Below, piece after piece: positions 1 to 64,000 of a stretch of 64,000 nt of DNA. The notes beneath the pieces were generated by a model. The model was not told the DNA's origin, searched no databases, and saw only the letters and a program-made list of their open reading frames with translations. Source of the stretch: Malaciobacter pacificus. GTDB taxonomy: Bacteria; Campylobacterota; Campylobacteria; Campylobacterales; Arcobacteraceae. The translations under genes were made by a program, and so were the position numbers. The stretch covers positions 248,001 through 312,000 of the forward strand of contig NZ_CP035928.1 of assembly GCF_004214795.1 (NCBI RefSeq), in the 5' to 3' direction. Position 1 is the first letter of the stretch; each line of letters opens with the position of its first letter.

Positions 1-288
1 CAAGGATATAGTTTCTCTTTTGATTTTGTAAAAAATGATGATGTCTTATACTCAATGATTTATATAGTTATATTCCCTTCACTATTATCATTTTATTTTT
101 GGAATATTTCAACACCTCAAGTTGGGGCAAATAAAGCAGGGCAATTTGCTCATATAATGCCAATTTCAGGTGCAGCACTTGCATATATTTTTCTTGATGA
201 GGTATTATATTTTTATCATTTAATTGGACTTATATTAATTTTTCTTGGTATTTATTTATCAATTTTTTATAAAAGAAAAGTATTTTAA
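1..288 (+). CDS. EamA/DMT-family inner-membrane permease, C-terminal part (5' end outside window)
   Basis: The reading frame is open from base 1 to the stop at 286-288, so this is the last 95 or so residues of a longer protein. It shows three to four hydrophobic helices and the pattern typical of the second EamA repeat: a proline-glycine-rich helix, then a short loop with FLDE before the last helix. The DMT superfamily moves metabolites or drugs across the inner membrane; the substrate cannot be told here. The stop codon directly abuts the ATG of the next gene at 289, suggesting co-transcription. Sure of the family type, not of the function. Confidence 0.7.
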   Translation, partial: QGYSFSFDFVKNDDVLYSMIYIVIFPSLLSFYFWNISTPQVGANKAGQFAHIMPISGAALAYIFLDEVLYFYHLIGLILIFLGIYLSIFYKRKVF

Positions 289-1571
289 ATGCAAAAAATC
301 TCTGGGGTTTTAATATTTTTATCTTTTATAACAACTTTATATTTTTATTTTTTCCAAAATGATTTTTTAATCATTTCTGGAATATTAGCTTGGAGTGCAT
401 TTATAATACTTTTTACTTCACTAAAAAGTAAAAAACTACTCTTGTTATTCTTTTTTTATTAAGTATAGTTGCTTTAATTTATTCATATATAAATAGCTAT
501 GAAATAAACTTTATCAAGCTTTTTACAGTAAATCAATATTTATTAACTCTTTTAATTGGTGTTGGTTTTTTAAGATTGATTGCCACACCAAAAAATGAAA
601 ATTTAAAAGATTTACCAAAGGGAAAAGGTTCATTTATTAGAACATATATGGGGGTTCATTTCTTTGGTTCGGTTATAAATATGTCATCATTACTATTGGT
701 TGCTGATAAAATGTATAAAAAAGCAAAACTTAGTGATGCACAGATTGTTTTATTAACTAGAGCTTTCTCTTCAGATGCTTATTGGTCACCATTTTTTGTT
801 GCTTTTGCAGCAGCTATTACTTATGCTCCAAATTTAGATACACATATAATCATCATAAATGGTCTTTTCTTAGTATTGATTGGTTTTATGTTCACTTTCT
901 ATGAAATTACAAAAAATGATAGATTTGAGTTAGAAAACTTTAGAGGATATCCCATTGCTTTAGAGACATTAGTTCTTCCTTTTTCTTTAGCTTTTTTAGT
1001 TTTACTTACAAACTATTTTGTTAAAGATTTAAAGGTAATTGTGTTAATTGCTCTATTTTCCCTTATCTTAGCTTTTTTTGTTTTACCAATTAAAAAAGGA
1101 ATAAATAAATCAATTAATATATTTAAAAGTCATATTTTAGAAGAGTTACCAAAAATGAAAGTGGAGATGTCACTATTTTTGATTGCTGGAATGTTTGGTA
1201 TTTCAATTAGTTCAATTTTATTTGGAATAGGAATAGAATTACCCTTTGAGAAATTTGATTGGATCATTGCTTCAATATTTTTAGCTCTTTTTATAATTTT
1301 AGGTTTTGTTGGAATTCATCCAATAATATCTATTGCAATTGTAGGAGAGTTTTTAAGTGGAGTTAATCATACTCTTTTAGCGGTTGCTTTTTTAATGTCT
1401 TGGGCAACAACAGTTTCAACTTCACCATTTAGTGGTTTAAATTTAACAATAGTTTCAAGGTATACTTTAGATTCTAAAAGAGTATTTAAATTAAATATTA
1501 TTTATGCAATAAAAATGTATTTTGTTTCAGTATTTTGTTTATATTGTTTATCAAAATATTTAGGGATTTAA
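289..1571 (+). pseudogene. Multi-pass membrane protein gene interrupted by a frameshift in a T7 tract
   Basis: An ATG at 289, directly after the previous stop, opens a hydrophobic frame that ends at a TAA at 460-462. The next frame continues the same kind of hydrophobic sequence without a stop from about 450 to 1571. The switch lies at seven consecutive T (451-457); one extra T would join both parts into a protein of about 427 residues with ten or so membrane helices. The downstream part alone could start at TTG 576 (331 residues) but has no clear ribosome binding site. I do not recognise the family; an ion or organic-acid transporter fold is possible. The frameshift could be a real mutation, phase variation or a sequencing error. 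Confidence 0.6.
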
Positions 1572-1600
1572 AAAATCATATAAATTTCATACGATTAAAT

Positions 1601-1690
1601 TATAATTACATTAATAGGTAGATGCATGTCTCATTTATATCCTTTCTGCTTCCTAATTTTGAATAAGATAAGCTGCATTTACCTTTTGTA
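1601..1690 (+). ncRNA. Candidate structured small RNA or long-loop hairpin between convergent genes
   Basis: A TATAAT box (1601-1606) precedes an 11-bp inverted repeat, AGGTAGATGCA (1616-1626) and TGCATTTACCT (1674-1684), with one G-U pair and a 47-nt loop, followed by TTTT. It lies between two convergent genes and codes for nothing visible. The loop is too long for an ordinary terminator. It could be a short transcript closed by a terminal stem, or a chance repeat. It matches no RNA family I recognise. Confidence 0.25.
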
Positions 1691-1692
1691 AT

Positions 1693-2334
1693 CTAATCTA
1701 AAATTCTTCTAGATGTCCAATATGCTTTTTTATAAAAAGGTTTATTTAATTTTGTGAATTTTATACCTTTGATTGATGCATGCATAAAATTTCCATCACC
1801 CATATAAACTCCAACATGTCTATCATATTTTCCTGTTTTAAAGAAAACTAAATCTCCTAATTGAAGTTGAGATTTTTTTATACCTTCTCCTGATTTAACT
1901 TGTGTTCTAGTACTTCTTGGTATTTTTACATTGAATTTCTCTTTAAAAATTCTTTGAGTAAATGCTGAACAATCAATACCTTTTTTAGAATTGCCACCAA
2001 ATTTATATTTTACATTTTTCCATTCATTATAAAACTCCATTAGGGCAGCTTTAATTTCTTTATCACTAGCATTTGAAGAAAGCTCTTTTGTTTTTTTAGT
2101 TTTACCTTCTTCAATCATAGCTTTATATTCTTCAGGTGTTATTATTGGTTCAAATTTTTCTTCTTTTTCAGATTTGAATAATTTTTGATATTCTTCATAT
2201 GAAATAATAATTTCTTTATTTGTATTATTGTTTGTATTTATATTGTGTTCTGAGTTGTCTGCTACAGATTTAGATGCTGTACAACCTGTAAATATTAGTA
2301 AAAGTGGAATAAAAAAATAAGATTTTTTTATCAT
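1693..2334 (-). CDS. NlpC/P60-family cell-wall peptidase lipoprotein
   Basis: This is a 213-residue predicted lipoprotein: the N-terminus has a short charged start, a hydrophobic run and a lipobox ending in FTGC. A linker rich in Asn, Glu and Lys (about 25-95) leads to a C-terminal NlpC/P60 domain with the catalytic Cys in GIDCSAF, a His in RHVGVY and a second His in FMHAS. Such enzymes cleave peptide bonds in peptidoglycan stems, usually next to D-glutamate or diaminopimelate. The protein should be anchored in the outer or inner membrane facing the periplasm. The next gene upstream on the same strand is a paralogue with the same layout, so the pair looks like a tandem duplication. Confidence 0.88.
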   Translation of the reverse strand: MIKKSYFFIPLLLIFTGCTASKSVADNSEHNINTNNNTNKEIIISYEEYQKLFKSEKEEKFEPIITPEEYKAMIEEGKTKKTKELSSNASDKEIKAALMEFYNEWKNVKYKFGGNSKKGIDCSAFTQRIFKEKFNVKIPRSTRTQVKSGEGIKKSQLQLGDLVFFKTGKYDRHVGVYMGDGNFMHASIKGIKFTKLNKPFYKKAYWTSRRILD

Positions 2335-2385
2335 TAGAACTCCTGTCTAAAATTAAAATAAGCTTATATTATAGCAAAAAAGTAC

Positions 2386-2931
2386 TTAATCAATAATTCT
2401 TTGTGATTTCCAATAATGCCTCTTAAAATAGACATTATCAAGTTTAGATATGGTTACTCCTTTTTTTGTTGAAGCATGAATAAACTCTCCATTATCTAAA
2501 TATATCCCAACATGTCGTGAATTCTTTCCTGTTTTAAAAAAAACTAAATCGCCAGTATTTAAGTCTGATTTCTCAATTTCATAACCGGTCTTAGATTGTA
2601 ATTTTGTTGTTCTTGGAATATCTAAATCTAGTTTCTCTTTAAAAGCAATTTGAATTAAAGCAGAACAATCTATTCCATTTTTAGAGTTACCACCAAATTT
2701 ATATTTAACACCTTTCCATTCAGAGTAAAAGTTATAAAGTTTTTCATTTAGATTAGAACTTGATTTTCTCTCTTCTTTTATCTTCTCTTCAATTAAGTGT
2801 TCAAGTGAAGCACTCTTTATTTCAATATTATCAACTGTTTTTATATGAATATTTGTAGTCTCATTTTTTATTGAACAACCTGTAAAAAACAAAAATAAGA
2901 TAGAAATAAATAATATATTTTTAATAAACAT
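2386..2931 (-). CDS. NlpC/P60-family cell-wall peptidase lipoprotein (second copy)
   Basis: The protein has 181 residues when started at the ATG at 2929-2931; a TTG six codons upstream also keeps the frame open, but the ATG begins the lipoprotein signal cleanly (MFIKNILF, then FFTGCS). The NlpC/P60 domain fills the C-terminal half, with catalytic Cys in GIDCSAL and His residues in RHVGIY and FIHAS. It shares several identical blocks with the neighbour at 1693-2334 (WKNVKYKFGGNS against WKGVKYKFGGNS), so the two are recent paralogues; this copy has a shorter linker. The role is probably peptidoglycan stem-peptide hydrolysis in the periplasm. Confidence 0.87.
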   Translation of the reverse strand: MFIKNILFISILFLFFTGCSIKNETTNIHIKTVDNIEIKSASLEHLIEEKIKEERKSSSNLNEKLYNFYSEWKGVKYKFGGNSKNGIDCSALIQIAFKEKLDLDIPRTTKLQSKTGYEIEKSDLNTGDLVFFKTGKNSRHVGIYLDNGEFIHASTKKGVTISKLDNVYFKRHYWKSQRIID

Positions 2932-3013
2932 TATTGATATAAACCCCAAAATAAGTATATAATAAAATATTAATCAAAAATAATAATTATGTCAAGTTTT
3001 AAAAGGAATTAAA

Positions 3014-3574
3014 ATGTATAAGATTATATTGTTTAGTTTAATTAGTATTTATTTTTGTGCTTGTAGCACTTCTTTTAATGGCTTAGAAATTGATAAATTA
3101 AAAGGTAAAAAAGAGATTACAATAGATTACTGTACTGTTGATTCTTATATATCCAACTCAGAAACAAAAGAGTATGGAACTATCTTCACTGAATATATAG
3201 ATTTAGATACATCTTGTTTATGGAATGGTTTATCAAGAGGTTTTTTTGAAGATTTATTTAAAGATTCAGTTGATGTAAAATCAATGAAGGTTATTGAAAG
3301 AGTAGATTATGGAAATCAAGAGTTTACTACATATTTAATTGATAATAAATATTATATGAATTTAATATATGAGTTTAGTGCTTTTGAAGATAAGTTTATT
3401 ATTGACTATAAGGGTGAGTATTTTACTAAATTAATAAAGGAAAAGGATGTTAAATATGAAAATAAATATCTTTATAAACCAAGGTTTATATCAAATTATA
3501 AAGAGAGTTTAGTTGATAAAAACATGTTAAATAATTACTTTGGACGAGATTCTAATTTTGAATTTGCGCAGTAA
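3014..3574 (+). CDS. Predicted lipoprotein of unknown function
   Basis: This 186-residue protein has a hydrophobic N-terminus that runs into IYFCACS, a plausible lipobox with Cys near 15-17, so it is probably lipid-anchored in the cell envelope. The rest is soluble, rich in Lys, Asp, Tyr and Phe, and I recognise no domain. An AAAGGAATTAAA stretch before the ATG gives a good ribosome binding site. It is divergent from the NlpC/P60 pair and convergent with the CopD-like gene. A weak inverted repeat, CTAAGAG (3579-3585) and CTCTTAG (3598-3604), lies between it and the next gene. Confidence 0.65.
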   Translation: MYKIILFSLISIYFCACSTSFNGLEIDKLKGKKEITIDYCTVDSYISNSETKEYGTIFTEYIDLDTSCLWNGLSRGFFEDLFKDSVDVKSMKVIERVDYGNQEFTTYLIDNKYYMNLIYEFSAFEDKFIIDYKGEYFTKLIKEKDVKYENKYLYKPRFISNYKESLVDKNMLNNYFGRDSNFEFAQ

Positions 3575-3589
3575 TTACCTAAGAGAGAA

Positions 3590-4069
3590 TTAGTACCCTC
3601 TTAGTGTAATTCCTAATATAACAGCAATTAATCCTAGTACGATATTTGTAGGAATTAAATATTTTGCAAGTGGAGCTAATTGGGCTTTTGCTATTGGAAA
3701 TTCTCCTTTATCAAAAGCTTTTTGTGCTTTGTTTCTTTTTATATAAATTACTATAAAAATCAGTGTCATCACTGTCCAAATAATCTCTTTTAAAATTACA
3801 AAATTATATAAAGGTGTTCCTTTAAATCCTAAAGCTATTATCATGATAATGGCAGTTAATAATAAAAGAATAATTGAAGGAATAACCATATTAAAAAACC
3901 TTCGTAAGTTTTCCAAAGTTCTTCCTAATTTGATTTTTGGATCTTCTATGTCTTGCATAGAGTAGTGAACTGCAAATCTAATTACAATCATACCACCAAC
4001 CCAAATTATGGCTGATAGTACGTGTAGAAATATGATTAAAGTTGAAAAGTTATTAAATAATTCGCTCAT
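3590..4069 (-). CDS. CopD-like integral membrane protein
   Basis: The 159-residue protein has four predicted membrane helices: an N-terminal helix with LHVLSAIIWVGGM, two central ones, and one near the C-terminus. The His in helix one followed by WVGGM is typical of CopD-like and related small membrane proteins of proteobacteria. Proteins of this group have been linked to copper uptake or heme/cytochrome handling, but the family is broad and no copper gene is nearby. It sits 10 bp downstream of alaS on the same strand and may be read through from it. Function uncertain. Confidence 0.65.
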   Translation of the reverse strand: MSELFNNFSTLIIFLHVLSAIIWVGGMIVIRFAVHYSMQDIEDPKIKLGRTLENLRRFFNMVIPSIILLLLTAIIMIIALGFKGTPLYNFVILKEIIWTVMTLIFIVIYIKRNKAQKAFDKGEFPIAKAQLAPLAKYLIPTNIVLGLIAVILGITLRGY

Positions 4070-4079
4070 AATTTAATCT

Positions 4080-6635
4080 TTATAAATTTGCCTTAGCAAA
4101 TTCAATTGCGGCTGCTTTTGCATCTTCAATTTTAGTTACATCTTTTCCACCAGCTTGTGCAAAGTCAGGTCTTCCCCCACCTCCACCACCAACGATTGGT
4201 GCAATATTTTTAATCCAATCTCCAGCTTTGATGTTTGTATTTTTGCTTCCAGCAACAATCATAACCTTGTCACCTTTTGCTTGAAGTAATAAAATTGCAA
4301 GTTTTTCATTTGCATTTTTCATATCATCAACGATTTTTTTAAGATCACCTGCTTTTACAACATCAACTACAACTTTTGTATCACCAATCATCTCTTCTTT
4401 AATTGGAGCAGCTGTTTGACTTTGTGCTTCTTCTAGTTCTTTTTTAAGATCTTTAATTTGGTCTTTTAATTTTTTGATACCTGTAATTACATCGTTGTTT
4501 TTAACTTCAGCTTTTACATCATTTAAAGTTGAAATTATCTCTTTTGTGTACTCAATTGCAGCAGTTCCACAAACAGCTTCAATTCTTCTAACACCTGCAG
4601 AGACTCCTGATTCTTTAATAATATAGAAGCTTCCAATATCAGCAGAGTTTTTCACGTGAGTTCCACCACAAAATTCTACAGAAACATCAGCAAAACTTAC
4701 AACTCTAACCATGTCTCCATATTTTTCACCAAACATTGCAATAGCACCTTTTTCTTTTGCCTGTTCAATTGGTAACTCTTCGACATTTCCAGCAATTCCT
4801 CTTGAAATCATAGAGTTTACTAAATCTTCAACTTCTTCAATTTGTTCATTGCTCATAGCTTTTGGATAAGTAAAGTCAAATCTTAATCTTTTTGCATCAT
4901 TTAATGAACCAGCTTGTGATACACTATCTCCTAAAACCATTTTTAGTGCACTTTGTAAAAGGTGTGTAGCACTGTGATGTTTAGCAACTTCATATCTGTT
5001 TACTACAACCGCTTCAACCGCTTCACCTCTAGAAATTTCAGAATTTTCCACATTTACTTTAGAAAGATTTAATCCATGGAATTTAGCAGTCTCTTCAATA
5101 ATTGCAATATGCTCACCATCTTCTAATGCTCCAATATCACCCTCTTGTCCACCACTTGTAGCATAAAATGGTGTTTTATCTAACATTACCCATCCCGTAG
5201 TTCCCTTAGATAGAGTTTCTACTTCTTTAAAGTTTTCATCTAAAAGCGCAACGATAGTAGATTTATATGAAACATTTTCATATCCTACAAATTCATTTAA
5301 ACCATATTTTTCAATAAGTTGTTTAAAGTCACCTTCATTGGCAGAGTCTCCACTACCTTTCCACGCTGCTTTTGCTTTTGCTTTTTGTTCATCCATTAAC
5401 TCATCAAATTTAGCATTGTCAACTTTTAAATTTTTATCTCTTAACATATCTTCTGTCAAATCTAATGGGAATCCGTAAGTATCATAAAGTTTAAATGCTA
5501 CTTCACCACTAAATACTTCTTTAGTGTTTGCTAATTCATCAGTAAAAATAGCCATACCTGAATCAATAGTTTTTAAGAATCTCTCTTCTTCTAAAGTCAT
5601 TTGTTCTTTTACATAATCTTTTTGCTCAACTAATTCTGAATAGTGTCCACCCATAATTTCACATAAAGTATCATATAAATCTGCCATAAATGGTTTTCTA
5701 AATCCTAAAAGATACCCATGTCTAACAGCTCTTCTCATAATTCTTCTATTTACATAAGGTCTTCCTTCATTTCCAAATAAAATACCTTGTGCAAGCATAA
5801 ATGAACAAGCTCTTAAATGATCAGCAATCACTCTATATGAACCAATAGTCTCTTTTGTAGGAGTTTTTCCTGCTAAATTTTCTAACTTTTTGATAATTGG
5901 CTGGAAGTTAGATGAATCAAAGTTATTAAAAACACCTTCTTTAATAGCAATAACTCTTTCTAATCCCATTCCTGTATCAATTGATGGTTTTGGTAGAGGT
6001 ATTAATTCACCGCTTGATGTTCTTTCATATTGCATAAATACTAAGTTCCAAATTTCTAAGAATCTATCACCTTCTCCACCCATTTTATCTTCAGGACCAT
6101 TGAAGTTTTCTTCTCCTTGGTCATAAAAAATCTCGCTACATGGACCACAAGCTCCTGTATCTCCCATTGACCAGAAATTATCTTTGTCTCCAAATCTCAT
6201 GATTCTAGAAGGATCAATATGCTTTGACCAAATATCATAAGCTTCATCATCACTGTCATGAATAGTTACCCATAATTTTTCAATAGGTAGTGCTAGATTT
6301 TTAGTTACAAACTCCCATGCATAAGCAATAGCATCCTCTTTAAAGTAATCACCAAAAGAGAAATTACCTAGCATCTCAAAAAGTGTATGGTGACGTGCTG
6401 TGTAACCAACATTTTCTAAGTCATTGTGTTTACCACCAGCTCTAACACAAAGCTGACACGATGTTGCTTTAGGATTAGATGGAGCTGGAACAGCACCTGT
6501 AAAAATATCTTTAAATTGAACCATACCTGCATTTGTAAACATTAAAGTCGGGTCATCTGGTACTAATGGCATTGAAGATATTACTTCATGTCCTTTACTT
6601 TTGAAAAAATCTAAATATTCTTTTCTAACATCCAT
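4080..6635 (-). CDS. alaS: Alanine--tRNA ligase
   Basis: The enzyme charges tRNA-Ala with alanine in the cytoplasm and edits mischarged Ser and Gly. It begins [18 protein letters not shown], the usual class II AlaRS start; an ATG four codons upstream (6647) also keeps the frame open, but GGAAAG lies close before the ATG at 6635, which fits the family length (851 residues). The N-terminal half holds the aminoacylation core; the editing domain carries [12 protein letters not shown], with the zinc/editing Cys and His in FCGGTHV. A coiled-coil linker and a glycine-rich C-terminal domain ([16 protein letters not shown]) complete the standard layout. Confidence 0.97.
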
Positions 6636-6743
6636 AAAACTTTCCATTCTTATTAAAATTAAGTTGATTTTATCTAAAAATTAATTTAGGCTAGATTAGT
6701 AAAACTTAAAAAAATGTAAAACAAAATTTAAGTTAATGGAAGA

Positions 6744-6749
6744 TATAAT
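6744..6749 (+). promoter_or_regulatory. Likely -10 box for the first thioredoxin gene
   Basis: TATAAT lies 60 bp before the ATG at 6810, in the spacer between divergent alaS and the thioredoxins. Campylobacterota sigma-70 promoters depend mainly on the -10 box and AT-rich upstream DNA, and no clear -35 is seen here. Confidence 0.4.
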
Positions 6750-6809
6750 AAATAAGTTGAATTAATAATATTAAGTGAAACAAAATAAATTAAAATTAAG
6801 GAAGATAAA

Positions 6810-7127
6810 ATGGGTAAATATATTGAATTAACTCCTGCAAATTTTGAAGAAGTTACAAATAGTGGTGTTTCTATGGTAGATTTCTGGGCTCCATGGTGTG
6901 GACCTTGTAGAATGATCGCTCCAGTAATTGATGAGTTAGCAGCTGATTTTGATGGTAAAGCAAACATTTGTAAAGTTAATACTGATGAAGAGCAAGATTT
7001 AGCAGTTAAATTTGGTGTTAGATCTATTCCTACAATTATCTTTATGAAAGATGGTGAAGTAGTTGATACTATGGTTGGTGCTTCTTCAAAGCAAGCATTT
7101 ACTGATAAAATTAACTCTTTATTATAA
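6810..7127 (+). CDS. trxA: Thioredoxin (first of two tandem copies)
   Basis: A 105-residue cytoplasmic thioredoxin, which reduces protein disulfides and is itself reduced by thioredoxin reductase (trxB at 12188). The active site WCGPC is at residues 29-33, the buried Asp is in MVDFWAPW, and the cis-proline loop is in RSIPTI. An AAGGAAG ribosome binding site precedes the ATG. A perfect-palindrome terminator (7156-7184) separates it from a second copy with the same length and about 80% identity (84 of 105 residues by eye). The two are therefore probably separately expressed. Confidence 0.95.
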   Translation: MGKYIELTPANFEEVTNSGVSMVDFWAPWCGPCRMIAPVIDELAADFDGKANICKVNTDEEQDLAVKFGVRSIPTIIFMKDGEVVDTMVGASSKQAFTDKINSLL

Positions 7128-7150
7128 TAAATAATCAAAATAATAGACAA

Positions 7151-7184
7151 AAAAAGGCTAAGATTTAAATCTTAGCCTTTTTTT
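7151..7184 (+). terminator. Rho-independent terminator after the first thioredoxin
   Basis: A perfect 22-bp palindrome built from GGCTAAGATTT and AAATCTTAGCC (7156-7177) is flanked by A-tracts upstream and followed by TTTTTTT (7178-7184). It should stop transcription between the two thioredoxin genes, and the A-tract also allows function on the other strand. Confidence 0.85.
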
Positions 7185-7254
7185 ATGATCAATTTAAGCT
7201 TAATATAAATTATTAGATGATAAAATTTTTCCACAAAATAAAAAAGGAATAAAA

Positions 7255-7572
7255 ATGGGAAAATATATTGAATTAAATAATAACAATTTTGAAGAAACAG
7301 TAAGTGAAGGTATTTCATTAGTAGATTTTTGGGCTCCATGGTGTGGACCTTGTAGAATGTTATCACCAGTAATTGATGAATTAGCAGCTGATTTTGAAGG
7401 TAAAGCAAAAATTTGTAAAGTTAATTCTGATGAAGAGCAAGATTTAGCTGTTAAATATGGTGTTAGATCAATTCCAACGATTTTATTTATGAAAGATGGA
7501 GAAGTTGTTGATACTATGATTGGTGCAGCATCTAAACAAGCATTCACAGATAAATTAAATTCAATTATCTAA
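7255..7572 (+). CDS. trxA: Thioredoxin (second tandem copy)
   Basis: A 105-residue thioredoxin with WCGPC at 29-33 and a cis-proline in RSIPTI. It differs from the first copy at 21 positions, eight of them in residues 8-20, near the N-terminal helix; the active-site region and the 65-90 stretch are almost unchanged. It has its own ribosome binding site (AAAAAGGAATAAAA) and its own downstream terminator. Both copies keep all catalytic residues, so both are probably functional; whether they have different partners cannot be read from the sequence. Confidence 0.95.
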   Translation: MGKYIELNNNNFEETVSEGISLVDFWAPWCGPCRMLSPVIDELAADFEGKAKICKVNSDEEQDLAVKYGVRSIPTILFMKDGEVVDTMIGAASKQAFTDKLNSII

Positions 7573-7607
7573 TAACACTTATATACTATAAATACAATCA
7601 ATTATTT

Positions 7608-7639
7608 AAAAGGTAAGGTTTTTTAACCTTACCTTTTTT
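7608..7639 (+). terminator. Rho-independent terminator after the second thioredoxin
   Basis: The stem AAAAGGTAAGGTT (7608-7620) pairs with AACCTTACCTTTT (7625-7637) around a TTTT loop and runs into a T-tract. It ends the thioredoxin unit before the symporter gene. Confidence 0.85.
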
Positions 7640-7727
7640 ATTTTTAAAACAAATAATCAAATGTCATATTAAAGCCACACAGATTTTTTATGATTTCACT
7701 ATAAGAAATTCATAAAAAGGATCAGTC

Positions 7728-9134
7728 ATGAGTAACACAATGAAATTTGCAATACCAATTCTTGTTGCAATCATCGTAGCTCTTATTCCAACACCGGAAG
7801 GATTAGCAGTAAACGCACAATATTTCTTCGCAATATTCTTAGGAGTTATTGTAGCTTTAATTTTAGAACCAATTCCGCCAGCACTTATTGGTTTAACAGG
7901 GGTTGCTTTTAGTGCAGCGTTTGGTTTAGTAGGAGACAATGCAAAAGATGCTGCTAAATGGGCATTAAGTGGTTTCTCTAATGGAGTTATTTGGTTAATT
8001 TTTGCAGCGTTTATGTTTGCACTTGGTTACAAAAAATCAGGTCTTGGAAAAAGAATTGCGTTAATTTTAGTTAAAAAATTAGGTAAAACTACACTTGGTT
8101 TAGGTTACGCAGTTGCATTTGCAGATGGAGTTTTAGCACCATTTATGCCTTCAAATACAGCAAGAAGTGCAGGTACTATTTTCCCAATTGCTATTAATAT
8201 TCCACAAATGTTTAATTCAACTCCTGAAAATGAGCCTAGAAAAATTGGTTCATATATTTCATGGGTAGCAATAGCTGCAACAACTGTTACAAGTTCTATG
8301 TTCTTAACAGCACTTGCACCAAATTTACTTGCAGTGTCTTTAGTTGAGAAAAACATTCATATTCCAATTGATTGGGGTACTTGGTTTAGTACACTTGCAA
8401 TAATTATGATTCCACTATTCTTATTAGTGCCAATCTTAACATATATTGTATATCCACCAGAACAAAAAACTTCTCCTGAAGCTCCAGCTTGGGCAGCAGC
8501 AGAGTTAGAAAAAATGGGTTCAATTACTAGAAAAGAAATTTTAATGCTTGGACTTGGATTACTTGCTCTTGTTTTATGGATTTTTGGTAAACAAATTGGA
8601 ATAGATAGTACAGTTGCAGCAATCTTTGTATTATGTTTACTTGTTTTAACAAATGTTATTACTTGGGAAGATGTTATCACTAACAAAGGTGCAATCAACG
8701 TATTCATCTGGTTCGCAACTTTAGTAGCAATGGCAGCAGGTTTAAATAAAGTAGGATATTTAAAATGGGCATCTGGATTAATTTCTAGCTTCTTAGTGGG
8801 AATGGATCCAACAATGATTGCACTTGTCTTAGTGGTATTATTCTTTTTATTCCACTATTTATTTGCATCAGTAACTGCACACGTGGTAGCTTTACTTCCT
8901 TTATTCTTAGGAATTGCGGCTAACTTACTACCTGCAGATATGTTACAACCTTTAGCAATCTTACTTGTAGGTTCATTAGGGTTAATGGGAATTATCACTC
9001 CATATGCAACTGGTCCTTCTCCAATTTGGTATGGTGCTGGATATATTTCACAAGCAAAATGGTGGTTCTTAGGTCTAATCTTCGGTGCAATTTTCTTAGC
9101 TGCACTTGTAGTTTTAGGACTAATAATCTTATAA
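7728..9134 (+). CDS. DASS-family anion/dicarboxylate:sodium symporter (CitT/SLC13-like)
   Basis: The 468-residue inner-membrane protein has about 12 hydrophobic segments and the divalent-anion symporter layout: two repeats, each with a Ser/Asn-Thr turn, here MPSNTARSAGTIFPIA (first repeat) and a C-terminal GIITPYATGPSPIWYGAGY (second repeat). Relatives in the CitT/TtdT branch exchange or import citrate, tartrate, succinate or other C4-dicarboxylates. A terminator follows at 9155-9190, then a two-component system whose kinase has a binding-protein-like sensor. The inference is that this system controls uptake of the same substrate; the exact anion is unknown. Confidence 0.88.
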   Translation: MSNTMKFAIPILVAIIVALIPTPEGLAVNAQYFFAIFLGVIVALILEPIPPALIGLTGVAFSAAFGLVGDNAKDAAKWALSGFSNGVIWLIFAAFMFALGYKKSGLGKRIALILVKKLGKTTLGLGYAVAFADGVLAPFMPSNTARSAGTIFPIAINIPQMFNSTPENEPRKIGSYISWVAIAATTVTSSMFLTALAPNLLAVSLVEKNIHIPIDWGTWFSTLAIIMIPLFLLVPILTYIVYPPEQKTSPEAPAWAAAELEKMGSITRKEILMLGLGLLALVLWIFGKQIGIDSTVAAIFVLCLLVLTNVITWEDVITNKGAINVFIWFATLVAMAAGLNKVGYLKWASGLISSFLVGMDPTMIALVLVVLFFLFHYLFASVTAHVVALLPLFLGIAANLLPADMLQPLAILLVGSLGLMGIITPYATGPSPIWYGAGYISQAKWWFLGLIFGAIFLAALVVLGLIIL

Positions 9135-9154
9135 AAAAACTTATCTCTCCTTAA

Positions 9155-9190
9155 AAAAAGGTGTTAGGAATTTTTCCTAGCACCTTTTTT
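9155..9190 (+). terminator. Rho-independent terminator after the DASS symporter
   Basis: AGGTGTTAGGA and TCCTAGCACCT (one G-U pair) form a stem around a short T-rich loop, flanked by A7 upstream and followed by T6 at 9185-9190. Confidence 0.85.
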
Positions 9191-9203
9191 ATTTAGAATT
9201 AAC

Positions 9204-9209
9204 TATAAT
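9204..9209 (+). promoter_or_regulatory. -10 box directly before the histidine kinase start
   Basis: TATAAT ends six bases before the ATG at 9216. With the usual spacing, transcription would begin at or next to the start codon, and no ribosome binding site is visible in AGCAGA. This suggests a leaderless or nearly leaderless mRNA. Confidence 0.4.
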
Positions 9210-9215
9210 AGCAGA

Positions 9216-11384
9216 ATGAAAAAGCTCTTAATTATTCTTATATTCCCAATTTATTTGTTAGCCAATCAATCAATATTGATTATTAATTCATATCATAAAG
9301 GTTATGAGTTTAGTGATAGAATAGTAAAAGGTATAGAAGAAATTTTATATAAAAATACAGATATTGATGTAAATATATTATATATGGATGCTAAAAGAGT
9401 TACTTCAAAAGAGTATTTTGACAGTTTAGAAAAACTTTATAGTGTTCAGCTGAAAAATAGAAAATATGATTTAGTTATAGCAGTTGATAGATTTGCTTAT
9501 GATTTTGTTTTAGATACTCACAATAAATTCTTTATTGATTCTCAAATACTCGCAGTTGGTATAGAAAATTTTTCTTATGATAAAGCGAAAAAATATGGTG
9601 TTGAAAATAAAGTTTCTGCATTAATTGAAAGAAGAGATTTAAAAGGAAATGTCGATGTTATTAGAGCAATATTTCCTAGTATGAAAAAACTTTACATCAT
9701 TAATGATAAGAGTTTAAATGCCCTACATACTGAACCACTTATATTTGATTTAATTCAAAACTTTAATGGAAATTTTGAATTAGAATATATTAAAGAAGAT
9801 TCATTAGAGGATTTAAAAAAAAGATTTTCCAAAAGAGAAGAATCTAGTGCAGCTATATTTATTAGGTTTTACAAGAATGCAAATGGTGAATTAAACAAAA
9901 ATCATGACATCGCTGATTTTATTAAAAATGCTCAAATCCCAATATTTATCACAGACTCCCTTTTTATAAAAAAAGGTGCAACGGGTGGAAAAATAGTAGA
10001 TTTATATAGATTTGGTAAATCTTCAGGTCAAATGGCTTTAGATATTTTAGAAAAAAAGCCTCATCAAGTTTTAGTATCAGATGATTTATATTTTATATTT
10101 GATTCAAAAAAATTAAGTGAATTCACCCTTCCAGTTGATGCTTTAAGAGTTGATTATGAAGTAGTTAATAAAAGAGAAACTTTTTATGATAGACATACAG
10201 GATTTATCAATTTTGTTTTTACTATTTCTCCATTCTTAGTATTTTTGATATTGGGATTATTTCATAATATTTATATGAGAAAAAGAACCGAAAAAGAGCT
10301 AAGACAAAGAATTGAATTTGATGAAGTTTTATTAAATGCTATTGAAAGTCCAATATTTTGGGAAAATGAAAAGGGAATTATTGTAGATTCTAATAGTAAA
10401 TTTTGTTCACTTATTGGGGTAACTCATGAAAGTATTTATGGGAAGAGACTTGAAGATTTTAAAGATAATCCAAAAACAAAAGAGATTATTGAAGTAATTA
10501 ATAAATATATAGAAAATAGTTATGAAAACTTTGAGTTCAAACATTTTGATGAAAATAGAAAAAAAAGAGTTTATATTGTTAAGCAAGAAAGATTTCAAGA
10601 TAAAAAATCAAAGACCTCAGGTCGTGTGACAATATTTACAGATGTGACAAAAGAGAGAGAAATAAATAAAGAAAAACAAAAAAATAGACAGTTTATTATT
10701 CAACAAAGTAAATTAGCTGAAATAGGAGAAGTTTTTTCATCAATCGCTCACCAATGGAAATCTCCTTTAATTGAAATTACTGCTATTGCTCAGGAACTAT
10801 TTTATAGCAAAAAATGTGTTGCAGAAAAAGAGGATGAGAGTTTTGTAAAAGATATTATGAATCAAGTTACATATATGACTGATACCATAAATGATTTCCA
10901 AAAATTTATAATGCCATCTAATGAAAAAGTTGAGTTTGATATTTATGAAGCAATAAAATCTATGCTTGAAATTGTAAATCATAATATGAAGTATAATAGT
11001 ATAAAAATAAGTGTTGAGGTACAAGAAGGTACTAATTTATTAGTTACTGGATACAAAAATGAGTGTATGCAAACTTTTTTAAATATTGTTAATAATGCAA
11101 AAGATGCATTGTTAAATAATGATTATAGGAATAGGCATGTTGATATCAAACTATTTAATCAAAATGACTATCTAGTGGTTACTATAAAAGACAATGCAGG
11201 TGGTATAAAAAATGAAAATATTTATGATGTTTTTAAACCATATTTTACAACTAAATCTGATGGTCATGGAATAGGTTTATATATGAGTAAGGTTATTATT
11301 GAGGATAAAATGGGCGGTATTATTAATGTAGAAAATGTTAATGGTGGAGCATTATTTACAATTAAATTGGATCAGAGAAAATGA
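9216..11384 (+). CDS. Sensor histidine kinase with binding-protein-like periplasmic sensor
   Basis: This 722-residue membrane kinase starts with a signal/anchor (1-17). A periplasmic region (about 20-310) resembles ABC-transporter substrate-binding proteins: it opens with a SILIINSYHKGYEFSDRIV-type strand and helix. A membrane helix follows at about 330-352, then a PAS domain (about 370-470) and the HisKA box with the phosphorylated His at 512 in SIAHQWKSPL. The ATPase domain has N-box NIVNNAKDALL near 622, DNAGGI, and GHGIGLYMSK. Phosphate passes to the regulator encoded next, whose ATG overlaps this stop by four bases. The context points to sensing an anion carried by the upstream symporter. 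Confidence 0.9.
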   Translation: MKKLLIILIFPIYLLANQSILIINSYHKGYEFSDRIVKGIEEILYKNTDIDVNILYMDAKRVTSKEYFDSLEKLYSVQLKNRKYDLVIAVDRFAYDFVLDTHNKFFIDSQILAVGIENFSYDKAKKYGVENKVSALIERRDLKGNVDVIRAIFPSMKKLYIINDKSLNALHTEPLIFDLIQNFNGNFELEYIKEDSLEDLKKRFSKREESSAAIFIRFYKNANGELNKNHDIADFIKNAQIPIFITDSLFIKKGATGGKIVDLYRFGKSSGQMALDILEKKPHQVLVSDDLYFIFDSKKLSEFTLPVDALRVDYEVVNKRETFYDRHTGFINFVFTISPFLVFLILGLFHNIYMRKRTEKELRQRIEFDEVLLNAIESPIFWENEKGIIVDSNSKFCSLIGVTHESIYGKRLEDFKDNPKTKEIIEVINKYIENSYENFEFKHFDENRKKRVYIVKQERFQDKKSKTSGRVTIFTDVTKEREINKEKQKNRQFIIQQSKLAEIGEVFSSIAHQWKSPLIEITAIAQELFYSKKCVAEKEDESFVKDIMNQVTYMTDTINDFQKFIMPSNEKVEFDIYEAIKSMLEIVNHNMKYNSIKISVEVQEGTNLLVTGYKNECMQTFLNIVNNAKDALLNNDYRNRHVDIKLFNQNDYLVVTIKDNAGGIKNENIYDVFKPYFTTKSDGHGIGLYMSKVIIEDKMGGIINVENVNGGALFTIKLDQRK

Positions 11385-12037
11385 AAATATTAATTTTAGA
11401 AGATAATAAAAGTTTATCAAATGTAATGAATAAAGCATTGAGTGCTGAAGGTTACCAAGTGGATTGTTTTTATGATGGTGATGAAGCATCAAATGCTATT
11501 GAAAATGGTTATTCATGTTTTATATTAGATATAAATGTCCCAAATTTAGATGGAATTACAGTAATGGAATATATCAGATACAATCATGCAAACACGCCAG
11601 TAATAATAATAAGTGCAAATCATGATTTAGAAAAAATTGAAAAGTCTTATCAGGTAGGATGTGATGATTATTTAAAAAAGCCTTTCTATATTTTTGAATT
11701 AGTTCAAAAAGTTAAAAAATTGATTTCAGTTGAAGAGCAATTTATAAAGTTTGATGAAGAGTATAAATTTGATTTTAAAAATAAAAAACTTTATAAAAAT
11801 GATGATAATGTTGAATTAACAAAAAAAGAGATTTTGTTTTTAGAATTATTTACAAAAAATTTACATCATGTTGCTAGCTATGATGAAATTGAAGAATATG
11901 TTTGGGAAGGTGAAGAAACAAATCTTACAAATATTAGAACTATGATTAAAAGATTAAGAAAAAAACTCCCAAGTGATGCTATAAACATCATTAAGGGCTT
12001 AGGGTATTCATTAAATAAGAATGCTAAATTGATTTGA
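11381..12037 (+). CDS. OmpR-type response regulator
   Basis: This 218-residue protein has an N-terminal receiver domain with acidic residues in LEDNKS, the phosphoacceptor Asp50 in FILDINVP, a conserved Thr/Ser position in IIISAN and a Lys in LKKPFY. A C-terminal winged-helix DNA-binding domain follows (about 130-215, ending in IIKGLGYSLN). It overlaps the kinase gene by ATGA, so the two are translationally coupled and form a cognate pair. The likely target is the dicarboxylate symporter upstream, as in other Campylobacterota dicarboxylate systems; that is inference from position. Confidence 0.92.
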   Translation: MKILILEDNKSLSNVMNKALSAEGYQVDCFYDGDEASNAIENGYSCFILDINVPNLDGITVMEYIRYNHANTPVIIISANHDLEKIEKSYQVGCDDYLKKPFYIFELVQKVKKLISVEEQFIKFDEEYKFDFKNKKLYKNDDNVELTKKEILFLELFTKNLHHVASYDEIEEYVWEGEETNLTNIRTMIKRLRKKLPSDAINIIKGLGYSLNKNAKLI

Positions 12038-12187
12038 TTACAGATTAAGAAAATGTGAAGTTAAATTATCTAAATTGCAATTAACTTTATACTTAACAAA
12101 AATTGAGTATTATTACCCTCTTATATTAAATGGTTTTATTTATTGTCAAATGTTTTTTAATTTAATATATTTTCAAAAGGATATAAA

Positions 12188-13117
12188 ATGTTAGATTTAG
12201 CGATAATTGGTGGAGGACCTGCTGGGTTAACAGCTGGGTTATACGCAACTAGAGGTGGTTTAAAAGAAGTAACTATGTTTGAAATGGGAATGCCTGGTGG
12301 ACAAATTACTGGAAGTTCTGAAATTGAAAACTACCCTGGTCAAGGTAATGTAATGTCTGGTATGGAATTAATGCAAAACTGGCCAGAGCAATGTCAAAAA
12401 TTTGGTCTTAAACATGAAATGAACCAAGTAACTAATGTTAAAAAAGTGAATGATATATTTGAAGTTACAACTGGTGATGGTAAGACTGTAGAAGCTAAAG
12501 CTGTATTACTTGCAACAGGTTCAGTTCCAAGACGTGCTGGATTTAAAGGTGAGAATGAATTCTTTGGAAGAGGAATTTCTACTTGTGCAACTTGTGATGG
12601 ATTCTTTTATAAGAATAAAGAAGTGGCGCTTATTGGAGGTGGGGATTCAGCTTTAGAAGAAGCAGTATATCTTTCAAAAATTTGTTCAAAAGTATATTTA
12701 GTTCATAGAAGAGATACATATAGAGCAGCACCTTCTACAATTGAGCATATGAAAGCTTGTGAAAATATTGAAGAAGTTACAAATGTAACTGTAGAAGAGG
12801 TATATGGAGATGCAAGTGGAGTTACTGGATTAAAAGTAAAATCTAAAGAATCAGGTGAAATTAGAGATTTAGATGTTCCTGGTGTATTCGTATTTGTTGG
12901 AAGAGATGTATTAAACGAACCTTTAAAACAAGAAGATGGGTCTTTCTTATGTGATACAAATGAGCAAGGTGAAGTAATAGTAGATTTAAAAATGAGAACA
13001 AATATTCCTGGTTTATATGCAGCAGGTGATGTTAGAATTGATGCAGCAAAACAAGTTGTTTGTGCAGCAGGCGATGGTGCAACTGCTGCGGTTGATATTA
13101 TTGAATATATTGGATAA
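12188..13117 (+). CDS. trxB: Thioredoxin-disulfide reductase
   Basis: A 309-residue FAD enzyme that uses NADPH to reduce thioredoxin. The FAD-binding [13 protein letters not shown] is at about 8-20, the redox pair CATC at 133-136 in the NADPH domain, a second dinucleotide motif at [10 protein letters not shown], and the C-terminal FAD motif at GLYAAGDVR. The length matches low-Mr bacterial TrxB. An AAAAGGATATAAA site precedes the ATG. It probably serves the two thioredoxins 5 kb upstream, though it is not in their operon. It leads a plus-strand run with dapB, purF and a radical SAM gene at 11-16 bp spacings or a 1-nt overlap. Confidence 0.96.
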
Positions 13118-13133
13118 AGGAAATTTTTAGAAG

Positions 13134-13907
13134 ATGATCAAAGTAGGTATAGTTGGAAGTACAGGAAGAGTTGGTTCATTATTAATTGATGATTTAGCTA
13201 ATGATGAGCAAGCAAAAGTTGGTGCAGTTCACGTATTTGGTGAAATGACAAAACAATTACCAGAAAATACAGTTGTTACAAATGATATGAAAGTTTTACT
13301 TGATTCAAGTGATGTAATTATTGATTTTAGTGCTCCAGTTGCAACGGAAGCTTTATTAACACAAATTGTTGAAAGTGGAAATGGTAAACCTTTAGTTATC
13401 GCAACAACAGGATTTAATAAACACCAACAAAATTTATTAGTTGAAGCTAGTAAAATAGTTCCAGTACTATATGCTACTAATATGAGTTTAGGTGTTGCAG
13501 TTTTAAATAAACTTGTAGCACTTGCTTCTAAAACATTAGCAGATTTTGATATTGAAATAGTTGAACAACACCATAGACATAAAGTAGATTCTCCTTCAGG
13601 AACTGCTCTTACTTTAGCAGAACATGCTGCAAATGCAAGAGATTTAGACTTAGATAAAGTTAGAGTTTCAGGAAGAGATGGAATTATTGGTGCTAGAACT
13701 AAAGATGAAATTGCAGTTATGGCATTAAGAGGTGGGGATATTGTTGGTAGACATACAGTTGGTTTATACAATGATGGTGAATTTATTGAATTAAATCACA
13801 CTGCAACTTCTAGAAATACATTCTCTAGAGGTGCTATTAAAGTTGCAAAATGGATTATTGGAAAAGATCCAAAATTATACTCAATCAATGACGCTTTAGG
13901 TCTATAA
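13134..13907 (+). CDS. dapB: 4-hydroxy-tetrahydrodipicolinate reductase
   Basis: This enzyme makes tetrahydrodipicolinate with NAD(P)H in lysine and meso-diaminopimelate synthesis, in the cytoplasm. The 257-residue sequence has the nucleotide-binding GIVGSTGRVGSLL near 4-16, the catalytic signature EQHHRHKVDSPSGTA, and a C-terminal SRNTFSRGAIKVAKWI stretch usual for DapB. It lies 16 bp after trxB and 12 bp before purF, in the same orientation; the grouping is housekeeping rather than one pathway. Confidence 0.96.
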   Translation: MIKVGIVGSTGRVGSLLIDDLANDEQAKVGAVHVFGEMTKQLPENTVVTNDMKVLLDSSDVIIDFSAPVATEALLTQIVESGNGKPLVIATTGFNKHQQNLLVEASKIVPVLYATNMSLGVAVLNKLVALASKTLADFDIEIVEQHHRHKVDSPSGTALTLAEHAANARDLDLDKVRVSGRDGIIGARTKDEIAVMALRGGDIVGRHTVGLYNDGEFIELNHTATSRNTFSRGAIKVAKWIIGKDPKLYSINDALGL

Positions 13908-13919
13908 GGAAAATAAAAA

Positions 13920-15269
13920 ATGTGTGCAATAGTTGGAATTTACGGAAATGAAAATGCTTCAAGGCTTGCTTCAATAGCTCTATTTGCGATGCAACATAGA
14001 GGACAAGAGGCTACTGGTATCTCTTCATCTTGTGATGGCAAAATATTTACAAAAAAAGATAGAGGTTTAGTTTCTGAAGTATTTACTGATGAAGCATTAG
14101 CTTATTTAAAAGGTAATATGGCAATTGGTCATAACAGATATTCAACTGCTGGTGGAGACTCAATATTAGATGCTCAGCCTGTATTTGCTAAATATAAGTT
14201 AGGTGAAATATCTATTGTACACAATGGAAATCTTATTAATAAAGATGAAGTGAGACAAGATTTAATTGATAAAGGTGCTATTTTTCAAACAGGAATGGAT
14301 ACTGAAAATTTAATTCATTTAATTGCTAAAAATACAAAAGATAGATTAAGAGATAGAATTAAAGAAGCACTAGAACGAACAGTTGGTGCATACTGTTTTA
14401 TTGTTCAATCAAGATCAAAACAATTTGTTATAAGAGATAGATATGGAATTAGACCATTATCTTTAGGAAAATTAAAATCAGGTGGTTATATTGTTGCATC
14501 TGAGACTTGTGCATTTGATCTAGTTGGTGCAGACTTTATAAGAGATGTAAATCCAGGTGAAATGTTAATTTTTGATGAAGATAAAGATGAACCTGAATCA
14601 ATCCAATTATTTGAAGCCCAGCCAAGACCTTGTGCTTTTGAATATGTATATTTTGCAAGACCAGATTCAGTAATTGATGGTAAAAATGTATATAGAACAA
14701 GAGAAAACATGGGTAAAGCATTAGCTACTAATGATAAAGATAATGGAATTCACGTAGATATGGTTGTTCCCGTGCCAGATTCAGGTGTTCCAGCAGCACT
14801 TGGTTATGCTGCTGAAAGTGGAATACCTTTTGAATATGGAATTATTAGAAATCACTATGTTGGTAGAACATTTATAGAACCAACTCAAGAGATGAGAGAC
14901 ATCAAAGTAAGAATGAAGCTTAGTCCTATGAAGTCACTAATTGCAGGAAAATCTTTATTAGTAATTGATGATTCAATTGTAAGAGGTACAACATCTAAAA
15001 GAATAGTTAAGATGTTAAAAGATGCAGGTGCAAAAGAAGTACACTTTAGAGTTGCATCTCCTGAGATAAAATTCCCATGTTACTATGGAATTGATACACC
15101 AAATAAAGAGGAATTAATTTCTAATAATATGTCTATTGAAGAAGTTAGAGAATATATTGAAGCAGATTCTTTAGCTTACCTATCTGTTGATGATTTAGTT
15201 GATGCAATTGGAAATGATAGAAATTATGCACTTGAAAGTTTCAATGGAGACTATTTCGTAAAAGCATAA
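13920..15269 (+). CDS. purF: Amidophosphoribosyltransferase
   Basis: PurF catalyses the first step of purine synthesis, glutamine plus PRPP to phosphoribosylamine. The mature N-terminal nucleophile is Cys2 (MCAIVGIYG), which fits direct removal of Met. The glutaminase domain covers about 1-230 (QHRGQEATGI, GHNRYSTAG), and the phosphoribosyltransferase domain carries the PRPP loop VIDDSIVRGTTSKR. At 449 residues it is of normal length. The last base of its stop codon is the first base of the next ATG (15269). Confidence 0.97.
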   Translation: MCAIVGIYGNENASRLASIALFAMQHRGQEATGISSSCDGKIFTKKDRGLVSEVFTDEALAYLKGNMAIGHNRYSTAGGDSILDAQPVFAKYKLGEISIVHNGNLINKDEVRQDLIDKGAIFQTGMDTENLIHLIAKNTKDRLRDRIKEALERTVGAYCFIVQSRSKQFVIRDRYGIRPLSLGKLKSGGYIVASETCAFDLVGADFIRDVNPGEMLIFDEDKDEPESIQLFEAQPRPCAFEYVYFARPDSVIDGKNVYRTRENMGKALATNDKDNGIHVDMVVPVPDSGVPAALGYAAESGIPFEYGIIRNHYVGRTFIEPTQEMRDIKVRMKLSPMKSLIAGKSLLVIDDSIVRGTTSKRIVKMLKDAGAKEVHFRVASPEIKFPCYYGIDTPNKEELISNNMSIEEVREYIEADSLAYLSVDDLVDAIGNDRNYALESFNGDYFVKA

Positions 15270-16231
15270 TGAGTAATTTAAAAGACGTATTAACAATAGG
15301 TCGATATTTTAAAAATAAATTCGGAGAGAAAGTTTATAAAGTTCCAGTTTCAATAGGCGGATTCACTTGTCCAAATATTGATGGAACAGTAGCTAAAGGT
15401 GGTTGTTCATTTTGTGAGAATGACTCCTTTTCTCCTAACTTACAAGATAAAAGACCAAAATTCAAATTAAATCCAAGAATCAGTGAAAATCCTTTTTTAG
15501 ATAATCAATTAAAGCAATTAGAATTACAATTTTATGCAACTAAACAAAGGCTGCAAAATAAATTTGGTGCAAATAAATTTATAGTATATTTTCAATCTTT
15601 TACTAATACTTATGCTCCATTTCATACCTTAAAAGCACTTTATGAAAAAGCACTTAGTTTTGATAATGTAATTGGTCTTAGTATAGGAACTAGAACAGAT
15701 TGTGTAACAGATGAGATACTTGATTTTTTAGTTGATTTATCAAAAGAAAAAGAGATTTGGATTGAGTATGGTATCCAATCATTTTATGATGAAACACTTG
15801 ATAAAATAAATAGAGGTGATAGTGTTGAAAATATGAAGTACTGGATACAAAGAAGTAAGGAAAAAGGATTAAATGTATGCGGACATTTAATCTATGGACT
15901 TCCTGATGAAAATCAAGATATGATGTTAGAAACATTTAAGCAAACAGTTGATTTAAATGTAGATTCAATTAAATTTCATCCTCTTTATGTAGTTAAAAAT
16001 ACACTTTTAACTAATGAGTATAGAAAAGGTAGATTTGAGCCAATTAGTGAAGATTTATATATTGATACAGTTGTAAAATCTATTGTTAATTTACCTGAGA
16101 ATATATCTGTTCAAAGAATAACTGCTGGAATTGATGATGATACACTTTTATCACCACAATGGTGTAGAAATAAACATTCTCAAATGAAAAAGATTAGAGT
16201 TGCTTTGGAAAAAGAAGGATTCAATTATTAA
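15269..16231 (+). CDS. Radical SAM protein of the YhcC/TIGR01212 type
   Basis: The 320-residue protein has the radical SAM cysteines as Cys34, Cys46 and Cys49, that is CX11CX2C, the spacing found in the YhcC group and unlike the common CX3CX2C. A Gly-rich SAM-binding segment follows (NVCGHLIYGLPDENQD). The reaction is not established for this family; a role in tRNA or sulfur chemistry has been proposed for relatives. It overlaps purF by one base and is followed by a bidirectional terminator. Confidence 0.85.
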   Translation: MSNLKDVLTIGRYFKNKFGEKVYKVPVSIGGFTCPNIDGTVAKGGCSFCENDSFSPNLQDKRPKFKLNPRISENPFLDNQLKQLELQFYATKQRLQNKFGANKFIVYFQSFTNTYAPFHTLKALYEKALSFDNVIGLSIGTRTDCVTDEILDFLVDLSKEKEIWIEYGIQSFYDETLDKINRGDSVENMKYWIQRSKEKGLNVCGHLIYGLPDENQDMMLETFKQTVDLNVDSIKFHPLYVVKNTLLTNEYRKGRFEPISEDLYIDTVVKSIVNLPENISVQRITAGIDDDTLLSPQWCRNKHSQMKKIRVALEKEGFNY

Positions 16232-16242
16232 TGATTATTATT

Positions 16243-16266
16243 AAAACTAGGTAGTTCCTAGTTTTA
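16243..16266. terminator. Bidirectional terminator between the radical SAM gene and the LysR gene
   Basis: AAAACTAGG (16243-16251) pairs with CCTAGTTTT (16257-16265) around TAGTT. The stem reaches into the LysR stop codon and can serve both convergent genes. Confidence 0.7.
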
Positions 16267-17160
16267 TTTCATTTTTAATAGATAATCAACAACATTTTCA
16301 ATAAATGCATCGTTTTTTCTATCTTTTCTATATGCAATATATAGTTTTCTCATCATTTTTTGATCACCTATTCTAGATTCAAATAAAGCTCCTGCTTTTA
16401 TTAGTGATTCAATAGCATTTCTTGAAACAATTGATACTGTTGGTGTAATGTTTTTATCAGAGTGTAATACAGTTTGTACGATAGTCGTAGCACTTGTAAC
16501 TTCACTTGTAACATCAAATGTATCACAATCAGGATAATTAGCTCTATCAAGATTTTCTTTAAATAGTAATCTAGTATTTGATTCTGGATTTCTACAAACC
16601 CATTTATAAGATAATAAATCTTCAGGTTTTGCTTTAGCTGGAAGTTTTTGATTTGAAAAAATTACTATTTCATCATCCATCCACTCTCTATATATAATGT
16701 CATCATTTGTAACATAATTCTCAACTAATGCAATATCAATCTTTTTATCAAGTAAATCTTCGATTGCTTCATGTGAAACTGAAACATTAATTGATACGTC
16801 ATTATGAATATTTTCTTTTAAATTATTTAAAAATTTTGGCAAGATATAATTACCAATAATAAAAGATGCTCCAAATATAAAAGTAACATTTTTATTCATA
16901 ATTTTTAGTAATTCTTTTTCTCCATTTGCAACACATTTTTCAATCTTTAGTGCAATGGAATAAAGCATTTGACCCTCTTTAGTTAGTCTAATACCATTTT
17001 TCTTTCTATCAACAACTTGAACATCCAAATAATCCTCAATATACTTCATTTGTTGAGTAACCGCAGGTTGAGAAATACCTAGTTTTGCTGATGCTTTTGA
17101 GAAAGATTTTTCTCTTACAACAGTTAAAAATGTTTCAAGTTTTGCAAAGTCATTTAGCAT
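16264..17160 (-). CDS. LysR-family transcriptional regulator
   Basis: A 298-residue DNA-binding regulator. The N-terminal winged helix-turn-helix (about 1-60: FLTVVREKSFSKASAKLG, then ISQPAVTQQMKYIE) is followed by a two-lobed effector-binding domain. I choose the ATG at 17158-17160 because GGAG lies seven bases upstream; a TTG four codons further upstream is possible. It is divergent from the uvrD-like helicase, whose promoter mirrors its own. LysR regulators often control the neighbouring divergent gene, but a helicase would be an unusual target, so the regulon is unknown. Confidence 0.92.
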   Translation of the reverse strand: MLNDFAKLETFLTVVREKSFSKASAKLGISQPAVTQQMKYIEDYLDVQVVDRKKNGIRLTKEGQMLYSIALKIEKCVANGEKELLKIMNKNVTFIFGASFIIGNYILPKFLNNLKENIHNDVSINVSVSHEAIEDLLDKKIDIALVENYVTNDDIIYREWMDDEIVIFSNQKLPAKAKPEDLLSYKWVCRNPESNTRLLFKENLDRANYPDCDTFDVTSEVTSATTIVQTVLHSDKNITPTVSIVSRNAIESLIKAGALFESRIGDQKMMRKLYIAYRKDRKNDAFIENVVDYLLKMK

Positions 17161-17188
17161 CCATTTCTCCAAATAAAAATTTATTAAA

Positions 17189-17264
17189 ATTATAACATTT
17201 ATTTATATATAAAATCATTAAGAGCTGTCAAGAATTTATTAATTTATCTAATCTATGTTATAAT
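17189..17264. promoter_or_regulatory. Divergent promoter region for the LysR and helicase genes
   Basis: A TATAAT box on the minus strand (17189-17194) lies 29 bp before the LysR ATG, and a TATAAT box on the plus strand (17259-17264) lies 22 bp before the helicase ATG at 17286. Both genes then have the same TTGGAGAA ribosome binding site. A LysR protein could bind the roughly 65 bp between the boxes; I see no perfect T-N11-A dyad. Confidence 0.45.
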
Positions 17265-17285
17265 AAATAATAATTGGAGAATAAA

Positions 17286-19340
17286 ATGTCAGAAAATCTA
17301 TTATCATCTTTAAACGAAGCACAAAAAGTCGCTGCAGAGTATATTGACGGTTCACTATTGATTCTTGCAGGAGCAGGGTCAGGTAAAACTAAAACTATTA
17401 CAACTAGACTTGCTTATTTAATATCAATTGGAATCGATCCAAGTTCAATTTTAACATTAACATTTACAAATAAAGCTGCAAGTGAAATGAGAGAAAGAGC
17501 ATTTAAAATGATAGATTCAACTATTATAAATACTCCTCCATTACTTTGTACTTTTCATAAGTTTGGTTTACTTTTTCTGAAGTTTCACATGAGTGAATTA
17601 AATAGAAAAAATAATTTTGTGATAATAGATACTGATGATAAAAAAAGAATATTAAAATCTATTGATAAAGAGATTACTACATCACTTTTAGTTAGTGAAA
17701 TATCAAAATATAAAAATACTTTGATTACTCCATATGAAGCAAAATCAAGTGCTCAATTAAAATTATATCAACAGATTGCAAATATATATGAAAAATATGA
17801 AGAATATCTTTTAAAAAACAACTTGGTTGACTTTGATGATTTATTACTTCTTCCATATAAAATTTTAAAAGAGAACGAATCTTTAGCAAAAGAGATAAGT
17901 CAAAAATATCAATATATAATGGTTGATGAGTATCAAGATACGAATGAATTACAATATAGATTACTAAGATTATTATGCTCATCACATAATAATCTATGTG
18001 TCGTAGGTGATGATGATCAATCAATATATGGTTGGAGAGGTGCTACAATTAAGAATATACTTAATTTCTCTGAGCACTTCGAAAATACAAAAGTTGTAAA
18101 ACTTGAAGAAAACTATAGATCGACTGATACAATTTTAGACCATGCAAATCAATTGATTGAACATAATAGAGACAGATTAGGTAAAAAATTAGTTGGTACT
18201 AAAGATAAGGGTAGTTCTGTAAGAGTTTATGAGTCCCATGATGAAAATGAAGAGACAAGAAAAATTTGTGATGATATTAAAATTTTATTAGAATCAGGTG
18301 TTCAGGGAAAAGATATTGCAATTTTATTTAGAGTAAATGCTTTATCAAGATCACTAGAAGAAGGATTTAATAGAGCAGGACTTCATTATAAATTAGTAGG
18401 TGGGATGAAATTCTATGAAAGAGCTGAGATAAAAGACTTAATTGCATATTTTAGAGTTCTTACTAATTCAAATGATAATTTTTCAGTAAAAAGAATTATT
18501 AATAAACCTAAAAGAGGCATTGGTAAAACAACAATAGAAAAGCTTGATGCTAAATCAATAGAGACACAAAAATCAATTGTAGATTTAATTTCTAGTTTAA
18601 GTTCAGAAGAACTATCAGCAGTTGTTGGTAAGAAAAATGCAAGAACTTTAAAAGTATTTGAAGCTTCTATAATGGATTTAAGAGAAATATTAAATGATTC
18701 GAAAATGAAATTTTTAGATTCATTTGAAGAAACTTTTGATTATAGAGCTTCTTATGATAATGTGCCAGATGGTTTTGATAGACAAGGAAATATTGACGAA
18801 TTTTATGGATATGTAAGAGATTTCTTTATTCAAAATCCACATTTAGATTTAAAAGACTTTTTAAATGAAATTGCTTTAGAGAGTGAAAGTGATGAATTTA
18901 GTGGTGAAGCAGTTTCAATGATGAGTATTCATGCTGCAAAAGGTTTAGAGTTTAAACATCTATTTATAATTGGTTTTGAAGAAGGTTTTTTCCCAATAAC
19001 TGGTGATGGTAGTGATATAGAAGAGGAAAGAAGATTAGGGTATGTTGCTATAACACGTGCAATGGATAAACTAACTCTTTCATTTGCTCATTCAAGATTT
19101 TACAAAGGTAAAAGAACAATCTTGACAAAATCAAGATTTTTAAGTGAATCAGGTGTGATTAAAGGAAGTTTAACAATTGAAAAACACTCATCATTTAAAA
19201 AAGGTGATTTAGTTCAACATAAAATATTTGGTATAGGAAGAGTTCAAAAATCTACAAAAGCTGGAAAAGATTATAAATTAACAATCAATTTTGGTGGAAC
19301 TCATAGAGAAATTTTATCTTCATTTGTGGAAAAAGCTTAG
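17286..19340 (+). CDS. UvrD/Rep-family ATP-dependent DNA helicase
   Basis: This 684-residue superfamily 1A 3'-5' helicase has Walker A in AGAGSGKTKT near residue 30, motif Ia TFTNKAASEM, motif II VDEYQDTN, motif III GDDDQSIYGWRGA, motif IV EENYRST and motif VI VAITRAMDKLTLS. A short C-terminal domain (FKKGDLVQHKIFGIGRV) resembles the RNA-polymerase-contacting end of UvrD/PcrA. It has no nuclease domain, so it is not AddA. The ATG at 17286 follows TTGGAGAA; a TTG four codons upstream is less likely. Role in DNA repair or replication restart. Confidence 0.93.
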   Translation: MSENLLSSLNEAQKVAAEYIDGSLLILAGAGSGKTKTITTRLAYLISIGIDPSSILTLTFTNKAASEMRERAFKMIDSTIINTPPLLCTFHKFGLLFLKFHMSELNRKNNFVIIDTDDKKRILKSIDKEITTSLLVSEISKYKNTLITPYEAKSSAQLKLYQQIANIYEKYEEYLLKNNLVDFDDLLLLPYKILKENESLAKEISQKYQYIMVDEYQDTNELQYRLLRLLCSSHNNLCVVGDDDQSIYGWRGATIKNILNFSEHFENTKVVKLEENYRSTDTILDHANQLIEHNRDRLGKKLVGTKDKGSSVRVYESHDENEETRKICDDIKILLESGVQGKDIAILFRVNALSRSLEEGFNRAGLHYKLVGGMKFYERAEIKDLIAYFRVLTNSNDNFSVKRIINKPKRGIGKTTIEKLDAKSIETQKSIVDLISSLSSEELSAVVGKKNARTLKVFEASIMDLREILNDSKMKFLDSFEETFDYRASYDNVPDGFDRQGNIDEFYGYVRDFFIQNPHLDLKDFLNEIALESESDEFSGEAVSMMSIHAAKGLEFKHLFIIGFEEGFFPITGDGSDIEEERRLGYVAITRAMDKLTLSFAHSRFYKGKRTILTKSRFLSESGVIKGSLTIEKHSSFKKGDLVQHKIFGIGRVQKSTKAGKDYKLTINFGGTHREILSSFVEKA

Positions 19341-19349
19341 AGATAATTG

Positions 19350-20204
19350 ATGCAAAAAAAACTTTATAATAAAGAGCCATTAAATAAATTATTGGTAGTT
19401 AATAAACCAATGTTTATTAGTTCAAATTCATATTTAAATAAAATAAAAAGAAAATACAAAAATAAAAAAGCAGGATTTTCTGGTACTTTAGACCCTTTTG
19501 CAAAGGGTTGCTTGATTGTTGCTTTTGGACAATACTCAAAACTTTTTAATTATTTATCTAAAACTCCAAAAACATATAAAGCAGTTATTTGGCTAGGGGC
19601 TACATCTGAATCTTTAGATATTGAAAATATTATTGATATAAATGATGAGAGAATATTGAACCAAGATGAAGTTATAAAAGTAATAAATTCCATGCTAGGA
19701 GAGATAAGTTATACTCCTCCAAAATTTAGTGCTAAAAAAATCGATGGTAAAAGAGCTTATGACTTGGCAAGAGCTGGTCAAGAAGTTGAAATGAAAAAAT
19801 CAATTATGAACATTTATGATATAAAGTTTTTAAATTACAACCATCCTTTTATTACTTTTGAGGCTACTGTAAGTGAGGGTAGTTATATTAGATCTTTAGC
19901 ACAATTAATATGTGATGGATTAAAGGTCAATGGAACTTTATCATATTTAGAAAGAGTTAATGAAGGAAAATTCTTTTTTAATAATGAAAAAGATTTAAAC
20001 CCTTTAGATTATATTGATTTACCTATTATTAAATATAATGGAACTAAAGAGTGGTTAGATAATGGGAAAAAAATTTCAATTGATTATTTAGATAAAAAAG
20101 ATAATGGAAAATATATAATTGTATTTGATGACTTTTTCTCTATTATTGAAATATATGAAAATGATGTTAAATATTTATTAAATAAGGTTACATTAAATGT
20201 CTGA
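19350..20204 (+). CDS. truB: tRNA pseudouridine(55) synthase
   Basis: TruB turns U55 in the T-loop of tRNAs into pseudouridine. The catalytic Asp48 lies in GFSGTLDPFAKG, and a later KFSAKKIDGKRAYDLAR plus a SEGSYIRSLAQ segment match the family. At 284 residues it has a normal catalytic core with a short C-terminal part. I take the ATG at 19350; the TTG directly before it is the only alternative. It starts nine bases after the helicase stop and overlaps ispE by eight bases. Confidence 0.94.
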   Translation: MQKKLYNKEPLNKLLVVNKPMFISSNSYLNKIKRKYKNKKAGFSGTLDPFAKGCLIVAFGQYSKLFNYLSKTPKTYKAVIWLGATSESLDIENIIDINDERILNQDEVIKVINSMLGEISYTPPKFSAKKIDGKRAYDLARAGQEVEMKKSIMNIYDIKFLNYNHPFITFEATVSEGSYIRSLAQLICDGLKVNGTLSYLERVNEGKFFFNNEKDLNPLDYIDLPIIKYNGTKEWLDNGKKISIDYLDKKDNGKYIIVFDDFFSIIEIYENDVKYLLNKVTLNV

Positions 20205-20970
20205 AATGATTGCTAAATCTTATGCTAAAGTTAATATCTTTTTGAAAATTTCTGATAAAAGAGAAAATTATCATGAACTCGTATCTAGGTTTGTACGAGT
20301 TCAAAATAAATATGACATAATGTCATTTGTTAAAACTAGTAGGAAAGCTGTTAACATTATAGGTGATTTTGGTTGCAAAATGGAGTCAAATACTGTATAT
20401 AAAATGTACAATTTAATAAAAGAGTACAAAAATGTTGAAAATTTCTTCAATGAATACGAAATTAGAGTAGAAAAAAATATACCAGAATTTGCAGGACTTG
20501 GTGGTGGTAGTTCAAATGCTGCTACATTTTTATTAATGGCAAATAAATATTGTGAATTAAATCTATCAAAAGATCAAATGTGTGAAATAGCTCAAAAAGT
20601 TGGAGCTGATGTTCCATTTTTTGTATATGAATATGATAGTGCAAATGTAACTGGAATTGGAGAAATTGTAGAAAAATTTGATGAAGAAGTTTTAGATATA
20701 GAAACAATTACACCAAAAGTTCAATGTAACACTGGAGAAATTTTTAATTGTTTTAGACAAAATTACTATAAACAGATTTCAAAAGAAGAATCAAATAGAC
20801 TTTTAAATATGAAGTCTATAGATATTTTAAATGAGTTAAATATTGAGCAAGCAAATGATTTATATCAACCAGCTGCCAAAACATATCCATTATTAAAAGA
20901 GTATGCAAAAGATGATTGGTACTTTAGTGGTAGTGGAAGTTCATTCTTTAGGATTAAAAATGGCAAATAA
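20197..20970 (+). CDS. ispE: 4-diphosphocytidyl-2-C-methyl-D-erythritol kinase
   Basis: IspE phosphorylates CDP-methylerythritol in the MEP isoprenoid pathway. The 257-residue GHMP kinase has the N-terminal [11 protein letters not shown], the ATP-binding [14 protein letters not shown], and a C-terminal [11 protein letters not shown] loop. It overlaps truB by eight bases and smpB by eleven, so the three are translated as a coupled unit. A second in-frame ATG three codons downstream could also be the start. IspH of the same pathway is at 51113. Confidence 0.94.
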
Positions 20971-21433
20971 TAAAAAAGATAATAAAAGATTAGAGTTTAA
21001 AAATAAAAAAGCATTCCATGACTATTTTATTTTGGACCAATTTGAAGCAGGAATCGTATTAGAAGGTAGTGAAGTAAAAGCTATTAGAGAAGGAAGAGTA
21101 AATTTAAAAGACTCATTTGTAAGAATTATTAAAGGTGAAGTATACTTATTAAATACTCATATTTCACATTTAAGTACTACACATGCTACTTATAGACCTG
21201 ATGAAAGAAGAGATAGAAAACTACTTTTACATAAGAAAGAGATAGGTAAACTATATGAAAAAGTAACTAAAGATGGAATCACTTTAATTGCTTTAAAAAT
21301 GTATTTTAACTCTAAAAACATAGTAAAAGTAAAAATAGCAACAGCGCAGGGTAAGAAACTTCATGATAAAAGGGAAGACCTTAAGAGAAAAACGATGTTA
21401 AGGGAAACTCAACAAGCTTTAAAGAATTACTAA
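20960..21433 (+). CDS. smpB: SsrA-binding protein
   Basis: SmpB binds tmRNA and rescues stalled ribosomes. The 157-residue protein starts at the ATG at 20960 ([23 protein letters not shown]), inside the end of ispE; an upstream in-frame ATG at 20903 would add 19 residues unlike the family. The core [26 protein letters not shown] is diagnostic, and the basic tail ends with [12 protein letters not shown], which places the tail in the mRNA channel. No tmRNA gene is in the window. Confidence 0.96.
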
Positions 21434-21457
21434 AAGAAGATAAAAATTATCTTCTTT
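21433..21457 (+). terminator. Likely terminator hairpin after smpB
   Basis: AAAGAAGATAA (21433-21443) pairs perfectly with TTATCTTCTTT (21447-21457) around AAA. The T-run is part of the stem and is short, so termination may be partial. Confidence 0.55.
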
Positions 21458-21543
21458 ATAAGCTAAAATTATAATTCTTCTATTAATAATCTGTTAATTT
21501 TTTGTTAATTTTAAGTTTCTGTTAGATATTATTTGCATATTAA

Positions 21544-21570
21544 GTGACATTCTTGTGACTTGTATATAAA
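21544..21570 (+). promoter_or_regulatory. Probable cbb3 oxidase operon promoter with a GTGAC direct repeat
   Basis: GTGAC occurs at 21544-21548 and again at 21554-21558, exactly ten bases apart, followed by a TATATAAA -10-like stretch at about 21563-21570. AGGAGG then precedes the ccoN ATG. Repeats one helical turn apart can be a regulator site; which regulator is unknown. Confidence 0.35.
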
Positions 21571-21588
21571 ATTAGTAGGAGGAAATTG

Positions 21589-23055
21589 ATGCAAAACGGT
21601 GCACAAATCGAGTACGATTACTCAGTTGCGAAGTTATTTACGTTTGCAACGATTTTGTTTGGTATCATTGGTATGACTATCGGGGTTATACTTGCATTTC
21701 AATTAGCTTTTCCAGGGTTAAACAACCTAGCTGGAGAATATGGTACATTCAGTAGATTAAGACCTTTACACACTAATGGTGTAGCTTTTGGTTTTTCTCT
21801 AAGTGGTATTTTTGCGGGATGGTATTATATCTCACAAAGAGTATTAAAGGTTTCTTTAAAAGAATCGCCATTTTTAATGGCTATTGCGAAATTACATTTT
21901 GTAATTTATTTTATTACTATTCTTTTAGCAGTTGTTACACTATTTATGGGTATTACAACTTCAAAAGAGTATGCTGAATTAGAGTGGCCACTAGATATAC
22001 TAGTAGTAGTATGGTGGGTTTTATGGGGTGTTTCAATTTTTGGACTTATTGGAATTAGAAGAGAAAGAACTTTATATATTTCTATTTGGTATTTTATTGC
22101 TACATTTATTGCCGTTGCAATGTTATACTTATTTAACAATATGGAAGTTCCAACTGCTTTAGTTTCTGGTTATGGTTCATGGATTCACTCTGTATCAATG
22201 TATGCAGGAACAAATGATGCATTAGTACAATGGTGGTATGGACATAATGCCGTTGCATTCGTATTTACTACACCTATTATTGCATTGATTTATTATTTTT
22301 TACCAAAAGAATCTGGTCAAAATGTTTACTCATACAAATTATCAATCTTAGCATTCTGGGGATTATTATTTGTATATTTATGGGCTGGTGGACACCACTT
22401 AATTTACTCTACAGTTCCTGACTGGATGCAAACTATGGGTTCAGTTATGTCTGTTGTATTAATTTTACCATCATGGGGATCGGCAATTAATATGCTTTTA
22501 ACTATGAAAGGTGAGTGGAATCAATTACAAACAAATACACTAATTAAATTTATGGTATTAGCTTCAACTTTCTATATGTTATCAACAATTGAAGGACCAA
22601 TTCAAGCTATTAAATCTGTAAATGCTATTGCACACTTTACTGACTGGATTCCAGGACACGTACATGATGGTGTATTAGGATGGGTTGTATTTATGATTAT
22701 GGCTTCATTATTCCATATGGTTCCAAGAATGTTTAAAAGAGAAATTTACTCTAAATCATTAATGGATACACAATTCTGGTTACAAACTACAGGTATCGTT
22801 TTATACTTTACTTCTATGTGGATTGCAGGTATTACACAAGGTATGATGTGGAGAGCATATGATGAATATGGTTCATTAGTATACTCATTTATTGATACAG
22901 TTACTGTATTACACCCATACTATACTATTAGAGCTGTTGGTGGTTTATTATACTTAATTGGATTCTTTATGTTTGCATACAATATCTACAAAACAATTAC
23001 TGCAGGTAGAGTATTAGACAAAGAACCTGTAAACGCTACACCAGTAGCTGCATAA
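21589..23055 (+). CDS. ccoN: cbb3-type cytochrome c oxidase subunit I
   Basis: CcoN is the catalytic subunit of the high-affinity oxidase used in microaerobic respiration, in the inner membrane. The 488-residue protein has about 12 helices, the copper-site His pair in WAGGHHLIYS, and heme-ligand histidines in the HVHDGVLGW helix and in LHPYY. The start is the ATG at 21589, after AGGAGG, rather than the TTG directly before it. It opens the order ccoN, ccoO, ccoQ, ccoP and accessory genes, with 1-15 bp gaps between the subunit genes. Confidence 0.97.
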   Translation: MQNGAQIEYDYSVAKLFTFATILFGIIGMTIGVILAFQLAFPGLNNLAGEYGTFSRLRPLHTNGVAFGFSLSGIFAGWYYISQRVLKVSLKESPFLMAIAKLHFVIYFITILLAVVTLFMGITTSKEYAELEWPLDILVVVWWVLWGVSIFGLIGIRRERTLYISIWYFIATFIAVAMLYLFNNMEVPTALVSGYGSWIHSVSMYAGTNDALVQWWYGHNAVAFVFTTPIIALIYYFLPKESGQNVYSYKLSILAFWGLLFVYLWAGGHHLIYSTVPDWMQTMGSVMSVVLILPSWGSAINMLLTMKGEWNQLQTNTLIKFMVLASTFYMLSTIEGPIQAIKSVNAIAHFTDWIPGHVHDGVLGWVVFMIMASLFHMVPRMFKREIYSKSLMDTQFWLQTTGIVLYFTSMWIAGITQGMMWRAYDEYGSLVYSFIDTVTVLHPYYTIRAVGGLLYLIGFFMFAYNIYKTITAGRVLDKEPVNATPVAA

Positions 23056-23070
23056 GAAGGAGGGAAAATT

Positions 23071-23736
23071 ATGTTTCATTGGTTTGAACAAAGACCGTTT
23101 TTCTTTGCGGTATTAGTATTCGTATTTGTTGCATTTGCAGGGATTATTGAAATTATTCCTGATTTTGCAAAACAATCAAGACCAACTGTTGGTACTAAAC
23201 CATATACACTATTAGAATTAGCTGGTAGACATGTTTACATTAAAGATTCTTGTAATGCTTGTCACTCTCAGTTAATTAGACCATTTAAGTCTGAAACTGA
23301 TAGATATGGTATGTATTCATTATCAGGTGAGTATGCTTATGATAGACCATTTTTATGGGGTTCAAAAAGAACTGGTCCAGATTTAATGAGAGTTGGTAAT
23401 TACAGAACTACTGACTGGCATGAAAATCACATGATGGATCCAGCTTCAGTTGTACCAGGTTCAATTATGCCTGCATACCCACATCATTTCACAAATATGG
23501 CTGATATAGAAACTGCATATGCAGAAGCTGTAACAGTTAAAAAAGTATTTAATACTCCTTATGACCAAGAAGGAATGCCAAAACTTGGAACATGGGAAGA
23601 AGCTCAAGCTTCAATGTTAGAAGAAGCAAAATTAATTGCTGCAGATATGAAAAACCAAGCAGTTAAAGATGCTGTTGCAAATGGTCAGATTCCTGAAATA
23701 GTTGCAATAATTGCGTATTTAAATTCTTTAAAATAG
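23071..23736 (+). CDS. ccoO: cbb3-type cytochrome c oxidase subunit II
   Basis: CcoO is the membrane-anchored mono-heme cytochrome c of the cbb3 oxidase. A single N-terminal helix (about 10-28) is followed by a periplasmic domain with the heme motif CNACH at residues 61-65 and a likely Met ligand in GSIMPAYPH. Length 221 residues, as expected. GGAGG precedes the ATG. Confidence 0.97.
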   Translation: MFHWFEQRPFFFAVLVFVFVAFAGIIEIIPDFAKQSRPTVGTKPYTLLELAGRHVYIKDSCNACHSQLIRPFKSETDRYGMYSLSGEYAYDRPFLWGSKRTGPDLMRVGNYRTTDWHENHMMDPASVVPGSIMPAYPHHFTNMADIETAYAEAVTVKKVFNTPYDQEGMPKLGTWEEAQASMLEEAKLIAADMKNQAVKDAVANGQIPEIVAIIAYLNSLK

Positions 23737-23745
23737 AGGCTATAA

Positions 23746-23970
23746 ATGGATTATGAAACACTTTTAACGGTACAAGGTTATGCTAAATTCTTTTTGATTT
23801 TAGTTGTATTTATTATATTTTATTCATATGCTTGGTCTTTATATAAAAGACAAAGAACTGGTGAAAGAGATTTTGAAAAATACTCAAACCTAGTACATGA
23901 CGATTCTAGTGTTTCACAGCCTTTGGAAGAAAGAAAAAAAGATAGTGATATAGATAATAAGGAGAAATAA
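23746..23970 (+). CDS. ccoQ: cbb3-type cytochrome c oxidase subunit CcoQ-like
   Basis: This 74-residue protein has one hydrophobic helix (about 13-30) and a charged cytoplasmic tail ending in Lys, Asp and Glu. Its size and its place between ccoO and ccoP identify it as the CcoQ subunit, which stabilises the oxidase; the sequence itself is poorly conserved in the family. Its stop is one base before the ccoP start. Confidence 0.85.
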   Translation: MDYETLLTVQGYAKFFLILVVFIIFYSYAWSLYKRQRTGERDFEKYSNLVHDDSSVSQPLEERKKDSDIDNKEK

Positions 23971-23971
23971 G

Positions 23972-24862
23972 ATGAAGTCTATGGTAGTAGGTGGAATAAT
24001 TCTTATCATCGCATTATTAGCAGGAACTTGGTTTGCAGCAGGGGATGCTTTTAGCAGTGATGATTATATTAGTAGTTTAACTTTATTAGGTGCAGTTGCA
24101 ATTATTACAATTGTTGTATTTGTTGCACTTAAATATGTTAACCAAATGAAAAATGACACAGCTAGTGGTGAATTAGCTGAAGAGAAATGGGATGGTATTG
24201 GTGAATATAAAAATCCTATTCCAACTGGATGGGGATTAGCATTCATTGGTACAATTATTTGGATGTTTTGGTACTTTACGGTTGGTTACCCAATTAATGG
24301 TTTCTCTCAAATTGGACAATGGAATGAAGAGACTTTAGAGTACAATGCAAAGTTTGAGAAAAAGTGGGAAAACCCATCTGAAGAAACTTTACAAGCTATG
24401 GGACAATCTACATTCTTAGTACAATGTGCACCTTGTCATGGTGTTGATGCAGAAGGTATTAATGGAAAAGCTCATAACTTAACAAAAAGATTTGAAAAAG
24501 ATCAAGTTGTACATGTTATTAAAAATGGTGCAAATAACTTAAAAACAGCATACCCAGGTGGAATGCCTCCAATGATGTTAACAGAAGAAGCTGATATTAA
24601 TGCAGTTGCTGAATATGTTGCAGGTGGTTTCCAAGGTGAACAACCAGCATCTTATGCAGTTTGTGCTGGATGTCATGGTATGGATGGTAAAGGTATGGCT
24701 TATGTTGCTCCAAATATTAGAGAGTATGATGATGCAATCGTTATGGCTGTGTTAAAAGATGGTAAGAAAGGAAACATTGGTGCAATGCCAAGTTTTGAAG
24801 GAAGACTAAATGAAACACAAGAAAAAGCTTTAGCATCTTACTTAAGAAGTATAGGAGAGTAA
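23972..24862 (+). CDS. ccoP: cbb3-type cytochrome c oxidase subunit III (diheme)
   Basis: CcoP is the electron-entry subunit. Two N-terminal membrane helices (about 5-25 and 33-53) and a third near 86-106 are followed by two cytochrome c domains with CAPCH at 152-156 and CAGCH at 231-235; Met ligands are likely in GGMPPMM and GAMPSF. The length of 296 residues and the motif spacing fit the family. Confidence 0.96.
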   Translation: MKSMVVGGIILIIALLAGTWFAAGDAFSSDDYISSLTLLGAVAIITIVVFVALKYVNQMKNDTASGELAEEKWDGIGEYKNPIPTGWGLAFIGTIIWMFWYFTVGYPINGFSQIGQWNEETLEYNAKFEKKWENPSEETLQAMGQSTFLVQCAPCHGVDAEGINGKAHNLTKRFEKDQVVHVIKNGANNLKTAYPGGMPPMMLTEEADINAVAEYVAGGFQGEQPASYAVCAGCHGMDGKGMAYVAPNIREYDDAIVMAVLKDGKKGNIGAMPSFEGRLNETQEKALASYLRSIGE

Positions 24863-24864
24863 TT

Positions 24865-25107
24865 ATGGCTGGAAATACACAAATGAACGACAATGAAAGA
24901 GGTGTTTTCTCTTTACATGGTATAATTGGTTATTTAATAGCTGTAGCACTTTTACTTACTATTCTAGTAGTATTAACTATTAATGGAATAAAAGTACAAC
25001 AAAATGAAGCTACAAACTATTATCAAGTTAACCAAGATTTAAATGGTTTAAAAATGAATAGTTCTGATAACCACAAACAGTACCAATTAATTGGTAGTGA
25101 AAAGTAA
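24865..25107 (+). CDS. DUF4006-like small membrane protein of the cbb3 cluster
   Basis: An 80-residue protein with one central helix (about 19-42, GIIGYLIAVALLLTILVVL) and a polar C-terminal part. It starts two bases after the ccoP stop. Small proteins of this type (DUF4006) follow ccoP in many Campylobacterota; a role in oxidase assembly or stability is plausible but unproven. Confidence 0.8.
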   Translation: MAGNTQMNDNERGVFSLHGIIGYLIAVALLLTILVVLTINGIKVQQNEATNYYQVNQDLNGLKMNSSDNHKQYQLIGSEK

Positions 25108-25117
25108 GGGGTAAAGT

Positions 25118-25210
25118 ATGGAAAAATTAATAGGTGTTTTACTTCTAGTATCTGCAATTATGACAGTATACTATGGTTTCTTTGATTCTGCTAAGGTATT
25201 TGTAGGTTAA
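25118..25210 (+). CDS. 30-residue single-helix membrane peptide in the cbb3 cluster
   Basis: An ATG at 25118, eight bases after AAGGGG, opens a 30-codon frame: MEKLIGVLLLVSAIMTVYYG and ten further residues, FFDSAKVFVG. Nearly all of it is one hydrophobic helix. Its TAA (25208-25210) is followed at once by the ATG of the next gene, so gene spacing supports translation. It resembles the tiny extra subunits of respiratory oxidases (CydX- or CcoM-like) in size and place only. Confidence 0.7.
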   Translation: MEKLIGVLLLVSAIMTVYYGFFDSAKVFVG

Positions 25211-25840
25211 ATGAAAGCTAATAACTTATATAAAATAGGAGTGATTTTTTCACTTCTGTTTTTATTCTCACAAAATCTATTTGCACAAAATTTCATATTA
25301 AGTGATGATAATTTAATTGATGATAGAGCAAAAGAAAAAATTAATAATATCGGTACAGAAGCTAAGTCTAAATTAGGCATTAATATATATATTTATACTA
25401 AATCTAATTTAGGTTTAGATGAAAACATAACTACAAAAGATAAAATTGAATACATTAAAAATTATGAATCTGAAATTATTCAAACTTTAGATAAGCCTTA
25501 TGTTTTATTAACAAGTGCAGTTGAAGAGACGCATGTAAATCTTTACATGAGTGATGAATTAAAATCTATTATTGATAAAGATGATATATTAGATGGTTAT
25601 GTAGTTCCTCTTTTAGCTTCAAAAGATAAAAATTCACTTTTTGCAAAAGTTAGTGCTGCAATGCTAAATGGTTATGCAGCAATTGCTGATATTGCAGCTG
25701 AAAGTAAAAATATTGAACTAGAATCAAGTATTGGTAATCAAGGTAAAGTATCAAGTACAATTTGGCGTGTGCTAATGTATTTTTTAATTGTTACAGGATT
25801 ATTAGCGTATACTTATGCAGTTCTTAAAAAGAGAAAATAA
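25211..25840 (+). CDS. TPM-domain-like periplasmic protein with C-terminal anchor
   Basis: This 209-residue protein has a signal peptide (about 1-26, ending FAQN). An extracytoplasmic domain follows that begins with DDRAKEKINNIGTEAKSKLGINIYIYT, like the start of TPM domains. A C-terminal helix (about 185-203) precedes a KKRK tail. TPM domains occur in photosystem repair proteins and envelope proteins; the function here is not known. It begins directly at the stop of the 30-residue gene and ends directly at the next ATG. Confidence 0.65.
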   Translation: MKANNLYKIGVIFSLLFLFSQNLFAQNFILSDDNLIDDRAKEKINNIGTEAKSKLGINIYIYTKSNLGLDENITTKDKIEYIKNYESEIIQTLDKPYVLLTSAVEETHVNLYMSDELKSIIDKDDILDGYVVPLLASKDKNSLFAKVSAAMLNGYAAIADIAAESKNIELESSIGNQGKVSSTIWRVLMYFLIVTGLLAYTYAVLKKRK

Positions 25841-26398
25841 ATGAAAAGAAATTATTGGCCACTTTTTTTTATAGGTATATTTTCATTCGTATTTAGTATG
25901 ATCATATGGACTATTGTTAGTGCAACTAGTGTTCCTGTTAGTGAAGATAGAAGCTTTTTACAAACTTACCAAGAAGTAGATGATAACTATAATAAGATTA
26001 TGAATTCAAATATTGATTTTAATAAATCTTATGATTTAGTTTTTATTCTAAATGGTAAGAAACTACCTTTATCAACTGAGGATATTATGTACTCTCAAAG
26101 AGTTTTAGAAAAATATTCTAAAAATAAAAATCTATTAAATGTAGGTGATAATCAATTAGAGATTATGGCTATTAATAAAGATACAAATGAAAAGTCTCTT
26201 ATTGATATTGATTTAGTAGTTACAAAAAGTTCTAAAAATGATAAAGATGTAGTTTTAAAAACAGATAAGTTTAAAAATATTGAAAATAAATATACTACTA
26301 ATTTTTCAATTGATGAAGAGAATAATTGGAATATAACAGGTATGTTTAAAATTAATGATAAAACAGGATATATCTTTCTAAAAACTAATGCAATTTAA
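25841..26398 (+). CDS. FixH-like membrane protein
   Basis: The 185-residue protein starts MKRNYWPLFFIGIFSFVFSM, one N-terminal helix preceded by a YWP motif, then a periplasmic domain. FixH/CcoG-type accessory proteins with this start help assemble the cbb3 oxidase or its copper centre. The position in the cbb3 cluster supports this, but overall similarity is weak. It abuts the previous stop and overlaps addB by eleven bases. Confidence 0.55.
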   Translation: MKRNYWPLFFIGIFSFVFSMIIWTIVSATSVPVSEDRSFLQTYQEVDDNYNKIMNSNIDFNKSYDLVFILNGKKLPLSTEDIMYSQRVLEKYSKNKNLLNVGDNQLEIMAINKDTNEKSLIDIDLVVTKSSKNDKDVVLKTDKFKNIENKYTTNFSIDEENNWNITGMFKINDKTGYIFLKTNAI

Positions 26399-28748
26399 AA
26401 AAAAACTGCTAGTATTTCCCACTCATAGGTCCATAAGGACCTATCTTTCAAAAGAAAAAGAAAATAATAAATTACTTCCATTTTGTATTACAATTGACGA
26501 GTTTTTAAAAAAGTCAATTACTCTAAGTGGAAAAAAATATTGTGAAGAAGAGCAAAGAGTTCTATTTTTAAATGAAGCAATAAAAAATACTAATATTTCT
26601 AAACTTGGAATATCAAGTGAATTTTCAAATTTTTTAAAACAAAGTGATTATATATATAGATTTCTTTTAGAAATCTCTAGTGAGAAAATTGATATTGAAA
26701 AGATAAAATCAGTTGATACTTATGAATTCTATATTGAGCATTTAAGTATATTAGAAAAAATTAAACACAATTATGAAGAAATCTTAGGAAAAGAGAATTT
26801 TGTTGATAGAATTAATTTATCTAAATTTTATAAAATTAACAAAAGATTTATTAATAAATTTGATTGTATTGAATTATATTTTGAAGGATATTTTACAAAA
26901 ATAGAGTTTGATATAATTGAAAAAATTTCATCACAAAAAGAACTTTCAATAAACTTTTACTCAAATGATTACAATAAAAAATCAATTTCAATTTTTAATG
27001 ATATCTTTGATTATGAGTTTAAAAGCAATTATGAATATAAAATAAATCTTACAAAAAAAGAGATAATTAATGAAATAGAAACAAAAAAAGTTGTAGATAA
27101 TTTTTCAATAAAAGGATTTAGTTCAAGATTAAATCAAATTGCATTCATAAAAAACTCAATAGTTGATGCTGTAAATAGTGGAATTAATCCATCAAACATT
27201 GCAGTAGTTTTACCTGATGAAAATTTTGCCCAAACTATACAATTATTTGATAATGAGAAGTACTTTAACTACGCAATGGGTAAGTCTATTAAAAATCATA
27301 AATTATATCAAATATCACACGCCATTCACTCTTATATTAGTGATGATGAAGTTAAGCATGTAAAAAATTTAGAATATTTAGGTATAAAAAAAGAGATTAT
27401 TGATGAGACTATTAAAAAGGTTTGGAAACATAATTGTTCAAAAGATTTACTTGAAATTATCACAACATATATAAAAAATTTTGAAAACAATGATGAAGTT
27501 TTAGAAAAATTTAATGAATTACTTTATAAGTTAAATATACTAATTTTTAGTACAACAAACAAGATTTTAGTAAAAGATGTATTTAAAGTATTACTACAAA
27601 AGATATCATCAATAACTTTAGATGATGTAAATTCAGGGAAAATCACAGTTTTAGGATTATTAGAGACAAGAGCAGTAGCTTTTGATTGTGTTATTATTTG
27701 TGATTTTAATGAAGACTATATTCCTAAAAAATCAGTAAAAGATAAATTTTTATCTACAAATATTAAGCAAAATGTTGGATTACCTACAAGTAGTGATAGA
27801 GAATCATTACAAAAATATTACTACAAAAGGTTATGTGATTCTACAAAAAGAATTTATATCTCTTATGTGAAAAATGACACAAGTCAAATATCAAGATTTG
27901 CAAATGAATTGTTTGATGATAAAATTAATTCAAAAAATGAAGATAATAGCTATAAACACATTTTATATAATAATCATTCAATATCATATTTAAATGAAGA
28001 GATTATAGATAAAATAGATTTAAGCAAATTTACTTGGTCTGCAACTTCATTTAAAACATATTTAGAGTGTAAAAGAAAATTTTATTTAAATTATATTTTA
28101 AAAATAAAAGAACACGATATATCTTTAAAACCTAAAAGTTATGAATTAGGTAATATCATTCACAATATTTTAGAAGAGTATTATAATCAAGATTTTAGAG
28201 ATTTTTCTATAATTGAAGAACTGTTTAATAAATATAAAACATCAAATGCTTTTTTAACTTTAGATTTAGAAATATGGAAAAAGAAACTATACAAATTTTA
28301 TGAATTAGATAATAAAAGACTAGAAACTAGAAAAATTGTTGGTTTAGAAAAGCAGTTCAATTCTACTTTTGATGGAATAAAAATAAAAGGCACAATAGAT
28401 AGAATTGATAAATATGAAGATAGATATGAAGTTTTAGATTATAAAACTTCTAGTTCTTTAAAGGTTGATTCTATAAAAACATCTGAAAATAGTAAAGATT
28501 TTCAATTGGAATTTTATTATATAGCGATGAATGATATCTATAAAACTGATAAAATAGATTGTTTTTATTATGATCTTTCAACAAATAGTTTGAAACAAGA
28601 AGTTGCCCTTGATAGAAAACTAGAATTATTAAGTCAAAAATTTGATGAAATTAAAGAGATATCTAAAAAAGAGATTAGTTTCACGAAATGTGAAGAAAAA
28701 TCTACTTGCCAATACTGTCAATATAAAATAATATGTGATAGAGAATAG
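26388..28748 (+). CDS. addB: PD-(D/E)XK nuclease family protein, AddB-like
   Basis: This 786-residue protein has a degenerate helicase-like N-terminal region without a Walker A loop, and a RecB-type nuclease domain at the C-terminus. The domain has a Cys in TYLECKRKFYLNYIL, the helix GNIIHNILEEYY, the catalytic Asp and Lys in EVLDYKTS, and CX2CX5C in CQYCQYKIIC, giving the four Cys of the AddB iron-sulfur cluster. With AddA it forms a RecBCD-like double-strand-break resection enzyme. AddA normally follows in Campylobacter, but the next gene here is a porin. Confidence 0.85.
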   Translation: MQFKKKLLVFPTHRSIRTYLSKEKENNKLLPFCITIDEFLKKSITLSGKKYCEEEQRVLFLNEAIKNTNISKLGISSEFSNFLKQSDYIYRFLLEISSEKIDIEKIKSVDTYEFYIEHLSILEKIKHNYEEILGKENFVDRINLSKFYKINKRFINKFDCIELYFEGYFTKIEFDIIEKISSQKELSINFYSNDYNKKSISIFNDIFDYEFKSNYEYKINLTKKEIINEIETKKVVDNFSIKGFSSRLNQIAFIKNSIVDAVNSGINPSNIAVVLPDENFAQTIQLFDNEKYFNYAMGKSIKNHKLYQISHAIHSYISDDEVKHVKNLEYLGIKKEIIDETIKKVWKHNCSKDLLEIITTYIKNFENNDEVLEKFNELLYKLNILIFSTTNKILVKDVFKVLLQKISSITLDDVNSGKITVLGLLETRAVAFDCVIICDFNEDYIPKKSVKDKFLSTNIKQNVGLPTSSDRESLQKYYYKRLCDSTKRIYISYVKNDTSQISRFANELFDDKINSKNEDNSYKHILYNNHSISYLNEEIIDKIDLSKFTWSATSFKTYLECKRKFYLNYILKIKEHDISLKPKSYELGNIIHNILEEYYNQDFRDFSIIEELFNKYKTSNAFLTLDLEIWKKKLYKFYELDNKRLETRKIVGLEKQFNSTFDGIKIKGTIDRIDKYEDRYEVLDYKTSSSLKVDSIKTSENSKDFQLEFYYIAMNDIYKTDKIDCFYYDLSTNSLKQEVALDRKLELLSQKFDEIKEISKKEISFTKCEEKSTCQYCQYKIICDRE

Positions 28749-28956
28749 CGCATATGATATTGATATTAACTATTAATTAAGATTAAAATCTATATAATTT
28801 CAATTGATTTAAATAATTGTATATAAAATATACATAAATAATCAATTATATATAAATTAATTGTATATAATTATTTTGTTCTTCTAAGATTTCGAAATAT
28901 ATTGCGCGAAGTATATTAAGAAATTTAAAAATAAAATTAGTAATTAAGGAATTAAA
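28749..28956. other. AT-rich spacer before a porin gene, with dyads and ATTTCGAAAT
   Basis: The 208-bp spacer carries nested inverted repeats (TGTATATAAAATATACA at 28818-28834, and AATTGTATATA at 28815 and again at 28860) and the perfect palindrome ATTTCGAAAT at 28889-28898. The same 10-mer is found before the porin at 33387-34580. No gene or terminator with a T-tail is visible. It probably contains the porin promoter and operator. Confidence 0.5.
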
Positions 28957-30015
28957 ATGAAAAAAATTAGCTTAGTAGCTTGTGGTTTATTATTATCATC
29001 TTCAATGGCATTTGGTGCTAACTCAATTGATGAAGCATTTAAATCAGGAACTGTGTCTGGAACATTAACTGCATACGGACTAGTTCATGATGGAAAAGGT
29101 GGTGAAGCTGATTCTGATGGTGGTTATACAAATGCTGCATTAGCTTATGAAACTGGTTCATACATGGGACTAAGTGCTAAAATGGGATTCATTGGTGGTC
29201 ATGCTTTTGCTGATGGCGAATTAGAAAATGATGCTTTAATGACTGAAGCTTATATTAAATATGCAACTGATGGATTTGCATTATCTGTTGGTAGACAAGC
29301 AATTGATTTAGAGTGGTTAGGTGATTATAATGAGTCTGTAGTTGCAGCAATTACAGCTATTCCTGATACTATATTAGTATTAGGTTATGTTAATCAACAA
29401 GCAGCAGCTGATGAAGATGAAATTGGTAACTTTGATGAAATTACTGAAGATGGTGCATACGTTGTTGACGTTAAATATAGTGGAATTGAGGGTGTTGAAT
29501 TAAATCCTTATTTCTATTCTGCACCAGATGTTGCTGAGTTTTATGGTTTAAAAGCTTCATATTCAAATGATATGTTTGGCATTGTAGGACAATATGCAGC
29601 TTCAAGTGAAGATGTAGGTGAAGATGGTTCAATTGCACATATTGAATTAAGTACAACAGTTGCTGGTGTTGCATTAGCTGCAGGGTACTCTGAAACTGAT
29701 AAAGATGCAGGAATGGGATCAATTACAGCTTATGGTGATAACTTAACTCCATTTGATAATGGTGACCAACAATATATGACTGATTCTGAAACTTACTATG
29801 GTTCAATTGGTTATGCAATTGGTTCAGCTGATGTAGGTGTATTATTTGGTGAATCTGATACAGCTGCTGGTGATTACGCTGAGTTAAATGTATATGGTTC
29901 ATATGGATTAACTGATTCATTATCTTTAGGATTATTATTTGTTGATTATGACAAAGATGGTTCATCTGATGAAGATTATAAAGAGTACTCAGCTACTTTA
30001 TCTTACTCATTCTAA
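28957..30015 (+). CDS. Porin-like outer-membrane beta-barrel protein
   Basis: A 352-residue protein with a signal peptide (about 1-20, SSSMAFG before Ala21) and a body of alternating polar and hydrophobic strands rich in Gly, Asp and Tyr. It ends in SATLSYSF, with the C-terminal Phe needed for barrel assembly. It resembles the porins of Arcobacter-group bacteria. GTLTAYGLV near residue 35 would be the first strand, as in OprD-like and major outer-membrane proteins of the phylum. Substrate unknown. Transcribed alone with a strong terminator at 30023-30055. Confidence 0.8.
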   Translation: MKKISLVACGLLLSSSMAFGANSIDEAFKSGTVSGTLTAYGLVHDGKGGEADSDGGYTNAALAYETGSYMGLSAKMGFIGGHAFADGELENDALMTEAYIKYATDGFALSVGRQAIDLEWLGDYNESVVAAITAIPDTILVLGYVNQQAAADEDEIGNFDEITEDGAYVVDVKYSGIEGVELNPYFYSAPDVAEFYGLKASYSNDMFGIVGQYAASSEDVGEDGSIAHIELSTTVAGVALAAGYSETDKDAGMGSITAYGDNLTPFDNGDQQYMTDSETYYGSIGYAIGSADVGVLFGESDTAAGDYAELNVYGSYGLTDSLSLGLLFVDYDKDGSSDEDYKEYSATLSYSF

Positions 30016-30022
30016 TACCTTA

Positions 30023-30055
30023 AAATAATTTAGGAGTTTTTCTCCTAAATTATTT
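30023..30055. terminator. Convergent terminator between porin and prfB
   Basis: AAATAATTTAGGAG (30023-30036) pairs perfectly with CTCCTAAATTATTT (30042-30055) around TTTTT. The right arm covers the prfB stop codon, so the stem can serve both genes. Confidence 0.75.
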
Positions 30056-31147
30056 AGTCGATGTTGCTATTAAAACATCCTCTATTACTTTTGTAATATC
30101 CCCATCTAAAATTGCTTCTACATTTGAATACCCAATATTACTTCTTGTATCTTTGATTTGTTGATAAGGTTGTAAAACATAAGATCTAATTTGATGCCCC
30201 CATCCAATTTCACTTTTTTCAACACCATCTTTATCTGCTTGTTGTTTTTCAAGTTCTAGTTCATATAGTCTTGATTTAAGCATTTTCATTGCACTTGCTT
30301 TATTTTTGTGTTGAGATCTATCATTTTGACACTGTACTACAATACCTGTTTCAATATGTGTTATTCTAATAGCACTTTCAGTTTTATTAACATGTTGCCC
30401 ACCAGCTCCACTTGCTCTATATGTATCGATTCTAATATCTTTATCTTCAATTTCAATATCAATATTATCATCAATCTCAGGACTTACCATAACTGAAGCA
30501 AACGATGTATGTCTTTTTGCATTTGAATCAAAAGGAGAGATTCTAACAAGTCTGTGAATACCATTTTCTGCTTTCATATAACCATAAGCATTTTCACCTT
30601 TGATGATAAATGAAACATCTTTTATACCAGCCTCATCACCAGCTTGATAATCAAGTAGTTCAACTTTGAAATCACGTCTTTCAGCCCATCTTAGGTACAT
30701 CCTATAAAGCATACTAGCCCAATCTTGCGATTCAGTACCTCCAGCACCTGGATGAATAGAAACAATTGCATTTGAACTATCATCTGGATTACTTAACATT
30801 ACAGAGATTTCTGTAGATTTTATTAGTTCTCCTAATTCATTTGCTTCTTCATAAAGTAATTCAAATGTATCTTCATCTTTTTCAATAGTAGCTAATTCAT
30901 ATAAATCATTAGTTCCACTTAAAGCTTCGTTTGCTTTATTAAACTTTGAAAGTTTTGATAATATTCTATTCTTTTCAATACCTATTTTAGTGGCATTTTC
31001 AACATCATTCCAAAAGTTTTGATCAGCTTCTAAAGTTTCAATCTCTTTTAGTCTTCTATTTAGCTCATCAGGTTTTAAAATACCTTCGATATTTTTTAGT
31101 TTAGTATTTAATAGTTTGATTAATTCACTATATTCGTATGCATCCAT
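30050..31147 (-). CDS. prfB: Peptide chain release factor 2
   Basis: RF2 ends translation at UGA and UAA. The 365-residue protein has the RF2-specific stop-recognition tripeptide SPF at 204-206 and the catalytic GGQ at 249-251 in [11 protein letters not shown]. The frame is continuous from the ATG, so the programmed +1 frameshift known from many bacterial prfB genes is absent. It is monocistronic between two porin genes. Confidence 0.96.
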
Positions 31148-31220
31148 GTAAGTACAATCCTTTTAAAAAAGTAATTATACTTTAAATATGTATAAGAAGT
31201 GGTTAGATTAAGATAATCAT

Positions 31221-31250
31221 AAAAAAAGGCCTAAAGAAAAACTTTAGGCC
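31221..31250 (-). terminator. Terminator of the porin gene at 31290-32438
   Basis: GGCCTAAAG (31228-31236) and CTTTAGGCC (31242-31250) form a perfect stem; on the minus strand it is followed by a T7 tail (31221-31227). Confidence 0.85.
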
Positions 31251-31289
31251 CTCAAAAAAAAGTGTAGGAAAGTATGATGCTCTAAGAAA

Positions 31290-32438
31290 TTAGAATTTGT
31301 AAGATAAGTTAACTCTTGTTTCAGAATCTTTAGTCTCATCTTTACCAAACATAGAGTGACTAACTTTTACAGATGCATTTTTAGTAAATTTGTATGATGC
31401 ATTAATTTCTGATTCATCATACTCTTTATTTGCAGCTTTAGCATCGTAGTTTGCGTATGCAGCACCTAATTTTAAATCAGCAATTTTATATGCAGCTTTA
31501 ATCATATATGCATCAGTATCAGCTAAATATCCTTTTTTACCAGAACCAGCAGTTAACTTAGTATAAGTACTGTATGAACCTTCGCCTAAACCATACTCTA
31601 AGTTTGTTTCATCATCAGTAGTTGTATATGCAGCAGTTAAAGAAAGATCAGCTAATTTTGCATCAACTTTTAAACCTAACATTTGACCATCTAAATTTGT
31701 TGTTTCATTTTCAGAAGTTAAGTATTCTCCAGAAACTTTTACAGCACCTAATTTATACGCAGCTTCTAAGAACATTAAGTTAATATCTTTATCATCTTGA
31801 ACAGATGCGTATTGAGCTGTTAAATCTAAGTTTTCAATTGATTTATTATTAACTAAGATTGTGTATGCACCATCTTTAGATACTTGATCAAATTCACCTG
31901 GGTTACCATTTCTATCTGTTCTTGTAGACATTTTATCAACATAACCTAACACGATAGTAGTTTGTGGTAAATCTGTATTAACAAATGTAATTGCTTCAAA
32001 AGAGTCTTTAATTAATCTTGAACTAGAGTTCCCTAATAATGGAGTTTTTAAGTGTTGTCTACCAACTTTGATTGATGAATTATCCATTGTATATGCTAAG
32101 TAAGCTTCACCTAAAACAGAACCAGATGCATCTTCATCTTTAATTGTAATATTACTTTCATCATCTTTGTTGATTACGTGTGATGTATAAAATGTTGCTC
32201 CAGCAGTTAATCCATAGAATGAACCTGTTTTAATTCCTAAGCTACCACCAAATACGCTGATATTACTATCTTTTTTACCAGCTGCTGCTTCATAATCTTC
32301 TGCAAAGTATTGAGCTCTAATTTCTCCTTTTACTTTTGAATCAGCGAATGCTTGCGCTAAAGATTCAGCTGATGCTGTAGTTGTTAATCCAGCAACTGCT
32401 AATGAAGCTACTAAACTTAATTTTGCGATTTTTTTCAT
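31290..32438 (-). CDS. Porin-like outer-membrane protein (Opr type)
   Basis: A 382-residue protein with a signal peptide (MKKIAKLSLVASLAVAG, cleavage after TTASA at about 24), a first segment VKGEIRAQYF, many amphipathic strands, and the C-terminal strand ETRVNLSYKF. The pattern matches the Opr-type porins of Campylobacterota, which allow diffusion of small anions, sugars or amino acids. Its signal peptide is nearly identical to that of the porin at 33387-34580, suggesting duplication, though the mature parts have diverged. Confidence 0.82.
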   Translation of the reverse strand: MKKIAKLSLVASLAVAGLTTTASAESLAQAFADSKVKGEIRAQYFAEDYEAAAGKKDSNISVFGGSLGIKTGSFYGLTAGATFYTSHVINKDDESNITIKDEDASGSVLGEAYLAYTMDNSSIKVGRQHLKTPLLGNSSSRLIKDSFEAITFVNTDLPQTTIVLGYVDKMSTRTDRNGNPGEFDQVSKDGAYTILVNNKSIENLDLTAQYASVQDDKDINLMFLEAAYKLGAVKVSGEYLTSENETTNLDGQMLGLKVDAKLADLSLTAAYTTTDDETNLEYGLGEGSYSTYTKLTAGSGKKGYLADTDAYMIKAAYKIADLKLGAAYANYDAKAANKEYDESEINASYKFTKNASVKVSHSMFGKDETKDSETRVNLSYKF

Positions 32439-32659
32439 TTTAATGTTCTCCTAAAAATTTTATATCAAATATGATGTAGAATTTTAATGAGTTAAAGTTA
32501 CTAATTGATTACAATGATTATAGAAGATACAAAAAAAGGGAAAGTAAAAAATTACTTTCCCTTAAGATTTCGAATTTTTAAGACACCAAACTTTGATGTA
32601 GTGAAATTATAGATAGATTTTATTACAGCTAAGTTACAAATAAATCAAAGAAATTTGAT
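32439..32659. other. Spacer between porin and cytochrome genes
   Basis: This 221-bp spacer holds the minus-strand terminator of the cytochrome gene (32531-32563), the related motif ATTTCGAATT (32567-32576), and the porin promoter/leader, with an AGGAG ribosome binding site just before the ATG at 32438. Nothing coding is visible. Confidence 0.5.
32531..32563 (-). terminator. Terminator of the cytochrome c gene
   Basis: AAGGGAAAGTAA (32536-32547) and TTACTTTCCCTT (32552-32563) form a perfect stem, with a T-tail on the minus strand at 32531-32537. Confidence 0.85.
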
Positions 32660-33277
32660 TTATTTTAAAGATTGTAGATAGTTAAAGATATTTATTGTAT
32701 CTTCTTCTGTTGTTGTAGTTGCATAGGCTCTCATTTGATATGGATTACCTTTACTATAAGTACCTCTTTTATATCCATCCATCAATTCAAGAATGTCTTC
32801 TTCAGATAATGTATTAATTGCTACTGAAAGTCCAGGTTCTAATTCTCCTTTTTTCCCATGACAACTTTGACATTTATTTTCATAAAGTTCTTGACCTCTT
32901 TGAGCTTTCATGATCTTTTCTTCTATCTCTTTTTCTTTTTTCTCTTGAGCTTGTTTTGCTTCAAGTTTAGCTAAAACTCTTTTTTCTAACTCTTCTTGAG
33001 ATATATTAGTGTTTGTATTTACAAATGCTGTAGAAGTTGTTCCTTTTTTAAGAATATAGATATAGTTGTTATTATTTATTTTTATATCATCAACTCTCCA
33101 ACCACTATTTTTCATATCTGTTAATGAGTATTGAGAATTACATTCACCACCATCTAGTGCTACTTTTTCTAAAGTCATAAGATTTGTGTGATTCTCTTTA
33201 AAACACATTGTTGTTTGTGCAAAAGTAAGAGTTGATAAAGCTAAAGTTGAGAGTGATATTTTTAATAGGCTATTCAT
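32660..33277 (-). CDS. Periplasmic c-type cytochrome with an N-terminal extension
   Basis: This 205-residue protein has a signal peptide (1-20, ending TFA), a domain of about 70 residues with two Cys (25 and 46) and no known family, a charged coiled-coil stretch (about 93-127) and a C-terminal cytochrome c domain with one heme motif CQSCH at 136-140. A Met ligand may be in NPYQMRAYA. Electron carrier of unknown partner in the periplasm; the N-terminal part may dock to it. It lies alone between two porin genes. Confidence 0.82.
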   Translation of the reverse strand: MNSLLKISLSTLALSTLTFAQTTMCFKENHTNLMTLEKVALDGGECNSQYSLTDMKNSGWRVDDIKINNNNYIYILKKGTTSTAFVNTNTNISQEELEKRVLAKLEAKQAQEKKEKEIEEKIMKAQRGQELYENKCQSCHGKKGELEPGLSVAINTLSEEDILELMDGYKRGTYSKGNPYQMRAYATTTTEEDTINIFNYLQSLK

Positions 33278-33330
33278 TTGTATCCTTTTATTTGATAGAA
33301 GATTTTATCATAAAAAAACTAAAATGAAAT

Positions 33331-33364
33331 AAAAAAAGGTAAAGAGTTAAAACTCTTTACCTTT
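33331..33364 (-). terminator. Terminator of the porin gene at 33387-34580
   Basis: AAAGGTAAAGAGTT and AACTCTTTACCTTT pair perfectly, with a T7 tail on the minus strand (33331-33337). Confidence 0.85.
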
Positions 33365-33386
33365 GAAGAATTTAAAAGTTCAAATA

Positions 33387-34580
33387 CTAGAACATGTAAG
33401 TGAAATGTAATCTTCCTCTTTGAGCTTCAGTATCAGCAGCACCAGCATTTTCTTGGTTAACTACACCATATCTAGCATATGCATAGAAATTTTTAGATGG
33501 TTTCCAAGTTAATTGACCATAAGTTTCATCAGAATCTAAGTCTGTTGTATCATTATTCATCATATTATGATTGATTGCAGCAGAGATTGAAGAAGTAATT
33601 GCATAAGAAGCATTTAATTTAATCATATCACCTTCTACATCTAAAGTATTAAGATTTAAAGCCCAACCTTGGTTTACAGCCTCAGCATCATCATCAAATG
33701 CAACTAAACCACCGTCTTTACCTGTTGCAGTATATGAAACATTAGCTCCAAATGCACCAGCTTTTAATTTAGTACCTACATAGTATAACGCTTGCTCTTC
33801 ACCTGAATCTAATTCTAATGAAGTATATCTAGCATATGGAGATAATGAAACTCCACCTAAATCTAAAGATGTTTTAGCACCAAATGTGTAAGATTCAGCA
33901 AAATCTTTTAAATCAATAAAGTTAGCATCTAATGCAACTCCACCAAGTTTAGTCATAACGGCAACAACTGCTAAATCTTCAGCTCCAGTTGCTACATCTA
34001 CACCTTCACCAGATAATTTAGTTTGGTTCATAAATCCACCAACTAATGTAACAGGACCAACGTTAGCTACAGCAGTAATACCAGTACCCTCTTGAGTTTG
34101 ACCAATATCATCATAAGTATCAGTTTGTGGAGTATTAATAGTTTGTTGACCAACATTGATTGTTAAGTTATTAATACCTGTATATGTGAAGTAACTGTAT
34201 ACTGTGTAGAAGTTACCACCCATGTAGTCAACACCTTCTGATGTAGTATCTGAAGTTCCAGTTACTGCTCCAACATAAGTATATGATAAATCATCATTGA
34301 TTTTAGAAATTAAACCAACAGCAATTTTGTGTTTATTGTTTGTTGTATTGTTGTAGTCGTCTTCATTACCATCAGCTACAACAGTACCATCTTCTAATGT
34401 TTTACCTTTTGTATCTGTAAAGTTTGTGTTATCAATAGATCTATCATCATATCTATAAGTTGCATAACCTAAGATAGATGTATTTTTAATTGCATCCTCT
34501 AATGCACCTGCAGATGCAGTTGTAGAAAATCCAGCTACAGCTACTGCAGCTACTAAACTCATTTTTGCGATTTTTTTCAT
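33387..34580 (-). CDS. Porin-like major outer-membrane protein
   Basis: The 397-residue protein has a signal peptide (MKKIAKMSLVAAVAVAG, cut after TTASA at about 24) and a long series of amphipathic strands with aromatic belts, ending in RLHFTYMF. An upstream in-frame start at 34640 would add 20 charged residues and spoil the signal, so I take the ATG at 34578-34580, behind AGGAG. The barrel resembles Arcobacter-group major outer-membrane proteins. Its leader is GC-rich and full of dyads. Confidence 0.82.
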   Translation of the reverse strand: MKKIAKMSLVAAVAVAGFSTTASAGALEDAIKNTSILGYATYRYDDRSIDNTNFTDTKGKTLEDGTVVADGNEDDYNNTTNNKHKIAVGLISKINDDLSYTYVGAVTGTSDTTSEGVDYMGGNFYTVYSYFTYTGINNLTINVGQQTINTPQTDTYDDIGQTQEGTGITAVANVGPVTLVGGFMNQTKLSGEGVDVATGAEDLAVVAVMTKLGGVALDANFIDLKDFAESYTFGAKTSLDLGGVSLSPYARYTSLELDSGEEQALYYVGTKLKAGAFGANVSYTATGKDGGLVAFDDDAEAVNQGWALNLNTLDVEGDMIKLNASYAITSSISAAINHNMMNNDTTDLDSDETYGQLTWKPSKNFYAYARYGVVNQENAGAADTEAQRGRLHFTYMF

Positions 34581-34812
34581 TTGTTCTCCTAAAATTTCGA
34601 AATCTTTAATCAGTTTACCGGAGCGCGCGAACATGTTCAAAACGGAGGTTTCGAAACTCTACCGGCTTACCGTTGCGTTCATTCTACATCACTAAATTTT
34701 AAAGTTTTCTTAAAATTATGCTTTTGAGTGTTAATTAACTGTTAATTTAAGTTAGTTTTTAATTAACCGATTATTAATGCTGTGTTAATGCTATTTTAGG
34801 AGTTTTTTAGTC
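34581..34812 (-). promoter_or_regulatory. Porin promoter and GC-rich structured leader
   Basis: On the minus strand a TGTAGAAT extended -10 (34680-34687) is followed by a GC-rich leader of about 95 nt. The leader carries GTTTCGAAAC (34648-34657), GAACATGTTC (34629-34638) and ATTTCGAAAT (34594-34603), all perfect 10-bp palindromes, plus three TACCG repeats. The upstream part to 34812 is plain AT-rich spacer after folB. The leader could fold into hairpins or bind a regulator. Confidence 0.45.
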
Positions 34813-35130
34813 TTATTTGTAATTTGATAATGAAACTAAACAATCTTTTAAAATATCTGGCTTTGTTATTTTTAGTTTTAGGTTATTTATTTTATACAGT
34901 TTGTATAGTAGAGTTTCTATATGAATTATTGCATCTTCTAAAAGTTCAAATTTTTTCTTTTTTATCTCTTTTTTTATAAGAGTAGAAACTTCAGAATAAT
35001 CAATAAAATAATCAGCTGAATAATCATAATCAAAAGATAGATTTATGATTATTCTTTGTTTATTTACTCTTTCAAATGGCAATAAGCCAATAATACATTT
35101 AAATGTTAAATCTTCAATATGTACTCTCAT
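34813..35130 (-). CDS. folB: Dihydroneopterin aldolase
   Basis: FolB cleaves dihydroneopterin in folate synthesis. The 105-residue protein has the family start VHIEDLTFKCIIGLLPFER, with the Glu in ERVNKQ, the DYSEVSTLI segment, and a Lys in LKITKPDIL. It is a little shorter than most (about 120). It begins one base after the plsY stop, in an operon with it. Confidence 0.85.
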   Translation of the reverse strand: MRVHIEDLTFKCIIGLLPFERVNKQRIIINLSFDYDYSADYFIDYSEVSTLIKKEIKKKKFELLEDAIIHIETLLYKLYKINNLKLKITKPDILKDCLVSLSNYK

Positions 35131-35131
35131 A

Positions 35132-35755
35132 TTAGATTACTTTTCCCTCTTGACCTTTTATAAGTCTTACAATATTTGGAATATGTTTGTAGTATATTAT
35201 AAACGCAATTAAATACATAGGTACATTAGAACCAACATTTAATCCATCATTTATAAAACTTGCACTTATGATAACGGCAGTTAATCCAAGAAGTGAAGAT
35301 AGTGAAGATATTTTTAGAACTTTTGCACATATTATCCAAACAGCAGCTCCTATTAATGTAGCAATTGGTATAAGAGCAATATAAACACCAAGTCCAGTTG
35401 CAACACCTTTTCCACCTTCTAATCCTAAGTATATAGAATAACAGTGCCCTAATACAGATAGAACTGCAATTCCCCAAAGTGTAGAATCACTAACACCATA
35501 AGCCATAGCTATTAAAATTACAACTGTTCCTTTTAAAGCATCAAGTATAACTGTAGCAATTCCAAGTTTCTTAGCTAAGCTAGGATTTGTTTCTTTTACA
35601 ACCCTTAATACATTTGTAGCACCAATACTTTTACTTCCTGCACTTTTTATATCAACATCTGCAAATGTTTTTGCTAAGATAAGACCAAATGGGATTGACC
35701 CAACTAAGTAAGCAGCAACTAAAAACAGTACATTTGTATTTGTTAAAAAATCCAT
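35132..35755 (-). CDS. plsY: Glycerol-3-phosphate acyltransferase
   Basis: PlsY uses acyl phosphate to acylate glycerol-3-phosphate in phospholipid synthesis. The 207-residue inner-membrane protein has about five helices and the motifs GSIPFGLILAK, GSKSIGATNVLRV and GGKGVATGLG (the phosphate-binding loop). It is divergent from nadA. Confidence 0.95.
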   Translation of the reverse strand: MDFLTNTNVLFLVAAYLVGSIPFGLILAKTFADVDIKSAGSKSIGATNVLRVVKETNPSLAKKLGIATVILDALKGTVVILIAMAYGVSDSTLWGIAVLSVLGHCYSIYLGLEGGKGVATGLGVYIALIPIATLIGAAVWIICAKVLKISSLSSLLGLTAVIISASFINDGLNVGSNVPMYLIAFIIYYKHIPNIVRLIKGQEGKVI

Positions 35756-35842
35756 TTATTACCTTTAGTAATCATATAATTAAATGAGATTGTAACTAAA
35801 ATTTTGTTATATTCACATTTAATTAATTGAAGAAGGTCTATT

Positions 35843-36832
35843 TTGAATTTAAAAGAAGAGATTATAAAGTTAAAAGAAGAGTTAGACGTAACTTTAGTAG
35901 CACACTTTTATCAAAGAGATGAAGTGTTTGATTTAGCTGATATTACAGGAGACTCATTAGAACTTGCTAAAAAAGCAATTGCAACGGACTCAAAATTTAT
36001 TGTATTTTGTGGTGTTGGTTTTATGGGAGAGAGTGTTAAAGTAATGGATACCTCAAAAAGAGTTCTTATGCCAAAAATTGCATGTTGTGCAATGGCAAGA
36101 ATGATTGATGAAGGTTACTATGAACAAAACTTGAAAACTATGAATGAAGCAGGAATATCAAATGATGATATTCTACCTATTACATATATCAACTCAAGTG
36201 CTGCTGTTAAAGCAAGAGTTGGTCAAATGGGTGGATTAGTTTGTACTTCATCAAATGCTTATAAAATCATTGAAAAAGGTTTAGAATCTGGTAAAAAGAT
36301 TTTCTTTGTTCCAGATAGATGTTTAGGTCAAAACTTTGCAAAACAAATGGGGCTTAAGTCTGCAGTTGTTGGAGATGGAACGGATTTAAAAGAAGCTGAT
36401 ATTATCTGTTATAATGGATTTTGTTCTGTTCACCAGCAGTTCAATGTTGAAGATATTGAATTTTATAGAGAAAAATATCCTGATATTTTAGTTGCTGTTC
36501 ATCCTGAGTGTGACCCAAGTGTTTGTGATGCAGCTGATTTTGTAGGTTCTACTTCGCAACTTATTACTTATATCAAAGATTTACCACTTGAACAAAAAGT
36601 AGTAGTTGGTACGGAGTTTAATATGGTAAATAGATTAAGAGAAAAAAATACATATATCTTAAGCTCAACTAAACCTGAATGTCCAACTATGAATGAGACA
36701 ACACTTGAAGATGTTTATAGAACATTAAAATCAATAAAAGAAGATAATATTTCAAAAGAGAATGAAATATTTGTTAGTGAAGATACAGCAAAATGGGCAA
36801 AAGTTGCTTTAGAAAGGATGTTTGAAGTATGA
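35843..36832 (+). CDS. nadA: Quinolinate synthase
   Basis: NadA joins iminoaspartate and dihydroxyacetone phosphate into quinolinate using a [4Fe-4S] cluster. Likely ligands are Cys81 or 82 (KIACCAM), Cys194 (NGFCSVH) and the Cys in KPECPTMN. The start appears to be the TTG at 35843, eight bases after GAAGG; the usual N-terminal motif VAHFYQRDEV follows. 329 residues, normal length. Overlaps nadC by four bases (ATGA). Confidence 0.96.
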   Translation: MNLKEEIIKLKEELDVTLVAHFYQRDEVFDLADITGDSLELAKKAIATDSKFIVFCGVGFMGESVKVMDTSKRVLMPKIACCAMARMIDEGYYEQNLKTMNEAGISNDDILPITYINSSAAVKARVGQMGGLVCTSSNAYKIIEKGLESGKKIFFVPDRCLGQNFAKQMGLKSAVVGDGTDLKEADIICYNGFCSVHQQFNVEDIEFYREKYPDILVAVHPECDPSVCDAADFVGSTSQLITYIKDLPLEQKVVVGTEFNMVNRLREKNTYILSSTKPECPTMNETTLEDVYRTLKSIKEDNISKENEIFVSEDTAKWAKVALERMFEV

Positions 36833-37650
36833 TTAATATTAAGAAGTTCGTGAAAAATGCTATTATAGAAGATAATGGTAGGGGAGATTTATTCTTTGAT
36901 GTTGCACCAAAAGGTAGATTTACAGCAAAAGCTATTTCTAAAAGTGATGGTATCTTAGCAGGTGTACAGTATGCTAAAGTATTAGCTAGAACTGAAAAAT
37001 TTGACTGTAAATTTTTAAAACATGATGGTGATGAGATTAAAAAGGGTGATGTTATTGCAGAACTTGAAGGAAAAGCATCTATTCTATTATCTTCTGAGCG
37101 AACTTTTTTAAATATGCTTCAACATGCAAGTGGTATTGCTACTAGTGCAAATAAGTACGCAAAGCTTATTGAAAATACAGGTGTTGTATTACTTGATACT
37201 AGAAAAACAAGACCACAACTTAGAGACTTTGAAAAGTATGCATCAAGAATAGGTGGTGCTATAAATCACAGACTTGGACTTGATGATTGTTTAATGCTTA
37301 AAGATACTCACTTAAGAACTATTAAGGATTTAGGAGAGTTTATTAAAAAAGCAAGAAAAAGAATCTCTTGGGTAACTAAAATTGAGATTGAGTGTGAAAC
37401 ATTTGATCAAGTAAAAGAGGCGATGAAAGCTGGTGGAGATATTATTATGTGTGATAATATGCAACCTGAACAAATATTAGAAGTTGTTAAATACAGAGAT
37501 GAAAATTTTCCTCATGTTTTACTAGAAGCTAGTGGAAATATCGATACAACAACTATTCAATCATACGCTGCAACGGGAGTTGATGCTATTAGTAGTGGAA
37601 GTATAATCCATCAAGCTACTTGGTTAGATTTTTCAATGAAGTTTGATTAA
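36829..37650 (+). CDS. nadC: Nicotinate-nucleotide pyrophosphorylase (carboxylating)
   Basis: NadC turns quinolinate and PRPP into nicotinate mononucleotide, the step after NadA. The 273-residue enzyme has LLDTRKTRPQLRDFEKYA (substrate-binding Arg and Lys), HRLGLDDCLMLKDTH, and a C-terminal GVDAISSGSIIH phosphate loop. Coupled to nadA by an ATGA overlap. Confidence 0.96.
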   Translation: MINIKKFVKNAIIEDNGRGDLFFDVAPKGRFTAKAISKSDGILAGVQYAKVLARTEKFDCKFLKHDGDEIKKGDVIAELEGKASILLSSERTFLNMLQHASGIATSANKYAKLIENTGVVLLDTRKTRPQLRDFEKYASRIGGAINHRLGLDDCLMLKDTHLRTIKDLGEFIKKARKRISWVTKIEIECETFDQVKEAMKAGGDIIMCDNMQPEQILEVVKYRDENFPHVLLEASGNIDTTTIQSYAATGVDAISSGSIIHQATWLDFSMKFD

Positions 37651-37713
37651 TAATAGTGGTTAACTTTTGGTTAGTTTTGAAATAGTAGTATGTAAAGAAT
37701 AAAGGTTTAAAAT

Positions 37714-38694
37714 ATGAAGAAGGATTTTATAGTTAATAATAAAGTAGATATGAGTGAATACTCTAAAGCTTTGAAATTAATTGAAAAAAGTAGATATATA
37801 CTTATTGTAACTCATGTAAATCCTGACCCTGATTCTATAGGTTCAGCATTGGCTTTGTCAAATTTATTTTATGAAAATAAGATTAAGCATAAGGTTTTTA
37901 ACGTAAGTTCAGATTTGCCTCAAAACTTGGATTTTATTCCAAAGTTTGACAAAATTACTGACCAACTACCTAAGTTTTTCGATTTAGTAATTAGTGTAGA
38001 TTGTGGAACTAAAAAAAGATTAGGAATTGATATTGACCCTAATATACCGCTTATAAATTTTGACCACCATAAATCTAATGATAGTTTTGGTGATGTAAAT
38101 ATTGTAGATTGTATGAAAAGTTCAACAGCAGAATTAGTATTTGAGTTTTTTAAACATAATGGATTATATATTACTAAAAATTCAGCAACGGCACTTTATG
38201 TTGGAATTTATGATGACACACTAGCTTTTAGTTTAGGTAGATGTGATGAGGTTACTTTTGAAAAAGTTAATTTTTTAGTTGAGTGTGGTGCAAACCCATC
38301 TGATATAGCAAATAAACTTTTAAGAAGAGACTCTTTAGCAAAATATAGAATTATTCCAAAAGTATTGGAGAGTTTATCTTTATATAAAGAAGGAAGTGTA
38401 GCTTCTATAATAGCTCTTCCTCAATGGTTTGAAGAAACGGGAGCTCACAATAGAGATTGTGAAGATGCTTTAGATATGGTTATGAGTATTGCTATAGTAA
38501 AAGTAGCATTTTTTATTAGAATAGTTAATGGTTCAGCTAGGGTTTCATTAAGATCTAAAGGTTCTGTTGATGTATCAAAGGTGGCTCAAAACTTTGGTGG
38601 TGGAGGTCATTTAAATGCTGCAGGTTGTAGTATAGATATTTTAGATGTAAATAAAGCAAAAGAAATAGTATTAAAGGAAGTTCTTGAGATTTAA
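37714..38694 (+). CDS. DHH-family phosphoesterase (NrnA-like)
   Basis: This 326-residue enzyme has the DHH-domain metal motifs THVNPDPDSIGSALAL, a DCG motif in ISVDCGTKK, and FDHHKSND, followed by a C-terminal DHHA1 domain with FGGGGHLNAAG. NrnA relatives degrade short oligoribonucleotides (nanoRNA) or hydrolyse 3'-phosphoadenosine 5'-phosphate. It overlaps the next gene by eleven bases and starts a long plus-strand operon. Confidence 0.88.
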   Translation: MKKDFIVNNKVDMSEYSKALKLIEKSRYILIVTHVNPDPDSIGSALALSNLFYENKIKHKVFNVSSDLPQNLDFIPKFDKITDQLPKFFDLVISVDCGTKKRLGIDIDPNIPLINFDHHKSNDSFGDVNIVDCMKSSTAELVFEFFKHNGLYITKNSATALYVGIYDDTLAFSLGRCDEVTFEKVNFLVECGANPSDIANKLLRRDSLAKYRIIPKVLESLSLYKEGSVASIIALPQWFEETGAHNRDCEDALDMVMSIAIVKVAFFIRIVNGSARVSLRSKGSVDVSKVAQNFGGGGHLNAAGCSIDILDVNKAKEIVLKEVLEI

Positions 38695-40066
38695 TAACAA
38701 AAGAGAGAATAAAGCTAAAAAGTTTTTATTATTTTTATTAGTAGTGTTAGTTTTAGGTGCAATAGCATTTGTATTTTTTTCACCAATGTTTGAAAAAAAT
38801 TCTCCTAAAATATCAATAAAAGATGATATTTACTGGAATTTAAAAACCCCTTTAAAAATAAATTTAAGTGATGATACTGAAATCAAAGATTTTGAAATAA
38901 TTTATAAAGATGAACAAAATGAGATTAGATTAGATACGCAAGTAATTAATAAATCAAAAGGTTCAATCGATTTAAATATTATTGCTCCTAAAACCATGGA
39001 AAACTATAAACCAACATCTGCTTTACTTAAAATAAAAGTTAGTGACACAAGTAAGTGGAACTTTTTTATGGGAAATGAGATAAAAAAAGAAGTTAAACTA
39101 AAAATTGATAAAAAAAGTCCCATAGCAAATGTTATTTCAAATACATACTTAATAAAACAAGGTGGAAGTGCTGCTGTTGTAGTTGAAGTTAAAGATGAAA
39201 ATTTAAAAGATATGTATATATCATTTAATAATGAAGAGAGATTTGAATTAATACCTTTTTATAAAGAAAATTTTTATATGGCTATTATTGCATGGCCAAT
39301 TTATATAGAAGAGTTTAAACAAGTAAATTTAGTGGCAGTTGATGAAGCGCAAAATAAGTCAGTTACAAAAGTTCCATTATATATAAAATATTTAGAGCCA
39401 AAAATTGATACACTAAAAATTTCAGATGACTTTGTAAATAGAGTTAGTAAAAATGTATTACAAAAAAGTGGTATGGATATCCCAAATAGTCAAGATGAAA
39501 TTTTTGTGAAGGCAAATAAAACTTTGAGAAAAGTAAATGTTGATACTGTTAAAAATGAAACTAGAAAAAAAATGAGTAGGGAAAAAGTTTCAAATTTTGA
39601 TTTAAATACATTTAAAAGATTACCTTCATCTATGAGATTTGCTTCATATGGTGAAAGAAGGCATTACACTTATAATGGCAAAAAAATAGATGAAGCATGG
39701 CATTTAGGAATTGATTGGGCAAGTGTAAAAAAAGCAAAAATTTTTACATCAAATGATGGAAAAGTGATTTTTAATGATTATCTAGGAATTTATGGGGATA
39801 CTTTAATTATAGATCATGGATTTGGATTAGCTACATTATATGCCCATACTAGTAGAGCAGCTGTATCTTTAAATCAAGAAGTAAAAGCAGGTGAGCACAT
39901 AGCAAATACTGGTTCGACAGGAGCTGTATTTGGAGATCATTTACACTTTGGAGTTTTAGTTCAAGGAATTGAAGTTAATCCTGAAGAGTGGTTGAGTAAA
40001 TTCTGGATTAGGGAAAATATTACAAAAATAATTAACAATTCAATGGAAGTGATAAAAAGCAAATGA
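38684..40066 (+). CDS. M23-family (LytM) peptidase, membrane-anchored
   Basis: The 460-residue protein has one N-terminal helix (about 13-32) after a basic stretch, a long extracytoplasmic region and a C-terminal LytM domain. Metal and catalytic residues are seen in WHLGIDWAS, LYAHTS and GDHLHFGVL, the HxH motif. This agrees with a zinc endopeptidase that cuts peptidoglycan cross-bridges. It starts at TTG 38684, behind AAGGAAG and inside the DHH gene. Family members set helical cell shape in Campylobacter and Helicobacter; that role here is inference. Confidence 0.88.
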   Translation: MRFNNKRENKAKKFLLFLLVVLVLGAIAFVFFSPMFEKNSPKISIKDDIYWNLKTPLKINLSDDTEIKDFEIIYKDEQNEIRLDTQVINKSKGSIDLNIIAPKTMENYKPTSALLKIKVSDTSKWNFFMGNEIKKEVKLKIDKKSPIANVISNTYLIKQGGSAAVVVEVKDENLKDMYISFNNEERFELIPFYKENFYMAIIAWPIYIEEFKQVNLVAVDEAQNKSVTKVPLYIKYLEPKIDTLKISDDFVNRVSKNVLQKSGMDIPNSQDEIFVKANKTLRKVNVDTVKNETRKKMSREKVSNFDLNTFKRLPSSMRFASYGERRHYTYNGKKIDEAWHLGIDWASVKKAKIFTSNDGKVIFNDYLGIYGDTLIIDHGFGLATLYAHTSRAAVSLNQEVKAGEHIANTGSTGAVFGDHLHFGVLVQGIEVNPEEWLSKFWIRENITKIINNSMEVIKSK

Positions 40067-40968
40067 AACAAAGAACTATAGCAAAAAGTGTAGAAATTGT
40101 AGGAATAGGGCTTCACAAAGGAGTTCCTGTAAAAATGAGACTAGAACCTCTTGATAGTGATATGGGAATTGTTTTTTATAGATCTGATGCAGGAGTTACA
40201 ATTCCAGTTAAAAGAGAGTTTGTTGTTGATACAAAAATGGCAACAGTTATTGGAAAAGATGATGTTGTTGTTTCTACAATAGAACACTTATTATCAGCTG
40301 TTTATGCATATGGTATTGATAACCTTAGAATTATAATTGATAATGATGAAGTACCAGTTCTAGATGGAAGTTCTTCAGGATATTGTATGCTGATTGAAGA
40401 AGCTGGAATTAAAGAGCTTGAAAAGAGTAAAAAAGCAATAAAGATAAAAAAAGAGGTTGAAGTAACAACACCTGAGGGTAAAAGAGTTTGTTTAAAGCCA
40501 TCTAATAGAATAGTATATGATTTTAAAATTAAGTTTGACCATCCAGCCATTGGTGAACAAGATTTTCATTTTGATTATTCAATTGAAGAGTATAAAGAAA
40601 ATATCTCAAGGGCAAGAACTTTTGGGTTTTTGCATGAAGTACAATATCTAAGAAGTATTGGTTTAGCTCAAGGTGGGTCTATGGAAAATGCAATTGTACT
40701 AGACCAGAGTAAAGTTTTAAATCCTGAAGGCTTAAGATTTGATGATGAGTTTGTAAGACACAAAATTCTTGATGCAGTTGGAGATATGGCTTTATTAGAA
40801 TATACTTTAGTTGGAGAGTATGATGCAATTGCAGGAAGTCATCATTTAAATCACTTATTAACTAAAAAACTTTATGAAGATGAATCAAATTATGAAATTA
40901 TTGATTTAGAAGAGGCTAATAGTGAAGCTAAAGTATTTGAACTAGCTTATTCAAAAGTAGAAGCATAG
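40063..40968 (+). CDS. lpxC: UDP-3-O-acyl-N-acetylglucosamine deacetylase
   Basis: LpxC makes the committed step of lipid A synthesis. The 301-residue zinc enzyme has the metal ligands His in STIEHLLSAVY, and His and Asp in HKILDAVGD, with the catalytic HH in AGSHHLNH. Coupled to the M23 gene by an ATGA overlap. Confidence 0.96.
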   Translation: MKQRTIAKSVEIVGIGLHKGVPVKMRLEPLDSDMGIVFYRSDAGVTIPVKREFVVDTKMATVIGKDDVVVSTIEHLLSAVYAYGIDNLRIIIDNDEVPVLDGSSSGYCMLIEEAGIKELEKSKKAIKIKKEVEVTTPEGKRVCLKPSNRIVYDFKIKFDHPAIGEQDFHFDYSIEEYKENISRARTFGFLHEVQYLRSIGLAQGGSMENAIVLDQSKVLNPEGLRFDDEFVRHKILDAVGDMALLEYTLVGEYDAIAGSHHLNHLLTKKLYEDESNYEIIDLEEANSEAKVFELAYSKVEA

Positions 40969-40976
40969 GAAAAAAC

Positions 40977-41429
40977 TTGATTGAAGTCTTAGTTATAACA
41001 ATCTCTAATCCTTTATTAATTGGGATTTACGAAAATAATAAATTAATAAAAGAGTATAAATTAGAAGGTAAGACCTCTGATTTATTACCAACACTATTTG
41101 AAGAACTACTTAGTACTTATGATATAAAAAGATTAAATTATGTAAATACTCCGGGTTCATTTATGGCTATAAAAGTTGCTTATGTTTTTTTAAAAACAAT
41201 AGCTATTACGAAAAAACTTCAATTTAGAGCCATTGATGGCTTTGAATTTAACGAAAATTCTCCAATAAAAGCTTTAGGTAAAAAATATTTCATAAAAGAT
41301 GAAAATAAAATTAAAGTAGACTTTTTAGAAAAAGATAGTATAATACGCGATTTTAAATTACCTTTAAGTATAGAAAATATAAATTTTAATAATCAAACAC
41401 TGCCAATATATAATTTACCAGCTGTTTAA
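40977..41429 (+). CDS. tsaB: Short TsaB-like protein
   Basis: This 150-residue protein keeps the ASKHA-type N-terminal region of TsaB, a partner of TsaD in making t6A on tRNA: a short N-terminal strand pair, and NTPGSFMAIKVAYVFLKTIA matching the GPGSFTGxR signature. It lacks most of the second half seen in full-length TsaB (about 230 residues). The start is TTG 40977 after AGGA. The same place, between lpxC and thrB, holds a similar gene in Campylobacter. Confidence 0.7.
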   Translation: MIEVLVITISNPLLIGIYENNKLIKEYKLEGKTSDLLPTLFEELLSTYDIKRLNYVNTPGSFMAIKVAYVFLKTIAITKKLQFRAIDGFEFNENSPIKALGKKYFIKDENKIKVDFLEKDSIIRDFKLPLSIENINFNNQTLPIYNLPAV

Positions 41430-41440
41430 GAAGGAAATAA

Positions 41441-42322
41441 ATGAGAGTAAGCGTTCCAGCTACTAGTGCCAATTTAGGGCCAGGTTTTGATACACTAGGT
41501 TTAGCAATTGCTATGAAAAACCAAGTTGTAATAAAGCCATCAAAATTTCATAGTGTGTCATTAAGAGGTGAAGGTTCTAATAATCCTGCACTAAAAGATA
41601 ACAATATGTTTATCTCGATTTTTAATGATTTTTATCATAATTTAACACACAAAAAAAGAAACTTTAGATTTGAATTCCAAAATGAAGTACCTCTTTCAAG
41701 AGGTTTAGGTAGTTCATCTGCTGTGATTGTTTCAGCAATTGCAAGTGCTTATGCAATTGAGGGAATAAAATTAGAAAAACAAAAACTATTAAATTTAGCA
41801 CTTGCTTATGAAAATCATCCTGATAATATAACTCCTGCAGTTATGGGTGGCTTTAATGTTGCAACAGTTCAAGATAATGAGGTTAGATTTTTAAATAAAT
41901 CAATTCCAAAAGTTTTAAAAGCAGTTGTAGTAATTCCTAATAGACCAATATCAACACAGCTTTCAAGAAAGGCACTACCATACAAATACTCAAAAGAGGA
42001 TGTAATTTATAATATATCTCACTCTTCTTTATTAACTGCTGCTTTTATGAGTGAAAATTGGGATATGTTAAAATGTGCTTCTCAAGATATGATTCATCAA
42101 AAATATAGAATGAAACATATGCCAGAACTTTTTGATGTTCAAAAAACTGCCTTAAGTAATGGTTCTTTAATGAGTACGTTATCAGGATCTGGTTCAACAC
42201 TATTTTCAGTGGCTTATGTAGATGATTCAAGAAAATTGGAAAAAGCATTAAAGCAAAAATTTCCTCACTTTAAAGTATTTACATGTGACTTTGATAATGT
42301 TGGTGTAAGAATAGATTTATAA
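41441..42322 (+). CDS. thrB: Homoserine kinase
   Basis: ThrB phosphorylates homoserine on the way to threonine. The 293-residue GHMP kinase has the N-terminal [16 protein letters not shown], the ATP-binding [16 protein letters not shown], and the C-terminal [13 protein letters not shown]. An AGAAGGAAATAA ribosome binding site precedes the ATG. Confidence 0.95.
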
Positions 42323-42357
42323 GTTTTTGGAAATTAAGAACATTTAGGGTATAATAA

Positions 42358-42633
42358 TTGGCTAATTTGAAAAAGATCTTAAGAACTTGTATTGTTTGTA
42401 GAAAAAAATTCGAACAAAAAGAGTTATTAAGATTTAAATGTGAAAATGAAAAACTTGTGCAATATAACAACTATGGTAGAAGTTTTTATATTTGTGAGAC
42501 TTGTTCAAAACAGATTCAAACGGATTTAAAAGTAAAAGATTTAAAACGATTGGAAAAAATACTAAACAAAGAGTGTAAAAGTAAAAATAACTTTGTTACA
42601 CAACTTAAGGAGATACTAACAGATGTCAGATAA
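42358..42633 (+). CDS. YlxR-family RNA-binding protein (DUF448)
   Basis: This 91-residue basic protein has RTCIVCRKKFEQKELLRF, the family's zinc-ribbon-like Cys pair, and GRSFYICETC. It lies before infB, as in most bacteria; YlxR members bind RNA or nucleoid and affect transcription, but the exact role is debated. The start TTG at 42358 overlaps a TATAAT at 42350-42355, so a later TTG at 42367 is also possible. It overlaps infB by eleven bases. Confidence 0.85.
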   Translation: MANLKKILRTCIVCRKKFEQKELLRFKCENEKLVQYNNYGRSFYICETCSKQIQTDLKVKDLKRLEKILNKECKSKNNFVTQLKEILTDVR

Positions 42634-45313
42634 AGTAAGAGTTTATGAAATTGCAGAAGAGGCAGGGGCTAGCAGTCAAGATGTGATTGTAAAAGCAAAA
42701 GATTTAGGAATAGAGCTTAAATCACCTCAAAGTGCGGTATCATTTGAGGATGCTGAAGAGATTGCAAATTACATAATGACTGGTAAAAGTGCAAAATTAG
42801 CTAAAAAAGCACCTGCAAAACCAAAAAAAGAGATTAAAAAAGAAGTAGCTAAGCCTGTAGTTACAGAAGAAAAAGTTGAGAAAAAAGTTGAAGCTGCGAC
42901 TAAATCAACTGAAGTTAAAAAAGTTAATGAAATAAAAAAACCTGCAATTTCTAAACCAAAGCCTGTTACAAGCTCTCAAGTAGAAAAAAAAGAAGAAGAA
43001 AATAAACCTGCAGTTAATCCTGAAAACAAAAATAAGATTGTTCCAAAAAGAAGAGGTTTAAAAATTGTTAAGAAAAACAATCCAAAACCAGCTGAAAAAA
43101 CTGTTAACAACTCTTCTGTAGAGCAAACAGCAAAAAAACCTATGAAATCACTTAGTGAAATTTTAGGTGGAACTGAGACAAAAGAAGAGATAAAAACTAA
43201 AGATATCAAAATTCCACCTGCAAGTGCAGATGCTAAAAAAGCTAAATCTAAAAAAGAGAAGAAGAAACCAAGTCCAAGAGCACATGATCATGGAACTAAA
43301 TTAGATGTAAGCTATTCAGATGACTTTAGAAGTTCAGATGATTCATTATTAGGTGAAGAAGTAGTATTACTTGATATGGATTTAAGTGATAATATTAAAA
43401 TTTTAGATGAACCAAAACCTAACAATAATAACAATAACAAACAATCTAGAAGTTCTAGACCTGCTGCTTTTGGTAATGCTCCAAGAGGATTAAAAAGAGG
43501 TAAGAGAAAGAAAAGAGTTAGAAGAGAAGTTGAAGAGGTAGAAATTACTGAAGTAACAATTCCTGAAGATATCAGAGTTTATGAATTTGCAGAAGCTTGT
43601 GGTAAAAGTGCTGCTGAAGTAATCACTGTGTTATTTGGTTTAGGAATGATGGTTACTAAAAATGACTTCTTAAAACAAGATGAATTAGAAATATTAGGTG
43701 AAGAGTTTGGTATTGAAGTAACTGTTAAAGATGCTTTAGAAGATGCAAATTATGTTGAAGAATACCAAGAAGAAGAGATTGATGATTCAAACTTTGTTAC
43801 AAGACCTCCTGTTGTAACTATTATGGGACACGTTGACCATGGTAAAACTTCTTTACTTGATAAGATTAGAGAATCAAAAGTTGCTGCTGGTGAAGCGGGT
43901 GGAATTACTCAGCATATTTCATCTTACACTGTAGAAAAAGATGGTCAAAAAATTACATTTGTAGATACTCCAGGTCACGCAGCTTTCTCTGAAATGAGAT
44001 CAAGAGGTGCAGATATTACTGATATTATCATTATTGTAGTTGCAGCTGATGATGGTGTTAAACAACAAACTGAAGAGGTTATTTCTCATGCAAAAGCTTC
44101 AGGTTGTCCAATTATTGTTGCTATGAATAAAATTGATAAAGAAGCAGCTAATCCAGATATGGTAAAAGCTCAAATGGCAGAGAGAGATATGACTCCTGTT
44201 GATTGGGGTGGAGAGACTGAATTTATTGGTGTTTCTGCTTTAACTGGTGAAGGAATTGATGATTTATTAGAAAATATTCTTTTACAATCAGAAATTTTAG
44301 AGCTTAAAGCAGACCCAGAAGCTAAAGCAAAAGCTGCAGTTGTTGAAGCATCTTTAGAAAAAGGTAGAGGTCCAGTTGCAACAGTTATTGTTCAAAACGG
44401 TACATTAAAAGTTGGTGATAATATTGTTTGTGATACTACATATGGTAGAGTAAAAGCAATTACTGATGATAATGGAAAACCTATTAAAGAATTAGGTTTA
44501 TCTGAAACTGGTACAGTTTTAGGATTAAATGATATTCCTGTATCTGGTTCTGTAATGGTTGTTCAAGATTCTGATAAAGAAGCTAGAGATATTGCAACTA
44601 AAAGAGCTGAGCATGCAAGAGCTAAAGAGTTGTCAAAATCTACAAAAGTTTCACTTGAAGAGATGAGTGGATTAATTGCAGAAGGTAAAATTAAACAACT
44701 TCCAGTTATTGTTAAAACAGATGTATCTGGTTCACTTGAAGCTATTAAAGGTAGTTTAGAAAAAATCCAAAATGATGAAGTAAAAGTAAAAGTAGTTCAT
44801 GCAGGGGTTGGTGGAATTACTGAATCAGATTTAATTTTAGCAAGTGCATCTGAAGGATGTATTATTTTAGGATTTAATGTAAGACCAACAGGTGCTGTTA
44901 AAAATAAAGCAAAAGCTGATGGTATAACAATTAATACATATTCAATTATTTATGATTTAATTGATGATATTAAAGATACATTATCTGGTATGATGAGTGC
45001 AGTAATTAGAGAAGAAAATACTGGACAAGCTGAAGTTAGAGATACATTTGTAGTTCCAAAAGTTGGAACAGTTGCTGGATGTATTGTAACTGATGGTAAA
45101 GTAATCAGAGGTGGTCATGCTAGAATCATTAGAGATGGTGTTGTAACTTACACTGGTAAAATTTCATCATTAAGAAGATTTAAAGATGATGTTAAAGAAG
45201 TTGGTAATGGTTATGAGTGTGGTATTATGTTTGAAAAATTCAATGACATCAAAAATGGTGACTTCATTGAAACATTCATTCAAATAGAAGAAAAAGTTTC
45301 TATAGACGACTAA
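42623..45313 (+). CDS. infB: Translation initiation factor IF-2
   Basis: IF-2 is the GTPase that brings formyl-Met-tRNA to the 30S subunit. The 896-residue protein has an IF2_N module at about 3-35 (VRVYEIAEEAG), a long Lys/Glu/Pro-rich linker to about 300, a second IF2_N module at about 313-365 (IRVYEFAEACG), G1 GHVDHGKT at 401-408, G3 DTPGH, G4 NKID, then domains II, III and C-terminal C1-C2. Operon with rbfA and rimP. Confidence 0.97.
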   Translation: MSDKVRVYEIAEEAGASSQDVIVKAKDLGIELKSPQSAVSFEDAEEIANYIMTGKSAKLAKKAPAKPKKEIKKEVAKPVVTEEKVEKKVEAATKSTEVKKVNEIKKPAISKPKPVTSSQVEKKEEENKPAVNPENKNKIVPKRRGLKIVKKNNPKPAEKTVNNSSVEQTAKKPMKSLSEILGGTETKEEIKTKDIKIPPASADAKKAKSKKEKKKPSPRAHDHGTKLDVSYSDDFRSSDDSLLGEEVVLLDMDLSDNIKILDEPKPNNNNNNKQSRSSRPAAFGNAPRGLKRGKRKKRVRREVEEVEITEVTIPEDIRVYEFAEACGKSAAEVITVLFGLGMMVTKNDFLKQDELEILGEEFGIEVTVKDALEDANYVEEYQEEEIDDSNFVTRPPVVTIMGHVDHGKTSLLDKIRESKVAAGEAGGITQHISSYTVEKDGQKITFVDTPGHAAFSEMRSRGADITDIIIIVVAADDGVKQQTEEVISHAKASGCPIIVAMNKIDKEAANPDMVKAQMAERDMTPVDWGGETEFIGVSALTGEGIDDLLENILLQSEILELKADPEAKAKAAVVEASLEKGRGPVATVIVQNGTLKVGDNIVCDTTYGRVKAITDDNGKPIKELGLSETGTVLGLNDIPVSGSVMVVQDSDKEARDIATKRAEHARAKELSKSTKVSLEEMSGLIAEGKIKQLPVIVKTDVSGSLEAIKGSLEKIQNDEVKVKVVHAGVGGITESDLILASASEGCIILGFNVRPTGAVKNKAKADGITINTYSIIYDLIDDIKDTLSGMMSAVIREENTGQAEVRDTFVVPKVGTVAGCIVTDGKVIRGGHARIIRDGVVTYTGKISSLRRFKDDVKEVGNGYECGIMFEKFNDIKNGDFIETFIQIEEKVSIDD

Positions 45314-45315
45314 TA

Positions 45316-45675
45316 ATGAAAAGTATAAACTTACAAAGAACGGAATCACTTCTTATGGAGTTGATTCCCGAAGCACTTTCAAATCTATCAGATAGCAGAA
45401 TTAATTCACTACCTATTACAGCAGTTAATTGTAAAAATGGTAAGTATGATGCGATTGTTTATTTTGATGGAAGTGATTTTGAACAAAAAGAAATTCCAGG
45501 TGTAATTTCTGCACTTCAAAAAGCAAATGGAAGAATTAAATCTCATGTATTAGCAAGTACTGGTTGGTATAAGTGTCCTAATTTTAAATTTCAAAATGAT
45601 ACTTCTTTAGAAAAATCAATGAATATAGAAGCATTATTTGCACAAATAGAAAAAACAAAAAAAGAAGAAGAGTAA
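45316..45675 (+). CDS. rbfA: Ribosome-binding factor A
   Basis: RbfA helps mature the 30S subunit by binding its 16S rRNA. The 119-residue protein is basic, with an alpha-beta KH-like core ([18 protein letters not shown]) and the family ending [18 protein letters not shown]. It lies two bases after infB and shares its last base with the rimP start. Confidence 0.9.
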
Positions 45676-46103
45676 TGAATTTAGAAGAATCAATTAAATT
45701 AGCAGTTGAATCACTAGGTGCTCAACTTTATGATATTGTAAATACAAAAGAACATGACAAAAACATTTATAGAGTTTATGTTACAAGTCCTGAGGGAATT
45801 AACTTAGATAAATGTGCTGAAATTTCAAGAATGATTTCTCCTATTTTAGATGTAAATGAACCAATGAGTGGAGAGTATACTTTAGAAGTAAGTTCACCAG
45901 GAATTGAAAGAAAGTTAAGAAAAACTGAACATTTTAAAGCATCAATTGGAGAAAAGGTTAAAGTAAAAGATATTGCAACTGAAATTTACAAAGGTGAACT
46001 TTTAAGTGCAGATGATGAAAAAATAATAATTAAAACTGAATTTGGAGAAGAAGAGGTTTCTTATAGCTCAATCTTATCAGCATCAACTTATTTTGAATGG
46101 TAA
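45675..46103 (+). CDS. rimP: Ribosome maturation factor RimP
   Basis: RimP assists 30S subunit assembly. The 142-residue sequence has the family signatures [21 protein letters not shown] and [15 protein letters not shown]. It is a little shorter than in E. coli but complete. It ends the operon, with a weak hairpin at 46101-46120. Confidence 0.93.
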
Positions 46104-46120
46104 TTAGAATTTTCTAATTA
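46101..46120 (+). terminator. Weak terminator hairpin after rimP
   Basis: TAATTAGAA (46101-46109) and TTCTAATTA (46112-46120) pair around two bases. The stem is AT-only and the following T-run is short, so this is uncertain. Confidence 0.35.
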
Positions 46121-46197
46121 CTATTTTAACTACTAATTTACTCTTATTTCAATATACTTCTTTTTATATATTAAAACTTTTTTACGGAATTTAACAA

Positions 46198-47205
46198 ATG
46201 AAAATTAATGATCAATTTTTTATGAAATTAGCTATTGATGAAGCTTGGAAATATCAATTTTTAACTTATCCTAATCCTGCTGTTGGATGTGTAGTAGTTA
46301 AAGGTGATAGTGAAATACTATCAATTGAAGCTCATAAAGAAGCGGGTATGCCTCATGCTGAAGTAAATGCATTAAAAGAAGCATATTTAAAGTATCATCC
46401 AAATGATTTATTAAAGATGAAAAAAACTTCCCATGAAATACATGATTATTTAATTAAAAATCATAATGGTTTTTTTAATGATTGCAAAATATATGTAACA
46501 TTAGAACCATGTAATCATGAGGGAAAAACACCAGCTTGTGCAAATTTACTTAAAGAGTTAAAACCAAAAAAAGTAATCATTGCACATGAGGATATGAATA
46601 ATATTGCAAGAGGTGGGGCAGAAACTCTCAAAGGTGAAAATATTGATGTGAACATTGGTTGTATGAAAAAAGAGGCCTATGAGCTTTTATATCCATTTCT
46701 AAAATGGAATAGTGGAACATTTATTTTTTATAAAATGGCACAAACGTTAAATGGTTGTATTGATGGTGCAATTTCAGCAAACCAAGCAAAAGCATATGTG
46801 CATACATTAAGAGACAAAATAGATTTACTTTTAATAGGTGGGAATACAGTGAGAACTGATAAACCAACACTTGATGCAAGATTTATTGCAGGACGTGCTC
46901 CTAATGTAATGATTTATAGTAAAAACAAAGTATTTGATAGTAATATCCCACTATTTAAAATACCAAATAGAAAAGTTATAGTTAGTGATGATTTATTTAA
47001 ACTACTTGATTATAAGTTTGTTATGGTTGAAGGAACTTATAATTTATTAGATACTTTAAAAGATAGACTAGATTATATTTTACTAATAGTAAATCCAAAA
47101 ATTAGAAAAGGCGTAAATGCTTTAAATGATTTGGATATTAATTTTGAGATAGTTCATGAGAACTATATAGGGGAAGAAAAACTCTTATTTTTAAAAAGAA
47201 AGTAA
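46198..47205 (+). CDS. ribD: Bifunctional riboflavin deaminase/reductase
   Basis: RibD deaminates and then reduces the pyrimidine intermediate in riboflavin synthesis. The N-terminal zinc deaminase domain carries HAEVNAL and, further on, EPCNHEGKTPAC; the C-terminal reductase domain starts near 175 (FIFYKMAQTLNGCIDG) with LLIGGNTVRTDKPTLDAR. The 335-residue length is usual, with a slight insertion around YHPNDLLKMKKTSHEIHDYL in the deaminase half. No FMN riboswitch is visible upstream. Confidence 0.92.
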   Translation: MKINDQFFMKLAIDEAWKYQFLTYPNPAVGCVVVKGDSEILSIEAHKEAGMPHAEVNALKEAYLKYHPNDLLKMKKTSHEIHDYLIKNHNGFFNDCKIYVTLEPCNHEGKTPACANLLKELKPKKVIIAHEDMNNIARGGAETLKGENIDVNIGCMKKEAYELLYPFLKWNSGTFIFYKMAQTLNGCIDGAISANQAKAYVHTLRDKIDLLLIGGNTVRTDKPTLDARFIAGRAPNVMIYSKNKVFDSNIPLFKIPNRKVIVSDDLFKLLDYKFVMVEGTYNLLDTLKDRLDYILLIVNPKIRKGVNALNDLDINFEIVHENYIGEEKLLFLKRK

Positions 47206-47224
47206 AAAGCTTTCGCTTTTTACT
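47201..47224. terminator. Bidirectional terminator shared by ribD and efp
   Basis: AGTAAAAAGC (47201-47210) and GCTTTTTACT (47215-47224) form a perfect 10-bp stem with a TTTC loop (GAAA on the minus strand). It contains both stop codons of the convergent genes. Confidence 0.7.
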
Positions 47225-47783
47225 TAACTTTCTCGATGTATTCACCAGTTCTTGTATCACACTTGATTACATCACCTTCCACAATATGGAAAGGAATTTG
47301 TACAACTGCACCTGATTCTAAAGTAGCTGGTTTTTTACCACCTTGAGAATCACCTTTAAAGTTAGGTGGAGTTTCTACAATTTTTAATTCAACTGTCATT
47401 GGTGGCTCAACTGTAATTGCATTACCATTGAAGAACATCATATCAACATTCATTCCATCAATAATCCAATCAGCAGCTTCACCAACTTGGTCATAAGTTA
47501 AACCAATTTGCTCATATGTTTCAGTGTTCATGAATTGTAACATTTCACCATCATCATATAAGTATTGCATTTGACTTTGTTGTAAGTCTGGAGTAGTACA
47601 TTTATCACCTGCATGGAAAGTTTTTTCAATAACTTTACCATTTAAAAATGATTTGATTTTACATCTAACAAATGCTGCACCTTTACCAGGTTTTACGTGT
47701 TGGTATTCTGTAATTTTATATGGAACACCATCAAGTTCAATTTTAAGACCTTTTTTTAATTCACTCATACCAATATTTGCCAT
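47220..47783 (-). CDS. efp: Elongation factor P
   Basis: EF-P relieves ribosome stalling at polyproline runs. The 187-residue protein has the tip loop [13 protein letters not shown], with Lys34 as the site that is modified in many bacteria. The three-domain beta fold and length are standard. No modification gene is in the window. Confidence 0.97.
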
Positions 47784-47794
47784 TAGTATTCTCC

Positions 47795-49375
47795 TTAAAT
47801 TTCTGCATAAGCAACTGATTTAGCTGCTTGGATATTTTCAAGTTCTTTGATAACATTTGAACTTGCTTTTTCATCAATTAAAATAACTGCTAAAGCACCA
47901 TCTTTTTGTCTCGATAATCTAAAGTCTGCAATATTGATGTTAGAGTTTGCTAAAGTTTTACCAACTTCACCAATAACACCTGGAACATCTTCATTTCTCA
48001 TGATTAACATTTTACCTTGTGGTTCAATGTCTAATGCAAATCCATTAAGCTCTACGATTCTTTGAACATCATCATTAAATACAGTTCCTGAAATTGTTTG
48101 TACACCTTTTGATGTAGTAAATTTAATAGAAACTTTATTTTGATATCCACTATGATTTGAGAATTTAGATGTAGTAATTTCTATACCTTTTTCCTCAGCT
48201 ATAAAATTAGCATTTACATAATTAATATCCTCAGTTGATACTGCAAGTGCACCAACTGTTGCAAATGTTTCTAATGATTCTAAATATTCAGCAATTTCAC
48301 CTTCAGCTGCAATGTTTATAGATCTAATTTCAGTTTTATCACTTTGAGCTATTAAGAATGCCATTTTTTGTGTTAACTCAATGTATGGTTTTACAAATGA
48401 AGGAATTTTACTCTCATCAATTGGTAAATTTAATGCATTTGGATATGCAATTCCTCTTGCTGATTCAATAGCATTATTTGCTGCTTGAACAGAGATTTCT
48501 CTTTGAGATTCTTTTGTATTTGCACCTAAGTGTGCAGTTACAGTTACATTTGGTAAATCTAATAATGGGTGATCAGTAGCAGGCTCTTTTTTGAATACAT
48601 CAATACCAGCCATAGCAATTTTTCCTGACTTTAAGTTGTTTACTAATGCATCTTCATTATATAAACCACCTCTAGCACAGTTAATTAATACTACACCATC
48701 TTTCATTTTAGCAATTTCTTCTTCACCAATCATATCGATTGTCTCTTTATTTTTTGGTGTGTGAATAGTAATAATATCACAATCTAAAATGTCTTCGAAG
48801 TTTGTTGTATATTTAATACCTAAATCAGTTGCTTTTGTTGAAGGAATATATGGGTCGTATGTAATTACGTCCATTTCAAATGATTTAGCTCTTAATGCAA
48901 CTCTATGTCCAATGTTACCAAAACCAATAACACCTAATTTTTTACCATAAAGTTCTCTACCATACCAATCTTCTCTTTTCCAAATTCTTTGGTCTTTTAA
49001 TTGACCATGAGCATAAGGAAATTTTCTCATACAAGATAACATGTGAGTCATAGTTAATTCAACTGCTGCAATAGTATTAGCAGTTGGTACATTCATCGCA
49101 ATGATACCTCTTTTTGAACAACCTTCCATATCAACATTATCATAACCAACACCGGCTCTGATAATTGCTTTTAAGTTAGTTGCTGCATTTAAGAATTTTT
49201 CATCCACATCTGTTGAAGATCTTGTAATTGCAACGTCAGCATCTTTGATAACATCTAAAAGTGCTACTTTATCAATGTCTGCTGCATAAACATAATTTAC
49301 ATCTTCTGTATTTTGCAGGATTTCTAATCCTGCATCATGAATGTGGTCACAAACTACAATTGTATGTTTACTCAT
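47795..49375 (-). CDS. serA: D-3-phosphoglycerate dehydrogenase
   Basis: SerA makes phosphohydroxypyruvate with NAD in serine synthesis. The 526-residue form has an N-terminal substrate/NAD core ([11 protein letters not shown]; the nucleotide loop VIGFGNIG near 153; catalytic Arg in NCARGGL, Glu in [12 protein letters not shown], His in [10 protein letters not shown]), then a middle ASB domain and a C-terminal ACT domain (about 454-526, [14 protein letters not shown]), the long type that can bind serine. It lies between rpsA and efp. Confidence 0.95.
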
Positions 49376-49390
49376 TTAAATAAGTCCTAT

Positions 49391-51043
49391 TTATTTGATT
49401 TGATCTTTTAATAAATCACCTAAAGTCATAGATGAGTCATCATTAACAGATTTTAATACTTCTCTTTCTTGTTGTTGCTCTAATCTTTTAACAGATAATC
49501 TAACTCTATTTCTTTTAGTATCAATATTTACAACAACAGCTTCAATTTCATCACCATTATTAATTTCTTCAACATTTAATGGACCAAAATCTTCATTTCT
49601 AATTAAACCATCTAAGTTGTTCTCTAGTTTAATAAATACTCCGAAGTCTTTTTTATCTTTTACGTTTCCTTTTACGATATCACCTAATTTGTGAGTATCT
49701 TGGAATCTTTGTGCTGGAGAATCTGCAATTTCTTTAATTGATAATGAAATATTCTCTTTTTCTCTATCAATTTTGATGATTTTAACTTCTACATCATCAC
49801 CTTTTTTGAAGATTGATTTACATTTTGTATTTGGCTCCCATGAAGCTTCTTCATTATGTAATAAACCATCAACATCTCCAATAGTAACAAATGCACCAAA
49901 ATCAGTTAATGTAGCAATTTTTCCTTTTACAACATCACCAACATTAAACTCTTTTGTGAATTTTGCAAATGGTTTTTCTTGTAAGTTCTTTAACGATACT
50001 CTTAATCTTTTTTTATTTACATCTAATTCAATAACTTCAACGTTAATTTCTTCACCTAAAGTTAATAACTCTTTTGGATTTTTAACGTTTTTATTCCATG
50101 AAATTTCAGAAATATGTAATAAACCTTCAATGTCATTTCCTAAATCAACAAATGCACCATAAGATTCAAAGTTAGAAACAGTAACAGTAATTGTATCACC
50201 AACTTCTAATTCGTCTTTAATCTCTTCCCATGGATTTGCAAGTGCTGCTTTAATAGATAATGATAAGTGTTGTTTTGCTTTATCGTAAGATAATACAACA
50301 ACAGTAACTTCATCACCTTCATTGTAGTAGTTAGCTGGATTAACTGGACCTTTGTATGAGATTTCATTGTAGTTTACTAAACCATCAATTCCACCTAAAT
50401 CTACAAACATACCATAAGAAGTAATTTTTTTGATTGTTCCGTTTACTGCTTCACCACTTTCCATGATTTCAGCAACTTTGTTATCTTTAACAGCTTTAGC
50501 TTCTTCAATTAATTTTTTTCTAGAAACAATAATTGAATTTTGTGCTTTGTTAACTTTTAAAACTTTTGCTTTAACAGTTTTACCTACAGCACCTTGAGCT
50601 TTTAAGAAAGATTGAGCCATTGGCATGAAGTATTCACAACCTTCTTCATCTTCAATGATAAATCCACCTCTGTTTTTAACAGAAACAACTTTACCTTCGA
50701 TTGTTACATCTTCTACATCTTCACCATATTTTTCAACAAATGCATCAAACTTAGCTTTTTGTAAAACTTTTTTATGAGAGATATTTGGTCTTTCACCTCT
50801 GTTACCCATTAACATAACTGGAATTGAATCACCAACGTTATATTTAACTTCACCACCAATTGTGATCTCACTTGGGTTTAATTGACCTTCAATTTTTTGA
50901 CCAACATCAACTAGTACTCTATCATTAGTAATTTCAACAATTACACCATCAACTACAGAATTATTTTCAGCATTCTCAAAAGACTCATTAAGCATTTGCT
51001 CAAAATCAAAGTCTTCACCTAAATCTATATCATCGATACCCAT
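49391..51043 (-). CDS. rpsA: 30S ribosomal protein S1
   Basis: S1 binds mRNA on the 30S subunit. The 550-residue protein carries six S1 domains in a row (about 28-93, 110-175, 197-264, 280-350, 368-437, 455-520), with repeated YGMFVDLGGIDGLVN-, GAFVDLGNDIEGLLHISE- and FGAFVTIGDVDGLL-like cores. The acidic N-terminus binds the 30S in E. coli. It lies 15 bp upstream of serA and 69 bp downstream of ispH. Confidence 0.96.
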   Translation of the reverse strand: MGIDDIDLGEDFDFEQMLNESFENAENNSVVDGVIVEITNDRVLVDVGQKIEGQLNPSEITIGGEVKYNVGDSIPVMLMGNRGERPNISHKKVLQKAKFDAFVEKYGEDVEDVTIEGKVVSVKNRGGFIIEDEEGCEYFMPMAQSFLKAQGAVGKTVKAKVLKVNKAQNSIIVSRKKLIEEAKAVKDNKVAEIMESGEAVNGTIKKITSYGMFVDLGGIDGLVNYNEISYKGPVNPANYYNEGDEVTVVVLSYDKAKQHLSLSIKAALANPWEEIKDELEVGDTITVTVSNFESYGAFVDLGNDIEGLLHISEISWNKNVKNPKELLTLGEEINVEVIELDVNKKRLRVSLKNLQEKPFAKFTKEFNVGDVVKGKIATLTDFGAFVTIGDVDGLLHNEEASWEPNTKCKSIFKKGDDVEVKIIKIDREKENISLSIKEIADSPAQRFQDTHKLGDIVKGNVKDKKDFGVFIKLENNLDGLIRNEDFGPLNVEEINNGDEIEAVVVNIDTKRNRVRLSVKRLEQQQEREVLKSVNDDSSMTLGDLLKDQIK

Positions 51044-51112
51044 TTTATTCCTTCATATTTACCATTTTTATTAAATGGGACGATTATACATTAAATTGCC
51101 TTAAAAAGTTGC

Positions 51113-51949
51113 TTAGTTAATTAATTCTATTTTATTCACAACCTGTTGAATTATCCAATCTGGCGTTGAAGCGCCTGCTGTTACACCACATAAAGTTTTA
51201 TTTTTAAACCAAGATTCTTCTATTTCTGATTCATTTTCAATTAAATATGAGTCATCGCAACTCTCTTTACAAATTGCATGGAGTTGCTTAGTATTTGAAG
51301 AGTTTTTACCTCCAATAACTACCATAACATCAACTTCTTTTGAAATTTCTCTTGCAGCATCTTGATTTTCAAAAGTTGCATCACAAATTGTATTAAATAC
51401 TCTAACCTCTTTATTTTTTAAAATTAATGCATTTACAATTTCTAGATATTTCTCTTTTTTCTTTGTTGTTTGTGCAACAGTTGCAATTTTATTGTTTTTA
51501 AATTCTAAATTTTCTAATTCACTTGGTTCCATTATTATATGAACATCTTGAGCATCTTCAGCATAAGAAGCAACTCCTTTAACTTCTGGATGATGCTCAT
51601 CTCCAAAAATTAAAATAGAATAATTTTCTTTTGACATTTTCTTTACTATTTGCTGAGGAGTAGTAACAAATGGGCAAGTTGCATTTATAACTTTTGCTTT
51701 TTGTTTTCGTAAGTTTTTTAAATCATTTTTAGGAATACCATGTGTTCTTATAATGATTGTATCATTATCTTTAACATCCTCTAATCCATTATATAATCCA
51801 ACGTTAAAATCATTTTTTAATCTATTGATTTCATCTTGGTTATGAATTAGTGGCCCCATAGTTGAAGAGTTTTTGTAATCTTCAGCAATTTTAATTGCTC
51901 TTTTTACTCCAAAACAAAAACCATAATTAGCTGCTAATTTTACTTTCAC
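51113..51949 (-). CDS. ispH: 4-hydroxy-3-methylbut-2-enyl diphosphate reductase
   Basis: IspH is the last enzyme of the MEP pathway and carries an iron-sulfur cluster on three Cys: Cys12 in NYGFCFGVKRAI, one in NATCPFVTTPQ and one in NTICDATFENQ. The EHHPEVKG and TTKKK segments fit. At 278 residues it is the short form, without a fused S1 domain; the S1 gene follows directly as a separate gene. Confidence 0.95.
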   Translation of the reverse strand: MKVKLAANYGFCFGVKRAIKIAEDYKNSSTMGPLIHNQDEINRLKNDFNVGLYNGLEDVKDNDTIIIRTHGIPKNDLKNLRKQKAKVINATCPFVTTPQQIVKKMSKENYSILIFGDEHHPEVKGVASYAEDAQDVHIIMEPSELENLEFKNNKIATVAQTTKKKEKYLEIVNALILKNKEVRVFNTICDATFENQDAAREISKEVDVMVVIGGKNSSNTKQLHAICKESCDDSYLIENESEIEESWFKNKTLCGVTAGASTPDWIIQQVVNKIELIN

Positions 51950-51960
51950 AATAATTATCC

Positions 51961-53241
51961 TTATTTATATAAAGAGTCTAATATCTCTTTAAAATTAGGA
52001 AATGATGTTAATATACAATCAACATCTTCTATTTCCATATCACTATTTAAACCTGCAATTGCAAAACTCATAGCAATTCTGTGATCACCATGTGAATCAA
52101 TAGTAGCTTTTGAAATTGTACCACCTGTGATTTCATATCCATCTTCAAATTCAGTAAATTCTACACCACATTTTTCTAGATTGTTTACAACTGATTTGAT
52201 TCTATCAGATTCTTTTACTCTTAATTCACTGGCATTTTTAACAATTGATTTTCCATTTGCTAAACTCATTGCAATAGAAAGAGCAGGTAGTTCATCAATT
52301 AACCAAGAGATGTTTTCACTAACTTCTACACCATTTAGTTCATTGTTTATTACTTCAATATCACCAATTGGCTCATAAATATTCTCTTTTTCAATAAAGT
52401 TTACTATTGCACCCATTCTTTTTAATACTTGATATGCTTCAATTCTAGTTGGGTTTAAAGTTACATTTTTAATTACAACTCTTGCACCTTTTGTAATGGC
52501 AGCAGCTACTGCAAAGAAAAATCCAGAACTTGGATCTGTTGGAACAGTTATATTTAAAGGTTTTAAATGACCTGTTAAAGGGTGAATATTTATAAATCCT
52601 TCCTCATCATTTTCTAATTTTGCTCCCATACCTTTTAACATTCGTTCTGTATGGTCTCTTGTTAATTCATTCTCTTTATATTTAGAAACTCCAGTTGCTC
52701 TAAGTGCTGCAAGAATCATAGCTGATTTAACTTGTGCTGAATCAACAGGTGAGTGATATGTAAATGGCTTTAACTCTTTTACACCTCTAATAAATAGGGG
52801 AGCTTTATTTCCATTTTCTCTTCCATCAATATTTGCTCCAATACTTCTTAATGGATCTGCAACTCTTTTCATTGGTCTTGCATGAAGGTATTTATCACCT
52901 GTTAGTGTAAATGCACCATCAACTGAAGCTAATAAACCACAAAATAGTCTCATAGCAGTTCCAGAGTTTCCACAATCAAGCACATTAGATGGCTCTGTTA
53001 GTTTATCAGTGGGAGTTATTTCAACACTACTTCCATCTCTTTTAACTTTTGCTCCAAGTTGCTCTACAATACTTAGAGTATTTAAAGTATCTTCTGCTGT
53101 TAAAAAGTTTTTAACATATGAAGTTTGGTTTGAAAAAAGTGAAAACATAGCACATCTATGTGAGATTGATTTATCACTTGCAATATTGTCAATTTCAATG
53201 TTAAATGGTTTATCTAACTTTTTAATACTAAACTTTTCCAC
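51961..53241 (-). CDS. aroA: 3-phosphoshikimate 1-carboxyvinyltransferase
   Basis: AroA joins PEP and shikimate-3-phosphate in aromatic amino acid synthesis. The 426-residue enzyme shows [61 protein letters not shown] and [13 protein letters not shown], all family signatures. It is 15 bp after pheT and 11 bp before ispH. Confidence 0.96.
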
Positions 53242-53256
53242 TTTTTTCCTTTTAAT

Positions 53257-55581
53257 TTATTGTCTTAATCCAATAGATAATTTTTTATCTAAGGCATCTA
53301 AAATAGAATTCATTGATGTTAAAATATCTTCTTCTTCCATAGTTTTTTCATCATCTTGTAAAACAAATCTAATTGTTAAACTCTCATTTTCACCAAGTTT
53401 TTCATCACTATAAATATCAATTAAATTAAATTGTTTAATTCTTTTATCGTTTAATGAATTGATAACATCTTTAATTTTTTTGTATTCTAAATCTTTTGGA
53501 GCAATAATACTTAAGTCTTTTTTTGATGCTTGGAATTTAGAATAAGATTGAGTTTTTACTAAATCATTTTTTAATGCATCAAAATCAAGTTCAGCAATAA
53601 ATGTATCACCTAAATCATAATCTTCACAAACACTAGGGTGTAATTTTGAAATATATCCAATTTCTTTCCCCTCTATTATTACTTTTGCACTTTGATAAGG
53701 GTGCACAAAATCATTTTGAATATTCTCTAAAGTTTCTAAATCAAACTTTCCAACTGTATTTAAAATCTTTTTAGCAAATGAGAAGAAATCAATATTTTCA
53801 GGTTTCCCAGAATTTGAAACATCTTCTTGTGCTATTGCACCTGTTTGAATAAATGAAATCTTTTTTGATTCATTTCTATTTTCATCAAATACTGTTCCTA
53901 TTTCAAAAAATGCAGTTGATCTTGCTCCATTTTTGAAATTGTTTGAACAAGCTTCCACTAAATTTAATAAAATTGTACTTCTAAACGTATTCAACTCTTT
54001 TACGATAGGGTTTAAAATATCAAGATTGTCTTTAACTGTTTTAAATCCATATTTTTCTAAGTTCTCTTTTGAACTAAATACATAAGTAAGCGTTTCATAA
54101 AACCCATTTTCAATAGCTTTTGCTCTTAATCTATTTTTCTTTACTAAATCTAAAGAAGTTTTATTTACTCTATTTACTTCATCAATAGCAAGAGGCTTTG
54201 CAATAATATTATCAATACCGATTATTCTTACTATCTCTTCTGTAACATCAGCAATATTTTTGATGTCATGTCTAAACTGAGGTATCTTAACTACAAGAAT
54301 ATTATCACCTGTATCTTTAACCTCAAATTGAAGTGATGTTAAAATTCTTTCAATTTCTGTTTTTTCAATATTTTGACCAATAATTGAATTGATTTTATTA
54401 ACATTAACATCTAAAGCAATTTTCTCTTCCTCTTCAACAAAAGATTCACTACCTTTATAAATTAAAGCTCCATTATCTGATACTATTGAAGTAAAGTAAT
54501 TAATACCATACTCAATATCAGGCTCACTTCCTCTAGAAGTTCTATAATAGATATCACCAGTTTTAATTTTAGTTTCAAAAACTTTTTTCGATACTAACTC
54601 TGGATTAACGTAAGATGCTTCAATTATAAAATTAGTCTCATTTGCTTCAATTTTATTGTGCTCTATTCCTATTTTACTTAAGTGTTCTGTGCCATAAGTA
54701 TTATCAAAACCTTGAGTATCTTTTTTTACATGAATAATACTAAGGTCACCTTTTTTAATGGCTTTTTCTTTTGGATAAGCATTTAAAATTACACCAGTAC
54801 AGTGAGTAACATATGATAAGATATTAGCTATGTCATTTGAGTCTTGATATTTATCAATTATACCTACTCTGATTTTTTGTAATACACTAAGTTTAAACTC
54901 TGAAAAATCAATAGCTTTAAAAACTAGTGAAGTATCAATTTTATTTTCACATTCTACTTCTAATACTTGACCAATACCAAAATCATTAAAGTTAGAGTGG
55001 TTTTCAAATTCATTTAATGGGATATTATAAAAAGCACTTAATTCTCTAGCAACTCCAGCAATACTTAAACAATCACCTCTATTTGCTGTTAACTCAATCT
55101 CAATAATTTCATCATTTAATAATGGATATTCACAAAGTTCTTTACCAATAATTAATTCACCTATAGAATCATCAAGTTCTAAAATACCATCATTTAATTT
55201 TGCCATACCAATTTCAGTTGATGAACAAATCATTCCATTTGATTCAACACCTCTTAGTTTAGCTTTTTTGATTTTAAATCCACCACCTAAATTACAACCA
55301 TTAATTGCAACTGGTACATATTGACCCGCATCTACATTTTTCGCACCACAAACAATTTGTACCTGTTCTGTTCCAATGTCAACTTGACAAATATTTAATT
55401 TATCAGCATCAGGGTGTTTTTCTTTTTCTAATACTTTTCCAAGTACAACTTTTGAAGGGATTGAGATTTTTTCTAAACTGTCAACTTCTAGTCCAATTGA
55501 ATTAAGTGCTTTACAAATATCTTCAGTAGATATTTTTGAAATATCAATAAACTCTTGTAACCAATTTCTTGTAACTATCAT
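53257..55581 (-). CDS. pheT: Phenylalanine--tRNA ligase beta subunit
   Basis: With PheS this charges tRNA-Phe. The 774-residue subunit has an N-terminal tRNA-binding EMAP-like domain ([20 protein letters not shown]), a B3/B4 editing region, a B5 domain, a catalytic-like core and a C-terminal ferredoxin-fold anticodon-binding domain (about 680-774). It overlaps pheS by four bases, so the pair is coupled. Confidence 0.96.
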
Positions 55582-56570
55582 TTAAACTGTCCTATTAATC
55601 TTGTATCACTTTCAAATAATGATCTTAAATCACCAATATTGTGAATTAACATAGCAAATCTTTCAACTCCTAATCCAAATGCATAACCAGATTTATTTTC
55701 ATATCCAACTGCTTTAAATACATTTTCATCAACAACCCCACAACCAAGAACCTCAAGCCATCCTGTTTGTGAACAAACTCTACATCCATCACCTTTACAA
55801 AATACACATGAGATATCAACTTCAGCTGAAGGTTCAGTAAATGGGAAGAACGATGGTCTAAATCTAACATCAACATCACCAAACATATGATGTAGAAATT
55901 CCACTAACACATGTTTTAAATTTGCAAATGAAATTTTATCTGCTTCATCAACTACTAATGCTTCAATTTGATGGAACATTGGAGTGTGTGTAATATCAAA
56001 ATCTCTTCTAAATACAGTTCCTGGAGCAATCATTCTAATTGGTGTTGATTGATTTAACATAGTTCTAATTTGTACTGGAGAAGTATGAGTTCTAAGTAGT
56101 GTATAATCTTTATTGTAGAACGTATCTTGCATATCTCTTGCAGGGTGATATTTAGGTAAGTTTAATGCTTCAAAGTTATGGAAATCATCTTCAACTAATG
56201 GACCTTCTTCAACTGCAAAGTTTAAATTCTGAAAATAAGTAATAATTCTATCCATTGTTTCAACTACAGGGTGAGTTGCACCACATGATAATTCATTATT
56301 AAATTTTGTAACATCAATTTTTTCTGATGCAAGTTTTTGATTTAAAGCCTCTTTTTCTAAAATTATTTTTTTTGCTTCAATTGCTTCATTAACTTGTGCT
56401 TTCTGTTTATTCAAATTTTCTGCAAAAGCTTTTTTTTCTTCAGCTGGAACACTTTTCATTTTAGCAAACTCAGAAGTTATAACACCTTTTTTACCTAGTG
56501 TTTCAATTCTTAAGTTTTCTAACTCTTCAAGTGATGCTGCATTGTTGATTTTTTCAATCCAAATAGTCAC
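55578..56570 (-). CDS. pheS: Phenylalanine--tRNA ligase alpha subunit
   Basis: The catalytic subunit has 330 residues. An N-terminal coiled coil (about 1-85) leads to the class II core, with motif 2 in [19 protein letters not shown] and motif 3 in [21 protein letters not shown] likely Cys-rich site, [12 protein letters not shown], is in the last third. First gene of the minus-strand run through pheT and aroA. Confidence 0.97.
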
Positions 56571-56655
56571 TTCTTTTCCCCTAAATTTCTATGTTTTAAT
56601 ATCATCATATTTATAATTTATGGCGATTATACTTAAAGATTTATTAGAGTTTGGT

Positions 56656-56661
56656 TATAAT
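56656..56661 (+). promoter_or_regulatory. Likely -10 box for the HIT gene
   Basis: TATAAT lies 29 bp before the ATG at 56691, which has AAGGAAAAAAG just before it. The box is the only clear promoter element in the spacer on this strand. Confidence 0.45.
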
Positions 56662-56690
56662 GTTTTTTATATCAATTTCAAGGAAAAAAG

Positions 56691-57026
56691 ATGTGCATTT
56701 TTTGTAAGATTGTAGCAGGTGAAATACCAAGCAATAAAGTTTTAGAAGATGAGAATTTCTTATGTTTTCATGACATAAATCCAACTAGAAAAATTCATGT
56801 ATTAATTATTCCAAAAAAACATTATGAATCTTTTGATGTTGTAGATCCATCAATTATGTCAGGACTTACTGAATTTACGCAAAAAGTTGCTAAAGAATTA
56901 AATGTAAGTGAAAGTGGATACAGATTAATTACAAATATTGGGAGTGATGGTGGACAAGAAGTACCACATTTACATTTTCATTTAATAGGTGGTGAACCTG
57001 TGGGTAGGTTAGTTAGAGAAAAATAA
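56691..57026 (+). CDS. HIT-family nucleotide hydrolase/transferase (HinT-like)
   Basis: This 111-residue protein has the HIT triad as HLHFHLIGG near 98-106, an N-terminal CIFCKIVAGEIPS and the strand VLIIPKKHYESF. HinT-like enzymes split adenosine phosphoramidates. It is monocistronic with a terminator at 57025-57049. Confidence 0.93.
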   Translation: MCIFCKIVAGEIPSNKVLEDENFLCFHDINPTRKIHVLIIPKKHYESFDVVDPSIMSGLTEFTQKVAKELNVSESGYRLITNIGSDGGQEVPHLHFHLIGGEPVGRLVREK

Positions 57027-57049
57027 GAGAAGCTATTCTCTTGTTTTTT
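57025..57049 (+). terminator. Terminator after the HIT gene
   Basis: AAGAGAA (57025-57031) and TTCTCTT (57036-57042) form a stem around GCTA, followed by T6 at 57044-57049. Confidence 0.7.
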
Positions 57050-57053
57050 CTTT

Positions 57054-57989
57054 TTACTCTTGGAAAGATCCTAAAGCCATGATTTTTTCATATTTCTTTT
57101 GGTATCTTTGAGCTGGAGTTAGTTGTTTTAACTCTTCAAGAGAAGTTAAAAAATACTCTTTTAATGCTCTAATTGCTTCTTCTTTTTGTCTATGAGCTCC
57201 AATTAAAGGTTCATTTACAACATCATCAATTAATTTTAAATCTTTTAAATTCTCAGCTGTAATTCTAAGTGCATTTGCAGCTGTTTCAACTTTTGATGGG
57301 TCATTCCATAAAATCGCACTACAACCTTCTGGTGAAATAACTGCATAAACAGAATATCTCATCATTGCAAGTTTATCTGCAACTGAAATTGCAAGCGCTC
57401 CACCTGAACCACCTTCTCCAATTACAACTGAAACAGTTGGTGTTGTTAAGTCTGCAAACTCAAAAAGGTTTGTAGCAATTGCTTCAGATTGATTTCTCTC
57501 TTCAGCACCAATTCCAGGATATGCACCTGGAGTGTCTACTAACATTAGAATTGGAATTTGAAATTTCTCAGCCATTTTAGCTGCTCTTAGAGCTTTTCTA
57601 TATCCTTCAGGACTTGGCATACCAAAGTTTCTATGAAGCTTATCTTTAGTACCTCTACCTTTTTGCTCACCAATTACCATTACTTTTTGTTCACCAATAA
57701 AACCTAAGTAACATACAATTGCACTATCATCTACATAGTGTCTATCACCATGGATTTCATATGCATCAGTTAAAATCTCATTAATATAATCCATTGCATA
57801 AGGTCTATCCGGATGTCTTGCAAGTTGTAATTTTTGATAATCACTTAAATTCTTAAAAGTCTTTTCAACTTCTTTTTCAAGTTTTTTTTCTAAAATCTCT
57901 ACAGCATGTTCATCTGCTTTAGTTTTAGCAATAATAATATCTTCTTCAATTTTTTTTATTTTATCTTCAAAATCTAAATAAGCTGCCAA
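57054..57989 (-). CDS. accA: Acetyl-CoA carboxylase carboxyltransferase subunit alpha
   Basis: AccA forms malonyl-CoA with AccD. The 311-residue protein has the coiled-coil N-terminus and the carboxyltransferase core with [16 protein letters not shown] and [20 protein letters not shown]. It closes the minus-strand fatty-acid group fabG, acpP, fabF, accA, separated from fabF by a terminator. accD is not in the window. Confidence 0.97.
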
Positions 57990-58006
57990 ATTATTTCCCC
58001 TTTAAT

Positions 58007-58040
58007 AAAAAAAAAGAGCTAGTTCATTACTAACTCTTTT
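58007..58040 (-). terminator. Terminator of fabF
   Basis: ACTAACTCTTTT (58029-58040) and AAAAGAGCTAGT (58012-58023) pair over 12 bp with one G-U, and on the minus strand a T tail follows at 58007-58011. accA probably has its own promoter or is read through. Confidence 0.8.
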
Positions 58041-58056
58041 CGTACATAGGTATTTA

Positions 58057-59316
58057 TTAGTCGTTATATTTTTTAAATATAACAGAACCGTTTGTTCCAC
58101 CAAACCCAAAGTTATTACTCATAACTGTAGTTAACTCAGCTTTTCTTGCTGTATTAGGAACGTAATCTAAATCACATTCAGGATCTTGATTTTCAATATT
58201 AATTGTTGGAGGAATAATTCCTTCTGTTAATGCTTTAATTGTAAAAATCGCTTCAATAGCACCAGCAGCTCCTAAACAGTGACCAATTTGACCTTTTGTA
58301 GAAGATACAGGAGGGCAATTTTCAGCTCCATCAAATAAAGCTTTAATAGCTGCAGTTTCATTTTTATCTCCAACTGGAGTAGAAGTACCGTGAGCATTAA
58401 TATAATCAATTTTTGGATATTCACCAGTTAATGTTTTTGCTACTTCAAATGCAGCTTTCATAGCTCTTAGTGGACCATCAACTACTGGTGCAGTAATATG
58501 GTTTGCATCTCCAGATTCACCAAATCCAATGATTTCACAGTAGATTTTAGCTCCTCTTGCTTTTGCAGATTCTAAATCTTCTATTACAAGTGCTCCTGAA
58601 CCTTCACCCATTACAAATCCATCTCTATCCGTATCAAATGGTCTTGAAGCTTTTTTAGGATCATCATTTCTAGCACTTAATGCTTTCATTGCAGCAAATC
58701 CACCAACTCCAGCACCACAAACAGCACTTTCAGCACCAACAACTAAAATTCTATCAGCTCCACCAAGCATGATTGTTTTTGTTGCATCTGCAATTGCGTG
58801 TGTAGAAGCAGCACAAGCAGTTACACAAGATAAACTTGGTCCCTTTAAATTGTGCTCAATTGAAATAAAACCACTTAACATATTTGCTAAAGCAGAAGGA
58901 ATAAAGAAAGGAGATATTTTTCTTGGTCCTCTATTTGCACATACAACTGAGTTTTTCTCAATTGTAGATAATCCACCAATTCCAGAACCTGAAATAATTC
59001 CAAATCTATCAGCAATTGAATCATCAACTTTCTTGTTTTCTTGTGATACAAAACCTGAATCAATCATAGCCTCTAAACCAGCTTTGATTCCTAATTGAAT
59101 AAATCTATCAGCTTTTTTTACCTCTTTTTTGTCCATTACTGTAGTTGGATCAAAATTTTTTACCTCTCCAGCAATTTGAACAGGGAACTCAGATGCATCA
59201 AATAATGTGATTTTATCAATACCACATTCTCCTTTAACTACTGCATCAAATGATTCTTTTACACTGTGACCTGTAGAATTAATAGTACCTAAACCTGTTA
59301 CAACTACTCTTCTCAT
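58057..59316 (-). CDS. fabF: 3-oxoacyl-ACP synthase II
   Basis: FabF condenses malonyl-ACP with acyl-ACP. The 419-residue enzyme has the catalytic Cys in VTACAASTHA near 170, His in NAHGTSTPVG near 310 and His in IGHCLGAAGAIE near 346, with the late FGFGGTNGS loop. The start MRRVVVTGLGTINS is the family norm. It lies next to acpP, the usual order. Confidence 0.97.
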   Translation of the reverse strand: MRRVVVTGLGTINSTGHSVKESFDAVVKGECGIDKITLFDASEFPVQIAGEVKNFDPTTVMDKKEVKKADRFIQLGIKAGLEAMIDSGFVSQENKKVDDSIADRFGIISGSGIGGLSTIEKNSVVCANRGPRKISPFFIPSALANMLSGFISIEHNLKGPSLSCVTACAASTHAIADATKTIMLGGADRILVVGAESAVCGAGVGGFAAMKALSARNDDPKKASRPFDTDRDGFVMGEGSGALVIEDLESAKARGAKIYCEIIGFGESGDANHITAPVVDGPLRAMKAAFEVAKTLTGEYPKIDYINAHGTSTPVGDKNETAAIKALFDGAENCPPVSSTKGQIGHCLGAAGAIEAIFTIKALTEGIIPPTINIENQDPECDLDYVPNTARKAELTTVMSNNFGFGGTNGSVIFKKYND

Positions 59317-59397
59317 TAAATAAGCTCCAATTTTTGTTTATTATTTGTTATTTGAAAATATTCAATTTTTTACAAAAAACTCAATATTTTAAATTTA

Positions 59398-59423
59398 AAA
59401 ATAGAAGAGTTAACTCTTCTATT
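59398..59423 (-). terminator. Palindromic terminator-like hairpin after acpP
   Basis: AAATAGAAGAGTT and its exact inverted copy form a 26-bp perfect palindrome directly between acpP and fabF. On the minus strand it runs into a short T-rich stretch. It may cap or weaken transcription between the two genes. Confidence 0.65.
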
Positions 59424-59435
59424 TAAGCGTATAAA

Positions 59436-59666
59436 TTACGCGTTATCTTCGATGTATTTAATAGCATCAGCAACAGTTAAGATTTTTTCAGCATCTTCAT
59501 CTGGGATTTCGATGTCAAATTTCTCTTCTAATGCCATAACTAGCTCAACTACGTCTAAAGAGTCAGCACCTAAATCTTCAATAAATTTTGAATCTTCTTT
59601 AACTTCTGCTGGATCGCAATCTAATTGCTCAACAACTACTTCTTTTACATCATCTAATAATGCCAT
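59436..59666 (-). CDS. acpP: Acyl carrier protein
   Basis: A 76-residue acidic protein with the phosphopantetheine site Ser36 in [19 protein letters not shown]. It carries growing acyl chains for FabG and FabF encoded nearby. It is complete and typical in length. Confidence 0.97.
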
Positions 59667-59749
59667 ATTTATTTCCTTTTATAAAATTAACACTGAATTA
59701 TAACCAAAAAGGTTTAAATTCTCTTTTAAATTTATTAAATACGTTTATA

Positions 59750-60493
59750 TTAAACGTATAAACCACCATTAACTTTTAATATTTCACCTGTAATATATGA
59801 TGAATGATCACTTAATAAAAATGCAACTGCATCAGCAATTTCACTTGGTTGACCAAATCTTGAAAGTGGAATATTTCTTTCATATTCTGCTTTTACTTCT
59901 TCTTTTAATTCATCTGTCATGTCAGTTTGAATAAATCCAGGTGTAACTGCATTATATCTAATTCCTCTTGCAGCTGCTTCTTTTGCAAATGATTTAGTCA
60001 TTGCATTTAATCCACCTTTTGAAGCTGAATAGTTAGTTTGTCCAGGATTTCCCATTTCTCCAACAATTGAAGAGATATTTACAATAGATCCAAATTTCTT
60101 TTTACCCATAGCCTTTAATGCACCTTTACATCCAATAAATGCAGATGTTAAGTTTGCAGCAATTACATCATTGAAGTCTTCAACTGACATTCTTAATGCT
60201 AACTTATCTCTAGTAATTCCGGCATTGTTAACTAAGTATGCTAACGCACCATCAGCATCAATAATTGTTTTAATTGCATCATTAAATTCATCTTCTTTAG
60301 TAACATCTGCTTTAATAATTGCAGCTTGACCACCAGCAGCTTCAATTTCAGCTTTAATTGCTTCAGCAGCTTGGGCTCCACTTCTGTAGTTAATCCATAC
60401 TTTTAACCCATAACCAGCTAAAGTTTTTGCAATTTGTGCTCCAATACCTCTTGATGCACCAGTAACTAATACATTTGAACCTGTAAAATTCAT
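59750..60493 (-). CDS. fabG: 3-oxoacyl-ACP reductase
   Basis: FabG reduces beta-ketoacyl-ACP with NADPH. The 247-residue short-chain dehydrogenase has the nucleotide loop GASRGIGAQIA near 12-22, NNAG, the Ser in NISSIVGEMG, and the YSASK active-site Tyr and Lys in NYSASKGGLNA. It starts the fatty-acid cluster on this strand. Confidence 0.96.
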   Translation of the reverse strand: MNFTGSNVLVTGASRGIGAQIAKTLAGYGLKVWINYRSGAQAAEAIKAEIEAAGGQAAIIKADVTKEDEFNDAIKTIIDADGALAYLVNNAGITRDKLALRMSVEDFNDVIAANLTSAFIGCKGALKAMGKKKFGSIVNISSIVGEMGNPGQTNYSASKGGLNAMTKSFAKEAAARGIRYNAVTPGFIQTDMTDELKEEVKAEYERNIPLSRFGQPSEIADAVAFLLSDHSSYITGEILKVNGGLYV

Positions 60494-60553
60494 TGCTTTC
60501 CTTTGATTTGTTTAAAAATTTTTACATTATATCTAAATAAGGCTAAAGTTTAT

Positions 60554-61318
60554 TTATACACCTCTTTTATTATCCCATACCCGAATATGTAATCTATCAC
60601 AATATTTGTAGCCATTTTGAATAGCCATATTAATAACATCTTCACTATTTTCACTAATTTGTTGTGCTGTATCACCCATAGGCATTAAGAAAACTTCGCA
60701 TTTTGGAATATCTTTTAATATTTCGCGAATTTCTTCTTTTGCATCATTCTTAAAATCTTTTCCAATTACGAATTTTAAATATGATTCATTTGTATTTGTA
60801 AGTACTTTTGTAAGTGTTTCTTTGTTTACTCTTTTTTTTAGTGGTTCAAGGGAATTACTTAGTTTTACACTCATGGAAAATAAAATTTTCTTTTGATACT
60901 CTTTTGTAAAGTTAAGATTTAATGAGGCATTTGTTTCAATAGTTACTTTGTGACCATCATTTATGTAGTGTTCTAATAGTTTTTGAAACTCTTCTTTATT
61001 CCAATAAAGTAATGGTTCCCCACCAGTTATAACTATATCCATTTTATAATCATAGGTATAGATATTTGTTAATTTATCAACTTCAGAGACAATATCTTCA
61101 TAAGATTTGTATTTTGTCCAAGTATCTTTAAACTCTTTATCAACTGCAAAATAAGAATCACAAGCACATTTTTTAATTCCACTTGGAGTTTCATACTCAA
61201 CCATAAAACCTTCACAAGTGAAATTACATTTTCCAAATCTAATAAAAACTGATGGAGTTCCTACAAGTTTTCCTTCACCTTGAATTGTTGGACCAAAAAT
61301 CTCATTTACTTCAAGCAT
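60554..61318 (-). CDS. queE: 7-carboxy-7-deazaguanine synthase (radical SAM), QueE-like
   Basis: QueE rearranges 6-carboxytetrahydropterin into the 7-deazaguanine core in queuosine synthesis. The 254-residue protein starts EIFGPTIQGEGKLVGTPSVF. The cluster Cys are in GKCNFTC, but about 15 residues separate the second Cys from KKCACDS, so the loop is longer than the common CX3CX2C; such long loops are known in some QueE. GGEPLL supports the SAM site. It overlaps queD by eight bases. Confidence 0.88.
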   Translation of the reverse strand: MLEVNEIFGPTIQGEGKLVGTPSVFIRFGKCNFTCEGFMVEYETPSGIKKCACDSYFAVDKEFKDTWTKYKSYEDIVSEVDKLTNIYTYDYKMDIVITGGEPLLYWNKEEFQKLLEHYINDGHKVTIETNASLNLNFTKEYQKKILFSMSVKLSNSLEPLKKRVNKETLTKVLTNTNESYLKFVIGKDFKNDAKEEIREILKDIPKCEVFLMPMGDTAQQISENSEDVINMAIQNGYKYCDRLHIRVWDNKRGV

Positions 61319-61844
61319 AAAATGTACTTTTACTTTTTGGTGTTTCTAAAAATTCTATGTGAGAAACTTCAACATTTAGTTTTGCCATTTTTTTAGCAAC
61401 TATTTTTAAAAGCCAAGCTGAAATATTTTCACTTGTTGGAACAAAATCAACTATTACATAACCTTCATAAAGTTCAGTTATATAAGATTCTTCATCTTTG
61501 AATTTTGTTAAATCTACTAAAGAATAACCTTCATCAAATTTAACTAACTCATCTTTTTTTATATCTGGAAGTAACTTTGAAAATAATGGGTCATTAATAT
61601 CAAGGATAAATTTATGGTCTAGTACATCATCTAAAAATAGTTTAAACCAATTTAGGTGTTTAAAGTCAGTTACCATTCCATCTTTTAATTCTTCAGCTTG
61701 TAAATAAACAATTACTTTTCCTTGATGACCATGTAAATGTCTACATTTAAGACATGAATCAATTGAGAATTCAGAGTTTAAAGTTTGTGACCAAACTCTA
61801 TGCCCATAACAAAAATCAAACTCTTTTGATATTTTCCAATGCAT
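61311..61844 (-). CDS. queD: 6-carboxytetrahydropterin synthase, QueD-like, with insertion
   Basis: QueD makes 6-carboxytetrahydropterin from a GTP-derived substrate. The zinc His are in FCYGHRVW and CRHLHGHQGKV, with a Cys in SCLKC. DFKHLNWFKLFLDDVLDHKFIL and PTSENISAW fit the family. At 177 residues it is longer than usual (about 120), mainly by an insertion between DHKFIL and the PTSEN segment. It shares one base with queC and overlaps queE by eight. Confidence 0.88.
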   Translation of the reverse strand: MHWKISKEFDFCYGHRVWSQTLNSEFSIDSCLKCRHLHGHQGKVIVYLQAEELKDGMVTDFKHLNWFKLFLDDVLDHKFILDINDPLFSKLLPDIKKDELVKFDEGYSLVDLTKFKDEESYITELYEGYVIVDFVPTSENISAWLLKIVAKKMAKLNVEVSHIEFLETPKSKSTFYA

Positions 61845-62524
61845 TATATAGCCTTGTAAGGTATTGGATCACTAGAACCTGCTTCTTTAAATCCATTTAA
61901 TCTTAATCTACAAGAATCACAAACACCACAAGCTTCATTTTGTTCTTTATAACAAGACCAAGTATGTTCTAATGGTACATCTAACTTTAGTGCTTCTTGT
62001 ACAATTTGTGCTTTTGAAAGATGAACTAATGGAGTTTTTATCTCAATTTTTGTCTCTTCTTTTGTTCCTTGATTGATTGCCTTTGTCATATCTTGTATAA
62101 ATTCATCTGTACAATCAGGATAGCCTGAACTATCTTCTTGAACAACGCCAATATACATAGCAGTTGCTTCTTCTTTTTCAGCAATTGCTGCAGTTATTGA
62201 AAGAAAAATTCCATTTCTAAATGGTACATAAGTTATTGGAACTCCAGGTTTTACACCTTCAGTTGGGACATCAATAGATGAATCCGTTAATGCACTAGCT
62301 CCAATTTGTGTGAAAAAGGGGATATCAATTTCATATTTTTCTAAAATTCCTAAATCATTACAAATATCTCTAAATGCTTTTAATTCTCTTTGTTCTGTTC
62401 TTTGCCCATAATTAAAATGAACAGCAATTATTTCATAACCATCATTTTTAGCTATATATGAAGCTAAAGTAGAGTCCATTCCTCCACTTAATATACATAT
62501 TGCTTTTTTAGCTGTGCTACTCAT
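61844..62524 (-). CDS. queC: 7-cyano-7-deazaguanine synthase
   Basis: QueC converts the carboxydeazaguanine to preQ0 using ATP and ammonia. The 226-residue protein has the PP-loop ILSGGMDSTLA near 12-22 and a zinc-binding CGVCDSCRLR at the C-terminus. Together queC, queD and queE cover the steps from GTP product to preQ0; it overlaps moeA by eight bases. Confidence 0.95.
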   Translation of the reverse strand: MSSTAKKAICILSGGMDSTLASYIAKNDGYEIIAVHFNYGQRTEQRELKAFRDICNDLGILEKYEIDIPFFTQIGASALTDSSIDVPTEGVKPGVPITYVPFRNGIFLSITAAIAEKEEATAMYIGVVQEDSSGYPDCTDEFIQDMTKAINQGTKEETKIEIKTPLVHLSKAQIVQEALKLDVPLEHTWSCYKEQNEACGVCDSCRLRLNGFKEAGSSDPIPYKAI

Positions 62525-63740
62525 GTGTTAAAAAGTCCTTATTCTCTTTATTAAAAAATTTCCAATTTATAGGAAGTATTTTTACTAAACTATCTTTAGT
62601 TAGTTTTTCTACTTTTTCATCAATCACTATCATTGAATTACTACTACTTAATGTAGAAACCATTCCTGGACTTCTTTTTTTAGATATTGAGAAATATTCT
62701 CCATTAAAAGTTCCAGGTATTATAGTTACTCTACCTTTTTTTAATATCAATTCTTCATCTAATTTTCCTAAAATATAATTAGGATAAATCTCATTTGAGC
62801 CAATTAATTTTTGAATTAAAACTCTTCCAAACAGTTCAAGTATTAATGAACTTGCAAGGGGATTACCTGGAAGATTTAAAATATATGTATTATCTATTTT
62901 GCCTAAAACAGTAGGTTTTCCAGGTTTTATAAAAATGCCATCAAAAATATTTTCATAATTTAGTTTATTAATTGCATCTTTTGTAAAATCAGCATCTCCA
63001 ACTGAAACTCCACCAGAAGTTATAATTAAATTTGCATCTAAACTATTTTGAATTAATTGTTTAATTGATTCTACACTATCTTTAGCTTGACCTATAAAGT
63101 TTACATCACAACCTAACTCTTTAGCTCTTGATATTAAAGTTGGAGTATTTGAATTATAAATTTGATGGGGTTCAATTTTTTCATAGTGAAGTTTTAACTC
63201 TTCACCGCTAGAAAAAACTACTATTTTTGGTTTTTTATAAACTTTAATATGTGTTATGCCTTGACTAGCTAATAGTGTGACTTTTGCAAAATTTATTTCA
63301 TCGCCTTTTGTAATTAAAAGTTCATTCTCTTTTATATCTTCACCAATAAATCGTATGTGTTGAAATTCTTTAACTTGTTTTTCTATTTTTATATTGCCAT
63401 TATCAAGTTCTTTTGTATCTTCTTTTGGAACAATTGCTGTTGCATTTGAAGGAATTCGTGCACCCGTCATAATCTTAATACAACTGTTTTCATCTAATAA
63501 ACTATTATTATCATCACCAGCAAAAATGGTATCTATAATTTTTAATTCTTTATCTTTTGATTTATGAATAATAGCATATCCATCCATAGCAGAATTATTA
63601 AATTTTGGTAATGATTGATTAGCATAAATATCTTGTGAAATAATTCTATTAACAGCATTTTCTATTGGTATAATTTCAAACTCCAAGTTTATATTTAAAC
63701 TTGAGATAATCTGTATAGCTTCATGAATATTAATAGCCAC
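62517..63740 (-). CDS. moeA: Molybdopterin molybdotransferase
   Basis: MoeA inserts molybdate into molybdopterin. The 407-residue protein has the N-terminal MoeA domain (NAVNRIISQDIYANQSLPKF, NSAMDGYAI), the MoCF domain with TSGGVSVGDADF, and the late NLPGNPLASSLI. I take the GTG at 63738-63740, behind AAGGAATATT; the longer frame to 63794 adds 18 residues unlike MoeA. Confidence 0.93.
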   Translation of the reverse strand: MAINIHEAIQIISSLNINLEFEIIPIENAVNRIISQDIYANQSLPKFNNSAMDGYAIIHKSKDKELKIIDTIFAGDDNNSLLDENSCIKIMTGARIPSNATAIVPKEDTKELDNGNIKIEKQVKEFQHIRFIGEDIKENELLITKGDEINFAKVTLLASQGITHIKVYKKPKIVVFSSGEELKLHYEKIEPHQIYNSNTPTLISRAKELGCDVNFIGQAKDSVESIKQLIQNSLDANLIITSGGVSVGDADFTKDAINKLNYENIFDGIFIKPGKPTVLGKIDNTYILNLPGNPLASSLILELFGRVLIQKLIGSNEIYPNYILGKLDEELILKKGRVTIIPGTFNGEYFSISKKRSPGMVSTLSSSNSMIVIDEKVEKLTKDSLVKILPINWKFFNKENKDFLTHE

Positions 63741-63783
63741 AATATTCCTTTTTTTTGAAATAAAAAACTTATGACAAGTTAGA

Positions 63784-63789
63784 TATAAT
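63784..63789 (+). promoter_or_regulatory. Likely -10 box of the last gene in the window
   Basis: TATAAT lies 32 bp before the ATG at 63822; AAGAGAGAT in between is a plausible ribosome binding site. The gene is divergent from moeA. Confidence 0.5.
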
Positions 63790-63821
63790 ACCAAAAAATT
63801 TTAAAAGAGAGATAAACAATC

Positions 63822-64000
63822 ATGGAATTAATGCAAAGCGCAATCCAAACTCACGTATATGTAATATATTTTTTTCTAGCAGTTATGCTATTTAATTTAT
63901 ACTCAGTTAGTACACAAAAAGATTTTATAAAATTAGCTAAAAGATTAAGATTTATGACTCCTTTATATCATTTAACAAACGCTATTGTAATTTACACAGG
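63822..64000 (+). CDS. Membrane protein, N-terminal part (runs off the window)
   Basis: An ATG at 63822 opens a frame that is still open at the window end, 59 codons so far. It begins MELMQSAIQTHVYVIYFF, with one clear hydrophobic helix (about 10-25), a charged linker, and the start of a second helix near the edge. The family is not recognisable from this fragment. Confidence 0.75.
   Translation, partial: MELMQSAIQTHVYVIYFFLAVMLFNLYSVSTQKDFIKLAKRLRFMTPLYHLTNAIVIYT

Follow-up and report, generated by a model that had tools for sequence, protein, structure and literature searches.

A predicted structured RNA leader of a MOMP-family porin gene conserved in Arcobacteraceae

The GC-rich region and the predicted porin leader

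What does the GC-rich stretch directly upstream of a porin gene in Malaciobacter pacificus do, and does it act as DNA or as RNA? With a GC content of 53% over 70 bp, the region is about the GC-richest 70 bp of the window (the whole 64-kb stretch of DNA that was analysed); the proportion of 70-bp windows that match this value is about 3e-5. Three perfect 10-bp palindromes were located at 34594, 34629, and 34648, the word TACCG at 34616, 34660, and 34668, and at 34623 the sole copy of GCGCGC in the window. Three or more 10-bp palindromes were found in just 0.08% of 100-bp windows. The preliminary description had listed the GC-rich stretch of about 70 bp, the palindromes, the GCGCGC run and the three TACCG repeats, and all of them were recovered in place. 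The tetramers CGCG, GCGC, CCGG, GGCC, CGGC, and GCCG were all well below the base-composition expectation in the window (2–13 copies vs. about 28 each).

The assignment of the region to a porin-gene leader was also borne out. The ATG of the PF05538 porin lies at 34580 on the minus strand, so the leader lies on the minus strand as well, and folB and plsY were called upstream of it. This minus-strand region is predicted to be the approximately 94-nt 5′ leader of a MOMP-family porin. Read 5′ to 3′ on the minus strand, the TTTAAG-N5-TTTAAA box (34714–34698) is followed by TGTAGAAT (34688–34681), the predicted start at about 34674, the GC-rich element (34672–34611), the AU-rich palindrome (34603–34594), AGGAG (34590–34586), and the ATG. 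The features are as follows:

34698..34714, minus strand: TTTAAG-N5-TTTAAA box over the -35 region, matching the HP1043 (HsrA) consensus
34681..34688, minus strand: extended -10 box TGTAGAAT, from the sequence and the aligned leaders
34673..34675, minus strand: predicted transcript start, placed 7 ± 1 nt after the -10 box
34669..34672, minus strand: P1 5′ strand CGGU, coordinates from the leader mapping and the aligned leaders
34662..34666, minus strand: P2 5′ strand GCCGG, from covariation
34648..34655, minus strand: P3 5′ strand, inside the GTTTCGAAAC palindrome, from folding of leader segments
34636..34643, minus strand: P3 3′ strand, from folding of leader segments
34624..34632, minus strand: near-invariant internal-loop strand GUUCGCGCG, from the aligned leaders
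34617..34621, minus strand: P2 3′ strand CCGGU, from covariation
34611..34614, minus strand: P1 3′ strand ACUG, from the aligned leaders
34594..34603, minus strand: AU-rich palindrome ATTTCGAAAT, just before the Shine-Dalgarno (SD) sequence, kept in 36 of 53 leaders
34586..34590, minus strand: SD sequence AGGAG, from the sequence (mean predicted unpaired probability 0.72, 51 leaders)
33387..34580, minus strand: porin coding sequence, 397 aa, Campylobacter MOMP family (Pfam PF05538, E 6.1e-13), downstream gene of the leader

The spacing from the -10 hexamer to P1 is 8 nt in 50 of the 53 distinct leaders and 7 nt in the other 3. Because this spacing is fixed (7–8 nt in 53/53), we infer that the transcript starts one or two nucleotides before P1, with P1 at about +2 or +3; the number of unpaired 5′ nucleotides depends on this predicted start. 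A start downstream of the element had been named as a result that would speak against it, and the predicted start falls just upstream. The predicted leader length was 80–105 nt with a median of 94 (n = 51). The 5′ UTRs in the primary transcriptome of C. jejuni average 30.6 nt (PMC3847290), and against that mean the predicted leader of about 94 nt is long for the phylum. In the predicted folds, P1 was paired with a mean probability of 0.93, the SD was unpaired with 0.72 and paired with the core with 0.04 (n = 51, with L039 and L077 left out of the means).

The TTTAAG of the promoter box was invariant in 30 of 30 aligned promoters. The HP1043 (HsrA) consensus, as given in PMC5253667, has two copies of TTTAAG separated by 5 bp, and a TTTAAG-N5-TTTAAG-like box of this HP1043/CosR type lies over the -35 region at 34698–34714, upstream of the porin leader. 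This putative site would provide DNA-level control of the same porin gene, in distinction to the RNA element described here. Further upstream of the promoter, a AATTAACAGTTAATTAAC repeat was noted at 34730–34747 on the minus strand, with similar repeats seen by eye in several relatives; it is possibly the site of another regulator.

Conservation and covariation of the leader in Arcobacteraceae

When 100 relatives were searched at the DNA level, the leader turned up in numerous genomes of the same family. Common to the aligned leaders are P1 (CGGU...ACUG), a further helix (P2), a hairpin of variable sequence (P3), and an invariant GUUCGCGCG. The last was unchanged in 26 of 26 aligned leaders, departed by one letter in 4 of 59 aligned rows, and occurred once in the genome. 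A covariance model, R1, built from 16 sequences and comprising P1 and P2 only, matched 56 of 104 Arcobacteraceae genomes in 11 of 20 genera, with a single copy in each. Four more genomes of a further genus, g16 (L020, L021, L023, and L024), carry the element according to the DNA search and had been missed by stricter filters. A search of 397 genomes from the phylum gave 22 strong matches, every one from Arcobacteraceae. The six weak matches outside the family (L078–L083, E 0.005–0.096) included no porin leader, and four of them were in long reading frames; they were dropped before alignment A6 was built. Moreover, a pattern scan of named genomes returned 20 stretches, 19 of which were titled Campylobacterota (Arcobacter, Aliarcobacter, Malaciobacter, Poseidonibacter or higher-rank names) and one just "bacterium". 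Conservation thus reaches far beyond this strain, and its absence there had been the other result named as speaking against the element.

A second form was found in 14 genomes of genus g11, with the same promoter, the same palindrome and SD, and a simple hairpin. In this hairpin P1 is CGGU/AUCG and P2 varies, without the internal loop or P3. In an alignment of 11 distinct rows of this form, 92.9% of cells are paired, and both sides vary in 3 of 9 pairs. Visual inspection revealed diverged forms in four genomes from g2, g4, and g7 (L137, L138, L143, and L144). Some form of the element was found in 78 of the 104 family genomes, and no form was established in the other 26. The leader matched no Rfam family at the gathering score; the sole match was SAM-II, with 13.6 bits vs. 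a gathering score of 44 and an E value of 4.9, and it lay outside the element.

Folded alone, this leader was no better than shuffled sequences (z +0.92 and +0.99), and the evidence for its structure is comparative. In the 53 distinct rows of A6, which was fitted to the structure of R1 so that its counts lean that way, 94.0% of cells were standard pairs and 7 of 11 pairs changed on both sides. (L021, which does not differ from L020 within the element, was omitted from A6.) The checks on this tendency were slid controls and a count on a tree. Cells changed on both sides numbered 53, compared to a mean of 10.6 in shuffled alignments, with none of 500 shuffles reaching 53, and sliding the structure along the alignment gave 2–7 such cells. 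On the PlsY tree, the pair 13–76 changed at least 12 times and was paired in 39 of 39. The weak points of A6 were the pair 12–77, unpaired in 18 of 53, and the pair 8–81, unpaired in 8 of 49. P1 hardly varies in the main-form leaders, so the support for P1 rests mainly on the second form from g11. For P3, the segments folded better than their shuffles (mean z -1.78, 83% below -1). Two upstream control segments gave mean z values of 0.00 and 0.02 (6 and 9% below -1), and a coding control segment gave -0.31 (31% below -1).

These comparisons indicate that the leader is almost certainly a conserved structured RNA, in which P1 stands at the predicted 5′ end, P2 covaries strongly, P3 keeps its pairing while its sequence varies, and the internal loop carries GUUCGCGCG. 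Aligning related porin leaders in search of covariation, as the preliminary description had advised, did reveal covarying helices, and its proposal of a cis-acting RNA element is well supported by them together with the family-wide conservation. The palindromes that first marked the region fared differently. Counted over whole leaders (53 distinct, four rows without a recognised ATG omitted), GAACATGTTC and GTTTCGAAAC were each found in 1 of 53 homologous leaders, namely this one, and ATTTCGAAAT in 36 of 53. Judged by the leaders compared, the palindromes are not the point of the region, GAACATGTTC and GTTTCGAAAC being specific to this strain among the 53.

The surroundings of the leader were also kept. 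FolB and PlsY are encoded upstream in 34 of the 35 loci searched, and the downstream protein matched PF05538 (MOMP family) in 34 of 35 homologous loci. By this gene order, the locus is vertically inherited.

Possible roles of the leader RNA

RNase J is present in this genome, and its family was also found in control genomes. RNase E/G was not detected in this genome, though the family was found in the controls. Hfq was likewise not detected here by a search that found it in E. coli and four other genomes, nor was CsrA, which was found in E. coli, B. subtilis, and T. maritima. On these searches, the leader does not qualify as an Hfq-dependent sRNA target or as a CsrA-controlled leader.

The leader RNA probably controls the lifetime of the message or what binds to it, and we put the chance that it stabilises the porin mRNA at about even. 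Transcription would begin one or two nucleotides before P1, and the 5′ end of the mRNA would be held in a helix. P1 would then block 5′-end-dependent decay by the 5′-to-3′ exonuclease RNase J, a block that is expected because RNase J is present and RNase E was not detected. The abundant porin mRNA would be kept long-lived with its ribosome-binding site free, and through GUUCGCGCG a trans-acting protein or RNA could probably raise or lower the protection. A known 5′ stem-loop stabiliser is that of E. coli ompA (PMC7509114, PMC3997798). E. coli uses RNase E and the Hfq-dependent MicA; in contrast, searches of this genome found no RNase E/G and no Hfq. The likeness to ompA is that the mRNA of a major outer-membrane protein has a structured leader and an SD that is strong and free. 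Within the same phylum, disrupting a stem-loop in the 5′ UTR of H. pylori vacA lowers the half-life and the steady-state level of the mRNA (PMC4843948). That case differs in the gene and in that the invariant internal-loop motif is absent from its description in this source, and the porin leader is known from sequence. Furthermore, RppH of B. subtilis requires at least two unpaired 5′ nucleotides (PMC3997798). The stabiliser reading draws on this RppH requirement, on the vacA stem-loop effect, and on the RNase J and RNase E status. A conserved covarying 5′ UTR helix, as expected of an ompA/vacA-type stem-loop, was found in the leader, and the g11 form keeps the 5′-terminal P1–P2 hairpin, as would follow if the basic function resided in that hairpin. 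A pure stabiliser, however, would not need the near-invariant 9-nt loop strand or the fixed letters of P1. The near-invariant loop asks for a partner, and we favour a 5′-terminal element that would both protect and tune the porin mRNA, with a putative partner for its loop.

The near-invariance of GUUCGCGCG and its position in an internal loop would also suit a seed site for an sRNA acting in trans and independently of Hfq, either to repress the porin mRNA or to protect it. Control of porins by sRNAs is common, and some Campylobacterota sRNAs act without Hfq. We regard this as unlikely, since Hfq was not found and GTTCGCGCG occurs once in the genome, both strands counted, so that there is no perfect 9-nt trans partner. 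The 7-mer GCGCGAA, complementary to the loop word, occurs at four genome sites, one of which is the leader itself, and in the likely sense direction it is found only at the site in the leader of another porin of the window. Among 23 WGCGCGW sites, five were rRNA-operon copies (identical sequence, by eye), one was a tRNA by eye, and nine were called coding; the remainder yielded no convincing sRNA. Of the sRNA target offered in the preliminary description, the general idea survives and a perfectly matched partner does not. A conserved asymmetric internal loop between covarying helices could also belong to a small riboswitch, ion sensor or RNA thermometer, whose ligand-bound loop would alter translation or decay; porins in other bacteria are controlled by osmolarity, pH, and temperature. 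This is quite unlikely, because the element serves one gene family per genome (MOMP downstream in 34/35), the SD is not sequestered (mean pairing with the core 0.04), a match in Rfam is absent, and no terminator-like site was found between the predicted start and the ATG. No expression platform, with the SD or a terminator in a mutually exclusive fold, was found in the leader.

Conservation of DNA, in the form of promoter or operator sites or of the initial transcribed region, would accord with the highly conserved promoter just upstream, including its TTTAAG-N5-TTTA box. It is nevertheless extremely improbable as the explanation of the element, since P2 and P3 change in sequence with pairing kept, the loop strand is not a dyad, and two of the three palindromes are strain-specific. 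The cluster of operator sites once suggested for this region is not supported, the conserved inverted repeats changing sequence and retaining pairing. A further alternative, that the CGCG-bearing loops of two porin leaders kiss or share one partner and so link the expression of the two porins, arises from a second porin leader at 28896–28917 (plus strand), which forms a hairpin with a GCGCG loop ahead of a porin ORF at 28957–30015 (plus strand). Three related leaders (L150, L154, and L156) retain a CGCG loop on stems that differ, the window is poor in CGCG (6 vs. 27.6 expected), and in this genome a 7-nt complementarity exists between UUCGCGC and GCGCGAA. On the other hand, the match was noticed after the fact, the second leader is represented by just four sequences, those related leaders have 5–6 pairs by eye and have not retained the longer complementarity, and the diverged forms L137, L138, and L143 change the loop word. 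The GCGCGAA match between the two leaders may be chance. That, in bacteria without Hfq, the rare CGCG loops of structured porin leaders contact each other or a common RNA or protein, giving different porins co-regulated through direct pairing between loops, is very unlikely in our estimate.

Other candidates were tried and rejected. The porin frame is open upstream in this genome (TTG ORF), but a coding leader is not general, the frame from the loop to the ATG being open in only 22 of 53 leaders. An anti-SD switch, in which CUCC of the loop region would pair with GGAG, was dropped because the SD pairs with the core at a mean probability of 0.04. For a terminator or attenuator, the only terminator-like site found near the leader is inside the porin coding sequence (34552–34532).

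Few cis-regulatory RNAs have been described in Campylobacterota, and the TPP riboswitch was the sole metabolite-sensing one found in the primary transcriptome of C. jejuni, as reported in PMC3847290. Searches of open-licence PMC papers turned up no title or abstract on this leader, which does not show that it is unpublished. A predicted, covarying leader of about 94 nt is kept ahead of a MOMP porin in most of Arcobacteraceae, here in a host without detectable Hfq, CsrA, or RNase E. It offers a defined, testable handle on the post-transcriptional control of outer-membrane permeability in this family.

Two minor observations concern the CGCG loops. The GCGCG hairpin of the second porin leader adjoins a copy of GATTTCGAAATAT. 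In addition, a terminator-like hairpin at about position 1501 of L148 (C1 2342073 in its own genome) carries the loop UUCGCGC, which is the internal-loop word of the porin leader.
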